From a virus: a DNA stretch of 45,651 nt. The notes below the pieces were generated by a model. The model saw nothing but the letters and a program-made list of their open reading frames with translations, did no database searches and was not told the DNA's origin. Made by a program: the position numbers and the translations under genes. Location: the IMG/VR virus record IMGVR_UViG_3300020183_000141, positions 1 through 45,651 of that record, one strand, 5' to 3'. Positions within the stretch are counted from its first letter, which is position 1; each line of letters starts with the position of its first letter. Shown here piece after piece: positions 1 to 45,651 of the stretch.

Positions 1-2
1 GA

Positions 3-83
3 AATGGTGTAGGAATAGTAGATGGTATTGGAGTTGTTTCAAACACAAGTGGTTTAACTGTTACGTTATTTATAGAAAAATAA
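3..83 (+). CDS. C-terminal end of an upstream protein (5' truncated)
   Basis: The window opens inside a reading frame that runs from base 3 to a TAA at 81-83, giving about 26 residues ending in TLFIEK. It is followed after 9 bases by the next gene, with a purine-rich AAGAGGC upstream of that start. The tail is rich in V, G, T and S, like the virion proteins that follow, so it is probably the end of a structural protein. Too little is visible to assign a family. Confidence 0.6.
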   Translation, partial: NGVGIVDGIGVVSNTSGLTVTLFIEK

Positions 84-92
84 GAGGCTAGC

Positions 93-1049
93 ATGACTAC
101 CTCATCCGGAACTACAGTTTTTGAAAAAACACTTTTCATTGATGATATCATAGAAGAGTCTTACGAAAGAATTGGTCTTATCAATAATACTGGTAACCAG
201 ATGAAAGCAGCTCGTCGCTCGCTTAACATTCTATTTCAAGAATGGGCAAATAGAGGTTTACATTATTGGGAAGTTGCCAATAATTCAATTTCTTTAGTGG
301 AGAATCAATCTGTTTATACTTTGTATAGATCATCAGGAGATGGAACATCTGATGGTGTATTTACTATTTTAAATGGTGCAATTACTTCATCAAGTTCAAC
401 AATTACTGTAGATTCGGTATCTCAGCTTCCAGAAACTGGAACTTTGTTAATAGATTCAGAACAAATCACTTATACAACTCTTAACAGTTCAGCAAATACC
501 ATTACAGGTCTTACAAGAGGTGCAAATAGTACAACTGCTGCAGCTCACGCAGATGATGCAGAAGTTTATGATTATAATTCTATTGTTTATGGAACGGGAG
601 ATATTTTAGAAGCAGTTTATAGAGATACGAATCAGTCTCCAGTGGTTGATTTTCCGCTTACAAAAATAGATAGATCTGCTTACAGTGGATTATCTTCTAA
701 ATTTTCAACAGGAACACCTACACAATATTTTGTACAAAGATTTATAGATAAAATTACTATTACTTTATTTTTAACACCAGGTGCAGATGAAGTTAACAAT
801 GTTATAAACTATTATTATGAAAAAAGAATTCAAGATGTAGGCGCTTATACAAATATTACAAACGTTCCTTATCGATTTGTTCCGTGCATGTGCGCGGGAC
901 TGACTTATTATTTAGCACAAAAATTTGCACCACAAAGAGTGCAAGATACAAGATTATTATATGAAGATGAATTAAAAAGAGCCTTAGATCAAGATGGTTC
1001 TTCAACTAGTTCATTTATAACACCTAAAATTTACTATCCAGGAGCATAA
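93..1049 (+). CDS. Head-tail connector/adaptor-like structural protein
   Basis: This 318-residue protein starts with a helical region (about residues 14-60, including AARRSLNILFQEWANRG) that resembles the N-termini of phage head-tail completion proteins of the P22 gp4 type, where a short helical bundle docks on the portal. Residues about 93-160 form a Ser/Thr/Val-rich module ending GLTRGANSTTAAAH. A very similar module occurs in the 733-residue protein at 10818-13019, so it looks like an inserted beta-rich virion domain. The C-terminal part contains a Tyr-rich stretch and a conserved-looking Cys pair (PCMCAGL). The stop overlaps the next start (TAATG). The adaptor role is inferred from the N-terminal resemblance and from its place at the head of the structural cluster. 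Confidence 0.5.
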   Translation: MTTSSGTTVFEKTLFIDDIIEESYERIGLINNTGNQMKAARRSLNILFQEWANRGLHYWEVANNSISLVENQSVYTLYRSSGDGTSDGVFTILNGAITSSSSTITVDSVSQLPETGTLLIDSEQITYTTLNSSANTITGLTRGANSTTAAAHADDAEVYDYNSIVYGTGDILEAVYRDTNQSPVVDFPLTKIDRSAYSGLSSKFSTGTPTQYFVQRFIDKITITLFLTPGADEVNNVINYYYEKRIQDVGAYTNITNVPYRFVPCMCAGLTYYLAQKFAPQRVQDTRLLYEDELKRALDQDGSSTSSFITPKIYYPGA

Positions 1050-1603
1050 TGGCAAAATCAGCTAGAGGTAAATATGCTTACATGATCTCTGACCGATCGG
1101 GTCAAAGATTTCCATATGAAGAAATGGTACAAGAATGGAATGGTTCATGGGTGCATACTTCTGAATATGAAGCAAAACAACCTCAATTAGATCCAACTCC
1201 AACAACAGCTGATCCACAAGGTTTACAATACGCTCACCCAGATCGAGTAGAGCCTCCTGTATTAATTTTATTAACTCCAGATCCGTTCGAGACAATTATC
1301 TATTCAAGTGATACTTATGTGAATGTATTCTCACAAAATCACGGAAGATCAACTGGTAACATTGTAAGATTTAGAGGACCAACGGATGACACTGGTTTTA
1401 CAGATGTACCTTCTTTTGATGGTGTAACAGATATTTCAGATACAGATGGTTTTACAATTACAATTGGAAAAATAGATTCTTCTGGTAATATAAGTGATAC
1501 AACAAACTACTTTCATTTTGAAAGTACTGATACGGCAACTACGGGAGGAGTAACGGGAGGTGGTGCTGAATGCACTGCAGGCCCAGTAACTTTACAAGCT
1601 TAA
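1049..1603 (+). CDS. Virion-associated protein with degenerate zinc-ribbon-like N-terminus
   Basis: This 184-residue protein shares one base with the preceding stop. Residues about 8-50 follow the layout of a small phage domain usually seen as CDRCG...PY.E...EW.G...C..C.E.KHPQL.P. Here the two CxxC pairs are replaced: the first reads SDRSG and the second position reads VHTSEYE, while the flanking EWNGSWV and KQPQLDP remain. Metal binding is therefore unlikely. The rest (about 75-184) is Thr/Ser/Asp-rich and beta-like, as in head or tail decoration proteins. It lies between two adaptor-like genes and probably belongs to the head-tail interface. The exact role is unknown. Confidence 0.55.
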   Translation: MAKSARGKYAYMISDRSGQRFPYEEMVQEWNGSWVHTSEYEAKQPQLDPTPTTADPQGLQYAHPDRVEPPVLILLTPDPFETIIYSSDTYVNVFSQNHGRSTGNIVRFRGPTDDTGFTDVPSFDGVTDISDTDGFTITIGKIDSSGNISDTTNYFHFESTDTATTGGVTGGGAECTAGPVTLQA

Positions 1604-1604
1604 T

Positions 1605-2267
1605 ATGACATACGCAGAACTCGTTCAAAAAATTAGAGATTATACAGAGGTAGATTCAAATGTATTTACATCAACGATTGTAAATGGATTTATATTAGAT
1701 GCTGAATTTAGAATTTTAAGAGATGTAGATTCTGATAATAATAGAGAAGAAGCAACAGCAACTATTGTTGCAGGTCAAAAATTTGTAAATACACCCTTTC
1801 CAAATACTGGAGGAGTTTTAATAGTACAAGAAGCTTATATCATTCCTAATGCCGTATACACAGATGATATTGCTATATTAGAATATAGAGATCTTGGCTT
1901 TATTAATGAATATAATGCCTCTTTAACTCAAGCTTTACCTAAATATTTTAGTTATTATGACGATGATACACTAATTTTAGCCCCTATTCCAAATCTTAAT
2001 TATCTAATGCAATTAAATTATATCTTGAAACCGGCTGGATTATCGAGTAGTAATACAACAACATATTTAAGCTTGCAATTTCCCACTGGCTTATTGTATG
2101 CATGCCTTGTTGAGGCGTACGGTTTTTTAAAGGGTCCTGCAGACATGATACAATTTTATGAACAAAAGTATCAAACTGCGTTACAAGGATTCTCTATTGA
2201 ACAAATGGGAAGAAGAAGACGAGATGAATTCCAAGAGGGTTCACCTCAGATTCAAAAACAAGGATAA
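1605..2267 (+). CDS. Head-tail adaptor protein (SU10-adaptor/T7 gp11-like)
   Basis: This 220-residue protein begins with a helical segment (MTYAELVQKIRDYTEV) followed by LDAEFRILRDVD. It contains a beta-rich middle and a C-terminal helical region ending in a basic, Gln-rich tail (GRRRRDEFQEG). That order matches short-tailed phage adaptor or tail-tube A proteins that join the portal ring to the tail. It starts one base after the previous stop, so the three adaptor-like genes are likely co-translated. The family call rests on layout and short motifs. It could instead be another neck protein. Confidence 0.55.
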   Translation: MTYAELVQKIRDYTEVDSNVFTSTIVNGFILDAEFRILRDVDSDNNREEATATIVAGQKFVNTPFPNTGGVLIVQEAYIIPNAVYTDDIAILEYRDLGFINEYNASLTQALPKYFSYYDDDTLILAPIPNLNYLMQLNYILKPAGLSSSNTTTYLSLQFPTGLLYACLVEAYGFLKGPADMIQFYEQKYQTALQGFSIEQMGRRRRDEFQEGSPQIQKQG

Positions 2268-2283
2268 TAATTAGGAGATAAAT

Positions 2284-2721
2284 ATGGCGTTTACAGGAAA
2301 TGCAATTGCAAATAGTTTTAAACAACAATTACTACAAGGTGGACATAATTTTACCGCTGTAACTGGTAATGTTTTTAAACTTGCTCTATACACTTCTGCA
2401 GCATCTTTCACTTCAGCAACAACTGTTTACACTTCAACAAATGAAGTTGCAAACACTGGTCAATATACAACAGGTGGTGGAACTTTAGTAAATGTATCAC
2501 CTCTAGTTTCTTCAGGTGTTGCATTTATAGATTTTGCAGATTTATCTTTTACAGGGGTTACTTTAACTGCAGCAGGATGTTTAATTTATAATACATCAAA
2601 TGCGAATGCAGTAGTTGCCGTATTAGATTTTGGTGGAGATAAAACTGCAACAGCTGGAACATTCACAATTCAATTCCCGGCAGATACAACATCAGCGGCT
2701 ATTTTAAGAATCTCCGGATAA
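2284..2721 (+). CDS. Conserved phage structural protein, all-beta
   Basis: This 145-residue protein follows a TTAGGAGATAAAT ribosome site. It opens with a short amphipathic helix (NSFKQQLLQGGHNF) and continues with KLALYTS, YTSTNEV, GVAFIDFADL, and a closing run with AVLDFGGDKT. The same motif order recurs in a family of small structural proteins found near tail genes in many tailed phages. The protein is beta-rich, lacks cysteines apart from one, and has no catalytic signature. A virion decoration or tail-tip role is inferred from its neighbours. Confidence 0.55.
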   Translation: MAFTGNAIANSFKQQLLQGGHNFTAVTGNVFKLALYTSAASFTSATTVYTSTNEVANTGQYTTGGGTLVNVSPLVSSGVAFIDFADLSFTGVTLTAAGCLIYNTSNANAVVAVLDFGGDKTATAGTFTIQFPADTTSAAILRISG

Positions 2722-2735
2722 CAGGAGCTTAACTT

Positions 2736-3632
2736 ATGGCGAATGGTTGGGGCCTAGGTGCTTGGAACATAGGCGAATGGGGAACAGGCGCTGAAAATAT
2801 TACTGTTGAAGTAATTAATCCTACTGACACAGCTTGGGGTAAAGATTCTTGGAATGAAGGAACCTTTGGCGGTGTAAATAATCTTAGTATTAATTTAGAA
2901 AGTGTTTCTATTGCAATTGGTATTGATATTGCAGTAACGGGACAATTATTAACTGCTACTTTAAATTCAGTTACACCTTTAGCTAATGCAAATATAGATG
3001 TTACCGGAACACTTTTAACAACCACTTTAGGAAACTTAGATCCAGCACCCGATGTTGCTCTTGTAGGTCAAGAATTAACAGCTGCTATAAATTCAGTTAC
3101 ACCATTAGCTAATGCTAATATAGATGTAGCAGGGCAGACATTAACTTTAGATTTAAATAGTGTAACAATTGAAATCATATTGGATCCTGTTGATGTAACA
3201 GGACAATTATTAACAGCTAATTTAAATTCAGTTGAAATTTTATTAAATACTCCAGTTGATGTAATTGGCCAATTATTAACAGCCGCTGTAAGTTCAGTTA
3301 CACCTTTAGCGGATGCTAATGTAGATATAATAGGTCAACAATTAACAACTGCTTTATCAAGCGTAGATCCTTCACCAGATGCTATAGTTGTAGGGGTTGG
3401 AATGACTGCAGAATTAGCTGTGGGAACCGTAATTATAGCAACAGCTAGTGTAAATATAACAGGACAGTTGATAACTGCAGTATTAAATAGTGTAACTCCA
3501 GTAGCTAATGCTAATGTAGATATAACAGGTAATATATTGACTACTTCGGTAAATAGCATTAATATACAAAATTGGACAACTGTTAATACCGGAACAATTG
3601 TGACTTGGACGGAAATTAACACAGCGGCTTAA
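2736..3632 (+). CDS. Repeat-containing virion/tail-fibre protein
   Basis: This 298-residue protein has a Trp/Gly-rich head (GWGLGAWNIGEWGTG). Seven or more degenerate repeats of about 30-35 residues follow, built on GQLLTATLNSVTPLANA, with variants such as GQELTAAINSVTPLANA and GQQLTTALSSVDPSPDA. Each repeat carries alternating hydrophobic residues that would form stacked beta strands, as in fibre shafts. The C-terminus ends in a Trp-containing segment (NWTTVNTGTIVTWTEI). Repeat number is probably variable between relatives. It sits in the tail-fibre cassette with an AACAGGAGCTT ribosome site upstream. A structural role is likely. The binding target is unknown. Confidence 0.6.
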   Translation: MANGWGLGAWNIGEWGTGAENITVEVINPTDTAWGKDSWNEGTFGGVNNLSINLESVSIAIGIDIAVTGQLLTATLNSVTPLANANIDVTGTLLTTTLGNLDPAPDVALVGQELTAAINSVTPLANANIDVAGQTLTLDLNSVTIEIILDPVDVTGQLLTANLNSVEILLNTPVDVIGQLLTAAVSSVTPLADANVDIIGQQLTTALSSVDPSPDAIVVGVGMTAELAVGTVIIATASVNITGQLITAVLNSVTPVANANVDITGNILTTSVNSINIQNWTTVNTGTIVTWTEINTAA

Positions 3633-3650
3633 CATAAAATAGGATTAAAT

Positions 3651-4211
3651 ATGGCATCAAGTTATTCTACAGATCTTAAACTAGAGCTCATGGTCACTGG
3701 CGAAAAAGCCGGTCAATGGGGAGATATCACAAATACAAATTTAAATTTATTACAACAAGCAATTGCAGGTTTTCAAGAAGTGTCAATTGCAGGTGGAGCA
3801 CAAACTACAACTCTTGTAATGACAGATGCTGCAATTTCTAATGCTAGAAATGCAGTTATTAAATTAACCGGTACTATTACAGGAAATCAAATTGTAACTG
3901 TTCCGACAGGAATTGAAAAAACATATATAGTTGAAAATGGTACAACAGGTGCTTTTACAGTTCAATTTATACAAGCAGGTGGAACAGGCGCTACTTTTTC
4001 AACAACAGATAAAGGTATTAAAATTTTATACGCTAATGCAACTAATATTATAGATGTTAATTCAAAGCTAAATACCATTAGTTTATTTACATTACCAACG
4101 GCAGATGGTTCTTCAGGTCAAGTTATTCAAACAAATGGCTCTGGAGCTTTGTCATTTGTAACCCCTGTCACAACAGGAAAAGCTATTGCAATGGCAATAG
4201 TTTTCGGATAA
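3651..4211 (+). CDS. Tail-fibre-like protein
   Basis: This 186-residue protein has an N-terminal block (DLKLELMVTGEKAGQWGDIT) and a later block (LPTADGSSGQVIQTNGSGAL). Both recur in marine phage tail fibres and tail-associated proteins; the second resembles the segment that often precedes a fibre tip or chaperone domain. The protein ends abruptly after KAIAMAIVFG with a hydrophobic tail and no receptor-binding domain, so it could be a short fibre or fibre-attachment protein working with the glycine-rich proteins downstream. It is spaced 18 bases from the previous gene. Confidence 0.6.
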   Translation: MASSYSTDLKLELMVTGEKAGQWGDITNTNLNLLQQAIAGFQEVSIAGGAQTTTLVMTDAAISNARNAVIKLTGTITGNQIVTVPTGIEKTYIVENGTTGAFTVQFIQAGGTGATFSTTDKGIKILYANATNIIDVNSKLNTISLFTLPTADGSSGQVIQTNGSGALSFVTPVTTGKAIAMAIVFG

Positions 4212-4238
4212 TAATAATAACGAACGGAGTAAATAAAT

Positions 4239-4592
4239 ATGGCAAACCCAAATATAGTAAACGTAACCGATATTAGAGGTAAAACAGATACCTTTGCACT
4301 TACTACCACTCTTACAACTTTAGTAACTTGTGCAGCAAATCATGTATATAAAATAAATTCAATTATAGTTACAAACATAGACGGAACAAACGCAGCAGAT
4401 GTTACAATAAATTATAATGATGGATCAAACACAAGAGCAATTGGAAGTACAATTTCAGTTCCTGCTGATGCTGCATTAAACTTAATTGATAAAAATTCAG
4501 GATTTTACTTAGAAGAAAACGAAATAATCTCTGGACTTGCAAGTGCAAACAGCGATCTAGTTTGTTTGATCTCGTACGAAGATATAAGTTAA
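4239..4592 (+). CDS. Small beta-rich virion protein
   Basis: This 117-residue protein is preceded by an ACGGAG ribosome site. It is built of alternating hydrophobic and Thr/Asn-rich segments (VYKINSIIVTNIDGTN, DVTINYNDG) typical of small jelly-roll or Ig-like virion proteins. Its layout (a strand describing a time-zero reference, NADVTINY-like core, an acidic LEENEIISG loop, final hydrophobic strand) parallels the 113-residue protein at 13199-13540, whose matching pieces are AAVTVDYFF and LEEGDYLQFQ. The two may share a fold. A decoration or tail role is inferred from context. Confidence 0.5.
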   Translation: MANPNIVNVTDIRGKTDTFALTTTLTTLVTCAANHVYKINSIIVTNIDGTNAADVTINYNDGSNTRAIGSTISVPADAALNLIDKNSGFYLEENEIISGLASANSDLVCLISYEDIS

Positions 4593-4607
4593 CAGGAGGT
4601 CCAAGCT

Positions 4608-6374
4608 ATGGCAAATGGCGGAATTATCGGACCGGTTAATGATCCAATTGTATCAGTAGCGTCAAGCCCTGGTACAGCAACTTTCAATTCATCAGGAACT
4701 TACACATCAGGACCACAAGCTAGATTTGTAGATTATTTAGTTGTTGCTGGTGGAGGCGGAGGAGCAGCCATGAATCCAACTGCTGGAGGAGGTGGAGGAG
4801 GTGGAGCTGGTGGTTTTAGAACCGAAACATGTTTTTCAGTTACTGTTGCAACAGCATATCCAATAACAATTGGAGCAGGGGGAGCTGCAGGAACTATTCC
4901 TGGTTGTGCACCTACAAGACAAGGTGTTTCAGGATCAAGTTCAATATTTTCAACAATTACAAGTGCAGGTGGAGGAGGGGGATCAACAAATAATAACACA
5001 GCTGGTTCTGGTGGATCAGGAGGAGGATCAGGTTATGGTGGAACTGCAGGATCAGGAAATACACCACCGGTAAGTCCGCCTCAAGGAAACCCAGGAGGAT
5101 TAGCACCACAAGCATTAGGTTTAGGAAGTGGAGGTGGAGGTGCTTCAGCAGCAGGTCAAGATGCACAACCTACTAAAGGTGGTGATGGTGGAGCAGGTAC
5201 AGCTTCTTCAATATCAGGATCATCAACAACTTATGCAGGTGGTGGAGGTGGAGGAACTACTTCAGCACCGCAACCAGCAGGAGCAGGTGGAGCAGGAGGT
5301 GGTGGAGCAGGTTCTATAGGAACAGGTAGTGCAGGAACTACTAATACAGGTGGAGGAGGAGGTGGAGCAGGTGTAAATGGTGCTCCAGGCGGAGCCGGCG
5401 GTTCAGGAATAGTTATAGTTAAAGAATTAACAAAGACAGTTGCATCCGGCGTCTGGTCACTGCAATGTCAATACAATTACAAGAAACAAGGAACGTGGAC
5501 ACCGAGTGTTACATTTGATGTAGATTATTTAGTAGTAGCGGGTGGAGGAGGTGGTGGAATATCTATAGGGGGTGGCGGTGGAGCTGGAGGATATAGAACA
5601 TCTTTTCCAGGTGGAACAAAAATTACAGTTGAAGGCGGAACATCTTATCCAATAACAGTTGGAGCTGGAGGACCAGGTACTTATGGTTCTCAAACAAGTG
5701 GTAGTCCTTCAATATTTTCAACTATAACTTCAACAGGTGGAGGAAAAGGTGGTGATGAAAGTGGAGCTGGATCATCTGGTGGAAGTGGAGGAGGTGGAGG
5801 ACATGTAGGTTGTGGAAATCAACCAGGTGGAGCAGGAAATAGTCCACCAGTAAGTCCACCGCAAGGAAGTTCTGGAGGTACAGTTTTTGGACCTAGAGCT
5901 CAAGGTGCAGGTGGAGGTGGAGCTAGTGCTGTAGGAACTAATGTAGGTCCAGGAGCAGGACCAGGAACTGTAGGAACAGGTGGAGCAGGTTCTGCCAATT
6001 CAATTACAGGATCACCAGTGACTTATGCTGGAGGAGGTGGAGGAGCAGGTTATTCAGCAGGTCCTACTGGTCAAGGTTTAGGAGGTGCTGGAGGTGGAGG
6101 AGCAGGAACTTTAAATGGAACTACACCTGGAGATTCTGGTACAGTTAATACTGGAGGTGGAGGTGGCGGAGGAAGTAATAATAATCCTAGCACACCTGTA
6201 CCAACAAATAGAAGTAATGCTGGTAGTGGAGGATCAGGAATCGTTATTATAAGAGCCCCAGGTTCAGCAAATATTGGAGCAAGTCCAGGCACAAATACAG
6301 TAACAACTTTACCAGCCCCAGCAGGAGGTTGCAAAGTAGCGACATTTACAGTATCTGGAACATTAACAACATAA
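4608..6374 (+). CDS. Glycine-rich tail protein (polyglycine fibre), copy 1
   Basis: This 588-residue protein consists of two tandem units, each opening with (V)DYLVVAGGGGGG at about residues 43 and 307. Long glycine runs follow, separated by fixed motifs: ITGS.VTYAGGGGG, NTGGGGGGG and GGSGIVIV. Each unit also carries a copy of GN(T/S)PPVSPPQG. Stacked glycine runs suggest a polyglycine-II sandwich, the fold of T-even-type phage adhesins, so this is a good candidate for host recognition. The C-terminal PAPAGGCKVATFTVSG is shared with the paralog at 6907-8697. It follows an AACAGGAGGTCC ribosome site. The AT-biased codons switch to GC-richer ones in the linker around 5445-5510. Confidence 0.7.
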   Translation: MANGGIIGPVNDPIVSVASSPGTATFNSSGTYTSGPQARFVDYLVVAGGGGGAAMNPTAGGGGGGGAGGFRTETCFSVTVATAYPITIGAGGAAGTIPGCAPTRQGVSGSSSIFSTITSAGGGGGSTNNNTAGSGGSGGGSGYGGTAGSGNTPPVSPPQGNPGGLAPQALGLGSGGGGASAAGQDAQPTKGGDGGAGTASSISGSSTTYAGGGGGGTTSAPQPAGAGGAGGGGAGSIGTGSAGTTNTGGGGGGAGVNGAPGGAGGSGIVIVKELTKTVASGVWSLQCQYNYKKQGTWTPSVTFDVDYLVVAGGGGGGISIGGGGGAGGYRTSFPGGTKITVEGGTSYPITVGAGGPGTYGSQTSGSPSIFSTITSTGGGKGGDESGAGSSGGSGGGGGHVGCGNQPGGAGNSPPVSPPQGSSGGTVFGPRAQGAGGGGASAVGTNVGPGAGPGTVGTGGAGSANSITGSPVTYAGGGGGAGYSAGPTGQGLGGAGGGGAGTLNGTTPGDSGTVNTGGGGGGGSNNNPSTPVPTNRSNAGSGGSGIVIIRAPGSANIGASPGTNTVTTLPAPAGGCKVATFTVSGTLTT

Positions 6375-6384
6375 ATTTATGCAC

Positions 6385-6413
6385 TTTCATTTTATAAAAA
6401 ATTGTATTATAAT
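6385..6413 (+). promoter_or_regulatory. Possible promoter in the fibre cassette
   Basis: The 60-base gap after the first glycine-rich gene holds a TATAAT at 6408-6413. Seventeen bases upstream is TTTCAT at 6385-6390, a poor -35. The next gene's AGGAG ribosome site follows. The -10 is good but the -35 is weak, so this may be a minor late promoter or chance in AT-rich DNA. Confidence 0.3.
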
Positions 6414-6434
6414 AACAACTAGGAGTTAAAAAAT

Positions 6435-6881
6435 ATGGCACATTTCGCAGAAGTAAACAGTTATGGTTTAGTATTAAGAGTAGTTGTTATTGATAATAAT
6501 GACGTCAATGCAAATGGTGGCGATCAATCAGTTGGAGCTGAAGAAAAAGTTAAATCTATAGTTCCTTTCACATCTGGTAATAGATGGGTTCAAACTTCTT
6601 ATAACAATAATTTCAGAAAACAATATGCTGGAATTGGTTATACGTTTGATTCTGTAAAAAATAAATTTATCGCACCTCAACCTTTTGCATCCTGGTCTCT
6701 CGATGCTAATGACGACTGGCAAGCACCTGTTGCATATCCAACAGTTACAACTTATGGAGATAATGTAAGATACTTTATTTCTTGGGATGAAGCTGGACAA
6801 AGATGGATTGGTAAAGACGATCAAAATAATTCATTCGCTTGGTCACCTGAAACTTCATCTTGGATTGCTACAGGCAATTAA
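6435..6881 (+). CDS. Small structural protein between glycine-rich fibres
   Basis: This 148-residue protein opens MAHFAEVNSYGLVLRVVVID and includes NRWVQTSYNNNFRKQYAGIGYTFD and a Trp-rich C-terminus (SWIATGN). Homologues of this layout are found in T4-like cyanophages near tail-fibre genes as virion or fibre-associated proteins. It has an AACTAGGAG ribosome site. Its location between two paralogous adhesin-like genes suggests it is an attachment or capping protein of the same fibre. No enzyme motif is visible. Confidence 0.6.
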   Translation: MAHFAEVNSYGLVLRVVVIDNNDVNANGGDQSVGAEEKVKSIVPFTSGNRWVQTSYNNNFRKQYAGIGYTFDSVKNKFIAPQPFASWSLDANDDWQAPVAYPTVTTYGDNVRYFISWDEAGQRWIGKDDQNNSFAWSPETSSWIATGN

Positions 6882-6906
6882 AGAATTTTAAAAACGGAGT
6901 AAGATC

Positions 6907-8697
6907 ATGGGATCACCCAATGGCGGTATCATAGGAGTTGTCAATCCAACATCGTTTGGAAAGTGTACTGTCACATCTGTTACAGCATCTACACCATCAG
7001 CAGTTACTACTCAACCAGGTACAAGATTAATAGATGCATTAGTTATTGCTGGTGGAGGATCAGGTGGCTCTGGTGCGCCAGCTTCAGGTAATGGAGCAGG
7101 AGGTGGTGGAGCAGGTGGTTTTAGAAAATTTAATTCATTATCTGTTTGTGGAGCAACTGCTTTAGGTGCTGTTACAATTGGATCAGGAGGAGCAAAAGTT
7201 CCAGCAGGATCAAATACAGGAAGTCCAGGTCAACAAGGAAATGATACATCAGTAGTAATTTCAGGAACAACTTATACTTCAGCTGGTGGCGGAGCAGGAG
7301 CAAATAGAATTTGTTCTACTTTTGTTAATGGAAGAGCAGGAGGTTCAGGTGGAGGTGCAAGAGCTTGTGGTAGCTCTGGTGGAGCAGGAAACACACCACC
7401 TGTTAGTCCACCGCAAGGAAATTCAGGAGGAAGTTTTACAAATCCAGGAACATCAGGAGCAGGTGGAGGAGGTGCGGGTGGAGCAGGTGAAACTACAGGA
7501 GGACCCACTGGCCCATCATTAAATGGCGGAGATGGTGGATTAGGCACTGCAGATTCAATTACAGGAAGTTCAGTTACTTATGCTGGAGGTGGTGGTGGAG
7601 GTGGTGGTGATAGTAGTCCAACTACTTTTCCAGGAGGATCTGCAGTAGGAGGTGGAGGAGCTGGTGGAGCATTTCCAAATGGAGCAGGAACTAATGGAAC
7701 AGTTAATACTGGAGGTGGAGGAGGCGGAGGAGCTTCAACACCTGGACCAGCAACAGGAACTGGTGGTAATGGCGGTTCAGGTATCGTGATCGTAAAAGAA
7801 TTAAACAAGGCCAGTGGATCGTGGCCGTTGAGAGCGCAGTTTCAATCGCAGAAAAGCGGAACGTGGCCGAGATTAACATTTGATGTAGATTATTTAGTAG
7901 TGGCCGGTGGAGCTTCTGGTGGAGCTAATAATAATTCAGGCGGAGGTGGAGCTGGTGGTTATCGTACTTCTTTTCCTGGTGGAACAAAATTAACATTAGA
8001 TGGAGGATCATATCCAATAGTAATTGGTGGAGGTGGTAGTTCTATACCTTCTTGTGGTGGAAGAGGAAATCCAGGATCAAATTCAAGTATTTCATCAATC
8101 ACATCAACAGGGGGTGGAGGAGGTGGTCGTAGTTCAGGTCCACAAGCACCTGCATTAAACGGAGGATCAGGAGGAGGTGGAGGAGATTCAATAGGTACTG
8201 GAGGAACAGGGAATAGTCCACCAGTTAGTCCACCACAAGGTAATAATGGAGGAAATGGTGGAGGAGGACCTGCTTTTGCTGGAGGAGGAGGAGGAGGTGC
8301 AGGTGCAGTTGGAGAAACAGCACCATCAAGTAGAGGAGGAAATGGAGGAAATGGTTCTGCTAATTCAATTTCAGGTTCACCTGTAACTTATGCTGGAGGA
8401 GGAGGAGGTTCTACTGATGCAGGCGCAGCTGGTCTTGGAGGAACAGGTGGTGGAGGAGATTCAAATAATTCAGGTAACGCAAATGCAGGAACAGTTAATA
8501 CAGGTGGAGGTGGTGGTGGAGCAAAATCTAGTTATGCAAGTGGAGCCGGCGGATCAGGTATTGTTATTGTAAGAGGACCATCTTCTGTAACTTTTGCAGT
8601 GTCACCTGGAACAAACACAAGTACAACATTACCAGCACCAGCTGGAGGTTGTAAAGTGGCTACATTCACGGTTTCTGGAGATTTGACAATAAGTTAA
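6907..8697 (+). CDS. Glycine-rich tail protein (polyglycine fibre), copy 2
   Basis: This 596-residue paralog of the protein at 4608-6374 again has two units, opening IDALVIAGGGSGG and VDYLVVAGGASGG. It has the same order of fixed motifs and two copies of the PPVSPPQG signature. Its first unit has additional Cys residues and a diverged head (GKCTVTSVTAS). The C-terminus ends with the shared PAPAGGCKVATFTVSG. The linker at about 7805-7875 is richer in G+C than its surroundings. A receptor-binding role is inferred from the polyglycine design. The two copies may provide alternative or paired adhesins. Confidence 0.7.
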   Translation: MGSPNGGIIGVVNPTSFGKCTVTSVTASTPSAVTTQPGTRLIDALVIAGGGSGGSGAPASGNGAGGGGAGGFRKFNSLSVCGATALGAVTIGSGGAKVPAGSNTGSPGQQGNDTSVVISGTTYTSAGGGAGANRICSTFVNGRAGGSGGGARACGSSGGAGNTPPVSPPQGNSGGSFTNPGTSGAGGGGAGGAGETTGGPTGPSLNGGDGGLGTADSITGSSVTYAGGGGGGGGDSSPTTFPGGSAVGGGGAGGAFPNGAGTNGTVNTGGGGGGGASTPGPATGTGGNGGSGIVIVKELNKASGSWPLRAQFQSQKSGTWPRLTFDVDYLVVAGGASGGANNNSGGGGAGGYRTSFPGGTKLTLDGGSYPIVIGGGGSSIPSCGGRGNPGSNSSISSITSTGGGGGGRSSGPQAPALNGGSGGGGGDSIGTGGTGNSPPVSPPQGNNGGNGGGGPAFAGGGGGGAGAVGETAPSSRGGNGGNGSANSISGSPVTYAGGGGGSTDAGAAGLGGTGGGGDSNNSGNANAGTVNTGGGGGGAKSSYASGAGGSGIVIVRGPSSVTFAVSPGTNTSTTLPAPAGGCKVATFTVSGDLTIS

Positions 8698-8743
8698 TTT
8701 ACACTTTACAAATCCTATAGAAAATAATATATAGAATTTAGAA

Positions 8744-9382
8744 ATGAACCTTCAGAATTACTATTATTATTTTCAAAGTGCACTTACACCTAGATTTTGT
8801 GATGAGCTAATTAAATACGGAATATCACAACAAGAACAATTAGCATTAACAGGTGGTCAAACAAATAAAATTAATGAAGGTAAACCTTTATCTAATGAAG
8901 ATTTAAAAGATTTAAAAAAGAAAAGAGATTCAAATATTGTATGGCTTTCAGATAGATGGATTTATAAAGAAATACAACCATTTATACATCAAGCAAATAG
9001 ATTAGCAGGTTGGAATTTTGATTGGGATTTTTCAGAAAGTTGTCAATTTACAAAATATAAATTAAATCAATTTTATGATTGGCATTGTGATAGTTGGGAA
9101 GCACCTTATGCAAATCCAGATAATAAAGACACTAATGGAAAAATTAGAAAATTATCTGTTACATGTTCTCTATCAAATCCTGAAGATTATGAAGGTGGAG
9201 AATTAGAATTTGATTTTAGAAACATGGATCCTGATAAACAATCAGTTAGAAAATGTGCTGAAATTAAACCACGTGGAAGTATAGTTGTATTTCCATCTCA
9301 TGTATGGCATAGAGTTAAACCTGTAACGAAAGGAACAAGATATTCATTGGTTATTTGGAACCTTGGATATCCATTTAGATAA
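8744..9382 (+). CDS. 2-oxoglutarate/Fe(II)-dependent dioxygenase, PKHD-type
   Basis: This 212-residue enzyme of the prolyl-4-hydroxylase-like 2OG-Fe(II) oxygenase superfamily carries HxD iron ligands at H114 and D116 (FYDWHCD). It also has a distal histidine at about H189 in FPSHVWHRV and the 2-oxoglutarate-binding Arg about ten residues later (GTRYSLV). The core (GGELEF ... GSIVVFPSHVWHRV) matches PKHD-type hydroxylases. The reaction would couple oxidative decarboxylation of 2-oxoglutarate to hydroxylation of an unknown substrate. It overlaps the next gene by one base and is first in a run of three such enzymes. Confidence 0.85.
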   Translation: MNLQNYYYYFQSALTPRFCDELIKYGISQQEQLALTGGQTNKINEGKPLSNEDLKDLKKKRDSNIVWLSDRWIYKEIQPFIHQANRLAGWNFDWDFSESCQFTKYKLNQFYDWHCDSWEAPYANPDNKDTNGKIRKLSVTCSLSNPEDYEGGELEFDFRNMDPDKQSVRKCAEIKPRGSIVVFPSHVWHRVKPVTKGTRYSLVIWNLGYPFR

Positions 9383-10077
9383 TGGCAAAAACAGATCAAT
9401 TACAAGCTTCAGTTTATTTTAGTTCACCAATATATTCTATTGAAATACCTGAATGGGTAGATGATGTTAATAAGATTTGCGATAAATATATAAAAGACGC
9501 AAAGAAAAATAATGCAAAAATTATTAAAGAACGAGAAAAGAAATTTGGTAAAAAAATAGGAGATCACGGAATGAGTCATCATTCTACATCTTTAGTAGGC
9601 GATCCTGGATTAAAAGAATTACAAGATTATATAGGTGCAACAAGTTGGAATTGCCTAGATCATATGGGATATGATTTAAAGAATTACGAATTATTTTGGA
9701 CTGAATTTTGGGTACAAGAATTTGGTGAAAAAGGAGGAGGTCACCATGAAGGCCATATACATTATGATAATCATATATCAGGATTTTATTTTCTAAAGTG
9801 TTCAGATAAAACTTCAATGCCTGTATTTCACGATCCACGACCAGCTAAACTGATTACACAATTACCATTAAAGAATGAACAAGAGATTACTTTAGGAACA
9901 CATCAAATTCATTATAAACCAAAACCAGGTACAATGATATTCTTTCCAGCTTACATGGAACATCAATATGTGGTAGATGATGGTGTAGAACCTTTTAGAT
10001 TTATACATTTTAATCTACAAGCTGTGCGAAGAATGATTACAGACACTGTAAGAAAACAAACTAAAGGAGAAGTATGA
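9382..10077 (+). CDS. 2-oxoglutarate/Fe(II) oxygenase of the TIGR02466 type
   Basis: This 231-residue protein fits the 2OG-FeII_Oxy_5 layout. It has a Trp/Phe-rich strand (LFWTEFWVQEFGEKGGG) and an HIHYDNHISGFYFLK segment that supplies iron ligands (around residues 125-130). Then come FHDPR at about 149-153, a late FFPAYMEHQYV with H194, and a following Arg (EPFRFIHFN) for the co-substrate. The N-terminus is basic and lysine-rich. It overlaps the third oxygenase by four bases (ATGA), indicating coupled translation. The substrate is unknown; virion proteins, DNA or glycans are all possible. Confidence 0.75.
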   Translation: MAKTDQLQASVYFSSPIYSIEIPEWVDDVNKICDKYIKDAKKNNAKIIKEREKKFGKKIGDHGMSHHSTSLVGDPGLKELQDYIGATSWNCLDHMGYDLKNYELFWTEFWVQEFGEKGGGHHEGHIHYDNHISGFYFLKCSDKTSMPVFHDPRPAKLITQLPLKNEQEITLGTHQIHYKPKPGTMIFFPAYMEHQYVVDDGVEPFRFIHFNLQAVRRMITDTVRKQTKGEV

Positions 10078-10730
10078 GCTTTAAGAAAAATAAATACACA
10101 GTCATTAAAGGAGCGATATCAGAGGATCTTGCAAAGTTTTGTTATGATTATTTCATGATGAAAAGACAAGTTGCAAGAACGATGTTTGATACAAAATACA
10201 TAAGTCAGTTTACAGAATACTTTGGTGTGTGGAATGACCAACAAGTTCCAGAAACATATTCACATTATTCAGATATTGTAATGGAAACATTACTTGTTAA
10301 ACTTCTTCCAATCATGGAAAAAGAAACAGGATTAAAATTAAATACAAATTATTCATACGCTAGAATCTATAAAAAAGGAGATGTATTACATCGTCATAAA
10401 GATAGATTCAGTTGTGAAATATCTACAACTATGCATTTAGGTGGTGGTTGTTGGCCAATATATTTAGAGCCAGATGCATCACAAGGTGGTGTTGATCAAA
10501 AGACTGGTAATTATAAACCATCAAAATCTAAAGGTGTTAAAGTATTATTAGAACCTGGTGATATGTTAGTATACAGAGGAAATGAATTAGAACATTGGAG
10601 AGACAAATTAACATTTGATGATTGTGGTCAAGTATTTTTACATTACAATAATGTTGAAACTAAAGGATCTAAAGAAAATATTTACGATAGACGTCCACAT
10701 TTAGGACTTCCCGCTTGGTTTAAAAAGTGA
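10074..10730 (+). CDS. 2-oxoglutarate/Fe(II) oxygenase, third in the run
   Basis: This 218-residue protein has a clear HxD pair at H108 and D110 (LHRHKDRFSCEIS) and a distal histidine at H174 (GNELEHWRDKL). The preceding GDMLVYRG strand is as expected for the double-stranded beta-helix fold. It is clearly diverged from the two oxygenases upstream, so the cluster is not a recent duplication. Its start lies inside the previous gene's end (ATGA). A hairpin follows its stop, suggesting the operon segment ends here. Confidence 0.8.
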   Translation: MSFKKNKYTVIKGAISEDLAKFCYDYFMMKRQVARTMFDTKYISQFTEYFGVWNDQQVPETYSHYSDIVMETLLVKLLPIMEKETGLKLNTNYSYARIYKKGDVLHRHKDRFSCEISTTMHLGGGCWPIYLEPDASQGGVDQKTGNYKPSKSKGVKVLLEPGDMLVYRGNELEHWRDKLTFDDCGQVFLHYNNVETKGSKENIYDRRPHLGLPAWFKK

Positions 10731-10742
10731 TATAAGATCCTC

Positions 10743-10785
10743 ACTGGAGGAGCTTACCACCAATTCTACCTCAAGCTCCTCTGGT
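10743..10785 (+). terminator. Stem-loop after the oxygenase cluster
   Basis: Arms 10743-10755 and 10773-10785 pair over 13 positions, including two G-T wobbles, around GGAGGAGCTT/AAGCTCCTC with a 17-base loop. There is no long T-run, only the AT-rich ATTTACTATATTTATAAATA. A terminator or RNA-processing hairpin is likely. A TATAAT at 10804-10809, just before the next gene, could restart transcription. Confidence 0.45.
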
Positions 10786-10817
10786 ATTTACTATATTTAT
10801 AAATATAATAGAGGGTT

Positions 10818-13019
10818 ATGCCACTACAAAAGATACAATTTAAACCTGGATTCAATAAACAACAAACTGCAACCGGAGCCGAAGGGCAATGGATTGATGG
10901 TGATAATGTTAGATTCAGGTACGGTGAACCACAAAAAATAGGTGGTTGGCAAGAATTAGTTAATAAAACTCTTGCAGGTCCTGCGCGAGATCAACACAGT
11001 TGGACAGCTTTAGATGGTAATAGATATGCAGCTATTGGTACTTCTAAATTATTAGTTATCTATTATGAAGGTGAGTTTTACGATATTACGCCTCTTGGAA
11101 CTGCACTAACTTCTTGCACTTATACATCAACAACAGGATCAGCAACAGTTACAATCAATAAAACATCACATGGTTTAGAGGTAGGTGATTATATTATATT
11201 TTCATCTGTTACAACTCCAGGATCTCCTACAACAAGTTTTACATCTGCAAGTTTTACAACAAATGTTTTTGAAGTTAAAACGGTTTTAAGTTCTGCAACT
11301 TTTACAGTTACTATGGCAACCACTGAAACTGGAACGGGTGTTACTGCAGGAGGTACTATTACTACAACTCCTTACGTTAGAATTGGTCCTACATTTCAAA
11401 CTCCAGCATATGGATATGGTACAGGATATTGGGGTGGATCAAATCCAACGTCCATTACAAATCAATTAAATGGTGCAATAGATAGTATTGTTACAACTAT
11501 TGTTGTTGATTCAACAACAGGATTCCCCACTGCTGGAACAATAGATATAGGCACTGAGTTAATTACTTATACGGCTAAAACAGCTACAGATTTTACAGGG
11601 TGTGTTAGAGGAACAAATGGTACAACTGCTGCATCACATTTAGATAATGCGATCGTAACGAATGCAACTTTATGGACAGGTTGGGGTGTACAATCAAATA
11701 CTACAAATACAATACTAGCTCCCGGATCCTGGTCACTCGATAACTTTGGCCAGATTCTAGTTGCAACTATTAAGAATGGTAAAACATTTACTTGGAATCC
11801 AGCAACAGCATCTCCTCTTACTGTTAGAGCAACGGTGGTATCTAATGCACCTACAGCATCGGTGATGAGTATTGTATCAGATAGAGATAGACATTTATTC
11901 TTAATGGGAACAGAAACAACCATTGGTAATACTACAACTCAAGACCCTATGTTTATAAGATTTTCAAATCAAGAAGATATTAACACTTATAATCCAACAG
12001 TAACTAATACTGCTGGAACATTTAGACTAGATACGGGCAATCAAATTATAGGAGCTATACAAGGTAAAGATTATATCTTTGTACTTACAGATGTTGCAGC
12101 TTATGTTATTCAATTTGTTGGCCCTCCATTTACATTCTCTGTAAGACAAGTTGGAACGAATTGTGGATGTATTGGTCAACATGCAATGGTGTTTGCGCAA
12201 GGCGCTGTATTTTGGATTGGCTTTGGTGGTGGATTTTTTGTCTATGACGGAACCGTTAAACAATTACCATCTTTAGTTGAGGACTTTGTATTTACAACAA
12301 CAGATGATAATTTAGGATTTAATTATGATGCAAGTCAAATAACTTCTGCATTTCATAATTCATTATATAATGAAGTGGGTTGGTTTTATGCAAGTGCCAA
12401 AACTTCAGCAACGGTATCAACACCTTCCACACAGATAAATAGAAACGTAGTTTATAACTATCTTGAAAACACTTGGACTACAGGATCATTATCAAGAACA
12501 ACTTATGAAGATGCAGTGTCTTTTGATTTACCTTATGCGACAGAATTTTATTCAACTAACACTCCGACATTTCCAACAATTAATGGTGTAACTAATTCTT
12601 ATGGAGCAACTAAGTATTGGGAACATGAAACTGGTGTTAATGAAGTTTCTTTTGCAGGAGTTGAAACTGCAATTACTTCATATGTTCAATCTGGAGATTA
12701 CGATATATCGGAACAAGGTTTAGGTGGAGATGGTCAATTAATAATGCGTGTTAAACGATTTATTCCAGACTTTAAAAATTTAGAAGGTAATGCAAAAATA
12801 ACTTTATTCTTTAGAGATTATCCGGCTAATGCTAATTCAACCCCTTCAACAACACCACCAACTATTACCGGACCATTTACAATTACATCATCAACTGATA
12901 AGATAGACACTCGTGTTAGAGGAAGACAAGTAAGTTTAAAAATAGAGAATGATGCTGTTGATGAAACTTGGAGATACGGAACTTTAAGATTGGACATTGA
13001 AGCAGGAGGAAGAAGATAA
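10818..13019 (+). CDS. Large tail structural protein (tail hub/nozzle-like)
   Basis: This 733-residue protein begins with LQKIQFKPGFNKQQ ... GQWIDGDNVRFRYGEPQKIGGW, the standard opening of a common short-tailed phage structural family thought to form the tail tube or nozzle. Residues about 90-195 and about 205-280 are Thr/Ser-rich insertions. The second, ending CVRGTNGTTAASH, is similar to the module in the protein at 93-1049. Later parts contain repeated beta-strand motifs (IIGAIQGKDYIFVLTDVAAYVI). The end carries RGRQVSLKIEN and RYGTLRLDIEAGGRR, typical of this family's C-terminus. The next small gene overlaps its stop. Confidence 0.65.
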   Translation: MPLQKIQFKPGFNKQQTATGAEGQWIDGDNVRFRYGEPQKIGGWQELVNKTLAGPARDQHSWTALDGNRYAAIGTSKLLVIYYEGEFYDITPLGTALTSCTYTSTTGSATVTINKTSHGLEVGDYIIFSSVTTPGSPTTSFTSASFTTNVFEVKTVLSSATFTVTMATTETGTGVTAGGTITTTPYVRIGPTFQTPAYGYGTGYWGGSNPTSITNQLNGAIDSIVTTIVVDSTTGFPTAGTIDIGTELITYTAKTATDFTGCVRGTNGTTAASHLDNAIVTNATLWTGWGVQSNTTNTILAPGSWSLDNFGQILVATIKNGKTFTWNPATASPLTVRATVVSNAPTASVMSIVSDRDRHLFLMGTETTIGNTTTQDPMFIRFSNQEDINTYNPTVTNTAGTFRLDTGNQIIGAIQGKDYIFVLTDVAAYVIQFVGPPFTFSVRQVGTNCGCIGQHAMVFAQGAVFWIGFGGGFFVYDGTVKQLPSLVEDFVFTTTDDNLGFNYDASQITSAFHNSLYNEVGWFYASAKTSATVSTPSTQINRNVVYNYLENTWTTGSLSRTTYEDAVSFDLPYATEFYSTNTPTFPTINGVTNSYGATKYWEHETGVNEVSFAGVETAITSYVQSGDYDISEQGLGGDGQLIMRVKRFIPDFKNLEGNAKITLFFRDYPANANSTPSTTPPTITGPFTITSSTDKIDTRVRGRQVSLKIENDAVDETWRYGTLRLDIEAGGRR

Positions 13020-13198
13020 TGGCAAAGATAACAACATATATACCAGAACCTACACCTGAGTATGATGTAGCTAATCAAAGACAAATTTTAGAATCAATTA
13101 ACACACTTAAAGATCAATTAAATTTTTCTTTTCAAAAAGATTTAAAAGATGAACTAGAAGCATTTAGCTGGTTTATATTTAGTGGACCTAGTACGTAA
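13019..13198 (+). CDS. Small phage protein (59 aa)
   Basis: An ATG at 13019 overlapping the stop of the 733-residue gene begins a 59-residue frame: MAKITTYIPEPTPEYD, then a Gln/Leu-rich helix (NQRQILESINTLKDQL) and a C-terminal WFIFSGPST. The next gene's ATG follows directly after its stop. The tight packing on both sides supports it being real. A structural accessory role next to the tail hub is likely but unproven. Confidence 0.6.
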   Translation: MAKITTYIPEPTPEYDVANQRQILESINTLKDQLNFSFQKDLKDELEAFSWFIFSGPST

Positions 13199-13540
13199 AT
13201 GGCTATCAATTATAAAAATCAAGGTTACGATTTAACCACAAGTAATTTAACTACGGTGTTAAATATTAACACATCAAGTGTTGCAATTCTAAAAGAAATA
13301 TCTGTTGCAAATGATCATAACGCTGCAGTTACAGTTGATTATTTTTTTCATGATGCTTCTACATCAACTTCATATAAATTTTATCACACTAATGTGCCTG
13401 CTAATTCACACGATAATGCGGTACATAATGCACTCGTGTTAGAAGAAGGAGACTATTTACAATTTCAATCAAATAATGCTAATAAAATATCTGGACAAAT
13501 ATCTTACGCTCTGTTAACAAGGACTGGAGAAAATGGATAA
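13199..13540 (+). CDS. Small beta-rich virion protein
   Basis: This 113-residue protein starts with no gap after the previous stop. It shows SVAILKEISVANDHNAAVTVDYFFHD followed by a loop and LEEGDYLQFQSNNANKISG. Its layout parallels the 117-residue protein at 4239-4592, suggesting a shared small virion fold. The last 8 bases overlap the next gene. A decoration or tail-associated role is inferred from context. Confidence 0.5.
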   Translation: MAINYKNQGYDLTTSNLTTVLNINTSSVAILKEISVANDHNAAVTVDYFFHDASTSTSYKFYHTNVPANSHDNAVHNALVLEEGDYLQFQSNNANKISGQISYALLTRTGENG

Positions 13541-13706
13541 TTTAAATAAGACAGAAGAATTTATAAAAAGTAAAAAGACTGGAAAGAAATATAAAACAAT
13601 GGAAGATTTTCTAAAAGAAAACAATATAGAAGATTTACAAAAAGATGTGTCTATAACAATATCAAAAGGACTAGATTTATTTCAGAAAGTAATGAACAAA
13701 AAATGA
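13533..13706 (+). CDS. Small lysine-rich protein (57 aa)
   Basis: An ATG at 13533 inside the end of the previous gene, with GGAGAAA just upstream, opens a 57-residue frame rich in Lys and Glu (KTEEFIKSKKTGKKYKTMEDFLKENN). It ends FQKVMNKK. It overlaps the glycosyltransferase start by four bases (ATGA). The family is not recognised. The overlaps at both ends support real translation. Confidence 0.6.
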   Translation: MDNLNKTEEFIKSKKTGKKYKTMEDFLKENNIEDLQKDVSITISKGLDLFQKVMNKK

Positions 13707-14638
13707 ATCCAAGAGGTGGAACGGAACTTCAAATGGAGTTTCTAGAAAGATATGCAGATAAAAAGTTATTAGATCAGGTACAAATTTGCACTTCTATTCC
13801 GGGAAAAATTCCATTACATCCAACAAAAATTAATATCCTTTGGCAACAAAATTCATACGATCAAACAAATATAAATCCTTGGTTTCAAAATAAAGATAAT
13901 CATGACAAATATGATTGGTATGTATTTAACTCTAATTGGTGTTATGAAAAGTTTAGAATTGCATTTGATATTCCAACACATAAATCTGTAGTTATTAAAA
14001 ACGCATTTGATAAAATAGAACCTAGAAATTTAGATTATAAAAAAGGGGATCCTATAAAATTAATATATACTTCAACGCCGTGGCGAGGTTTAAATGTATT
14101 ACTTGCGGCTATGCAATTGATTGAAAATCCATTAATTCATTTAGATGTTTATTCTTCAACACAAATATATGGAGATGGTTTCAAATCAGCTAATGATGAT
14201 AAGTTTAAAGATTTATATGATCAAGCAACTAAAATTCCTAATGTAACTTACATAGGTTATAAACCTAATGAATTTATTAAAGATAATTTAAAAAATTATC
14301 AAATGTTTGCTTATCCTAATATTTGGGAAGAAACATCTTGTATTGCAGCAATAGAGGCAATGGCTGCAGGTCTATATACAGTGGTTACCAATTATGGTGC
14401 TCTATATGAAACTTGCACGGATTTTGCAGTTTATACTCCTTATGAAAAAGATTTTGTAAAATTAGCTAAAACATTTGCATCGGTTATTGAAACCGTTGCA
14501 ACTCATTTACATGATAATCACATTAAAGAACATTTACAATTACAGATAGATTATATGAATCGATTTTACTCATGGGAGAAGCGAACTAAAACTTGGAATA
14601 GATTTTTAGAAGGGATAGTAAATGCAAGACTCAAGTAG
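13703..14638 (+). CDS. Glycosyltransferase, GT-B fold (GT4-like)
   Basis: This 311-residue protein opens with NPRGGTELQMEFL, a form of the GG(V/T)E acceptor loop of GT4 enzymes. Its C-terminal half carries the EX7E signature at E210 and E218 (EETSCIAAIEAMAAG). IYTSTPWRGLNVLLAA marks the nucleotide-sugar domain boundary. At 311 residues it is shorter than most GT4 enzymes; the missing length is at the N-terminus. It would transfer a sugar from an activated donor to an unknown acceptor. It overlaps the second glycosyltransferase gene by 17 bases. Confidence 0.75.
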   Translation: MNPRGGTELQMEFLERYADKKLLDQVQICTSIPGKIPLHPTKINILWQQNSYDQTNINPWFQNKDNHDKYDWYVFNSNWCYEKFRIAFDIPTHKSVVIKNAFDKIEPRNLDYKKGDPIKLIYTSTPWRGLNVLLAAMQLIENPLIHLDVYSSTQIYGDGFKSANDDKFKDLYDQATKIPNVTYIGYKPNEFIKDNLKNYQMFAYPNIWEETSCIAAIEAMAAGLYTVVTNYGALYETCTDFAVYTPYEKDFVKLAKTFASVIETVATHLHDNHIKEHLQLQIDYMNRFYSWEKRTKTWNRFLEGIVNARLK

Positions 14639-15497
14639 ACCTATTTGGCTTAAAAAAATAAAAAGTCAAAATGAATTAACTGCTCATATGGGTCACCCTA
14701 CAACTAGATTGTATGTGGCAACTCCTGTGCACAGTGAATGTTCTATTCATTACACACAAGCATTATTAAAACTTCAACAAGTATGTATGATGAATAATAT
14801 TATGATTTCTTTTTCATTATTGAAATCATCTTTAGTGACACAAGGTAGAAATTTATGTGTATCTAATTTTTTAAATGATCTTAATAATTACACTCACTTA
14901 TTATTTATAGATTCAGATATTGATTTTAGTCATGATACGATTTTAAAATTATTAAAATTTGATAAAGAAGTAATCTCTGTTCCTTATCCAATGAAGACTA
15001 TTAGTTGGGAACAAATTTGGGAAAAAATACAATTAGGAGTTATAAAGAATAAAGATGATTTAATGAAAGCTGGTCATACCTTTCCAATAAAAATGGATAA
15101 CGTAATGAAATCAGATACAAAAGAAATTACTATTGTAGGCGGAATTATAGAAGCTTCGCACGTGCCCGCGGGATGTTTATTAATTAAAAGACAAGTATTT
15201 GAAAAAATGATAAAAGCTTATCCTGAAGATGTTATAGATCAACCTACCGTTTTAAATGGAGAAGTTAAATCTAATAAAAATATGTATAATTTTTTTGATA
15301 CCATTCATGATAAAGTAAGTAAAAAATACTATGGTGAAGATTTTGGTTTCTGTAAAAAATGGACAGAAATAGGTGGTAAATGTTATGCTTACGTTGAAGA
15401 TAACATATCTCATGTAGGAGAATATCAATACAAAGGTAGATTATTAGATAACTTACAAATATCTAAAACCGTTGACGATACCGATAAAAACAAGTAA
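14622..15497 (+). CDS. Glycosyltransferase, GT-A fold
   Basis: This 291-residue protein has a DxD-type metal and sugar-nucleotide motif at D97-D99 (LLFIDSDIDF). It is preceded by a family-typical LVTQGRNLCVSNFL and followed by VISVPYPMK. The C-terminal YYGEDFGFCKKWTEIGGKCY and ISHVGEYQYKG are characteristic of phage and bacterial GT-A enzymes of this kind. The start has GAAGGGATAG upstream and lies within the end of the GT4-like gene. Together the pair could glycosylate virion or host-surface molecules. The acceptor is unknown. Confidence 0.75.
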   Translation: MQDSSRPIWLKKIKSQNELTAHMGHPTTRLYVATPVHSECSIHYTQALLKLQQVCMMNNIMISFSLLKSSLVTQGRNLCVSNFLNDLNNYTHLLFIDSDIDFSHDTILKLLKFDKEVISVPYPMKTISWEQIWEKIQLGVIKNKDDLMKAGHTFPIKMDNVMKSDTKEITIVGGIIEASHVPAGCLLIKRQVFEKMIKAYPEDVIDQPTVLNGEVKSNKNMYNFFDTIHDKVSKKYYGEDFGFCKKWTEIGGKCYAYVEDNISHVGEYQYKGRLLDNLQISKTVDDTDKNK

Positions 15498-15544
15498 AGT
15501 GTACGTTTTCAGGACTCTGTGCCTGCCTTATTAACTATTAAATT

Positions 15545-16996
15545 ATGACAATATCAAAGGCACAAATGTATAGACAATTATATCAAATGGGTGGCATAGG
15601 AACATTACCAATGGATTATGGTCAGCCATTACAAGTTCCTCAACAGCCACAACCTAATTTTTATTCAGCACAAAATATTACAATGAATCCATTATTAAAC
15701 TATGGTCAAACACCTTTAACAATGGCTGGTGGTGGAATATCTAGATTAGGTTATCAAGAAGGTGGAATGGAAATGATGGAAGATCAAGCTATGATGCAAC
15801 CACAAATGCAAGACCAAGCTATGATGCAACCACAAATGATGGAACCTCCTTTACAAGGAATGGAGTCTCCACAAGTAGATATTAAAGACCCACAACAAGC
15901 TTTGGAAATTATTATTCAAATGTTAATTGCTCAAGGTATTCCTCCAGAGCAAGCAAGACAAATTGCATTACAAATGGTTCAAGCAGTTGCTCAAGGTGGT
16001 ATGCAAGAAATGTCTGATGAAAGAGTTGAAGTAAGATTTGGTGGAAGAATTGGATATGCTGGAGGTGGAATTGGAAATTTAATTAATAGACAAGGATATT
16101 TTGTAGGTAGTATTGCTAAAGCAATTTCAGGAGCTGTTAAAGGAGTTACAAGCGCAGTTAAATCAGTGGCTAAAAGTCCTATTGGAAAAGCAGCATTAAC
16201 AGCTGCTGCAATATATGCAGCTGGTGGTGGTTCATTTTTTGAATATACTCCTTTTAAAGGAGCAACTTCTGGATTTGCTTTTTCAAATCTTCCAGGGGCT
16301 TCTTTTCTACCTAAAGTATTTGGAACACCAGCAGATGAATTAGGTTATGGTGGTATTAAAGGTTTTCTACCTTCTGTATTTTCAGGGGATTTTACTGGTG
16401 CTGGAAGATTAGCTATGGAAGGAGTAAGAAATATTGGAATTGGAAATTTAATATCAGGAGCAACAGGTTTTCTTGGAGGTACGTTAGCAGGGGGAGTACC
16501 TCAACAACAACCAGGTGAATTAAATGAAGATTATCAAGCAAGAGTTAATCAATATAAAGCACAGTATTCTCCATTGTTAAATCCAACAATTCAATATCCT
16601 GGTAATCCATTTTATACTCAAATGGCAGCAGATGGAGGAAGAATAGGTTATCAAGGTGGAGGTATCGGTGATTTAATATCTCAAGTTACTAAACAAGAAT
16701 TTTTTGGAACACCAATGATGGCTAATGGTGGAAGAATGCAATATGCAATGGGAGCAGAGGTTCCAACAAGACAAAATCAAGTTGGAATAACAGAATTAGA
16801 TTATAGAGAAACCGGTGGATTTGTTCCTCCAATTGGTATAAAAGAAAAAGCAGACGATATTCCTGCAATGTTATCCAATAATGAATTCGTATTTACTGCT
16901 GACGCTGTAAGAAATGCAGGTGGTGGTAATGTTAATAAAGGAGCACAAAGAATGTATAATTTAATGAAAAATCTTGAAGCTGGAGGATCTGTATAA
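15545..16996 (+). CDS. GGRIGY-motif internal/structural protein
   Basis: This 483-residue protein has a Gln/Met/Pro-rich N-terminus with a direct repeat (DQAMMQPQMQ), then three GGRIGY-type motifs (GGRIGYAGGG, GGRIGYQGGG, GGRMQYAMG) spread along its length. A hydrophobic Ala-rich stretch lies at about 200-225. The C-terminus (ADDIPAMLSNNEFVFTADAV, then a Gly/Asn stretch and NLMKNLEAGG) is a conserved block of marine phage virion proteins. No enzyme motif is visible. The stop overlaps the next start (TAATG). A virion-internal or tail-associated role is inferred. Confidence 0.6.
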   Translation: MTISKAQMYRQLYQMGGIGTLPMDYGQPLQVPQQPQPNFYSAQNITMNPLLNYGQTPLTMAGGGISRLGYQEGGMEMMEDQAMMQPQMQDQAMMQPQMMEPPLQGMESPQVDIKDPQQALEIIIQMLIAQGIPPEQARQIALQMVQAVAQGGMQEMSDERVEVRFGGRIGYAGGGIGNLINRQGYFVGSIAKAISGAVKGVTSAVKSVAKSPIGKAALTAAAIYAAGGGSFFEYTPFKGATSGFAFSNLPGASFLPKVFGTPADELGYGGIKGFLPSVFSGDFTGAGRLAMEGVRNIGIGNLISGATGFLGGTLAGGVPQQQPGELNEDYQARVNQYKAQYSPLLNPTIQYPGNPFYTQMAADGGRIGYQGGGIGDLISQVTKQEFFGTPMMANGGRMQYAMGAEVPTRQNQVGITELDYRETGGFVPPIGIKEKADDIPAMLSNNEFVFTADAVRNAGGGNVNKGAQRMYNLMKNLEAGGSV

Positions 16997-17847
16997 TGGC
17001 TGAAATTCAACAAACACAAGTATTACCAGCACCATTTATACAAGCTGCTGCAGAACAATACTTACCACAACTTGCACAAGCAGTTGGTGGTATTAAAAGT
17101 TTAGATGTATCTAGATTAGTCGGTCCTCAATTTGTAGCTGGAATATCTCCTCTACAACAACAGGCCGAGCAACTAGCAACGGGATTAGGTGGATATCAAC
17201 CTTTCTTACAAGCTGCACAAGCTGCAACACAACCACAGGCATATCAACAGTATATGTCTCCCTATCAACAATCTGTTATAGATGAAACTTTACGACAGTA
17301 TGACATTCAAGCACAAAAAGGTTTACCAGGGCTTGCAGCTTCAGCCATACAACAAGGTGCTTTTGGTGGTGCAAGAGAAGGAATTCAAAGAGCCGAGTAT
17401 CAAACACAGTCAGATTTAAATAGAGCATTATTACAAGCTAATCTATTACAACAAGGATATGGTCAAGCTACATCAAGAGCTCAACAAGAATTCTTAAATC
17501 AATTAAATTTAGCGGGACAAACGCAAGGATTTTTAGGTTCACAAATATCTGGATTAGCTACATTGGGTGCTCAACAACAAGCTCAACAACAAGCTTTATT
17601 GAGTGCTCAACAACAACTTGCACAAAAACAAGCTTATCAACCTTTAGAAGCTGCACAAATTTATGGAGCTGGTATTCAACCTTTAATAGCTGGATATCCA
17701 GGAAGAGAAACAACTACACAACTTCCATCCCCAACTCCATTACAAACTGCATTAGGAGCTGCTTCAACTTTAGCTGGAATATACAAAGCATTTAATCCAA
17801 CACAACAAAGCCCAATTAATATTTATACACAAGGTGCTACAAGATAA
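16996..17847 (+). CDS. Glutamine-rich virion protein
   Basis: This 283-residue protein is very rich in Gln and Ala, with amphipathic helices (QQQAQQQALLSAQQQLAQKQ). A conserved-looking core is SPYQQSVIDETLRQYDIQAQ ... AIQQGAFGGAREGIQRAEYQ. This resembles helical internal or injected virion proteins in short-tailed phages. No cysteines, signal peptide or catalytic motifs are visible. It overlaps the previous gene by one base and stands 6 bases before the next. A DNA-ejection or internal core role is inferred. Confidence 0.55.
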   Translation: MAEIQQTQVLPAPFIQAAAEQYLPQLAQAVGGIKSLDVSRLVGPQFVAGISPLQQQAEQLATGLGGYQPFLQAAQAATQPQAYQQYMSPYQQSVIDETLRQYDIQAQKGLPGLAASAIQQGAFGGAREGIQRAEYQTQSDLNRALLQANLLQQGYGQATSRAQQEFLNQLNLAGQTQGFLGSQISGLATLGAQQQAQQQALLSAQQQLAQKQAYQPLEAAQIYGAGIQPLIAGYPGRETTTQLPSPTPLQTALGAASTLAGIYKAFNPTQQSPINIYTQGATR

Positions 17848-17853
17848 TTAATT

Positions 17854-18726
17854 ATGTCTAGAATACTTAAAAGACCAATGTTTAGAATAGGCGGATCAGC
17901 AAACAATGAAGGTATTATGTCAAGTGTAGTACCAACAAGAGCTGGCTATGCAGAACCACAAGGAGCAGCTAATTCATTAGATAATTATCAAATAGATACA
18001 GGAAGTAGTCTCTATAAAAAAGCAATTCAAAATGCTGCAATATTAAATGCTTTGGCAGGTACTGGAAGAAGTCAAAGTGATAGATTATCTGATTTATTAA
18101 TTAGAGGTGGACTTAGAACGATGTCAGAAACACCTAGAGGAGGGTTGTTTCCAACACTAGCAAAAGCTTTTCAAGAACCAGTTGAACAATATTTAAAATC
18201 AGGTGAAACTGAAGATTTATTTCAAAGACAATTAAGATTAACAGGTGCTACACAAGCGATGACTTCTGAAGAAGCATTAGAACTTGCAAAATTAAAATAT
18301 GGTATGGAAGCAGGAAAAGAACAAGAACAAAGAAAAAAAGAATTAATGCAACAATATGGATTAGATTACACTGAAGCTAATATTTTTCAAAATTTTTTAA
18401 ATCAAAGAGATGCCATAGGTAAAACAGTAGGTCTTCCGGTGTCTAATAGACCTATATTTTTAGCTCTTAAAAAAGGAAAATATGAAGTTACAGGTATTAA
18501 AGGTATGCCAGAAGGAATTTATTATGATCCTAAAACAAATAAATATGTTAAAATTAAATCAGGAACTTCTATTATAGGAAATAGTATTCAAGATGTTATA
18601 AAACCAGAAAATCAAGTAATATCACAACAATCTTATAGAGACTATATTAATGAAGAATTGGCGAAAAAACAAAGACAAAAAATAGAAGCTGAAGGATATA
18701 CTTCGTTTGATAGTTCTTCACCGTAG
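17854..18726 (+). CDS. Internal/structural protein with FRIGG N-terminal motif
   Basis: This 290-residue protein begins MSRILKRPMFRIGGSANNEGIMSS, a motif start that recurs in marine phage proteins next to internal-virion genes. A long helical, Gln/Lys-rich middle follows (ELAKLKYGMEAGKEQEQRKK). It ends with a charged tail and Ser-rich terminus. No enzymatic signature is visible. A weak ribosome site precedes it. It probably works with its two neighbours as an internal or ejection protein. Confidence 0.55.
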   Translation: MSRILKRPMFRIGGSANNEGIMSSVVPTRAGYAEPQGAANSLDNYQIDTGSSLYKKAIQNAAILNALAGTGRSQSDRLSDLLIRGGLRTMSETPRGGLFPTLAKAFQEPVEQYLKSGETEDLFQRQLRLTGATQAMTSEEALELAKLKYGMEAGKEQEQRKKELMQQYGLDYTEANIFQNFLNQRDAIGKTVGLPVSNRPIFLALKKGKYEVTGIKGMPEGIYYDPKTNKYVKIKSGTSIIGNSIQDVIKPENQVISQQSYRDYINEELAKKQRQKIEAEGYTSFDSSSP

Positions 18727-18734
18727 GAGATTAA

Positions 18735-21700
18735 ATGGAAGAGGAAGATGTTGTATTACGTCCTATAAGTTTAAAACCTTTTGAACAAGGAAGTGAAACA
18801 AATGCTTTTATTGCAGCTGCTGCAGGTATAGCATCAGGATTATTAAAAATACCTGAAGGAGTTTTTTCGTTAGCTGCTGAATTAATAGATTTAGGCTTAG
18901 ATACCAATAAAGCAGCAGATGTAGAAAAATTTTTTGATAAAATTAATCCGTTTGAAGAAGTTGCAAAAGAAAGAGCAATTGGAAAAATAACAGAAGCATT
19001 AACCTCAATTGCAATACCAGGAACTGTTGGATTTAAGGCAGCAACCGGTTTAGCTGATAAGGCTATTAAAGCAAGAAAAGCAGGATCTTATGCTAATTTA
19101 AAAAGTCCAAATGTTATGAAAGCATTAGGAAGAGCAGAAGAATTAAACTCTAAAGCTAAAATACAAAGATTTTCAGCGGGTGTTGTAGGAGGTGCAGGGG
19201 GAGAAGCTTTTGTAGCTGATGTAGAGGATCTTGGAACTATTGGAGATATGTTTGAAGCAGGTCCTACACAATTAGAAGATGTAACAGATGAAGGTGGAAG
19301 AGAAGATGCCGGAAGAAAATTATTAAATAGACTTAAATTTGGTTCAGAATCATTATTAATTACTCCTTTTGTATATGGTGTTGGTAAAGGAATTAAAGCT
19401 GCTGCAACTAGAGGTGAACGTTTAGAATATAGTAATTCTCAATTAGATAAAACTTTTAATCAAATTTTTTCTGCATTTAGAGCAAGAGGGGCTAAACCTC
19501 AAGAAATATTTGAAGCTAAGATGTTTGAAAAAGGAGCCACTGCTTCAGACGTTAATAGCGCAATGGAAATTGTTAAACGAATAGATAGTGATGTAGATAG
19601 AATGTTTCCATCATTAAAATCCACATTTAATAAATCTACTAAAAAAGAAAAGACACAAGTGTTAAAAGAAATAAATGATGCAATGTTTTCTGGTAAATTA
19701 GATGAAGTAATGCCTCTTGAAACAAGACAAAAATTAACTAATACTTTAGAAGCTAAAGGATTGCCACAAGAGAATATAAATAATTTATTTCAAAGTATAG
19801 ATTTAGCTAGAGGAAAATTTACTCAATTAATTGAAACAAGTTCTAATGCACCTAAAGATATTGATAATTTAAAAAATTTATTAGGAACTAGAGTAAAAGA
19901 TTATTTAGGAAATACTTATAGAATATTTGAAGATAAATCAATTATTCCTTTTTCAAATTATAAACCTTCTGATGAAGTTATTAATAAAACAAAAGAATTA
20001 TTTAAAAGATATCATAGGTTTGCTAATAGAAATAATCCTAATTTTGATCCTATTAAAAACGCACTTACTGATCAAGAAGCAGATACATTAGTTAGTAATG
20101 TTTTAAAAAATGCAGTTGAAGCAAAATCTCCAAAACAATTATCATTTACAAAATATATTAATTTAACCCCTGCCTCTAACGATGTAACTAGTAAAAAATT
20201 TTTTAAACGAATCGTTACTAGAGATATTGATAGTAAAAAAGTAGATGAAGTTATTGGTGAAGGTAGTAAAATATTTAATGAACTATTTGGAAAAATAGAA
20301 GATCCAAGATTCTCTATTTACACCGGAGTATCAAGACTATCTGCTGTTGCAAGAAGAAATGAACTTTTAGAAAATTTAGCTAAAAATGATGATGTTATAA
20401 AACAACAAGTTGCTTCAGGTGTAAAAGCAGGAGTTCCTGGACAAAAAGGATTTTTCTTTACTGCAGATGAAGTAAAAAATTTAACAGCAGAAAGAGCATT
20501 ACCTAATCAAGAAATAGTGGCATTAGATGATTATTTAACTCCATTTTTTAAAGATGAGTTTGCAGTTAATCCTTTACAAGGAATGTATACTTCTAAACCA
20601 ATAGCAGAAGCTTTAGGTGATTCATCAAAAGCATTTAAATTTTTATTTGAACCAAGAGCCGGAGCTACTGCAGCAGAAAAAGCTGGAACATGGGCATATA
20701 GAAATTTAATATTAGCTCCAAAAGGTTTTGCACAAGTAGCTAAAACTGTTTTAGCTCCTGTTACGCATTTTAGAAATTTATTTTCTGCAACAGCATTTTC
20801 TGCTTCAAATGGTATATTTTTTGAAAATCCAAGAGTGGTAGCCGAGGCTTTTAAAGACGCTTTTGGAGTATTACAAGTTGGAACAAGGACAGCAGAAGCT
20901 AACGCAAGGTATAGACAACTCTTAGAATTAGGAGTGGTCAACTCACAAGTTCAATTAGGAGATGTTAAGAATCTTTTAAGAGATTTAAAATTTGGAAACG
21001 ATTTAAATATTGATAAACCATTAAACTCAATGGGACAAAAATTATTTGGTTTAACTACTAGAGGATTAAAAAAGGGACAAAAATTTGCTGAAGATTTATA
21101 TACTGCAGAAGATGATTTATTTAAAATAACTAATTTTGCAGTTGAAAGACTTAGATTAAAAAATGCTTATTTAAATGCAGGAAGAGAAGTAACAGAACAA
21201 TTTTTAGATCAAGAAGCTGCTAACATTGTAAGAAATACGGTGCCTAATTATGCATATGTGTCGGATACTGTTAGAGCATTAAGAAGGCTTCCTCTTGGAA
21301 CTTTTATGTCATTTCCGTCTGAAATATTAAGAACGACTACTAATATTGCTTTTAGAGCAATAAAAGAAATACAAGATCCTGCTTTAAGAAGCATTGGGTT
21401 AAAAAGATTAACAGGATTAACCACTGTATTAGTAGCTGCTCCAATAGGACTGCAATCAGGATTTCAAGCTTTGTATGATGTAAGTAATGAAGAGTTAGAT
21501 GCACTTAGAAGATATTTACCTGAATGGTCTAAAAATTCTACAATATTACCAATTAGAGATGAAAATACTGGTGAGTTAAAATACATAGATTTCAGTCATG
21601 GTAATGCTTATGACACTGTAATCAGACCCCTTCAAACATTGTTAAATAATGTTCAAAATGGAATTACTGATGAAAAAGCTTTGATGGGAGATTTTTTAAA

Positions 21701-22676
21701 AGGAATTACTCAAGCTGCAGGAGAACTTGCTTCTCCTTTTATAACAGAAGCGATTTATACAGAAGCTCTTGCTGATTTGCTCATAAGAGGTGGTAGAACA
21801 AGAGAAGGTAGACCAATTTTTACAGATACACAATTTAAAACAGAACCTGGAACAGTAATTAAAAATTCAATAGAACACTTAGCTGAATCAATGTTGCCTT
21901 TTTCATTTCCACAATTAACTAGACTTTATCAAGCTGCTGCCGATAAACCATCTGAAAGAGGTGAAACGTTTGAATTACCTGATGAATTATTAGGATTTTT
22001 TGGTTACAGAGCAGTTAAAGTAGACCCTATAAAATCTTTAGGATTTAAACTTGCAGATTATCAAAGAGGGATAAGAGAATCAAGACAGTTATTTACTGGA
22101 GGAGAAGAAAGTCTTTTAAAAGGAGGACCTAAAACTCCTAATGATGTTATTGAAAGATTTTTAGCATCTAACAAAGCAAGATTTTTAACTATAAAAAATT
22201 TAAAAAAAGATATTGATGCAGCTGAAACTTTAGGAACTAACTCATCTTTAATTTTAAGAGAGTTTTCTGACAGACAACTTAATAATGATTATAGAACAAT
22301 AAAAAATAATAGATTTACTCCTTATGTACCTTCTGCAAATATACTAAGAGAGTTAGAACAAATATCTCAAAGAACAGGGGTTCCTAATCCATTTACGCAA
22401 GCATTAGGTACTATTCAACAATTAACTAGAATCTTATCTTCTATACCTCTTTCAGAAAATATTGATGACTTTATTGACATAAAAGATTTTTTATTTGAAG
22501 AAGAACCTTTAATAGAAACACCTCCATTACCAATTCAACCAATGCCAAATGTTTCTATTTTAACACCCCCTATACAACAAGTAGCAGGATTACAAAACGG
22601 CTTGACACCAACTGAAAGTGCATTATTAAGTCCTGAGGAACAACGAATTAGATTAAGACAAAGAGGATTAGCGTAA
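18735..22676 (+). CDS. Giant internal virion protein (1313 aa)
   Basis: The largest protein of the window starts after TAGGAGATTAA. Near the N-terminus a hydrophobic Ala/Gly/Leu segment (about 24-50; IAAAAGIASGLLKIPEGVFS) is followed by long Lys/Glu-rich helical stretches. Other hydrophobic segments are near residues 640-700 and about 885-905 (TGLTTVLVAAPIGLQSGFQA). The C-terminus is Pro-rich. I see no lysozyme or protease motif, unlike T7 gp16. Size, position and composition fit a protein ejected with the DNA that lines the cell-envelope channel, but this is inference. The stop overlaps the next start. Confidence 0.6.
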   Translation: MEEEDVVLRPISLKPFEQGSETNAFIAAAAGIASGLLKIPEGVFSLAAELIDLGLDTNKAADVEKFFDKINPFEEVAKERAIGKITEALTSIAIPGTVGFKAATGLADKAIKARKAGSYANLKSPNVMKALGRAEELNSKAKIQRFSAGVVGGAGGEAFVADVEDLGTIGDMFEAGPTQLEDVTDEGGREDAGRKLLNRLKFGSESLLITPFVYGVGKGIKAAATRGERLEYSNSQLDKTFNQIFSAFRARGAKPQEIFEAKMFEKGATASDVNSAMEIVKRIDSDVDRMFPSLKSTFNKSTKKEKTQVLKEINDAMFSGKLDEVMPLETRQKLTNTLEAKGLPQENINNLFQSIDLARGKFTQLIETSSNAPKDIDNLKNLLGTRVKDYLGNTYRIFEDKSIIPFSNYKPSDEVINKTKELFKRYHRFANRNNPNFDPIKNALTDQEADTLVSNVLKNAVEAKSPKQLSFTKYINLTPASNDVTSKKFFKRIVTRDIDSKKVDEVIGEGSKIFNELFGKIEDPRFSIYTGVSRLSAVARRNELLENLAKNDDVIKQQVASGVKAGVPGQKGFFFTADEVKNLTAERALPNQEIVALDDYLTPFFKDEFAVNPLQGMYTSKPIAEALGDSSKAFKFLFEPRAGATAAEKAGTWAYRNLILAPKGFAQVAKTVLAPVTHFRNLFSATAFSASNGIFFENPRVVAEAFKDAFGVLQVGTRTAEANARYRQLLELGVVNSQVQLGDVKNLLRDLKFGNDLNIDKPLNSMGQKLFGLTTRGLKKGQKFAEDLYTAEDDLFKITNFAVERLRLKNAYLNAGREVTEQFLDQEAANIVRNTVPNYAYVSDTVRALRRLPLGTFMSFPSEILRTTTNIAFRAIKEIQDPALRSIGLKRLTGLTTVLVAAPIGLQSGFQALYDVSNEELDALRRYLPEWSKNSTILPIRDENTGELKYIDFSHGNAYDTVIRPLQTLLNNVQNGITDEKALMGDFLKGITQAAGELASPFITEAIYTEALADLLIRGGRTREGRPIFTDTQFKTEPGTVIKNSIEHLAESMLPFSFPQLTRLYQAAADKPSERGETFELPDELLGFFGYRAVKVDPIKSLGFKLADYQRGIRESRQLFTGGEESLLKGGPKTPNDVIERFLASNKARFLTIKNLKKDIDAAETLGTNSSLILREFSDRQLNNDYRTIKNNRFTPYVPSANILRELEQISQRTGVPNPFTQALGTIQQLTRILSSIPLSENIDDFIDIKDFLFEEEPLIETPPLPIQPMPNVSILTPPIQQVAGLQNGLTPTESALLSPEEQRIRLRQRGLA

Positions 22677-22897
22677 TGGCAAATGGTAGAGAACCAAAGA
22701 CAACAGGTGAACATATTGTAGCTCTTTATGGCCATATAACTGGCGTAAAAAGAGATTTAAAAGAACTTCGAGAAGAGTCTTCACAAATGCATTCTAAATT
22801 TGAAAGTAAATTTGATAAGTTGACTTGGTGGATCATCGGAGGACTTGGATCAACCATAGCACTTCTACTCACACTAGCTTTTAATTTAATAAAATAA
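22676..22897 (+). CDS. Holin-like protein (XhlA-type layout)
   Basis: This 73-residue protein has a charged, coiled-coil-prone N-terminal half (VKRDLKELREESSQMHSKFESK). One hydrophobic segment follows at about residues 50-72 (WWIIGGLGSTIALLLTLAF) with a short end. That is the layout of XhlA-type haemolysin/holin proteins. It is far from the endolysin genes at 33.1-34.2 kb, so the holin role is inferred from its shape only. It overlaps the giant gene by one base (TAATG), and a weak stem-loop follows its stop. Confidence 0.5.
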   Translation: MANGREPKTTGEHIVALYGHITGVKRDLKELREESSQMHSKFESKFDKLTWWIIGGLGSTIALLLTLAFNLIK

Positions 22898-22914
22898 ACT
22901 ATTGATTATAGTTT
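22896..22914 (+). terminator. Weak stem-loop after the holin-like gene
   Basis: A 7-bp stem (AAACTAT/ATAGTTT) with a 5-base loop overlaps the TAA stop and is followed by a T/A-rich stretch. It is AT-only in strength, so it may terminate poorly. The downstream TATATT at about 22923-22928 may act as a -10 for the speD-like gene, with TTGATT upstream at 22902-22907. Confidence 0.3.
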
Positions 22915-22936
22915 TAAAAAAATATATTAGGCGTTT

Positions 22937-23365
22937 ATGAATAAAGTTTTAGTGCATAAACATCTTATCATAAGAGCAGAAGCAAAAAATCCTCCAATGG
23001 ATGTTGCTGTTCTTCGCAAATGGTTTCAAAAATTTATAAATGAAATTGGAATGAAAGTTATGATGGGTCCTTATATTAAATATTCTAACATGATTGGTAA
23101 TCGTGGAATTACCGGAGTTGCAATCATAGAAACATCTCACATTGTAATGCATGTTTGGGACGAACCTGATCCCGCCTTGCTTCAGTTTGATGTTTACTCC
23201 TGCGGCGAGTTTGATCCTGAAACAATATGCAATAAGATAAAGAAAGATTTTAATACTACAAAAATAGAATACAAGTTTTTAGATAGAGAACACGACTTAC
23301 AAGAAATACATACTATTACTTTTAATCAATCAAATCATTATAAATATGATGAACTAGGATATTGA
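22937..23365 (+). CDS. speD: S-adenosylmethionine decarboxylase-like (SpeD family) pyruvoyl enzyme
   Basis: This 142-residue protein is a member of the short prokaryotic AdoMet decarboxylase family. The serine that would form the pyruvoyl group is S67 in ETSHIVMHVWDE, with H72 and C89 at the positions of the catalytic His and Cys. There are two extra residues before the Cys compared with the classical spacing. The residue before the serine is Thr, not the usual Glu. In the family the enzyme makes decarboxylated AdoMet for spermidine synthesis, but some relatives decarboxylate ornithine or arginine instead, so the substrate is open. The next gene is hsp20; speD and hsp20 are also known from T4-like cyanophages. 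Family membership is clear, activity is not. Confidence 0.75.
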   Translation: MNKVLVHKHLIIRAEAKNPPMDVAVLRKWFQKFINEIGMKVMMGPYIKYSNMIGNRGITGVAIIETSHIVMHVWDEPDPALLQFDVYSCGEFDPETICNKIKKDFNTTKIEYKFLDREHDLQEIHTITFNQSNHYKYDELGY

Positions 23366-23447
23366 AATTATAAAATAAATCATTATATATATCCAAGACT
23401 GCATCATGTGGATGGGTCAATTAACTTGCTTAACAAAGGAGATAATT

Positions 23448-23870
23448 ATGACAAACCTAGAAGTTTTCAATAATTTAAGCAAACAAATGTTCAATGGATC
23501 AACAAAGTTTTTTGATGATACCTTTGAAAATATTTTTGACACGTGGTCAAAAGTACAATCATTTCCTTTCTATAACGTAGTAAAATACTCAAAAGGTAAA
23601 TACGGATTAGAAATCGGTTTAGCTGGCTACAATAAAGAGAATGTACTTGTAGAAGTTAAAGACGGCATCTTAACAGTAGAAGGTAAAGTAGATACTAAAG
23701 GTGTAGACTATATTAAACAAGGTCTAGCGTTTAGACAATTTTTCAAACAGTTTGAATTAGCTAAAGATGTAATAGTTGATGAAGCTGAAATGAAAGATGG
23801 TTTACTTAAAATTAAATTTGGTTTTAACGAACCTAAAGAAATTGAAGGCATTAAAATAAACATTAAATAA
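23448..23870 (+). CDS. Hsp20/alpha-crystallin small heat-shock protein
   Basis: The start at 23448 is chosen because AAAGGAG (23436-23442) stands just before it. An upstream ATG at 23406 has no good ribosome site and adds non-conserved residues. The 140-residue product has an N-terminal helix and an alpha-crystallin domain with YGLEIGLAGYNKENVLVEVK, ILTVEGK and the late DGLLKIKFGF strand. The final residues (IEGIKINIK) supply the I-x-I-type tail. It would act as a holdase that keeps proteins soluble, perhaps in virion assembly. It converges on the SNF2-like gene, with a shared hairpin between. Confidence 0.85.
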   Translation: MTNLEVFNNLSKQMFNGSTKFFDDTFENIFDTWSKVQSFPFYNVVKYSKGKYGLEIGLAGYNKENVLVEVKDGILTVEGKVDTKGVDYIKQGLAFRQFFKQFELAKDVIVDEAEMKDGLLKIKFGFNEPKEIEGIKINIK

Positions 23871-23886
23871 TGTTCCCTTACAATGA

Positions 23887-23916
23887 GGAGGAGTGGAAAT
23901 TTATATCCACTCCTTC
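23887..23916. terminator. Bidirectional stem-loop between hsp20 and the SNF2-like gene
   Basis: An 11-position stem centred on GGAGTGGA (23890-23897) and TCCACTCC (23906-23913), with an 8-base AT loop and one G-T pair, lies between two convergent genes. It overlaps the last codons of the minus-strand gene. The strong stem in an otherwise AT-rich junction suggests a terminator serving both strands. There is no classic T-run. Confidence 0.55.
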
Positions 23917-25334
23917 AACTCTTCTCCCATAATTTGGGTTGCAATATCAACTTTAGTTCTTAAAGCTTTTACAATTTTTTCATCTACAGTTTCTTCTGCA
24001 ATAATATCAATATAGGTCATTGGTTTTTCTTGACCGATACGATCAATACGTGCTTCAGATTGCTGGCGTTTTTCTAAATCATATCCGTTAGAATAATAAA
24101 TCATAGTAGATGCACCTGTTAATGTAATTCCATAGCCACCAGTTTGAGGTGTGCCTACAATAAATCTTACCGGACTATTTAGATCTTGAATTAGTTTAAT
24201 TGCCTTCTGTCTATCATCTGTAGATGTATCTCCATAATAAGTAACAACAGAATTATCTCCATATTCTTTTTTAATTGCTTCAACAATAACTTCTATATCA
24301 TATCTATAGTGAGCCCATATAACTGCTTTACCTTCCATTTCAGATAAAACATCCATCAATTCATCTAGTCTATTACTTGCAATCTTTTGTGTTTGACCAT
24401 CATCAGATTTAAAATGACCACAAGTTATTTGATGTAGTCTCATTAATTGAGTTATAACATTATGTGTTGTAGTTAATTTTCCATTCAATGTTGCAAGTGC
24501 AATCTCTTTCATTTGTTTATAAACTTTTTTTTGTTCTTCAGTTAATTGAATAGTTCTTTTCATATAAGTTTTAGGTGGCAGATCTAAACAATCATCTTTT
24601 AAAACTCTATGTGAAAATGGTTTTATTTTTTCTGAAAGCTCTCCAAGATTTCTATAACCAACTACAATTTCTATTTGTCTTCCACTTACCATTATCTTTC
24701 TCATTAACGCATATCTAGTTCTAAAACTATAATATGATTGTTGATCTAATAACCAAGGATCTAAAAAAGCACATTGAGTAAATAAATCTAAGGGAGATTT
24801 AGTTACCGGTGATCCTGTTAATATTCTTTTATAAGCAACATGTTTTCCAAGTTCAATTATATTTTTAGTTCTATTGGCTCCTGGATTTTTTATTGTAGTA
24901 GATTCATCTATTGCCATTAAAGTTTTATGACAATTTAAAAATTTATATGCAAATTGTTTTCCTTTTTTAGTAGACAATGCTTCAACATTCATAATTAAAA
25001 TATGAAGATCATGATCTGATTTAAATAAAATATTTAATTCTTTTTCTTTAGATTTACTTGCAGTAGACTCCCATAATACTATTTTCTTTTCTATATGATC
25101 TGGCATATGGATTGGTATTTCAGAGTCAAACCAGTTCTTATAAACACCTTTAGGAGCTACAATTAAAGCGCCATTTATATGGCCTTTATCATAAAGCATT
25201 GACATATTATCTATTAATACTTTAGACTTACCGGTCCCCATTTCCATAAAATAAGCAAATACTTTTTTATCCCAAGACATTTCTAATGCCTTTAATTGAT
25301 GCGCAAATGGCTTTGTCTTAAACTTGTAATGCAT
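23901..25334 (-). CDS. SNF2-family helicase/ATPase (SF2)
   Basis: This 477-residue protein has the SF2 motifs in order: Walker A MGTGKS at about 32-37, motif II IDES at 142-145 (a DE-S-T variant of DEAD/DEAH), and motif III LTGSP at 172-176. The C-terminal lobe has VIWAHYRYDIE and the SNF2-typical QQSEARIDRIGQ at about 433-444. It would be an ATP-driven DNA translocase that remodels protein-DNA complexes. It is among the few minus-strand genes and has its own strong promoter at 25364-25392. Similar enzymes sit beside replication genes in marine phages, where they may aid replication or repair. Confidence 0.85.
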   Translation of the reverse strand: MHYKFKTKPFAHQLKALEMSWDKKVFAYFMEMGTGKSKVLIDNMSMLYDKGHINGALIVAPKGVYKNWFDSEIPIHMPDHIEKKIVLWESTASKSKEKELNILFKSDHDLHILIMNVEALSTKKGKQFAYKFLNCHKTLMAIDESTTIKNPGANRTKNIIELGKHVAYKRILTGSPVTKSPLDLFTQCAFLDPWLLDQQSYYSFRTRYALMRKIMVSGRQIEIVVGYRNLGELSEKIKPFSHRVLKDDCLDLPPKTYMKRTIQLTEEQKKVYKQMKEIALATLNGKLTTTHNVITQLMRLHQITCGHFKSDDGQTQKIASNRLDELMDVLSEMEGKAVIWAHYRYDIEVIVEAIKKEYGDNSVVTYYGDTSTDDRQKAIKLIQDLNSPVRFIVGTPQTGGYGITLTGASTMIYYSNGYDLEKRQQSEARIDRIGQEKPMTYIDIIAEETVDEKIVKALRTKVDIATQIMGEELKEWI

Positions 25335-25363
25335 ATATAATAGTTAGTTCTTTCTATTGAAAA

Positions 25364-25392
25364 CATATATAGATTAATATACAAGATGTCAA
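25364..25392 (-). promoter_or_regulatory. Sigma70-type promoter for the SNF2-like gene
   Basis: Read on the minus strand: TTGACA (25392-25387), 17 bases, TATATG (25369-25364). The -35 box overlaps the start codon of the plus-strand gene at 25386, so expression of the two divergent genes could interfere. Confidence 0.6.
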
Positions 25393-25751
25393 GAATGGAA
25401 AAAAATAAAGTTTACGTTATTCAAGATGTACCAGGCACAAGGGAAGGAAGACCCAAGATTAATATTATTGGTGCCTCACAGTTTGGTTCACTAAAAGTTC
25501 TGCTTCCAGAAAATGCACAAATTATATTAAGTGCAGGACCTGTTGTATTTAAGTTACGACTGTTGCTAAAAGATTACACTTCAGAAGATTATTTACTACT
25601 TACAGGTGATCCTGCAATAATTGGTGTTGCCTGTTCAATTGTATCTGATATAACAAATGGCAAGTATAAATTATTAAAATGGGATAAACAAGAAAGGAGA
25701 TATTATCCAATTGAAATTGACTTGTATCAAAAATCTGAGACGAGCACTTGA
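25386..25751 (+). CDS. Hypothetical protein (121 aa)
   Basis: This protein is not recognised. It reads VYVIQDVPGTREGRPKINIIGASQFG, then alternating strands (KVLLPENAQIILSAGPVVFKLRLLLKDY) and ends with a charged tail. It looks like a small mixed alpha/beta protein without cysteine metal sites, signal peptide or membrane segment. No clear ribosome site precedes the ATG; M4 is an alternative start. It is first in the plus-strand replication module, and a consensus promoter lies just after its stop. Confidence 0.6.
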   Translation: MSRMEKNKVYVIQDVPGTREGRPKINIIGASQFGSLKVLLPENAQIILSAGPVVFKLRLLLKDYTSEDYLLLTGDPAIIGVACSIVSDITNGKYKLLKWDKQERRYYPIEIDLYQKSETST

Positions 25752-25776
25752 CAAACGTAATTTAAGGGATTATAAT
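25748..25776 (+). promoter_or_regulatory. Consensus sigma70 promoter for the replication operon
   Basis: A perfect TTGACA (25748-25753) and a perfect TATAAT (25771-25776) are separated by exactly 17 bases, 24 bases before the start at 25800. This is the best promoter match in the window and is likely read by host RNA polymerase early in infection, driving the genes at 25800-33082. Confidence 0.75.
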
Positions 25777-25799
25777 ATACAGAATAGAAAGGTAATAAT

Positions 25800-26348
25800 A
25801 TGACAATAAATTTTGAACAAGACCGAGTAGAATCAGTTACACAAATTGATGCGGCAAAAACTTTATCTGATAAAGTTTTAAAGTTAAAAGATTTAGAAGA
25901 CGAAATTTTAAATGCAGAAGAAAGCATTAATAAATTAAAAGAACAAGCACGAATACTTTCTCAAATAGAAATTCCTGTTATGATGCAGGAAATGCACATT
26001 ACAAAATTAAAGCTTAAAGATGGTGAATCTGTAGAGGTTAAACCTTTTTACAGTGCATCCATTATTCCTGAAGTTCAGGAACAAGCTTTTACATGGCTTC
26101 GTAACAACGGCTTAGGTGATATCATTAAAAACGATATCACTGTTACCTTTGGTCGTGGCGAAGATAACAAGGCAGCACAATATGCTGTCCTTGCGCGAGG
26201 TCAGGGTTTTGAACCAGTCCAGAAGGTAGGTGTTCATGCCCAGACACTCAAGGCTGTGGTCAGAGAGCGTATCGAATCTGGACAGGATATGCCCTCTGAT
26301 CTATTTAAAACGTTTGCAGGTAACCAAACAAAAATAACAAGGAGATAA
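25800..26348 (+). CDS. Conserved phage replication-module protein, coiled coil
   Basis: This 182-residue protein has a coiled-coil segment at about residues 20-56 (KVLKLKDLEDEILNAEESIN). The C-terminal block with GVHAQTLKAVVRERIESGQD and MPSDLFKTFAG is typical of a phage family found beside DNA replication genes, whose function I do not know. The segment encoding about residues 115-165 is clearly richer in G+C than its neighbours. It has an AAAGGTAATAAT ribosome site and is followed after 3 bases by the next gene. Confidence 0.6.
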   Translation: MTINFEQDRVESVTQIDAAKTLSDKVLKLKDLEDEILNAEESINKLKEQARILSQIEIPVMMQEMHITKLKLKDGESVEVKPFYSASIIPEVQEQAFTWLRNNGLGDIIKNDITVTFGRGEDNKAAQYAVLARGQGFEPVQKVGVHAQTLKAVVRERIESGQDMPSDLFKTFAGNQTKITRR

Positions 26349-26351
26349 TCG

Positions 26352-27089
26352 ATGCAAGAAGCGAGAAACGAGAAACAAGTAGCAGTAAAAAAAGAAGCAC
26401 CATTGCCTTCAAAAATATCTTTTGAAGTTGATGCACATGCTGGTTTTGAGAATGTAAAGCAAGGTAGTTTAGCTTTACCTATCTTAAAACTATTACAGAA
26501 TGGATCAGCAGAAGCACAGAAGCGAAATCAAGCTTATGTAGAAGGTGCTGAACCAGGAATGTTACTAAATACAGTAACAAAGAAAGTTTATGACGGTGCG
26601 AAAGGAATAGACGTAATTCCATGTCACTATAAACTTGAATATCAAGAATGGTCAGATTTTGGAACAGGTGCAGGAAGACCTGAACAAATATACACAGATA
26701 CTTCTGATATAATAACTAAAACTACGAAAGACCAAATGGGTAAGGATAGACTTCCAAATGGAAATTACATTCTTACAGTTGGTCAACATTTTGTTTTAGT
26801 ATTAGACAATGATGGTACTACAGAAACTGCTTTAATATCTATGAGTTCATCTCAAGGAAAAATAAGCAGAAAATGGAATGCTATGATGATGTCTATCTCA
26901 TTAAATGGTAAAAATGGTGTATACACTCCACCATCATTCAGCCACATTTATAAACTAAAAACCATATTAAATTCCGGTAAAGGAAACCAATGGTATGGAT
27001 ACAGTGTAGAAAAAGTTGGTCCTGTACAGGATCAAGCTGCATATGAAAGAGCTAAACAGTTCTATCAGTCATTGGCTAACGGAAAATAA
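26352..27089 (+). CDS. Conserved phage protein, possible ssDNA-binding protein
   Basis: This 245-residue protein carries block motifs that recur in phage replication regions: GFENVKQGSLALPILKLLQ, VTKKVYDGAKGIDVIPCHY, ISMSSSQGKISRKWNAMMMS. The family is abundant next to primase and polymerase genes, and its fold and abundance suggest a single-stranded-DNA-binding role. No OB-fold signature is clear by eye, and the start could differ by a few residues. An AAGGAGATAATCG ribosome site precedes the ATG. A strong hairpin follows the gene. Confidence 0.5.
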   Translation: MQEARNEKQVAVKKEAPLPSKISFEVDAHAGFENVKQGSLALPILKLLQNGSAEAQKRNQAYVEGAEPGMLLNTVTKKVYDGAKGIDVIPCHYKLEYQEWSDFGTGAGRPEQIYTDTSDIITKTTKDQMGKDRLPNGNYILTVGQHFVLVLDNDGTTETALISMSSSQGKISRKWNAMMMSISLNGKNGVYTPPSFSHIYKLKTILNSGKGNQWYGYSVEKVGPVQDQAAYERAKQFYQSLANGK

Positions 27090-27096
27090 TTAAACT

Positions 27097-27123
27097 ATTG
27101 AGTGGCGCAAAACGCCACTCAAT
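27097..27123 (+). terminator. Strong hairpin after the SSB-like gene
   Basis: An 11-bp perfect stem (ATTGAGTGGCG / CGCCACTCAAT) with a CAAAA loop is followed by TAAATAAAG. It is GC-rich at its core in AT-rich surroundings. It may terminate partially or set mRNA levels between this and the primase gene, which begins 15 bases downstream. Confidence 0.6.
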
Positions 27124-27138
27124 TAAATAAAGTGGGAT

Positions 27139-28665
27139 ATGTTAGAAAGATTCAAAGAGATATTTGTTGGCTATGATAAAGCCTATGGTTACACCGAACT
27201 TCAAGGTAGTATTTCAGAAAAGGGTAAACACGAATGTAAATCTTTTACTAAGCGAGAACCTGTTACAGATTTTTTATGGCAAAGACATTTAAAAGGAGAA
27301 GAACCCTCACTTGGTATATTTCCAATAAGAGAAGATAATAAATGTAAATGGGGATGTATTGATATTGATGTTTACCCATTTGATCACAAAGAATTAATAA
27401 AAAAAATAAAAGATAAAAATTTACCTCTTATAGTATTTAAATCTAAATCAGGTGGTGCCCATACATTTTTATTTACAAAAGAATTTGTTCCAGCAAGTTT
27501 AATAAGAGAAAGATTAAAAAGAATGGCCGCAGTTTTGGGTCATGCTAAAAGAGAAATTTATCCAAAACAAGATTATGTAAGATTTGATAAAAATGATTTA
27601 CCTAGTTGGTTAAACGTTCCTTATCATGGTGGAGACAACACAACTAGATATGCTTTAGACGAAGAAGGTAATAAATTAAGTTTAGAAAATTTTTATCAAT
27701 TTTATGATAAAAAAGTTTTAACAGAAAAAGAATTAATTAATGAAACTATTTATAAACAAGATTCAAAAGAAGATAATGGTTTATTAAAAGAAGCTCCTCC
27801 TTGTTTAGTTACTTTATTAAAAGATGGAATGGAAGAAGGAGGTAGAAATGAAGCAATGTATAATGTCGGTGTATATCTTAAAAAAAGATATCCTAATTCT
27901 TGGAAGGGAGAAATACACGTTTATAATAAAGAATTTATGAAACCACCTTTACAAGATGGTGAAATGAAAAACTTAGAAAAATCTTTAGATAAAAAAGATT
28001 ATCGTTATAAATGTAAACAAGAACCTATTCTAAGTTTTTGTAATTCAAAAGTTTGTGTAACAAGAGAATTTGGTGTAGGTGATGATTCTCCTCCACCTGA
28101 AATAACAGGAATAAAAATATTTAGATCGCATCCACCTATTTATATAGTTTATGTAGATGCTCTTCCAGTGGAAGTAGATGATCAAACATTACATGATCCA
28201 GAAAGATTTTCAATTGCGTGTATGTCACAACTAGGTCAACCTTTACTTCCAATAAGTAAAATTATTTGGAGAAAAATGTTAAGAAAGTTTATGGGATCTA
28301 AAATGGAAGAAATTCCAGTGCCTGAATCTGCAAAATTAGAAAATCAAATAAAAGATTTAATGAATGATTTTATTTTCAGAGTAAATGCAAAAAAAATATC
28401 TGATGTATTAAATGAATGTGCTTATAGTGAGGATGGTAAAACGTATTTTACATCAGGTGGTTTTTTAGAATTTTTATCTAAAAGTAAAACTTGGAATATT
28501 GGAAAAAATAAAACTATAAAAATGTTAGGTGATGTTTTTAAAGCTAAAGAAAAGAATAAAAAAATAAATAAAAAATCAGTTAGAGTTTTTGAAATGGATA
28601 CACCTGAATTTATTAGACAGGAACCAGAGGAAATGGAAATAAAAGATCCGTCTTTTAAAGTATGA
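27139..28665 (+). CDS. Archaeo-eukaryotic-type primase (TOTE-like AEP)
   Basis: This 508-residue protein has an AEP catalytic core: WGCIDIDVYP gives D75 and D77 as metal ligands, LIVFKSKSGGAHTFLF supplies the second conserved block, and KQDYVRF precedes the domain end. Residues 220-310 contain a helical segment (GRNEAMYNVGVYLKKRYP) and four cysteines (C222, C292, C301, C306) that could form a metal or iron-sulfur site as in primase C-terminal domains. The last 200 residues are less conserved. It would prime DNA synthesis. It replaces the DnaG-type primase-helicase of T7-like phages. The stop overlaps the helicase start (ATGATAG). Confidence 0.75.
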   Translation: MLERFKEIFVGYDKAYGYTELQGSISEKGKHECKSFTKREPVTDFLWQRHLKGEEPSLGIFPIREDNKCKWGCIDIDVYPFDHKELIKKIKDKNLPLIVFKSKSGGAHTFLFTKEFVPASLIRERLKRMAAVLGHAKREIYPKQDYVRFDKNDLPSWLNVPYHGGDNTTRYALDEEGNKLSLENFYQFYDKKVLTEKELINETIYKQDSKEDNGLLKEAPPCLVTLLKDGMEEGGRNEAMYNVGVYLKKRYPNSWKGEIHVYNKEFMKPPLQDGEMKNLEKSLDKKDYRYKCKQEPILSFCNSKVCVTREFGVGDDSPPPEITGIKIFRSHPPIYIVYVDALPVEVDDQTLHDPERFSIACMSQLGQPLLPISKIIWRKMLRKFMGSKMEEIPVPESAKLENQIKDLMNDFIFRVNAKKISDVLNECAYSEDGKTYFTSGGFLEFLSKSKTWNIGKNKTIKMLGDVFKAKEKNKKINKKSVRVFEMDTPEFIRQEPEEMEIKDPSFKV

Positions 28666-30203
28666 TAGATAGAACAATTATTCCAGGTCCTCCAGGAACA
28701 GGTAAAACACATCATCTAATTAATTTTTATTTAAGAAAAGAACTAGAAGAACATAGAACACCTACAAATAAAATTGCTTATATTACATTTAGTAATGCCG
28801 CCACAAAAGAAGCAAAAAAAAGAATTTTAAAATTTTTCCCTAATTATGATATGCGAAAAGATTTTCCTTATGTATCTACCATGCATTCTATGGGTAGAAA
28901 AGAGGTAGGAATGGATACAACTAATAAATTGTTAGAAGGAAAAAAATGGAAAATGTTTAAAAACTATTCTCAAATTTGTGCAAATATGGATTTTGATAGT
29001 AAACCAGATTCAGAAACCGGTTATATGACTCATACTAATGAACACATGAAAGTTATTGAATATTCAAGGAATAAAAAAATAAATTTATCACAAGCAGCTA
29101 TAGAGTTAAACCTTCAACATAATTTAAACTTATACATAACAGAGCAAATTTTTTTAGATTTAAATAAATTTAAAAAAAGTACTGGAATGTTTGAGTACGT
29201 TGATATGATAAAACAGTTTATTGAGAAAGACAAATGTCCCCCACTTGACATAGTTTTTCTTGATGAAGCGCAGGATCTGAATCCTCTGCAATGGGACATG
29301 TTCAAATACATTGAATCAAGATGTAAGCGATCATACATTGCAGGGGATGACGATCAAACTATTTACGATTTTCAAGGTGCTGATCCAACCATATTTATAA
29401 AATTAGAGGGCAAGATAGATGCAAGAACTCAATCAAGAAGAGTTCCTAGAGAAGTTTATAAAGTTGCTATGAATATTTTAGATAAAATTAAAGATAGAAG
29501 ACCAAAAGAATGGCATCCAAGAGATGCAGACGGTTCGGTTCATTGGAATGAAAGAATAGAATCTATGGATTTTTCTACAGGAAATTGGATGATTTTAACA
29601 AGAACAAATGTAATGTTAGATCCAATAAAAGCTCATTTAATTATGTTAGGGATAAGGTTTATATCTAAAAAAAATACACATCTACCTGACAAAATTTTAG
29701 AAGTTTATAAAACGTGGGTCAGATTAAATAAAGGAGAAGTTGTCTCTGCTGAAGATGCAAGGTCTTTGTATAAAGAAGCTTTAAATATTAGATTAGGACA
29801 TTTTTTAAAAAATCATGCTAATGGTAAATCTATTGAAGATGTAGAGTTTGTTAGTCTTAAGGATTTAAAAGAAAAACATGGGTTGTTAATTGAAGGAGAT
29901 TGGGAACAATTAGATTTTAACAGAAATATAAAATCTTATCTTAAAAAATTATTAGAAAATGGGGAAGATTTATTTTTAGAACCAAGAATTAAAGTATCTA
30001 CGATACATGGTGTAAAGGGAGAGGAATGCGATAATGTTATTCTATATCCTTGTATAAATAATAAAATTCGTATTAGAGCATTGAAACATCCCGATGCAGA
30101 ATACAGAGTTTTTTTCGTAGGTGTGACAAGAACAAAAGAGAACTTATATATTATGCGTTCTCTAAATAAACATCACTATAGAATAGGAGAAGTAATAAGA
30201 TGA
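28662..30203 (+). CDS. UvrD/Rep-like SF1 helicase
   Basis: This 513-residue protein carries Walker A GPPGTGKT (9-16), motif II DEAQDL at about 200-205, motif III GDDDQTIYDFQGAD at about 228, motif V STIHGVKGEE at about 448, and motif VI VFFVGVTRTKENLYI near 480. This is a compact superfamily 1A helicase without long 1B/2B insertions. It would unwind DNA in partnership with the primase upstream and the polymerase downstream. It overlaps the DUF3310 gene by four bases. Confidence 0.85.
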   Translation: MIDRTIIPGPPGTGKTHHLINFYLRKELEEHRTPTNKIAYITFSNAATKEAKKRILKFFPNYDMRKDFPYVSTMHSMGRKEVGMDTTNKLLEGKKWKMFKNYSQICANMDFDSKPDSETGYMTHTNEHMKVIEYSRNKKINLSQAAIELNLQHNLNLYITEQIFLDLNKFKKSTGMFEYVDMIKQFIEKDKCPPLDIVFLDEAQDLNPLQWDMFKYIESRCKRSYIAGDDDQTIYDFQGADPTIFIKLEGKIDARTQSRRVPREVYKVAMNILDKIKDRRPKEWHPRDADGSVHWNERIESMDFSTGNWMILTRTNVMLDPIKAHLIMLGIRFISKKNTHLPDKILEVYKTWVRLNKGEVVSAEDARSLYKEALNIRLGHFLKNHANGKSIEDVEFVSLKDLKEKHGLLIEGDWEQLDFNRNIKSYLKKLLENGEDLFLEPRIKVSTIHGVKGEECDNVILYPCINNKIRIRALKHPDAEYRVFFVGVTRTKENLYIMRSLNKHHYRIGEVIR

Positions 30204-30415
30204 CTAACAAAACGTTTTGCAAACAAGTAGGAGGTAAACATTATAAAAAAATGACCATACAGCCTTCTGTTTTTATAAATAAAAATAAATTAGAATTTGC
30301 AGAAGGTAATGCAATTAAATACATATGCCGGCATAAATTAAAAGGTGGTAAAGAAGATATTCTTAAAGCAATGCATTATTTAGAAATGATAATAGATAGA
30401 GACTATAATGTTTAG
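30200..30415 (+). CDS. DUF3310 family protein
   Basis: This 71-residue protein has QVGGKHYKKMTIQP and the core EFAEGNAIKYICRHKLKGGKEDILKAMHYLE, the two signatures of DUF3310, a small phage protein found in nucleotide and DNA metabolism clusters. Its chemistry is not established. It overlaps the UvrD-like gene by four bases and the tiny membrane peptide gene at its 3' end. Confidence 0.85.
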   Translation: MTNKTFCKQVGGKHYKKMTIQPSVFINKNKLEFAEGNAIKYICRHKLKGGKEDILKAMHYLEMIIDRDYNV

Positions 30416-30494
30416 AGGAAGAAAAAAAATGGTATTTCACATGGGATTGTTAACCTGTATGTGTGTACTTTGTTATTTAATTATGATATTATAA
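30408..30494 (+). CDS. Tiny membrane peptide (28 aa)
   Basis: An ATG at 30408, inside the DUF3310 gene end, opens a 28-residue frame MFRGRKKMVFHMGLLTCMCV plus a short hydrophobic rest. A basic N-terminus and one hydrophobic stretch resemble small phage membrane peptides. The overlap with the upstream gene supports translation, but the short length means chance is possible. An internal Met (M8) is an alternative start. Confidence 0.4.
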   Translation: MFRGRKKMVFHMGLLTCMCVLCYLIMIL

Positions 30495-30497
30495 ATA

Positions 30498-32420
30498 ATG
30501 TACGAAGCAGAGAAAGAATGGATTTGTCCTGAAAATTTTCCAAATTTAAAAGGTTATAGTCATATTGCTATTGATTTAGAAACAAAAGACCCAGAACTTA
30601 AATCAATGGGATCGGGTGCTATACGAGGCAACGGCAACATTGTTGGTATTGCTGTATCTGTTGAAGGGTGGTCTGCTTATTATCCAATTGCACATGAAGG
30701 GGGTGGTAATTTAGATAATAATAAAGTTATGTCTTGGATAAAAGAAGTTTGTTCTGCTCCTAATACTAAAATATTTCACAATGCAATGTATGACGTATGC
30801 TGGCTTCGAGCAGCGGGAATTAAAATTAATGGAAAAATAATTGATACTATGGTCATGGCATCTTTACTTGATGAGAATAGACTTTGGTATACTTTAAATA
30901 GTGTTGCATTCGACAAATTAGGCAAAACAAAAAATGAAACTGCATTAAATGCGGCGGCACAGTCTTGGGGAATAGATCCTAAATCAGAAATGTATAAACT
31001 TCCGGCAATGTATGTAGGTAATTATGCAGAAAAAGATGCACAATTAACTTTAGAATTATACACAGTTTTAAATAAAGAAATAGAAATGCACAATTTAAAT
31101 AAAATATTTAATTTAGAGACAGATTTATTTCCATGTTTAATAGATATGAAATTTAAAGGTGTAAGAGTTGATATAGACCAAGCACAAGAATTAAAACAAA
31201 AATTAGTAAAACAAGAGAATGAATTATTATTAAAAATAAAACAAGAAACAGGGATAGAACCGCAGATTTGGGCAGCAAGAAGCATTGCAGAAATTTTTGA
31301 TAAACGTAATTTACACTACGAAAAAACCGAAAGATCAAAAGCACCTTCCTTTACTAAAAATTTTTTACAAGAACATTCAGACCCTATAGTTCAAATGATT
31401 GCTAAAGCAAGAGAAATAAATAAAACACACACAACTTTTATTGATACTATTTTAAGATTTGAACACAAAGGTAGAATACATGCAGACATTAATCCAATAA
31501 GATCAGATCAAGGTGGAACTGTTACAGGTAGATTTTCTTATGCTAATCCAAATTTACAACAAATTCCTGCAAGAAATAAAGATTTAGGACCTATGATAAG
31601 ATCCTTATTTTTACCAGAAATTGACCATAAATGGGGTTGTTTTGATTATTCTCAACAAGAGCCACGGTTGGTTGTTCATTTTGCGGCAGAGAATGATTTA
31701 ATTAAAGGAGATGCTTCTATAATAAATATTATAGAAAAATACAAAAAAAATAATGTAGACTTTCATAAAATTGTTGCAGAAATGGCAAACATTTCCAGAG
31801 ATCAAGCTAAAACAATTAATCTTGGTTTATTTTATGGAATGGGAAAAGCTAAACTTCAAGCAGAATTAGGTTTATCAACAAAAAATGAAGCTGAAGAATT
31901 ATTTAATCAATATCATGAAAACGTTCCATTCGTAAAACAATTGATGAGTGCTACTATAAATATGGTAAATGATAGTGAAACAGGATCGATTAAAACACTT
32001 TTAGGAAGACAATGTAGATTTAATAAATGGGAAGCAGATATATTTAAACGTGGGATTATGAATCCTGTATTTAATACAAGAGAAGAAGCAGAAGCTCAAT
32101 TTATAAAAGAATGGATGGAGATGTATCCTGCAGCAACAAGAGAAAATATAAAACCAAAAATAAAAAGAGCTATGACTTATAAGGCTTTAAACAAATTGAT
32201 TCAAGGTTCTGCAGCTGATATGACTAAGAAAGCAATGTTAGATTTGTATAATGAAGGAATTATTCCACATATTCAAATACATGATGAATTAGATATTTCT
32301 GTTAAAGATGACAATCATGCAAAAAAGATTGTTGAAATAATGGAAAGTGCCGTTACTTTGGCAATCCCCAACAAAGTAGACTATGAAAGCGGCGAAACAT
32401 GGGGAGATATTTATGATTGA
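30498..32420 (+). CDS. polA: DNA polymerase I family polymerase with 3'-5' exonuclease
   Basis: This 640-residue protein has an N-terminal DnaQ-like exonuclease domain with D26 and E28 (AIDLETKDP), FHNAMYDVCW at 93-102 and YAEKDAQLT around 176-184. There is no 5' nuclease. The polymerase domain has TVTGRFSYANPNLQQIP, motif A DYSQQEP (D383), motif B RDQAKTINLGLFYGMG (434-449) and motif C IQIHDELD (592-599). The position matching E. coli F762 is Leu442. It would be the phage replicative polymerase. An ATAATG start follows closely after the tiny upstream gene. The next gene begins shortly after its stop. Confidence 0.92.
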   Translation: MYEAEKEWICPENFPNLKGYSHIAIDLETKDPELKSMGSGAIRGNGNIVGIAVSVEGWSAYYPIAHEGGGNLDNNKVMSWIKEVCSAPNTKIFHNAMYDVCWLRAAGIKINGKIIDTMVMASLLDENRLWYTLNSVAFDKLGKTKNETALNAAAQSWGIDPKSEMYKLPAMYVGNYAEKDAQLTLELYTVLNKEIEMHNLNKIFNLETDLFPCLIDMKFKGVRVDIDQAQELKQKLVKQENELLLKIKQETGIEPQIWAARSIAEIFDKRNLHYEKTERSKAPSFTKNFLQEHSDPIVQMIAKAREINKTHTTFIDTILRFEHKGRIHADINPIRSDQGGTVTGRFSYANPNLQQIPARNKDLGPMIRSLFLPEIDHKWGCFDYSQQEPRLVVHFAAENDLIKGDASIINIIEKYKKNNVDFHKIVAEMANISRDQAKTINLGLFYGMGKAKLQAELGLSTKNEAEELFNQYHENVPFVKQLMSATINMVNDSETGSIKTLLGRQCRFNKWEADIFKRGIMNPVFNTREEAEAQFIKEWMEMYPAATRENIKPKIKRAMTYKALNKLIQGSAADMTKKAMLDLYNEGIIPHIQIHDELDISVKDDNHAKKIVEIMESAVTLAIPNKVDYESGETWGDIYD

Positions 32421-32422
32421 TT

Positions 32423-33082
32423 ATGGCATATTTAAATGCAAATATACCACCGATTTATTGTAAAATAAGAAGGGAGTATCTTTATGACTTACGAGAACAT
32501 CAAGGAGAAACTGAAGATTGTGTGGTCATTGGTATTGCAAGTATTCCAGGGCGTGCGATCTTATTTCATGCTTTACTTACGAATGGTGCAATATATTGGC
32601 GGCTTCCTATCTCTGCTTTTCTTCAAAGAGGAAACAGCAGTGATGTGCATAGCACACAAGTGGAACGTCCCGATATCGAAGATCTTGAGTTGTGGAATTC
32701 ATTTAGTTATTATCCTGCTGTTAGCACTTTTGATTTTTTAATAGGACAACGTTGTAGATATTTAGGGAAGGACAAAAAATTTATTCATGGCGAGTATTTA
32801 TTTACAATTGACTGGGCACATCCAGAACCTAACATCCTGGATACTGAACATTCCGAAATACCTGACCAACATAAGTGTGCTCATATTTTGGCTCTTGATA
32901 ACGGTAATTATGCAGCTCAACCTAATAATCGTATTCTGTGGAGTATTCCTAGCTTTACATCTTCAACACATTGGCCGGATTATAAAGTGCAAACTACAGA
33001 ATGGAATGTTGAAAAGGGTAAATGGCAATTAGAGGATACTGATGCTATGTTTTACCAAATAAATGAATCAAAAAAAAGTTAA
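32423..33082 (+). CDS. Hypothetical marine-phage protein (219 aa)
   Basis: The ATG at 32423 is preferred to a TTG two codons upstream. The protein opens MAYLNANIPPIYCKIRREYLYD and continues VVIGIASIPGRAILFHALLTNGA with WRLPISAFL, a beta-rich layout. It has Trp-rich C-terminal segments (ILWSIPSFTSSTHWPDYKVQ) and scattered Cys residues. I recognise it as a family recurring beside polymerase genes in marine phages, without known function. It has no membrane segment or enzyme motif. Confidence 0.6.
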   Translation: MAYLNANIPPIYCKIRREYLYDLREHQGETEDCVVIGIASIPGRAILFHALLTNGAIYWRLPISAFLQRGNSSDVHSTQVERPDIEDLELWNSFSYYPAVSTFDFLIGQRCRYLGKDKKFIHGEYLFTIDWAHPEPNILDTEHSEIPDQHKCAHILALDNGNYAAQPNNRILWSIPSFTSSTHWPDYKVQTTEWNVEKGKWQLEDTDAMFYQINESKKS

Positions 33083-33135
33083 TTGTATTAACAACCTTGC
33101 AGCTGGATGCTGCTTATTAAATCACTGTAAATGTT

Positions 33136-33741
33136 ATGATAATGAAGATTACAATAATAAGATATTTGATTATAGCTCTAGCAGCATTTGTATTAGGTAC
33201 TTTCTTCCCCAACCCCGCCGCCAAGAACAAGGCTCAGACTGAAGCAATCATCTGGGCCAAACAACTAGGATTTGGATCTCCTAGGTTTGAGTACTCAAAC
33301 AACAAAGAATTCATTACATCCCTTACCCACTGCATAAACTACTTAAATTTTAACATCCCAAGACGCGAAAGAGTAAATACAGAGCTAATCATAGCGCAGG
33401 CTATTGTAGAAAGTGATTACGGAAGATCACGTTTTGCACGAGAAGGTCACAATCTGTTTGGTATACGGGTGTGGTCAAAGGATGGAATGTTACCATTATT
33501 GCAACCTGATTCTATAAATTGGCGAGTTAGGGTCTTTAAAAACAAATGCGAATCTGTTAAGTATTACATTGAAATATTAAATACAAAGAGAGTATATGCA
33601 GAATTTAGAAGAGTTAGAGAAATAACATTGAATAAAAATCCTATTGCAATGGCAAAAACTTTAAATAACTTTTCTACAAATAAAGAATACGAAAAACATG
33701 TAATAGATGTAATTAATAAATTAAGAAATGAAACTAAGTGA
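33136..33741 (+). CDS. Glucosaminidase-type endolysin with N-terminal signal anchor
   Basis: This 201-residue protein has a hydrophobic N-terminus (residues 6-24, IIRYLIIALAAFVLGTFF) that could be a signal or signal-anchor-release segment. A Bax/FlgJ-like glucosaminidase domain follows with the catalytic Glu at E92 (AQAIVESDYGRS) and the conserved GHNLFGIRVW. It would cut the glycan strand of peptidoglycan. The signal segment suggests export by the host, so lysis may not depend on a holin alone. It overlaps the next endolysin gene by 14 bases. Confidence 0.8.
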   Translation: MIMKITIIRYLIIALAAFVLGTFFPNPAAKNKAQTEAIIWAKQLGFGSPRFEYSNNKEFITSLTHCINYLNFNIPRRERVNTELIIAQAIVESDYGRSRFAREGHNLFGIRVWSKDGMLPLLQPDSINWRVRVFKNKCESVKYYIEILNTKRVYAEFRRVREITLNKNPIAMAKTLNNFSTNKEYEKHVIDVINKLRNETK

Positions 33742-34183
33742 AAATTTTACATTAGATGAATTAACAAAGTCGCAAGAAGCAATACGACTTGGTATTCCAA
33801 ATGAACCAAATGATGAACATATTATTAATTTAATTTTACTTTGTAAAAATATTTTACAACCTGTCAGAGATCATTTTAAAATACCCGTATCTATTTCTTC
33901 CGGCTATAGATCAGCAGCGTTATGCGAGGCAATAGGTTCATCAGCGACCAGTCAACACACCAAGGGACAGGCAGCAGATTTTGAACTATTTGGCGTACAT
34001 AATAGAGAAGTTAGTGATTGGATCGTAAAAAATCTTGATTACGATCAATGTATATTAGAATTTTGGACTCCCAATGACCCTAACTCCGGATGGATTCATT
34101 GCAGTTATAATGACTCAGGCAACAGAAAATCTTATTTGAACGCGCAAAAATTAAATGGTAGAGTCGTATACACAGTATTATGA
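33728..34183 (+). CDS. Peptidase M15-type endolysin
   Basis: This 151-residue protein has the M15 zinc-peptidase motifs: SSGYRSAAL (58-66), SQHTKGQAADFE with H77 and D84, and GWIHCSY with H124. These match phage L-alanyl-D-glutamate or D-Ala-D-Ala peptidases of about 150 residues. It has no signal peptide. With the glucosaminidase upstream it would cut both the glycan and the peptide part of the cell wall. It shares bases at both ends with neighbours. Confidence 0.85.
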   Translation: MKLSENFTLDELTKSQEAIRLGIPNEPNDEHIINLILLCKNILQPVRDHFKIPVSISSGYRSAALCEAIGSSATSQHTKGQAADFELFGVHNREVSDWIVKNLDYDQCILEFWTPNDPNSGWIHCSYNDSGNRKSYLNAQKLNGRVVYTVL

Positions 34184-34413
34184 TACCTAAATTAAAACTT
34201 AGTCCTGGCATGTTTATTGATAATGTTCTTGGCATTTGTCCTGAATGTAAAGAAGAAGCATTTCTCGTTGCAATTGTACAAGATTATTATAGATGTACAA
34301 ATTGTGGTGAAGATACTAGACAATATATCAATGGAGTTATTAAATATTTAAAACTTAATGATACAGATAAAAATTATATAAAGAAATATGGCCAGAAAAC
34401 TAGCCCTAGGTAA
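34180..34413 (+). CDS. Small zinc-ribbon protein (77 aa)
   Basis: Four cysteines in two CxxC pairs (C20/C23 in GICPEC and C39/C42 in YRCTNCGED) form a zinc ribbon. The rest is short and charged. It overlaps the M15 gene by four bases and the basic 44-residue protein downstream. A nucleic-acid-binding or regulatory role is likely for such ribbons, but its target is unknown. Confidence 0.65.
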   Translation: MIPKLKLSPGMFIDNVLGICPECKEEAFLVAIVQDYYRCTNCGEDTRQYINGVIKYLKLNDTDKNYIKKYGQKTSPR

Positions 34414-34522
34414 CGGTAAATTTATACAACAAACCAATAAGAAACGTCCTGGACGTCATTCTAAAAGACCTAATAAACGTAATACTAGAAAGCCATATAA
34501 AGGTCAGGGAAGAAAACAATAA
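34388..34522 (+). CDS. Very basic small protein (44 aa)
   Basis: An ATG at 34388 inside the zinc-ribbon gene opens a 44-residue frame rich in Lys/Arg/Gln/Asn (KKRPGRHSKRPNKRNTRK), ending in GQGRKQ. The strongly basic sequence suggests nucleic-acid binding, for example a packaging or RNA-binding peptide. It overlaps the zinc-ribbon gene by 26 bases. The stop is followed by a promoter. Confidence 0.55.
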   Translation: MARKLALGNGKFIQQTNKKRPGRHSKRPNKRNTRKPYKGQGRKQ

Positions 34523-34523
34523 C

Positions 34524-34552
34524 TTGACAAAGTTATATTAATATCCTATATA
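34524..34552 (+). promoter_or_regulatory. Sigma70-type promoter
   Basis: TTGACA (34524-34529), 17 bases, TATATA (34547-34552), just after a gene stop and 26 bases before the ATG at 34579. It probably drives the micro-gene train to 36714. Confidence 0.6.
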
Positions 34553-34578
34553 TTAAGAAACAAACAAGAAAGGTACAA

Positions 34579-34749
34579 ATGACTGACTTTAATAAATACA
34601 AAAACATAACTGTTGATAATGACACTTATGCGATTGTAACAAAACTTCAAACTAAACTTAAACGTGATGTTAAGTTAAGTAGAAGCCAAGTAATTAAAAC
34701 TTTAGTTAAAGAGAAAGCAAGATTATTAAATGGCTCACTCACAAAATAA
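34579..34749 (+). CDS. Ribbon-helix-helix-like small protein (56 aa)
   Basis: An ATG at 34579 with AAAGGTACAA upstream opens a 56-residue frame (MTDFNKYKNITVDNDTYAIV). A strand-like start is followed by two helices (VTKLQTKLKRDVKLSRSQVI, then KTLVKEKARLL), the layout of ribbon-helix-helix DNA-binding proteins. It is the first gene after the promoter and could regulate it. The 3' end overlaps the next gene by 20 bases. Confidence 0.6.
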   Translation: MTDFNKYKNITVDNDTYAIVTKLQTKLKRDVKLSRSQVIKTLVKEKARLLNGSLTK

Positions 34750-35008
34750 TATAGAGACAAATGAAAAGCCGTTAATCCCAGAACAAAGACTCTGGAAAGC
34801 GGTGTTGTTACAGGCAATAGAAGACGCTTTTGGTAATAATGAATCACAAGTAAGCGAATTTGAGAGACGAATGGCGAGGGACTGGATGAAAGATTTTAAT
34901 ACAGACTTTGCAATCGTATGTGAAAATGCTGGTCTTAATCCAAAACAAGCTTTCTATAAATTTAAAAAATACAATTTAATACAGAAAGGGATAATTAATG
35001 AGCGGTAA
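34730..35008 (+). CDS. Conserved phage protein, possible HTH-type (92 aa)
   Basis: This 92-residue protein contains PEQRLWKAVLLQAIEDAFG, then ARDWMKDFNTDFAIVCENAG and a helix-turn-helix-like end (LNPKQAFYKFKKYN). It resembles a family of small phage proteins with an acid-helical N-terminus, whose function I do not know. A DNA-binding role is inferred from the C-terminal helices. It overlaps neighbours at both ends. Confidence 0.55.
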   Translation: MAHSQNNIETNEKPLIPEQRLWKAVLLQAIEDAFGNNESQVSEFERRMARDWMKDFNTDFAIVCENAGLNPKQAFYKFKKYNLIQKGIINER

Positions 35009-35171
35009 AATAATTTGTCCAAAATGTAATGGTAATGGTTTTGTATATGCTTTTAACCATGACGATAGGAAGAAACAACCGATAGATTGTGATTATTGTA
35101 ATAATCAAGGTGAAGTTGATATTACAGAGGATGTCATTAAAGATCTTGATTATGCGAGGCAATTACAATGA
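34998..35171 (+). CDS. DnaJ-type zinc-finger micro-protein (57 aa)
   Basis: An ATG at 34998, overlapping the previous gene's end, opens a 57-residue frame with CPKCNGNGF and CDYCNNQG (C7, C10, C31, C34), the zinc-binding half-motifs of the DnaJ central domain. The rest is acidic (EVDITEDVIKDLDY). It overlaps the next micro-gene by four bases (ATGA). Confidence 0.65.
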   Translation: MSGKIICPKCNGNGFVYAFNHDDRKKQPIDCDYCNNQGEVDITEDVIKDLDYARQLQ

Positions 35172-35278
35172 CAATATCTGGATATAAAAAAGCAATAGCC
35201 AAGTTATTGAAAGCATATCACAAAAAATGGGATTGTTTTGGAAAAGAAAGAAAGAAAAATGGATCTAAAAAATCATAA
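35168..35278 (+). CDS. Micro-protein, basic (36 aa)
   Basis: This 36-residue frame starts ATGA-overlapped with the previous stop. It is Lys-rich (KKAIAKLLKAYHKKWDCFGK) with one Cys, ending KKNGSKKS. The family is not recognised. Support is the overlap chain and the absence of gaps. Confidence 0.5.
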   Translation: MTISGYKKAIAKLLKAYHKKWDCFGKERKKNGSKKS

Positions 35279-35351
35279 ACCTAATTATTGGTTATTATTT
35301 TTAATAGTGTGTTGGTTGTTAATGATATTTACAATCATGATGTACAAATGA
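35259..35351 (+). CDS. Micro-protein with one membrane span (30 aa)
   Basis: This 30-residue frame overlaps the previous gene by 20 bases. A charged start (MDLKNHKPNY) is followed by one hydrophobic segment (WLLFLIVCWLLMIFTIMM). It would be a small inner-membrane peptide. Functions such as lysis control or membrane exclusion are speculation. Confidence 0.5.
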   Translation: MDLKNHKPNYWLLFLIVCWLLMIFTIMMYK

Positions 35352-35440
35352 TTCTAAAGATACTTAGAAAACTATCTTCTAAACTAGACCGTTTTGTTTG
35401 GTATTTAGAAATGAGAAGAAGGAATAAAAGAAACAAATGA
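35348..35440 (+). CDS. Micro-protein, strongly basic (30 aa)
   Basis: An ATGA overlap with the preceding membrane peptide opens a 30-residue frame with many Lys and Arg residues (ILRKLSSKLDRFVWYLEMRR). It could be an amphipathic, membrane- or nucleic-acid-binding peptide. The family is unknown. Confidence 0.45.
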   Translation: MILKILRKLSSKLDRFVWYLEMRRRNKRNK

Positions 35441-35505
35441 CTTTTATTATCATATTGATACTAGCGCTGTTGCTTTCTTACATCATGATAAGGTTGAATA
35501 AATGA
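35437..35505 (+). CDS. Micro-protein with one membrane span (22 aa)
   Basis: This 22-residue frame, again ATGA-linked, is almost entirely hydrophobic (TFIIILILALLLSYIMIR) with a basic end. It is the shortest gene of the train and is followed by another ATGA overlap. Very short hydrophobic frames also arise by chance, so confidence is moderate. Confidence 0.4.
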   Translation: MTFIIILILALLLSYIMIRLNK

Positions 35506-35897
35506 ATACTGATATAAAAGAAATAGATTTATCTTATTGGGGAGGGTTTATGGATGGAGAAAGCAGTATAAAGCTTTACAAAAGAGCCAAAAAAAATTCA
35601 ATTGGAAAAATTTATGATTGTTATGAACCTAAAATAGAAGTTACAAATACGGATATTTTATTAATTGAGCAAATGATAAAAACTTTTAAAATTGGTTATA
35701 TTTATTTAGATAAACCAAGAACAACAGAAAAAGGAACAATATGTAAACAAATAGCAAGATGGATTGTGACTTATCAAAACGCATATCATATTGCAAAAAT
35801 TATGTTACCTTATCTTAGAGAAGTTAATAAGAAAAAAGGTGCTGAGGACATAATTAATTATTACGAAACAAGAGTTGGAAAACCAAAAATAAAATGA
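35502..35897 (+). CDS. LAGLIDADG-like homing endonuclease (single motif)
   Basis: This 131-residue protein contains YWGGFMDGESSIKLY near residues 12-26, a form of the LAGLIDADG helix with the catalytic acidic residue (D18). The following region (YEPKIEVTNTDILLIEQMIK) resembles the strand-rich half of these enzymes. With a single motif it would act as a homodimer and cut a specific DNA site. It is linked by ATGA overlaps to the genes on both sides and so sits inside the translation train, not in an intron. Confidence 0.6.
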   Translation: MNTDIKEIDLSYWGGFMDGESSIKLYKRAKKNSIGKIYDCYEPKIEVTNTDILLIEQMIKTFKIGYIYLDKPRTTEKGTICKQIARWIVTYQNAYHIAKIMLPYLREVNKKKGAEDIINYYETRVGKPKIK

Positions 35898-36031
35898 AAT
35901 ATACTTTTATATTTTTATTATTAGTTAGTTGCTCAAAAGATATATCTTTTGACCCTACAACAACTATTGGTAAAGAATTAATAAAGTTTTTGTATAACGA
36001 ATCTACAAAAGAAGGACCGGTAATGGAATGA
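35894..36031 (+). CDS. Tiny lipoprotein (45 aa)
   Basis: An ATGA overlap opens a 45-residue frame whose start, MKYTFIFLLLVSCSKD, is a lipoprotein signal peptide with an LVSC lipobox (C13). The mature part is about 33 residues. An outer-membrane lipoprotein of this size could be a spanin component (Rz1-like), since no other spanin was found in the window. It overlaps the nuclease gene by four bases. Confidence 0.55.
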   Translation: MKYTFIFLLLVSCSKDISFDPTTTIGKELIKFLYNESTKEGPVME

Positions 36032-36714
36032 AATGGAATAAAATATACGAGTACCCAAAGTCTACGCGCTCCTTAGTCAAGGATGAAAGGCATTATGAGA
36101 TTGGATCCTTGAAGCTCCCTTCTGTGACCACAATCTTGAGTGCTACGGCAAGTGTCGAGAAGCGAGAGTCTTTGCAGAAATGGAAGGATAAGATAGGCGA
36201 GTTAGAAGCAGAGAGAGTCAAGCAGCGAGCGGCGAGTAGAGGCACTGCAATGCATAGTTATTTAGAAATGCATTTAAATGGTGAAAATTTACTAGATCTA
36301 ACCATCGAGGGGCTAGAAGCGAGGAGCATGGCAGAAACTATTATTAAACAAGGACTAGGTGATTTACAGGAAATATGGGGCAATGAAGTTGTCTTATACT
36401 ATCCAGAACTATATGCAGGACAAACTGATTTATGTGGTGTGTACCAAAATAGAGACAGTATTATTGACTTTAAACAATCAAATAAACCGAAGAAAGATGA
36501 ATGGATTGAAGATTATTACTTACAGGGAGCAGCGTATGCTACAGCTCACGATTGTATTTACAATACTAACATAGAACAAACGGTGATCTTAATGTGTACA
36601 CCTGATAATTATTTTCAAAGGTTTATAGTTAATGGACAAAGGTTCAAAAATTACAAATCAGAATGGTTGAGAAGGGTTGATAAATACTACAACTTAAAAA
36701 ATAGTGTTGCATAA
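36028..36714 (+). CDS. PD-(D/E)XK exonuclease (RecB/Cas4-like)
   Basis: This 228-residue protein contains GTAMHSYLE (H76), YPELYAGQTDL (D134) and IIDFKQS with D147 and K149, plus the downstream YLQGAAYA helix typical of this superfamily. It would degrade or trim DNA in recombination or packaging. The first 60 codons (36060-36230) are richer in G+C than neighbouring genes. The start is ATGA-linked to the lipoprotein gene, and a strong hairpin follows the stop. Confidence 0.8.
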   Translation: MKWNKIYEYPKSTRSLVKDERHYEIGSLKLPSVTTILSATASVEKRESLQKWKDKIGELEAERVKQRAASRGTAMHSYLEMHLNGENLLDLTIEGLEARSMAETIIKQGLGDLQEIWGNEVVLYYPELYAGQTDLCGVYQNRDSIIDFKQSNKPKKDEWIEDYYLQGAAYATAHDCIYNTNIEQTVILMCTPDNYFQRFIVNGQRFKNYKSEWLRRVDKYYNLKNSVA

Positions 36715-36721
36715 ATGTCAC

Positions 36722-36756
36722 AATTAAGGCAGAATTATGTTTTTTGCCTTAATTTT
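36722..36756 (+). terminator. Terminator after the nuclease gene
   Basis: A perfect 10-bp stem (AATTAAGGCA / TGCCTTAATT, 36722-36731 and 36745-36754) has a 13-base T-rich loop and is followed by TT. It lies just after the stop at 36714 and marks the end of the micro-gene train. Confidence 0.55.
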
Positions 36757-36766
36757 GCCACAATGT

Positions 36767-36904
36767 TCTACGTTTTTGATGTTAAATAAGTAATTGATTT
36801 ATATACACTTTTGTTAAAATCTGTAGAAAACGTAGACAAAACGTAGAGTGTTAAGTCATTGTTCTATATAGAGAATTTAGTACTTTTCTACGTTTCTACG
36901 GATT
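36767..36904. repeat. Iteron-like AAAACGTAGA/TCTACGTTTT cluster
   Basis: Five copies, some partial, of TCTACGTTT or its reverse complement lie within 138 bases: 36767-36776 (forward), 36827-36836 and 36838-36847 (reverse, adjacent), 36887-36896 (forward) and 36895-36904 (partial, overlapping the last). The surroundings are AT-rich. Clustered short repeats in both orientations fit protein-binding iterons of a replication origin, or operator sites. This stretch (36715-36962) has no gene. Confidence 0.5.
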
Positions 36905-36962
36905 TTTTCTATAAAAAATAAATTCATGTGTTAAAATATATAAAAAATCTCTAATATGTAGA

Positions 36963-37235
36963 ATGACAAGATTTGACTATGATTTATATAAGATATCTTG
37001 GGAAGATATATGTAGTGATTCAGGATGGGCTACTGATCTTGAATTTGACAGAATGAACGTAAGCCATTGTATTTCAATAGGTTTTATTTATAAACAAACT
37101 AAAGATTATGTTTGGATCTTTTCAAGCTATGAGATAGACAATCTGGGCGAAATTACATACGGAGATCGTACTGTAATACCCGCAAATAACATCAAATCAA
37201 TGGAGAAAATCTATGGCAAAAAAACCAAAGAATGA
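36963..37235 (+). CDS. Hypothetical protein (90 aa)
   Basis: This protein is not recognised. It is acidic at the start (MTRFDYDLYKISWEDICSDS), with two Cys residues, then a beta-strand-like middle (HCISIGFIYKQTKDYVWIFS) and a basic end. No clear ribosome site lies upstream; the iteron cluster is just before it, so it could be an autoregulated early gene. It overlaps the next small gene by 23 bases. Confidence 0.55.
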   Translation: MTRFDYDLYKISWEDICSDSGWATDLEFDRMNVSHCISIGFIYKQTKDYVWIFSSYEIDNLGEITYGDRTVIPANNIKSMEKIYGKKTKE

Positions 37236-37362
37236 AAGTATCCAAGATATCATCGATAGAATCGAAGAAGACCTTATAACTTTAAGGGATAAGGTTGATG
37301 AATTAGAAGATCACGATTGTGATTCTGATTCAGATTCGGATGATGATGATTCAGAAGAATAG
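37213..37362 (+). CDS. Small acidic protein with Asp/Ser tail (49 aa)
   Basis: An ATG at 37213, overlapping the end of the 90-residue gene, opens a 49-residue frame: a basic start (MAKKPKNESIQDIIDRIEED), a helix (LITLRDKVDELED), then an acidic low-complexity tail of Asp and Ser (DSDSDSDDDDSEE). Its 3' end overlaps, in antisense, the tail of the small terminase gene by 52 bases. The role is unknown. Confidence 0.5.
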   Translation: MAKKPKNESIQDIIDRIEEDLITLRDKVDELEDHDCDSDSDSDDDDSEE

Positions 37363-37856
37363 TTAATTTTTTTATTTTTAACTTCTTTCTTTAAATCATC
37401 TAATACAACACCCTCTAGGATCGGTGAGTACTCGTTTATGATTTCTTTCATACGAGCCTCTAACTGTTCTGCAGTAAGATCTTCTAACTTACCGGTCCTA
37501 ATAATCTTTTGTTCCACGTACAGCCCAGCAGCCTTGCCTCTAGCAACTTCAGCATTAACAGCAGCTGACCAAGCCTTTGATTCTCTTGCGTTGTCTCTAA
37601 GTTTTGCAAGTTCTGAAATGTGTCTTTCAAATGTAACATCATATTTTTTTTGATACTCCGTTCTTAGTTGTCCAATATATTGTACTACCAATGGATATCT
37701 TTTTGGGTTTTGTAATTCAGAAGCTCTAACTACAGCCGAATCTTGTTCGTATCCCGCAGCAATAGCACATTCTGTTGCAGTCTTTCTGCCTTCGTTTGTG
37801 ACCAACTCATATGCAAATTTCATTTGCATTTCTGTTAATTTCTTTGGTAATCCCAT
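37311..37856 (-). CDS. terS: Terminase small subunit
   Basis: The start at 37856 is chosen because MGLPKKLTEMQMKFAYELV opens the conserved DNA-binding block. An earlier in-frame start adds 44 unconserved residues. The 181-residue protein has GRKTATECAIAAGYEQDSAV and RASELQNPKRYPLVVQYI, the helix-turn-helix and linking helices of terminase small subunits, then a central coiled region. The C-terminal tail is Ser/Glu low complexity (SSESSSSESESES). It would recognise the packaging site and load the large subunit. It lies on the opposite strand from the large terminase, 5 kb away, which is unusual. Confidence 0.75.
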   Translation of the reverse strand: MGLPKKLTEMQMKFAYELVTNEGRKTATECAIAAGYEQDSAVVRASELQNPKRYPLVVQYIGQLRTEYQKKYDVTFERHISELAKLRDNARESKAWSAAVNAEVARGKAAGLYVEQKIIRTGKLEDLTAEQLEARMKEIINEYSPILEGVVLDDLKKEVKNKKINYSSESSSSESESESQS

Positions 37857-37894
37857 GACTAGACATTTAAGGTAATTTAGAGTAAAAAGCAAGT

Positions 37895-38122
37895 ATGCTA
37901 AAAGGAAAGATTTTAAGACAGATATTGGATAAGTTTCTGAAAAATTCAGAAGTTGCTGCAAACGCACGTGTACAAGTTTGTTTACCAAATGGAGAATTAT
38001 TTGATGTTACTGGATTGCAACTTATGGAAAATAAAATTATTGGTAACCGCGAATCTCATAGATTAGTCATTACAATAGATCGTGAAAAATGGACTATGGG
38101 CAAGGTTATGAAGAAGGTGTAA
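37895..38122 (+). CDS. Hypothetical protein (75 aa)
   Basis: This protein is not recognised. It reads MLKGKILRQILDKFLKNSEV with an early helix, followed by strand-like VQVCLPNGELFDVTGLQL and RLVITIDREKW. It is divergent from the small terminase gene, with a 38-base gap that must hold promoters for both. It overlaps the nuclease gene downstream by 34 bases. Confidence 0.5.
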   Translation: MLKGKILRQILDKFLKNSEVAANARVQVCLPNGELFDVTGLQLMENKIIGNRESHRLVITIDREKWTMGKVMKKV

Positions 38123-38490
38123 TTACTTTGAAACCCGAACGAAAACTTTGGCAAAAAGTTAAAAAATTTATGCCTGAAATATCGTTCACAAGGCTAGAAA
38201 ATTTAAGTGGTTTTGGTACACCAGATCTATTGGCATATAACAAAAACCATACCTTTTTTACCGTTGAACTTAAAGTGACTAAAAGTAATTCGGTAAAGCT
38301 TTCTCCACATCAAATTAGCTTCCACGTGAAACATCCACACAATACTTTTATTCTAGTTTCTTCTGAAAGAGACTCGTCTCTCAAACTTTATGAAGGCTCC
38401 AGCATCCTGCAGCTCGCCGCTTGCGGCTTGAAGCTTGAAGCTTGCTGCTTGTCGCTTGAGGCTTGCTACGAAAAATTCCAGAGCTTGTAG
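38089..38490 (+). CDS. VRR-NUC/Holliday-junction-resolvase-like nuclease
   Basis: This 133-residue protein has GFGTPDLLAY (D46), FFTVELKV (E60, K62) and KLSPHQISFH (Q75), the PD-(D/E)xK core of VRR-NUC and related phage nucleases. It would cut branched or other structured DNA in recombination or packaging. Residues after about 108 (LQLAACGLKLEACCLSLEAC) are encoded by the GCTTGNN heptad array, so the original C-terminus was probably shorter and repeat spread changed it. Confidence 0.6.
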   Translation: MDYGQGYEEGVITLKPERKLWQKVKKFMPEISFTRLENLSGFGTPDLLAYNKNHTFFTVELKVTKSNSVKLSPHQISFHVKHPHNTFILVSSERDSSLKLYEGSSILQLAACGLKLEACCLSLEACYEKFQSL

Positions 38491-38524
38491 CTTGACGCTT
38501 GCAGCTTGATGCTTGTGGCTTGGC
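38419..38524 (+). repeat. GCTTGNN heptad repeat array A
   Basis: Seven consecutive units of GCTTGNN (GCTTGCG, GCTTGAA, GCTTGAA, GCTTGCT and so on) run from 38419 to 38467. After a 15-base break, six more run from 38483 to 38524. The last two bases of each unit vary freely. The first block covers the 3' end of the nuclease gene, and the second block begins inside it. Confidence 0.8.
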
Positions 38525-38575
38525 GCCTGGGGCTTAGTTCTCTGTGGCCTAATAGCTCCGAACCGCCCCGGCATG

Positions 38576-39181
38576 TTAGTGTTTACCATATGCAACGTTG
38601 TGAACGTTGCGATCCCAGCATGCCCTGCAGCTCAAGCATTTGTTATCCTGCTCCGCTGCTGGGCATGTCTTGTTTTCAGTCACTACACTGGAGGTATAAG
38701 GCCAGAAAGTTGGCGGGTTACCGTCAACCTTAGTTGCTGAAATTCTTATAATTAAATTAGCTGGTACTTCTTCAGGGGTCACCTGTTGCATGATACCAGC
38801 TTCTCGCGTTGGTAACCAGTGATTAACATCTGGCGTGAGCTTACAAACTTTAAATATCTTCTTAAGGTGATCTAGTGATTGGATATCTCCTGAATCATGC
38901 CATCTGAACCATTTAGACTTGTGGCGTAGGATCTGTGCAGCCATTGCCTGGACCCATAATGGATGATCAATTGCTTTTAATCTTTTGTATTGCGCTGCCT
39001 GTACATTTTTAAATACATAACAACCCTTCAGAGCGTAGCAGCCGTGACAGACAGTGCCTGGAATCTTTGCAAGCTTGCTGCCTGTTTTACATTCCTTTGC
39101 AGGTATCCCGTAGCTCCAGCCTGGCATCTTGGAAGGCTTTGATAATGTGCCTGTTATTTGATCTAATTCTGTTACTTTCAT
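38576..39181 (-). CDS. GP88-family phage protein
   Basis: This 201-residue protein matches the phage gene-product-88 layout: MPGWSYGIPAKECKTGSKLA, a CHGCYALKGCY cysteine block, then RWHDSGDIQS, LPTREAG and a second Cys cluster (CPAAEQDNKCLSCRACWD). The CxxC-rich ends suggest metal binding. The molecular function of the family is not known to me. It overlaps the small gene upstream by four bases, and the 3' end is convergent with the repeat array. Confidence 0.7.
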   Translation of the reverse strand: MKVTELDQITGTLSKPSKMPGWSYGIPAKECKTGSKLAKIPGTVCHGCYALKGCYVFKNVQAAQYKRLKAIDHPLWVQAMAAQILRHKSKWFRWHDSGDIQSLDHLKKIFKVCKLTPDVNHWLPTREAGIMQQVTPEEVPANLIIRISATKVDGNPPTFWPYTSSVVTENKTCPAAEQDNKCLSCRACWDRNVHNVAYGKH

Positions 39182-39393
39182 TTTATCTCTTCAATAAGTA
39201 TATCAACCTCTTCACTATCTACACTAAATATATCTAATACTTCATATTCTGTATCTTTTTCTGTAATTCCATTTTCTAAAAATTCCTCCCCTTTTGCTTC
39301 TCTATTGCCTTTTATAAATTTCTTATCTGATATTGTTATTTTAGCATTCATATCAAATTCTGTTAATTTATTTATTAATTCTTTTACTTTCAT
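39178..39393 (-). CDS. Hypothetical acidic protein (71 aa)
   Basis: This 71-residue protein is MKVKELINKLTEFDMNAKIT, then a loop and an acidic end (VDSEEVDILIEEIK). The opening is typical of small phage proteins near replication or accessory genes. It has four bases in common with the GP88-family gene and a promoter just upstream (39400-39427). Confidence 0.6.
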   Translation of the reverse strand: MKVKELINKLTEFDMNAKITISDKKFIKGNREAKGEEFLENGITEKDTEYEVLDIFSVDSEEVDILIEEIK

Positions 39394-39399
39394 ATATCC

Positions 39400-39427
39400 T
39401 ATATAATCCCTTATTTAACTTTGTCAA
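39400..39427 (-). promoter_or_regulatory. Sigma70-type promoter for the GP88 operon
   Basis: On the minus strand: TTGACA (39427-39422), 16 bases, TATATA (39405-39400). Heptad repeats lie directly upstream of the -35 box. Confidence 0.6.
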
Positions 39428-39429
39428 GT

Positions 39430-39478
39430 GCTTGTCGCTTGCTGCTTGTAGCTTGCAGCTTGCGGCTTGGAGCTTGGA
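39430..39478 (+). repeat. GCTTGNN heptad repeat array B
   Basis: Seven units of GCTTGNN fill 39430-39478, with no interruption. On the minus strand they read CAAGC repeats that separate the 3' end of the tRNA-Cys gene from the promoter at 39400-39427. Confidence 0.8.
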
Positions 39479-39548
39479 AGTGTTGCCCGGAATCGAACCG
39501 GGATAAGAGGTTTTGCAGGCCCCCGCGTAACCATTCCGCCACAACACT
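39478..39548 (-). tRNA. tRNA-Cys (GCA)
   Basis: The minus strand from 39548 folds as a 71-base cloverleaf. It has a 7-bp acceptor (AGTGTTG/CAACACT), a D arm with GGTTA, an anticodon loop CTGCAAA giving GCA, a short variable loop and a T arm with CCCGG TTCGATT CCGGG. The discriminator base is T, typical of tRNA-Cys. The base pair next to the anticodon loop is a C-A mismatch, and no CCA is encoded. It would supply Cys tRNA in an AT-rich host. Confidence 0.85.
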
Positions 39549-39549
39549 G

Positions 39550-39586
39550 TGGAGGACCCGCAGCGCTTTAAATGCGCCACAGGTCC
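39550..39586 (-). ncRNA. tRNA-minihelix-like element
   Basis: On the minus strand, directly 5' of tRNA-Cys, GGACCTG pairs with CGGGTCC (7 bp, one wobble). Inside is a GGCGC/GCGCT stem with a 7-base loop ATTTAAA, and a TCCA end follows. This equals the acceptor plus T-arm of a tRNA without D and anticodon arms. It could be a degenerate tRNA remnant or a real tRNA-like RNA. Confidence 0.45.
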
Positions 39587-39624
39587 ATGTTATTTGTAAA
39601 ATATTGCGTACCATAATGTAAATA

Positions 39625-39660
39625 GAATACACGCTAGAATAAAATCCGTAGCGTGTATTC
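39625..39660 (-). terminator. Perfect 12-bp hairpin
   Basis: Arms GAATACACGCTA (39625-39636) and TAGCGTGTATTC (39649-39660) pair perfectly with a 12-base loop, 15 bases after the end of the minus-strand gene at 39676. A terminator or processing signal upstream of the minihelix and tRNA is likely. Confidence 0.55.
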
Positions 39661-39675
39661 CAAAGATTTCAATCA

Positions 39676-40092
39676 TTACCAACTGCAATCGTAGGCGATG
39701 TCTTTACCAGCATTTAGCTGTTCTTTACACCAATCTATGAATTTTTTGTCTTGTTTTTTATATTCCGTAACCTGCTCTTCTTGGAACTGTTGTCCCCAGA
39801 AAAAACCATCGGAAGCAAAGTAATCATAATAATTGTTCTTATATGCCTCTTCCAAACGCTCAACCAACTCTTTTGTAATTTTTACACCACCTTGCCCACC
39901 ATTAAAGCCAAGATGTTGTAAATCATTCATAGAGTTATTTTCTTTATCTGGTGAATGACTACCATTATTTTTATTTTGGTCTTTAAATTCTACAGCCATA
40001 AACTTTTGCAATCTTGCATGTTTACGCCAATAAAATTCTTCCTTAACTCTTCCTTCTTCATCTCTGAAGCCTGCGTATTGGTCTAGTCCCAT
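39676..40092 (-). CDS. Conserved phage hypothetical protein (138 aa)
   Basis: The protein opens MGLDQYAGFRDEEGRVKEEF and has YWRKHARLQKFM, DGFFWGQQFQEEQV and a final IAYDCSW. I recognise the pattern from small phage and mobile-element proteins of unknown function. It has no clear catalytic motif. A strong promoter lies 29 bases upstream. Confidence 0.6.
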   Translation of the reverse strand: MGLDQYAGFRDEEGRVKEEFYWRKHARLQKFMAVEFKDQNKNNGSHSPDKENNSMNDLQHLGFNGGQGGVKITKELVERLEEAYKNNYYDYFASDGFFWGQQFQEEQVTEYKKQDKKFIDWCKEQLNAGKDIAYDCSW

Positions 40093-40120
40093 ATTATACC
40101 TTTCTGTTAGTTTATATCCT

Positions 40121-40149
40121 ATATTATCCTACTATTATTACAATGTCAA
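40121..40149 (-). promoter_or_regulatory. Sigma70-type promoter
   Basis: On the minus strand: TTGACA (40149-40144), 17 bases, TAATAT (40126-40121), upstream of the gene at 39676-40092. The -35 box sits in a CAAGCCAC/GTGGCTTG hairpin (8-bp stem). Confidence 0.6.
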
Positions 40150-40171
40150 GCCACTTGTTGCTTGTGGCTTG

Positions 40172-40239
40172 GTCCCTGGGACTCGCGTGTCCCAGGGGTT
40201 ATTCTTAAACGATCGGATCCATTACACGTAACACGTGTA
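40172..40239. promoter_or_regulatory. Intergenic hairpins in the 40093-40382 gap
   Basis: This 290-base gap holds a GC-rich 9-bp stem (CCCTGGGAC/GTCCCAGGG, loop TCGCGT, 40174-40197) and a 7-bp palindrome TACACGT/ACGTGTA (40223-40239). It also has a CAAGC-type fragment at the left edge and promoters facing out in both directions. The hairpins could be terminators or operator sites. No gene is seen. Confidence 0.45.
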
Positions 40240-40321
40240 GCAGTATTGCTCTTTTATTTTAGTAATAACGCATTTGTTATTTAAAAAAATAATCCATAAG
40301 AATATATCCTATATAATCCTA

Positions 40322-40352
40322 TTGACATTAAAGTCAAGGTATGAAATAAAAT
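40322..40352 (+). promoter_or_regulatory. Sigma70-type promoter for 40383
   Basis: TTGACA (40322-40327), a 19-base gap and TAAAAT (40347-40352), with a weaker choice of AATAAA at 17 bases. It is 30 bases before the start at 40383, which has an AAAGAGGTATAAA ribosome site. Confidence 0.5.
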
Positions 40353-40382
40353 AATTCTAACTAACAATGAAAGAGGTATAAA

Positions 40383-41327
40383 ATGACTAAAGCAAGACTA
40401 AATACTGATATAAGAAAAAAGATTGGTGGTTTAATCTTATCTCATTTTGAGAACGAGAAAACTACTGAACTTGAAAACTTTGTATCAGCAAAAGAGGATA
40501 TTGATGTTGCTTACAATAGAGCATTTAAGTTAGCGACTACTATTGTGCAACGAGCATATCCAAAGAGTGATGTTGCAACCTTACAAGCATTTAAAAAAAA
40601 ATATGGCAATGCGTGTGATGTTGTAGCTAAAGACAGTTGTTTTTATTTTGCTAATACCGAAATGAAAAAAAATAATTATAGTGATGATGATGTTGCAGAA
40701 CATTTCAATTTCAAATTGGACGCAAGTATGAACGGACGATTTGACAGTATGGACTTTGGCATTGCATACTATCGTGATGAGTTAAAACAAAATGGTATCA
40801 ATCCAGAAATAACAATCCAAAACAAAGCACAAGACAATCGTAGCAATCCACATTGGACACAAGAGGTGGATAAGATTAAAAAATTTCTTGGCTACAATAA
40901 TGAGGACGGACTATATCAAGATTGGAAAAATAAATTTTCTCTTGATGTAATTGGTACAAGTTATTGCCGTTCAAGAACGATACCTTGTTTCAATAGTGAG
41001 TTTAACGAAATGAAAATGTTTAAACTTGCTAAAGAAAGTTTTGTTAATGCACATTACAATTGGGCTGAACATATTTTTAAAGATATGAGAGATGTTAATA
41101 ATGCTCTTAAAGATTATAAATATGTAAAAGACGCAATTGATTTATGTGGTGCATTGGGTTTAAATGTTAATGAGAATGAACTGCAAAGAACTGTTGGGGT
41201 ATCATTAACTATTTATCAACCTGAAAACTTGGCAAACCTTATTAAATCAAGACGAGCAAAACAAGATAACAGTAGTGTTATTGCTCAATTTAAAAAGGCA
41301 AGACAAGCACAAGTTGCATTAAATTAA
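40383..41327 (+). CDS. Hypothetical protein (314 aa), possibly nucleotide-modification associated
   Basis: The start is preceded by GAAAGAGGTATAAA. The protein begins MTKARLNTDIRKKIGGLILS and is helical and Lys/Asn-rich, with isolated Cys residues (about 74, 82, 196). The opening resembles Nmad5-type nucleotide-modification-associated phage proteins, but I cannot confirm this by eye. No catalytic motif is clear. It is followed by a promoter with an inverted repeat. Confidence 0.5.
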   Translation: MTKARLNTDIRKKIGGLILSHFENEKTTELENFVSAKEDIDVAYNRAFKLATTIVQRAYPKSDVATLQAFKKKYGNACDVVAKDSCFYFANTEMKKNNYSDDDVAEHFNFKLDASMNGRFDSMDFGIAYYRDELKQNGINPEITIQNKAQDNRSNPHWTQEVDKIKKFLGYNNEDGLYQDWKNKFSLDVIGTSYCRSRTIPCFNSEFNEMKMFKLAKESFVNAHYNWAEHIFKDMRDVNNALKDYKYVKDAIDLCGALGLNVNENELQRTVGVSLTIYQPENLANLIKSRRAKQDNSSVIAQFKKARQAQVALN

Positions 41328-41331
41328 TTGT

Positions 41332-41365
41332 TTGACACATAGGGGATATTAATATAATATCCCCT
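41332..41365 (+). promoter_or_regulatory. Promoter overlapped by a perfect palindrome (operator candidate)
   Basis: TTGACA (41332-41337), 17 bases, TAATAT (41355-41360). A perfect inverted repeat of 11-base arms (AGGGGATATTA and TAATATCCCCT, 41341-41351 and 41355-41365) around ATA covers the spacer and the -10 box, so a dimeric repressor bound there would block the promoter. Confidence 0.65.
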
Positions 41366-41397
41366 ATATAAACAAATCAGAAAGAGAGAGGTATAAG

Positions 41398-41613
41398 ATG
41401 ATTAACTTAAAAGTAGGAACTAAATTTAACATAACTTTTTTTGCTAAAAAGTATGGTAAGTTTATAACTCGTGCTGGTTTATGGACTGAAAAATCAGTTG
41501 AGAAATATTGCAAACATAACATAGAAAAACTTTTTACTTTCTATGATTTAGACGCTGAAAGATATACAACAGCAACAGGCGATATAACAATAGTTGAGAG
41601 AAAGGATAATTAA
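41398..41613 (+). CDS. Hypothetical protein (71 aa)
   Basis: This 71-residue protein, with AGAGAGAGGTATAAG upstream, reads MINLKVGTKFNITFFAKKYG, then aromatic-rich FTFYDLDAERYTTATGDITI. The family is unknown. As the first gene after the palindrome promoter it may be regulated by it. It is followed after 1 base by the next gene. Confidence 0.55.
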   Translation: MINLKVGTKFNITFFAKKYGKFITRAGLWTEKSVEKYCKHNIEKLFTFYDLDAERYTTATGDITIVERKDN

Positions 41614-41614
41614 A

Positions 41615-41980
41615 ATGAAACACATTTGTCAGGGACCAAAGTGTCATACATATGACACTCAATCAAGAGTGAGAGGAACCAAAGGGAATAAAGTTTTGCG
41701 AACTCGCAATGCAAGATATGATATATCAGACAGAACACATCCAAGATATGATTGGGTAAATAGTTGGGAATTTTATTTTTGCGATGAGCGCTGCATGCTT
41801 AATTGGCTTGATGTAAATATGACTCAATTAATAAACTTTGTTGGAATTAAAACTAAACCAAGTGAGAGCCCTGTAGATATAGTTAAAACAATTCATAAAG
41901 ATTGGGCTGGACGCGATTACACGCGCACAACTATAAAGTTATTGAACAATACAATACAAGATGATACTGTAACTGCATAA
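41615..41980 (+). CDS. Hypothetical Cys-containing protein (121 aa)
   Basis: The ATG at 41615 has an AAAGGATAATTAAA ribosome site and is preferred to an upstream TTG. Residues MKHICQGPKCHTYDTQ and FYFCDERCMLNWL give two Cys pairs (C5/C10, C56/C60) that could bind zinc. The remainder is charged and helical. It is conserved in layout with small phage zinc proteins. Confidence 0.55.
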   Translation: MKHICQGPKCHTYDTQSRVRGTKGNKVLRTRNARYDISDRTHPRYDWVNSWEFYFCDERCMLNWLDVNMTQLINFVGIKTKPSESPVDIVKTIHKDWAGRDYTRTTIKLLNNTIQDDTVTA

Positions 41981-41998
41981 CTAAATGAAAGGTATAAT

Positions 41999-42265
41999 AT
42001 GACTAAACCACTACATGTAATAAACTGGCAAGGCAAAGAGTATAGAATACCCTTTGACTTAGATTTAAATCTAGATCCAAAAGAAAAACTAATTGATGTG
42101 CCTAATATGTACAGCGGTGTAACGGCTAGCCTACCTTGGTTCGCTGTTGCTGTGTATGATATGATTAAAGGTGCAGAGGTTACCGAAGATTATAATCTTA
42201 TGCAGAAAGGTTTATCTTGGTTCTCTAAACATTTTCCTAAAGAATACATGACATTGCTAGACTGA
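41999..42265 (+). CDS. Hypothetical protein (88 aa)
   Basis: This 88-residue protein, with GAAAGGTATAAT upstream, reads MTKPLHVINWQGKEYRIPFD, then acidic and helical stretches and SWFSKHFPKEYMTLLD. The family is not known to me. It ends the plus-strand accessory genes before a 214-base gap. Confidence 0.55.
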   Translation: MTKPLHVINWQGKEYRIPFDLDLNLDPKEKLIDVPNMYSGVTASLPWFAVAVYDMIKGAEVTEDYNLMQKGLSWFSKHFPKEYMTLLD

Positions 42266-42283
42266 GTCTAGCAGCTAGCCTCA

Positions 42284-42304
42284 AGCCACTCGAGACGAGT
42301 GGCT
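42284..42304 (+). terminator. Hairpin in the 42266-42479 gap
   Basis: A 9-bp stem AGCCACTCG/CGAGTGGCT with an AGA loop lies 18 bases after the last accessory gene. A shorter CTAGACT/AGTCTAG palindrome overlaps that gene's stop. There is no T-run. The rest of the gap (to 42479) is AT-rich, with no further features that I can support. Confidence 0.5.
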
Positions 42305-42479
42305 AGTGGCAAGAGGTCCCAAGTCACTTAACATTTACTTTTATTCTATAACAATCGATTTACTTAAATAAAAAGGGGTCCCTCAACTTAGCCGTGTATT
42401 GCTTGATTTAGACATTCATAAGGTGTAAATACTTTGAAGGTTCCAAAATTAATCCTAAAAAATTTTGCGAAAAATTTTT

Positions 42480-43952
42480 ATGAACGACCTTATTGAGAAG
42501 TTAAATAGATTACCACCTGATATAAAGGAAGAATTTATAAAGGCTGGTTTACTTGCAAAAGAAAAACGTGGAATAGAAAAAGCACAATCTGATTTCATGA
42601 CTTTTGTAAAACGTGTTTGGCCAGAATTTATTGAAGGTGAACATCATAAAAGAATTGCAGAAAAATTTAATGATTTGGCAAATGGTAGAATTAAAAGATT
42701 AATTATCAACATGCCACCTCGACATACAAAATCCGAGTTTGCTTCCTTCCTGCTTCCAGCTTGGATGATAGGACGTAAACCAGATTTAAAAATAATTCAA
42801 ACAACACACACAACAGAACTTGCGGTACGATTTGGTCGTAAATCTAAAACATTAATGGATATGCCAGAGTACAAAGAAGTATTTTTAACTCGACTTAGAG
42901 AAGACAGTCAAGCCGCTGGTAAATGGGAAACAGAACAAGGTGGTGAATACTATGCAGCCGGTGTTGGTTCCGCTATTACCGGTCGAGGTGCAGATTTGTT
43001 AATTATCGATGACCCGCATTCTGAACAGGATGCAATGAATGCTGAAGCATTAGAACGCGCGTACGAGTGGTATACATCAGGACCTCGTCAGCGTTTGCAA
43101 CCAGGAGGAGCTATTGTTCTTGTTATGACAAGATGGAATACAAAAGATTTAACAGGTAGCTTGCTTCGAGAATCGGGGAACATTAAATCTGATAGATGGG
43201 AACTTATAGAATTTCCGGCAATCCTTCCATCTGGTAAACCTGTATGGCCAGAGTTTTGGAAGTTAGAAGAATTAGAAGGAGTAAAAGCGTCTATTAGTTT
43301 ACAAAAATGGAATGCACAATGGATGCAAAATCCAACATCAGAAGAAGGTGCAATTATAAAACGTGAATGGTGGAGAAAATGGGAAAAAGATTTTATACCA
43401 CCATTACAACATGTCATACAAAGTTATGATACAGCTTTTATGAAAAAAGAAACTGCGGACTATTCAGCCATAACAACGTGGGGAGTTTTCTATAATAACG
43501 AAGACTCAGGACCTCAACTCATTTTGCTAGATGCTGTAAAAGATCGTTTTGAATTTCCTGAGCTTCGACGTGTAGCATATCAACAATATCAATATTGGCA
43601 ACCGGAAACTGTGCTGGTTGAAGCAAAGGCTTCAGGACTGCCATTAACTTATGAATTGCGTAAAATGGGTATCCCTGTTATAAACTACACACCTTCAAAA
43701 GGTAATGATAAGCACACACGAGTAAACTCTGTTGCACCTTTATTTGAAGCAGGACAAATTTGGGCACCTGCTGATAAAGACTTTGCACAAGAAGTTATTG
43801 AAGAATGTGCTGCGTTTCCTTATGGAGACCATGACGATTTAGTGGATTCTATGACACAAGCCGTGATGCGTTTTAGACAAGGTGGCTTTGTAGATCACCC
43901 AGAAGATTACAAAGATGAACCTATAATCAGAAACAATAAAACTTATTACTAA
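42480..43952 (+). CDS. terL: Terminase large subunit
   Basis: The ATG at 42480 is chosen over an upstream TTG (42465). The 490-residue protein has an ATPase with PPRHTKS as a divergent P-loop (79-85) and LLIIDDPHS as Walker B (D177, D178). A nuclease domain follows, with SYDTAFMK near 315, VEAKASG near 380 and GDHDDLVDS near 448. It would translocate DNA into the procapsid and cut the concatemer. It is the only packaging motor gene seen, and the small subunit is 5 kb upstream on the other strand. Confidence 0.92.
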   Translation: MNDLIEKLNRLPPDIKEEFIKAGLLAKEKRGIEKAQSDFMTFVKRVWPEFIEGEHHKRIAEKFNDLANGRIKRLIINMPPRHTKSEFASFLLPAWMIGRKPDLKIIQTTHTTELAVRFGRKSKTLMDMPEYKEVFLTRLREDSQAAGKWETEQGGEYYAAGVGSAITGRGADLLIIDDPHSEQDAMNAEALERAYEWYTSGPRQRLQPGGAIVLVMTRWNTKDLTGSLLRESGNIKSDRWELIEFPAILPSGKPVWPEFWKLEELEGVKASISLQKWNAQWMQNPTSEEGAIIKREWWRKWEKDFIPPLQHVIQSYDTAFMKKETADYSAITTWGVFYNNEDSGPQLILLDAVKDRFEFPELRRVAYQQYQYWQPETVLVEAKASGLPLTYELRKMGIPVINYTPSKGNDKHTRVNSVAPLFEAGQIWAPADKDFAQEVIEECAAFPYGDHDDLVDSMTQAVMRFRQGGFVDHPEDYKDEPIIRNNKTYY

Positions 43953-43954
43953 CT

Positions 43955-45651
43955 ATGAAAAAATACGCTGACTTAATAAAAATTTTAGAAGAGCTTTTTG
44001 GTAAAGGCGCTGTTTCTAGAACTATTGGTACACGTACAAATGTAGTTAGATTTCCAAAAGGTAAACAAGGATTAGATCCTACAAAATCTGAATTTGATAT
44101 TGAAGGAAGTTATGCAAAAAATCCTGACTTAGCACAGATCATTGAAAATTCTATTGAAGATAGAATGGGTGATATCACTCAAATGAATGATCAAGAATTA
44201 TTAACTTATACTGCAAATGCTAGAAGACTTTTAAATTTTAAAAAACCACCTTCATTACCAGAAGCTGACATTGTAAAATTTGGAAGTGGAGAAGAGATTA
44301 AAGGAAAAGGATTAGAGACATTAATCGAGAAACAAGGAACAAGATTTCCCCCTACAACAGATATTGGTAGATTAGAAGCTGCAGGAAAAAGATTAGAAAA
44401 ATTTGCAGAAGAAATGAGTCCTGAATTTCTTGCTAAACAAGAAGCTGAAAGAAGAGCTCTTCTTGCAAGACAATACGAAGGTAAAGGTTTTGCAGGTGGA
44501 GTATTTGGTCCAAGCGGAATGTATAGAGCTGTTGCTCGAGATTTTTTACTTGATCAAAATGCAAAAGGAAAAATTAAATTAAGTCCAGACACAATTAAAA
44601 ATTTAGAAGATCGTAATTATATTTCTGGTGGTCAGCCATTAATGTACGCCGATCCAATTAGAATTATGCGTTACCATTATGGCGATGACATATTTGAAAA
44701 AATTCCATTAGATAAAATACCTACAGGCGCACGATCTGAAATTATAGATGTGATGTCTAAAGTAGAAGCACCACCAATTAGAACAGAAGCTCCTAAAACT
44801 CCTGGTGGATATTTAACACCTGGTGAATACAGAGCAAATATTGAAGAACTTAAAAAAATTGAAGAGTCAGTCAAAAGACGTGAATCTAGATTTGCAGATA
44901 TGACTGAAGAAGAAATTCGAAATGAATTACAACAATATGGTAGTCAACGATCTGCATTTGAAACGGGACTTGAATCTGATTTTCCAGAAGAATACGCAAA
45001 ATACAAAGGACCTAAAAAACCAGAGCCAGAAGGTAAAGCAGATGGTGGAAGAATTGGATTTAATAAAGGTAAAAAAGTTATGTCAGAAATTGACAAACTT
45101 ATAGAACAATTAAATAAAAAAACTAAAGGTAAAAAATCTATGGAATCTGTTGATCCAAAAACTGGAGAAGTTACAGTTCCTAAAAAACCAATTAGACGAG
45201 CAGAAGAACCAACGGGTACAACTGTTATGGATCCTGAACCAGAGATTGTAGATGAAAAATCACTTCCAAAAATACAAGAAAAAATAAAAGTTAAAAAATA
45301 CGATGATGATATTATTAAAGCTGCCGATAACATATATCCAAATTATGACGATCCAAAAATTGCAGCAGATCAAATTGTAGATTCTTATGCTCAAATGAAA
45401 TTTGGATTGGAAGATCAATATGGTCTTTCTGGTAAACAACGTATGGATTTGTACACTCAAGCTTATGATTACGTTATGGATTACAATAGAGGAGCTATTG
45501 AAAAAACAACAGGTAAATCTATTAACATATCGGATGAAACTTTCGGTAAAGCTCTTACAGACTTTGCAAGAGAAAATGATCCTGAAGGATTTGCTAATGT
45601 TTCAAAATATGTAGATAGATTAAATGAATTATCAAATTTTAGAACTGGACA
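43955..45651 (+). CDS. Structural-type protein, 3' end beyond the window
   Basis: An ATG at 43955, 2 bases after the terminase stop, opens a frame with no stop up to the window end (at least 565 residues). The N-terminus MKKYADLIKILEELFGKGAV is helical, and a GGRIGFNKGKKVM motif lies near residue 365, like the internal-virion proteins at 15.5-18.7 kb. The rest is charged and helical. Its place after terminase would fit a head or portal-associated protein, but no portal motif is visible. Confidence 0.65.
   Translation, partial: MKKYADLIKILEELFGKGAVSRTIGTRTNVVRFPKGKQGLDPTKSEFDIEGSYAKNPDLAQIIENSIEDRMGDITQMNDQELLTYTANARRLLNFKKPPSLPEADIVKFGSGEEIKGKGLETLIEKQGTRFPPTTDIGRLEAAGKRLEKFAEEMSPEFLAKQEAERRALLARQYEGKGFAGGVFGPSGMYRAVARDFLLDQNAKGKIKLSPDTIKNLEDRNYISGGQPLMYADPIRIMRYHYGDDIFEKIPLDKIPTGARSEIIDVMSKVEAPPIRTEAPKTPGGYLTPGEYRANIEELKKIEESVKRRESRFADMTEEEIRNELQQYGSQRSAFETGLESDFPEEYAKYKGPKKPEPEGKADGGRIGFNKGKKVMSEIDKLIEQLNKKTKGKKSMESVDPKTGEVTVPKKPIRRAEEPTGTTVMDPEPEIVDEKSLPKIQEKIKVKKYDDDIIKAADNIYPNYDDPKIAADQIVDSYAQMKFGLEDQYGLSGKQRMDLYTQAYDYVMDYNRGAIEKTTGKSINISDETFGKALTDFARENDPEGFANVSKYVDRLNELSNFRTG

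Follow-up and report, generated by a model that had tools for sequence, protein, structure and literature searches.

Why would a virus keep a run of very small genes joined end to start immediately upstream of an exonuclease, and what is an endonuclease gene doing among them? The question is raised by a window of 45,651 nucleotides, the whole of a virus record (IMG/VR IMGVR_UViG_3300020183_000141), in which seven frames of 57, 36, 30, 30, 22, 131 and 45 amino acids (aa) occupy positions 34998-36031 of the plus strand and lead into the exonuclease gene. The preliminary description of this DNA had listed seven gapless small frames running into a PD-(D/E)XK nuclease, and all frames, lengths and overlaps are as it described. 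When the window is compared with its relatives, which include the pelagiphages HTVC027P and 023Pt_psg01, the best reading is that the train is the form taken in the window by a hypervariable island located between a small zinc-protein gene and the exonuclease. The features are as follows, with related loci denoted by L numbers and families of open reading frames (ORFs) by c numbers; p values refer to permutation tests for variation biased towards the third codon position.

34579-34749, plus strand: gene for a 56-aa protein with a KYK(N/S) motif, the same motif being found in L022, L029 and L031
34730-35008, plus strand: ORF of 92 aa, the last gene before the train, with no Pfam or PHROG match
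34998-35171, plus strand: 57-aa zinc-binding-like protein with two CxxC pairs, left edge of the island, matched in 26 viral contigs
35168-35278, plus strand: basic 36-aa micro-gene, in 22 of 60 related loci without stops, p = 0.013
35259-35351, plus strand: 30-aa single-span membrane peptide, in 15 of 60 loci, p = 0.006
35348-35440, plus strand: basic 30-aa frame, in the window's lineage only, unproven as a gene
35437-35505, plus strand: 22-aa single-span membrane peptide, in 12-13 loci, p = 0.002
35502-35897, plus strand: 131-aa single-motif LAGLIDADG homing endonuclease, free-standing, supported by Pfam, AlphaFold2, Foldseek and dN/dS
35894-36031, plus strand: 45-aa lipoprotein with an LVSC lipobox, in 15 of 60 loci, p = 0.00005
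36028-36714, plus strand: 228-aa PD-(D/E)XK exonuclease, right edge of the island, phrog_298 exonuclease (E = 2e-48)

Junctions and coding evidence of the micro-genes

From the 57-aa gene through the exonuclease, six of the seven junctions are 4-nt overlaps that read ATGA, as had been pointed out for most of them, and the seventh, between the 36-aa gene and the 30-aa membrane peptide, is an overlap of 20 nt. Elsewhere on the plus strand of the window, such -4 junctions make up 5 of 38 same-strand junctions (Fisher p = 0.0004 against the train, with a window gene list made by hand from the ORF list). The longest run of ATGA-linked ORFs (20 aa or more) in the real sequence has six members and spans 1456 bp, whereas the maximum in 3000 dinucleotide-preserving shuffles was three, reached in 7 shuffles; the contention that the chain is hard to explain by chance was thus borne out. 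Translational coupling had also been proposed for the train, and the stop-start overlaps at six of seven junctions have the form that it would take; translation of the micro-genes is probably coupled by termination-reinitiation.

Relatives were collected by searches with the exonuclease, the lipoprotein and the zinc gene, which yielded 60 distinct islands extending from the zinc gene to the exonuclease; from the exonuclease search, 80 contigs were kept of more than 577 exonuclease-bearing contigs found. Island genes were identified with a simple script that chains ORFs and favours short overlaps, and therefore the overlap frequencies obtained from it are somewhat biased; our conclusions rest on the conservation of families and on DNA comparisons, not on those frequencies. 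No stop-interrupted copy was found among the homologues of the basic 36-aa, 30-aa membrane, 22-aa membrane (12 homologues among the 60 loci) and lipoprotein genes, for which pN/pS was 0.51, 0.35, 0.36 and 0.24, respectively, and a dedicated scan matched the lipoprotein gene in 23 contigs. Both comparisons that the preliminary description had suggested, one for frames broken in relatives with intact flanks and the other for conservation of frame, came out on the side of genes, with no broken copies and with change concentrated at codon position 3 in four micro-frames. By this evidence, of the five frames between 22 and 45 aa long, four are real genes, while the basic 30-aa frame at 35348-35440 is an orphan that has no homologue in any other of the 60 loci. 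The shortness of the frames, the lack of a database family for most of them and the orphan frame could be taken to indicate chance ORFs in A+T-rich DNA, but shuffles never reach the chain, and the frames are conserved, biased towards change at position 3 and free of broken copies; chance is therefore an extremely improbable explanation of the micro-frames, and for the four frames, leaving the basic 30-aa frame aside, it is already refuted. In a separate basic 47-aa gene (c7; L004, L006, L008 and L011), variation was 0.07, 0.06 and 0.07, with position 3 as low as positions 1 and 2, and this evenness across codon positions might reflect a constraint on DNA or RNA.

The genes at the edges of the island are more widely shared. 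At the left edge, the zinc gene is 71-100% identical in the nearest 24 of the 26 matched viral contigs. The protein had been called DnaJ-zinc, which holds in so far as it is DnaJ-like and has two CxxC pairs; its match to the DnaJ_CXXCXGXG domain (PF00684) scored 21.6 bits, below the gathering cut-off of 32.7, and it has two CxxC pairs, not four repeats. At the right edge, the exonuclease start ATGAAATGGAATAA contains stop codons in both alternative frames, and the overlap of upstream genes with the exonuclease is therefore -4, -14 or -1. Where 2 kb or more of sequence preceded the exonuclease, homing endonuclease gene (HEG) families were found in 63 of 72 loci with at least 50% exonuclease identity and in 1 of 18 below 50%. 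For instance, in the distant relatives L022, L029 and L031 the island is absent, and a KYKS-type gene is located 28 nt upstream of the exonuclease.

It had been proposed that the train could be an envelope-acting or lysis/exclusion cassette. A rival explanation along these lines would have the two membrane peptides and the lipoprotein act on the host envelope, for lysis or superinfection exclusion, with the nuclease as an accidental passenger. The LVSC lipobox that had been noticed in the 45-aa frame is indeed a conserved lipoprotein signal, its cysteine (Cys13) being invariant in 6 aligned relatives that carry LVSC or LLGC, and the membrane and lipoprotein genes are under purifying selection. 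In addition, genes for a glucosaminidase that has a hydrophobic stretch at its N-terminus (33136-33741) and an M15 peptidase (33728-34183) are located 1-2 kb upstream on the same, plus strand. However, the membrane peptides consist almost entirely of the membrane span and have no periplasmic domain, and the presence of any one of the 30-aa membrane, 22-aa membrane and lipoprotein genes in a relative does not depend on that of the others. In more distant relatives, the genes that directly follow the zinc gene encode lipoproteins with a similar CSK...DPTSTI motif. The lipoprotein was also considered as an o-spanin because of its lipobox, but no i-spanin partner was recognised among the window ORFs in a crude hydropathy scan, and the candidate was set aside. 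We consider an envelope or lysis cassette very unlikely; the idea draws on sequences of membrane type that lie close to genes for cell-wall hydrolases (33136-34183), and it is unsupported rather than refuted.

The LAGLIDADG endonuclease and the seat it occupies

The 131-aa protein matched PF00961 (LAGLIDADG_1) with E = 7e-7 and 30.5 bits (cut-off, 23.1), and its motif is YWGGFMDGES, in which Y12, G15, D18, G19 and E20 are invariant in 25 aligned homologues. The AlphaFold2 model (pLDDT 92) has an alpha-beta-beta-alpha-beta-beta-alpha fold with one LAGLIDADG motif per chain, and I-CreI structures ranked first in a Foldseek search with this model (TM 0.62-0.72); the likeness was found by fold only, as a sequence search for a solved relative gave none at E of 0.1 or lower. 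Both the Pfam score and the fold uphold the LAGLIDADG-like gene of the preliminary description. The ORFs on either side of this gene are complete, the gene itself is bounded by ATGA on each side, and a search of 34000-40500 against Rfam gave neither a group I intron nor any other element. The gene product is a free-standing I-CreI-like LAGLIDADG homing endonuclease, which would be expected to cleave DNA site-specifically. The dN/dS ratio was 0.17 between the window and L017 and 0.03-0.44 for HEGs across the compared pairs, values that fit retained function equally well as active homing. The PHROGs label for the family of this protein, phrog_5046, is HNH endonuclease, and the same label is carried in public annotation by HTVC027P gp25 and 023Pt_psg01 URG13070.1; because the fold and Pfam both give LAGLIDADG, this label appears to be a misnomer. 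A perfect 20-bp palindrome in the lipoprotein gene, TCAAAAGATATATCTTTTGA (35933-35952), was examined as a target for a homodimeric LAGLIDADG enzyme and discarded, since the coding sequence at these positions is kept in relatives though the palindrome is not.

A homing-type endonuclease is present in all 60 islands and is nearly always single. In 58 of them there is exactly one ORF of c1, c6, c12, c14, c21, c44 or c60, and the occupants are distributed as follows.

Single-motif LAGLIDADG: 28 islands
HNH/Endo VII (c6): 12 islands
GIY-YIG (c12): 6 islands, Pfam score slightly below the cut-off
Double LAGLIDADG (c14): 5 islands
HNH/Endo VII (c21): 4 islands
HNH_3 (c44): 2 islands
GIY-YIG-like (c60): 1 island, by motif only
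Endonuclease_7: 1 island (L088), E = 4.5e-17
PD-(D/E)XK protein of phrog_5018: 1 island (L181), with invariant E, D and DxK

The best structural match of the phrog_5018 family model, which is of moderate confidence (pLDDT 74), is the homing endonuclease I-Ssp6803I, and the PD-(D/E)XK gene of this family also precedes the lipoprotein gene in L055, L062, L063 and L067 and adjoins c44 in L020. Two enzymes are encoded in the HTVC027P version of the island, and no empty or broken island was found among the 60 islands of the clade. The borders of the 22-aa membrane gene are used in relatives by both LAGLIDADG and HNH families (neighbours c1, c6, c14, c21 and c44).

The families that occupy the island are concentrated there about 190-fold, with 58 occurrences in 108 kb inside and 1 in 352 kb of flanks, a flank count that covers the families found inside islands and would miss unrelated HEG families outside. 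The c59 family was considered as an outside HEG and discounted, its 45 outside matches being minus-strand terminase-small-subunit genes. The distance from the seat enzyme to the exonuclease has a median of 342 nt. When the LAGLIDADG gene was used for the search, 36 contigs also contained the exonuclease, which was downstream in 35 of them and mostly within 1.5 kb; another 21 contigs with related LAGLIDADG genes lacked the exonuclease, and therefore the LAGLIDADG gene is not confined to the seat.

Other cargo of the island is swappable as well and includes FkbM and other methyltransferases, a C5 DNA methylase, a 2OG oxygenase and a deformylase; the methyltransferase-type genes are at L004:2284-2949, L018:2380-2940, L012:1262-1954, L008:3324-4001 and L015:2725-4011. 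The C5 DNA methylase gene follows an HNH gene in the island, and the two are possibly a restriction-modification pair. Three further island proteins (L011:3286-4011, L063:3209-3931 and L086:35-769) have a terminase-small-subunit-like N-terminus to which a MUG113 (GIY-YIG-like) domain is fused.

Exchange at the seat and its possible causes

Parsimony on the exonuclease tree gave at least 20 changes of HEG family; the tree is a quick one with many weak branches, and several of the switches nevertheless fall on near-identical tips. For instance, the HEG family differs within L014/L017, L018/L056 and L004/L005-L006, whose exonucleases are near-identical. L014 and L017 are 96-98% identical on either side of the exchanged segment, with homology lost at the c9 stop/start TTACATTAATG and back at the exonuclease start, and between these breakpoints L014 has an HNH gene, a 20-aa membrane frame and a 16-aa frame, whereas L017 has a 20-aa membrane frame and the LAGLIDADG gene. 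The preliminary description had supposed that the nuclease is locked into the operon; on the contrary, with at least 20 family switches and base-precise swaps, it is the most exchangeable item.

Homology resumed within 3 nt of a start codon at 41% of 97 breakpoints, compared with 2% at random, and was lost within 3 nt of a stop at 28% of 130 breakpoints, compared with 3% at random, the breakpoints having been taken across all pairs and not being fully independent of one another. Here the start of a gene reads ATGA or follows TAATG and thereby also terminates the preceding gene; the clustering of breakpoints at start and stop codons may derive in part from these ATGA/TAATG starts and from the stops at the exonuclease start. 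The lipoprotein gene has the start ATGAAAT, as in the exonuclease, and this shared start bounds the presence or absence of the lipoprotein gene (L078/L079). In several pairs the HEG was less diverged at synonymous sites than the exonuclease, for instance 0.39 versus 0.80 for L014-L058 and 0.18 versus 0.39 for L006-L008; in some others (L007-L008, L064-L073) the HEG was the more diverged of the two.

A probable recent exchange was also observed at the seat of the window itself:

32334-37541, no strand assigned: near-identical block spanning 5.2 kb or more, differing at 3 sites from contig 3300021093_001231 (99.9% identical)

Left of 32,334, within and beyond the polymerase gene, identity to this contig is 60-86%, and about 80% next to the block, and a third contig, from a separate metagenome, matches the sequence of 3300021093_001231 across 32,334. 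At the right end of the block, an exact-pattern scan matched just contig 3300021093_001231, which is 7.7 kb long and ends at window position 37541. The block fits what co-conversion around a HEG would leave, and the jump in identity at 32,334 could be due to recombination or to a chimeric assembly of the window. Further to the right, arrays of the 7-bp unit AGCTTGN at 38419-38526 and 39429-39476 flank a 0.9-kb stretch, and the second array directly abuts a tRNA-Cys gene (39475-39548, minus strand); AAGCTTGAAGCTTG had 10 matches at up to 2 mismatches, compared with 0.7 expected. In pelagiphage HTVC022P, tRNA-Cys has been reported as the integration site (PMC12753301).

We think it likely, judging from the sequence comparisons, that free-standing homing endonucleases compete and replace one another at the coupled stop-start junctions of a single seat. 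Tiny phage genes would be chained by stop-start overlaps with one seat taken by such an enzyme, which in co-infection would cut relatives that lack a HEG or are differently armed; repair from the carrier would then copy the enzyme together with flanking DNA and displace the resident enzyme, and invaders would persist only when they land between genes. Since a start codon doubles as the stop of the preceding gene, a cassette ending in-frame would leave the chain intact. This proposal accounts for the localisation, the variability, the junction precision and the exchange. The absence of empty seats speaks against it, since repeated rounds of invasion, decay and loss should leave some seats empty or broken, and the near-constant single occupancy and the low dN/dS leave room for an endonuclease that is used beside the exonuclease.

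In the latter case, the phage would need a site- or structure-specific endonuclease by its exonuclease, for the breakdown of host DNA, DNA debranching or harm to competing phages, and any family would serve; the swaps would then be non-orthologous replacements under selection rather than drive. Occupation of 60 of 60 islands, nearly always by one enzyme and all intact, is consistent with this, as are the strong purifying selection, the exonuclease that is always near and those occupants that belong to the Endo VII type or have folds reminiscent of Holliday-junction resolvases. Furthermore, interference competition by a homing endonuclease has been demonstrated for PhiPA3 gp210 (PMC11620839). 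However, the distant phages described above share the exonuclease with an adjacent HEG in just one of 18 loci and in none of L022, L029 and L031. The notion that the seat provides the sole resolvase of the phage is weakened by a separate nuclease-like protein encoded at 38089-38490, which has weak similarity to Holliday-junction resolvase families. In addition, LAGLIDADG enzymes are not known to act in DNA debranching. Domestication of this kind is thus unlikely in our opinion, and the same caution applies to a combined possibility, which we put forward tentatively, that an obligatory endonuclease socket is coupled to the exonuclease and has recruited four unrelated folds by junction-precise exchange, with drive and function fused, the enzyme serving to degrade the DNA of the host or of rivals or to promote recombination. 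Homing and usefulness to the phage are not exclusive, since an enzyme that damages rivals, by analogy with PhiPA3 gp210 (PMC11620839), would be both.

Alternatively, the island may be a plain compact operon shaped by mosaic illegitimate recombination at gene borders and by selection, in which nucleases are one accessory kind. The swapping of methyltransferases, C5 DNA methylase, 2OG oxygenase and deformylase would agree with this, and the overlap spectrum is alike at non-HEG and HEG junctions (-4 overlaps, 45% and 54%). It would leave unexplained why every island has one homing-type nuclease, unlike any other cargo, and why HEG families are so concentrated in the island, and we find it decidedly unlikely. 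Competition among homing endonucleases for the seat remains our preferred explanation.

Significance and relation to known systems

Phage homing endonucleases have usually been studied singly, and here one address can be recognised across many viral contigs as well as in HTVC027P, a cultured SAR11 phage. At least five unrelated endonuclease families replace one another at this seat, with no empty seat among the islands examined, which suggests that selfish cutters compete for a single genomic seat in phages related to SAR11 phages and makes testable both the mutual displacement of HEGs and the distinction between selfish HEGs and those useful to the phage. The start-codon-precise edges would be a way for a compact operon to take in genes while the translation of neighbours is kept, and four micro-genes of 22-45 aa, of a kind often skipped by annotation, are conserved. 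No report of HEGs at this locus in pelagiphages was found in the open-access literature.

The enzymes of the seat have recognisable counterparts. I-CreI, a homodimeric LAGLIDADG enzyme, has the fold and motif of the 131-aa enzyme of the window, and I-Ssp6803I, a PD-(D/E)XK homing endonuclease, has those of the phrog_5018 occupant. Both are intron-encoded, whereas the island enzymes come from free-standing genes of phages and share 16-27% identity with these two. The paper on the HTVC023P-type genome does not mention endonucleases (PMC9599517).

Free-standing HEGs of T4, HEG islands of ICP1 and a HEG between spanin genes are precedents for what is described here. In T4, mobE is a free-standing HEG between nrdA and nrdB, and its start overlaps the upstream stop (UAAUGA), which was taken as suggesting translational coupling (PMC2988022). 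As with the seg and mob genes of T4, the HEGs of the island are outside introns and inteins, between conserved genes and beside a gene of DNA metabolism, and they are variable among relatives, with several families within one phage group. In contrast, T4 has HNH and GIY-YIG enzymes at dispersed genomic positions, whereas here nearly all copies are at one seat, where four nuclease folds including LAGLIDADG and PD-(D/E)XK alternate within a train of genes of 20-60 aa. PhiPA3 gp210 is similar in that a phage homing endonuclease harms a co-infecting phage, an effect that we infer for the island enzymes; it differs in being an intron-encoded HNH enzyme of a jumbo phage for which the effect was shown experimentally (PMC11620839).

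In one family of two-component spanins, a HEG is inserted between the spanin genes, and there, as here, two small overlapping genes both stay functional although a HEG has been inserted or lost where they meet (PMC6139136); that example stands alone, concerns spanin genes and shows neither a recurrent seat nor turnover of families. Finally, in vibriophage ICP1 and other phages, HEG islands are located near essential genes, and highly identical blocks shared by phages that differ elsewhere, comparable to the block found in the window, are thought to have been moved by HEG activity (PMC10448857). The HEGs of ICP1 bracket blocks of more than 10 kb, whereas the single HEG of the window is enclosed by its block of 5.2 kb or more, and the edges of the cassettes are resolved to start and stop codons.
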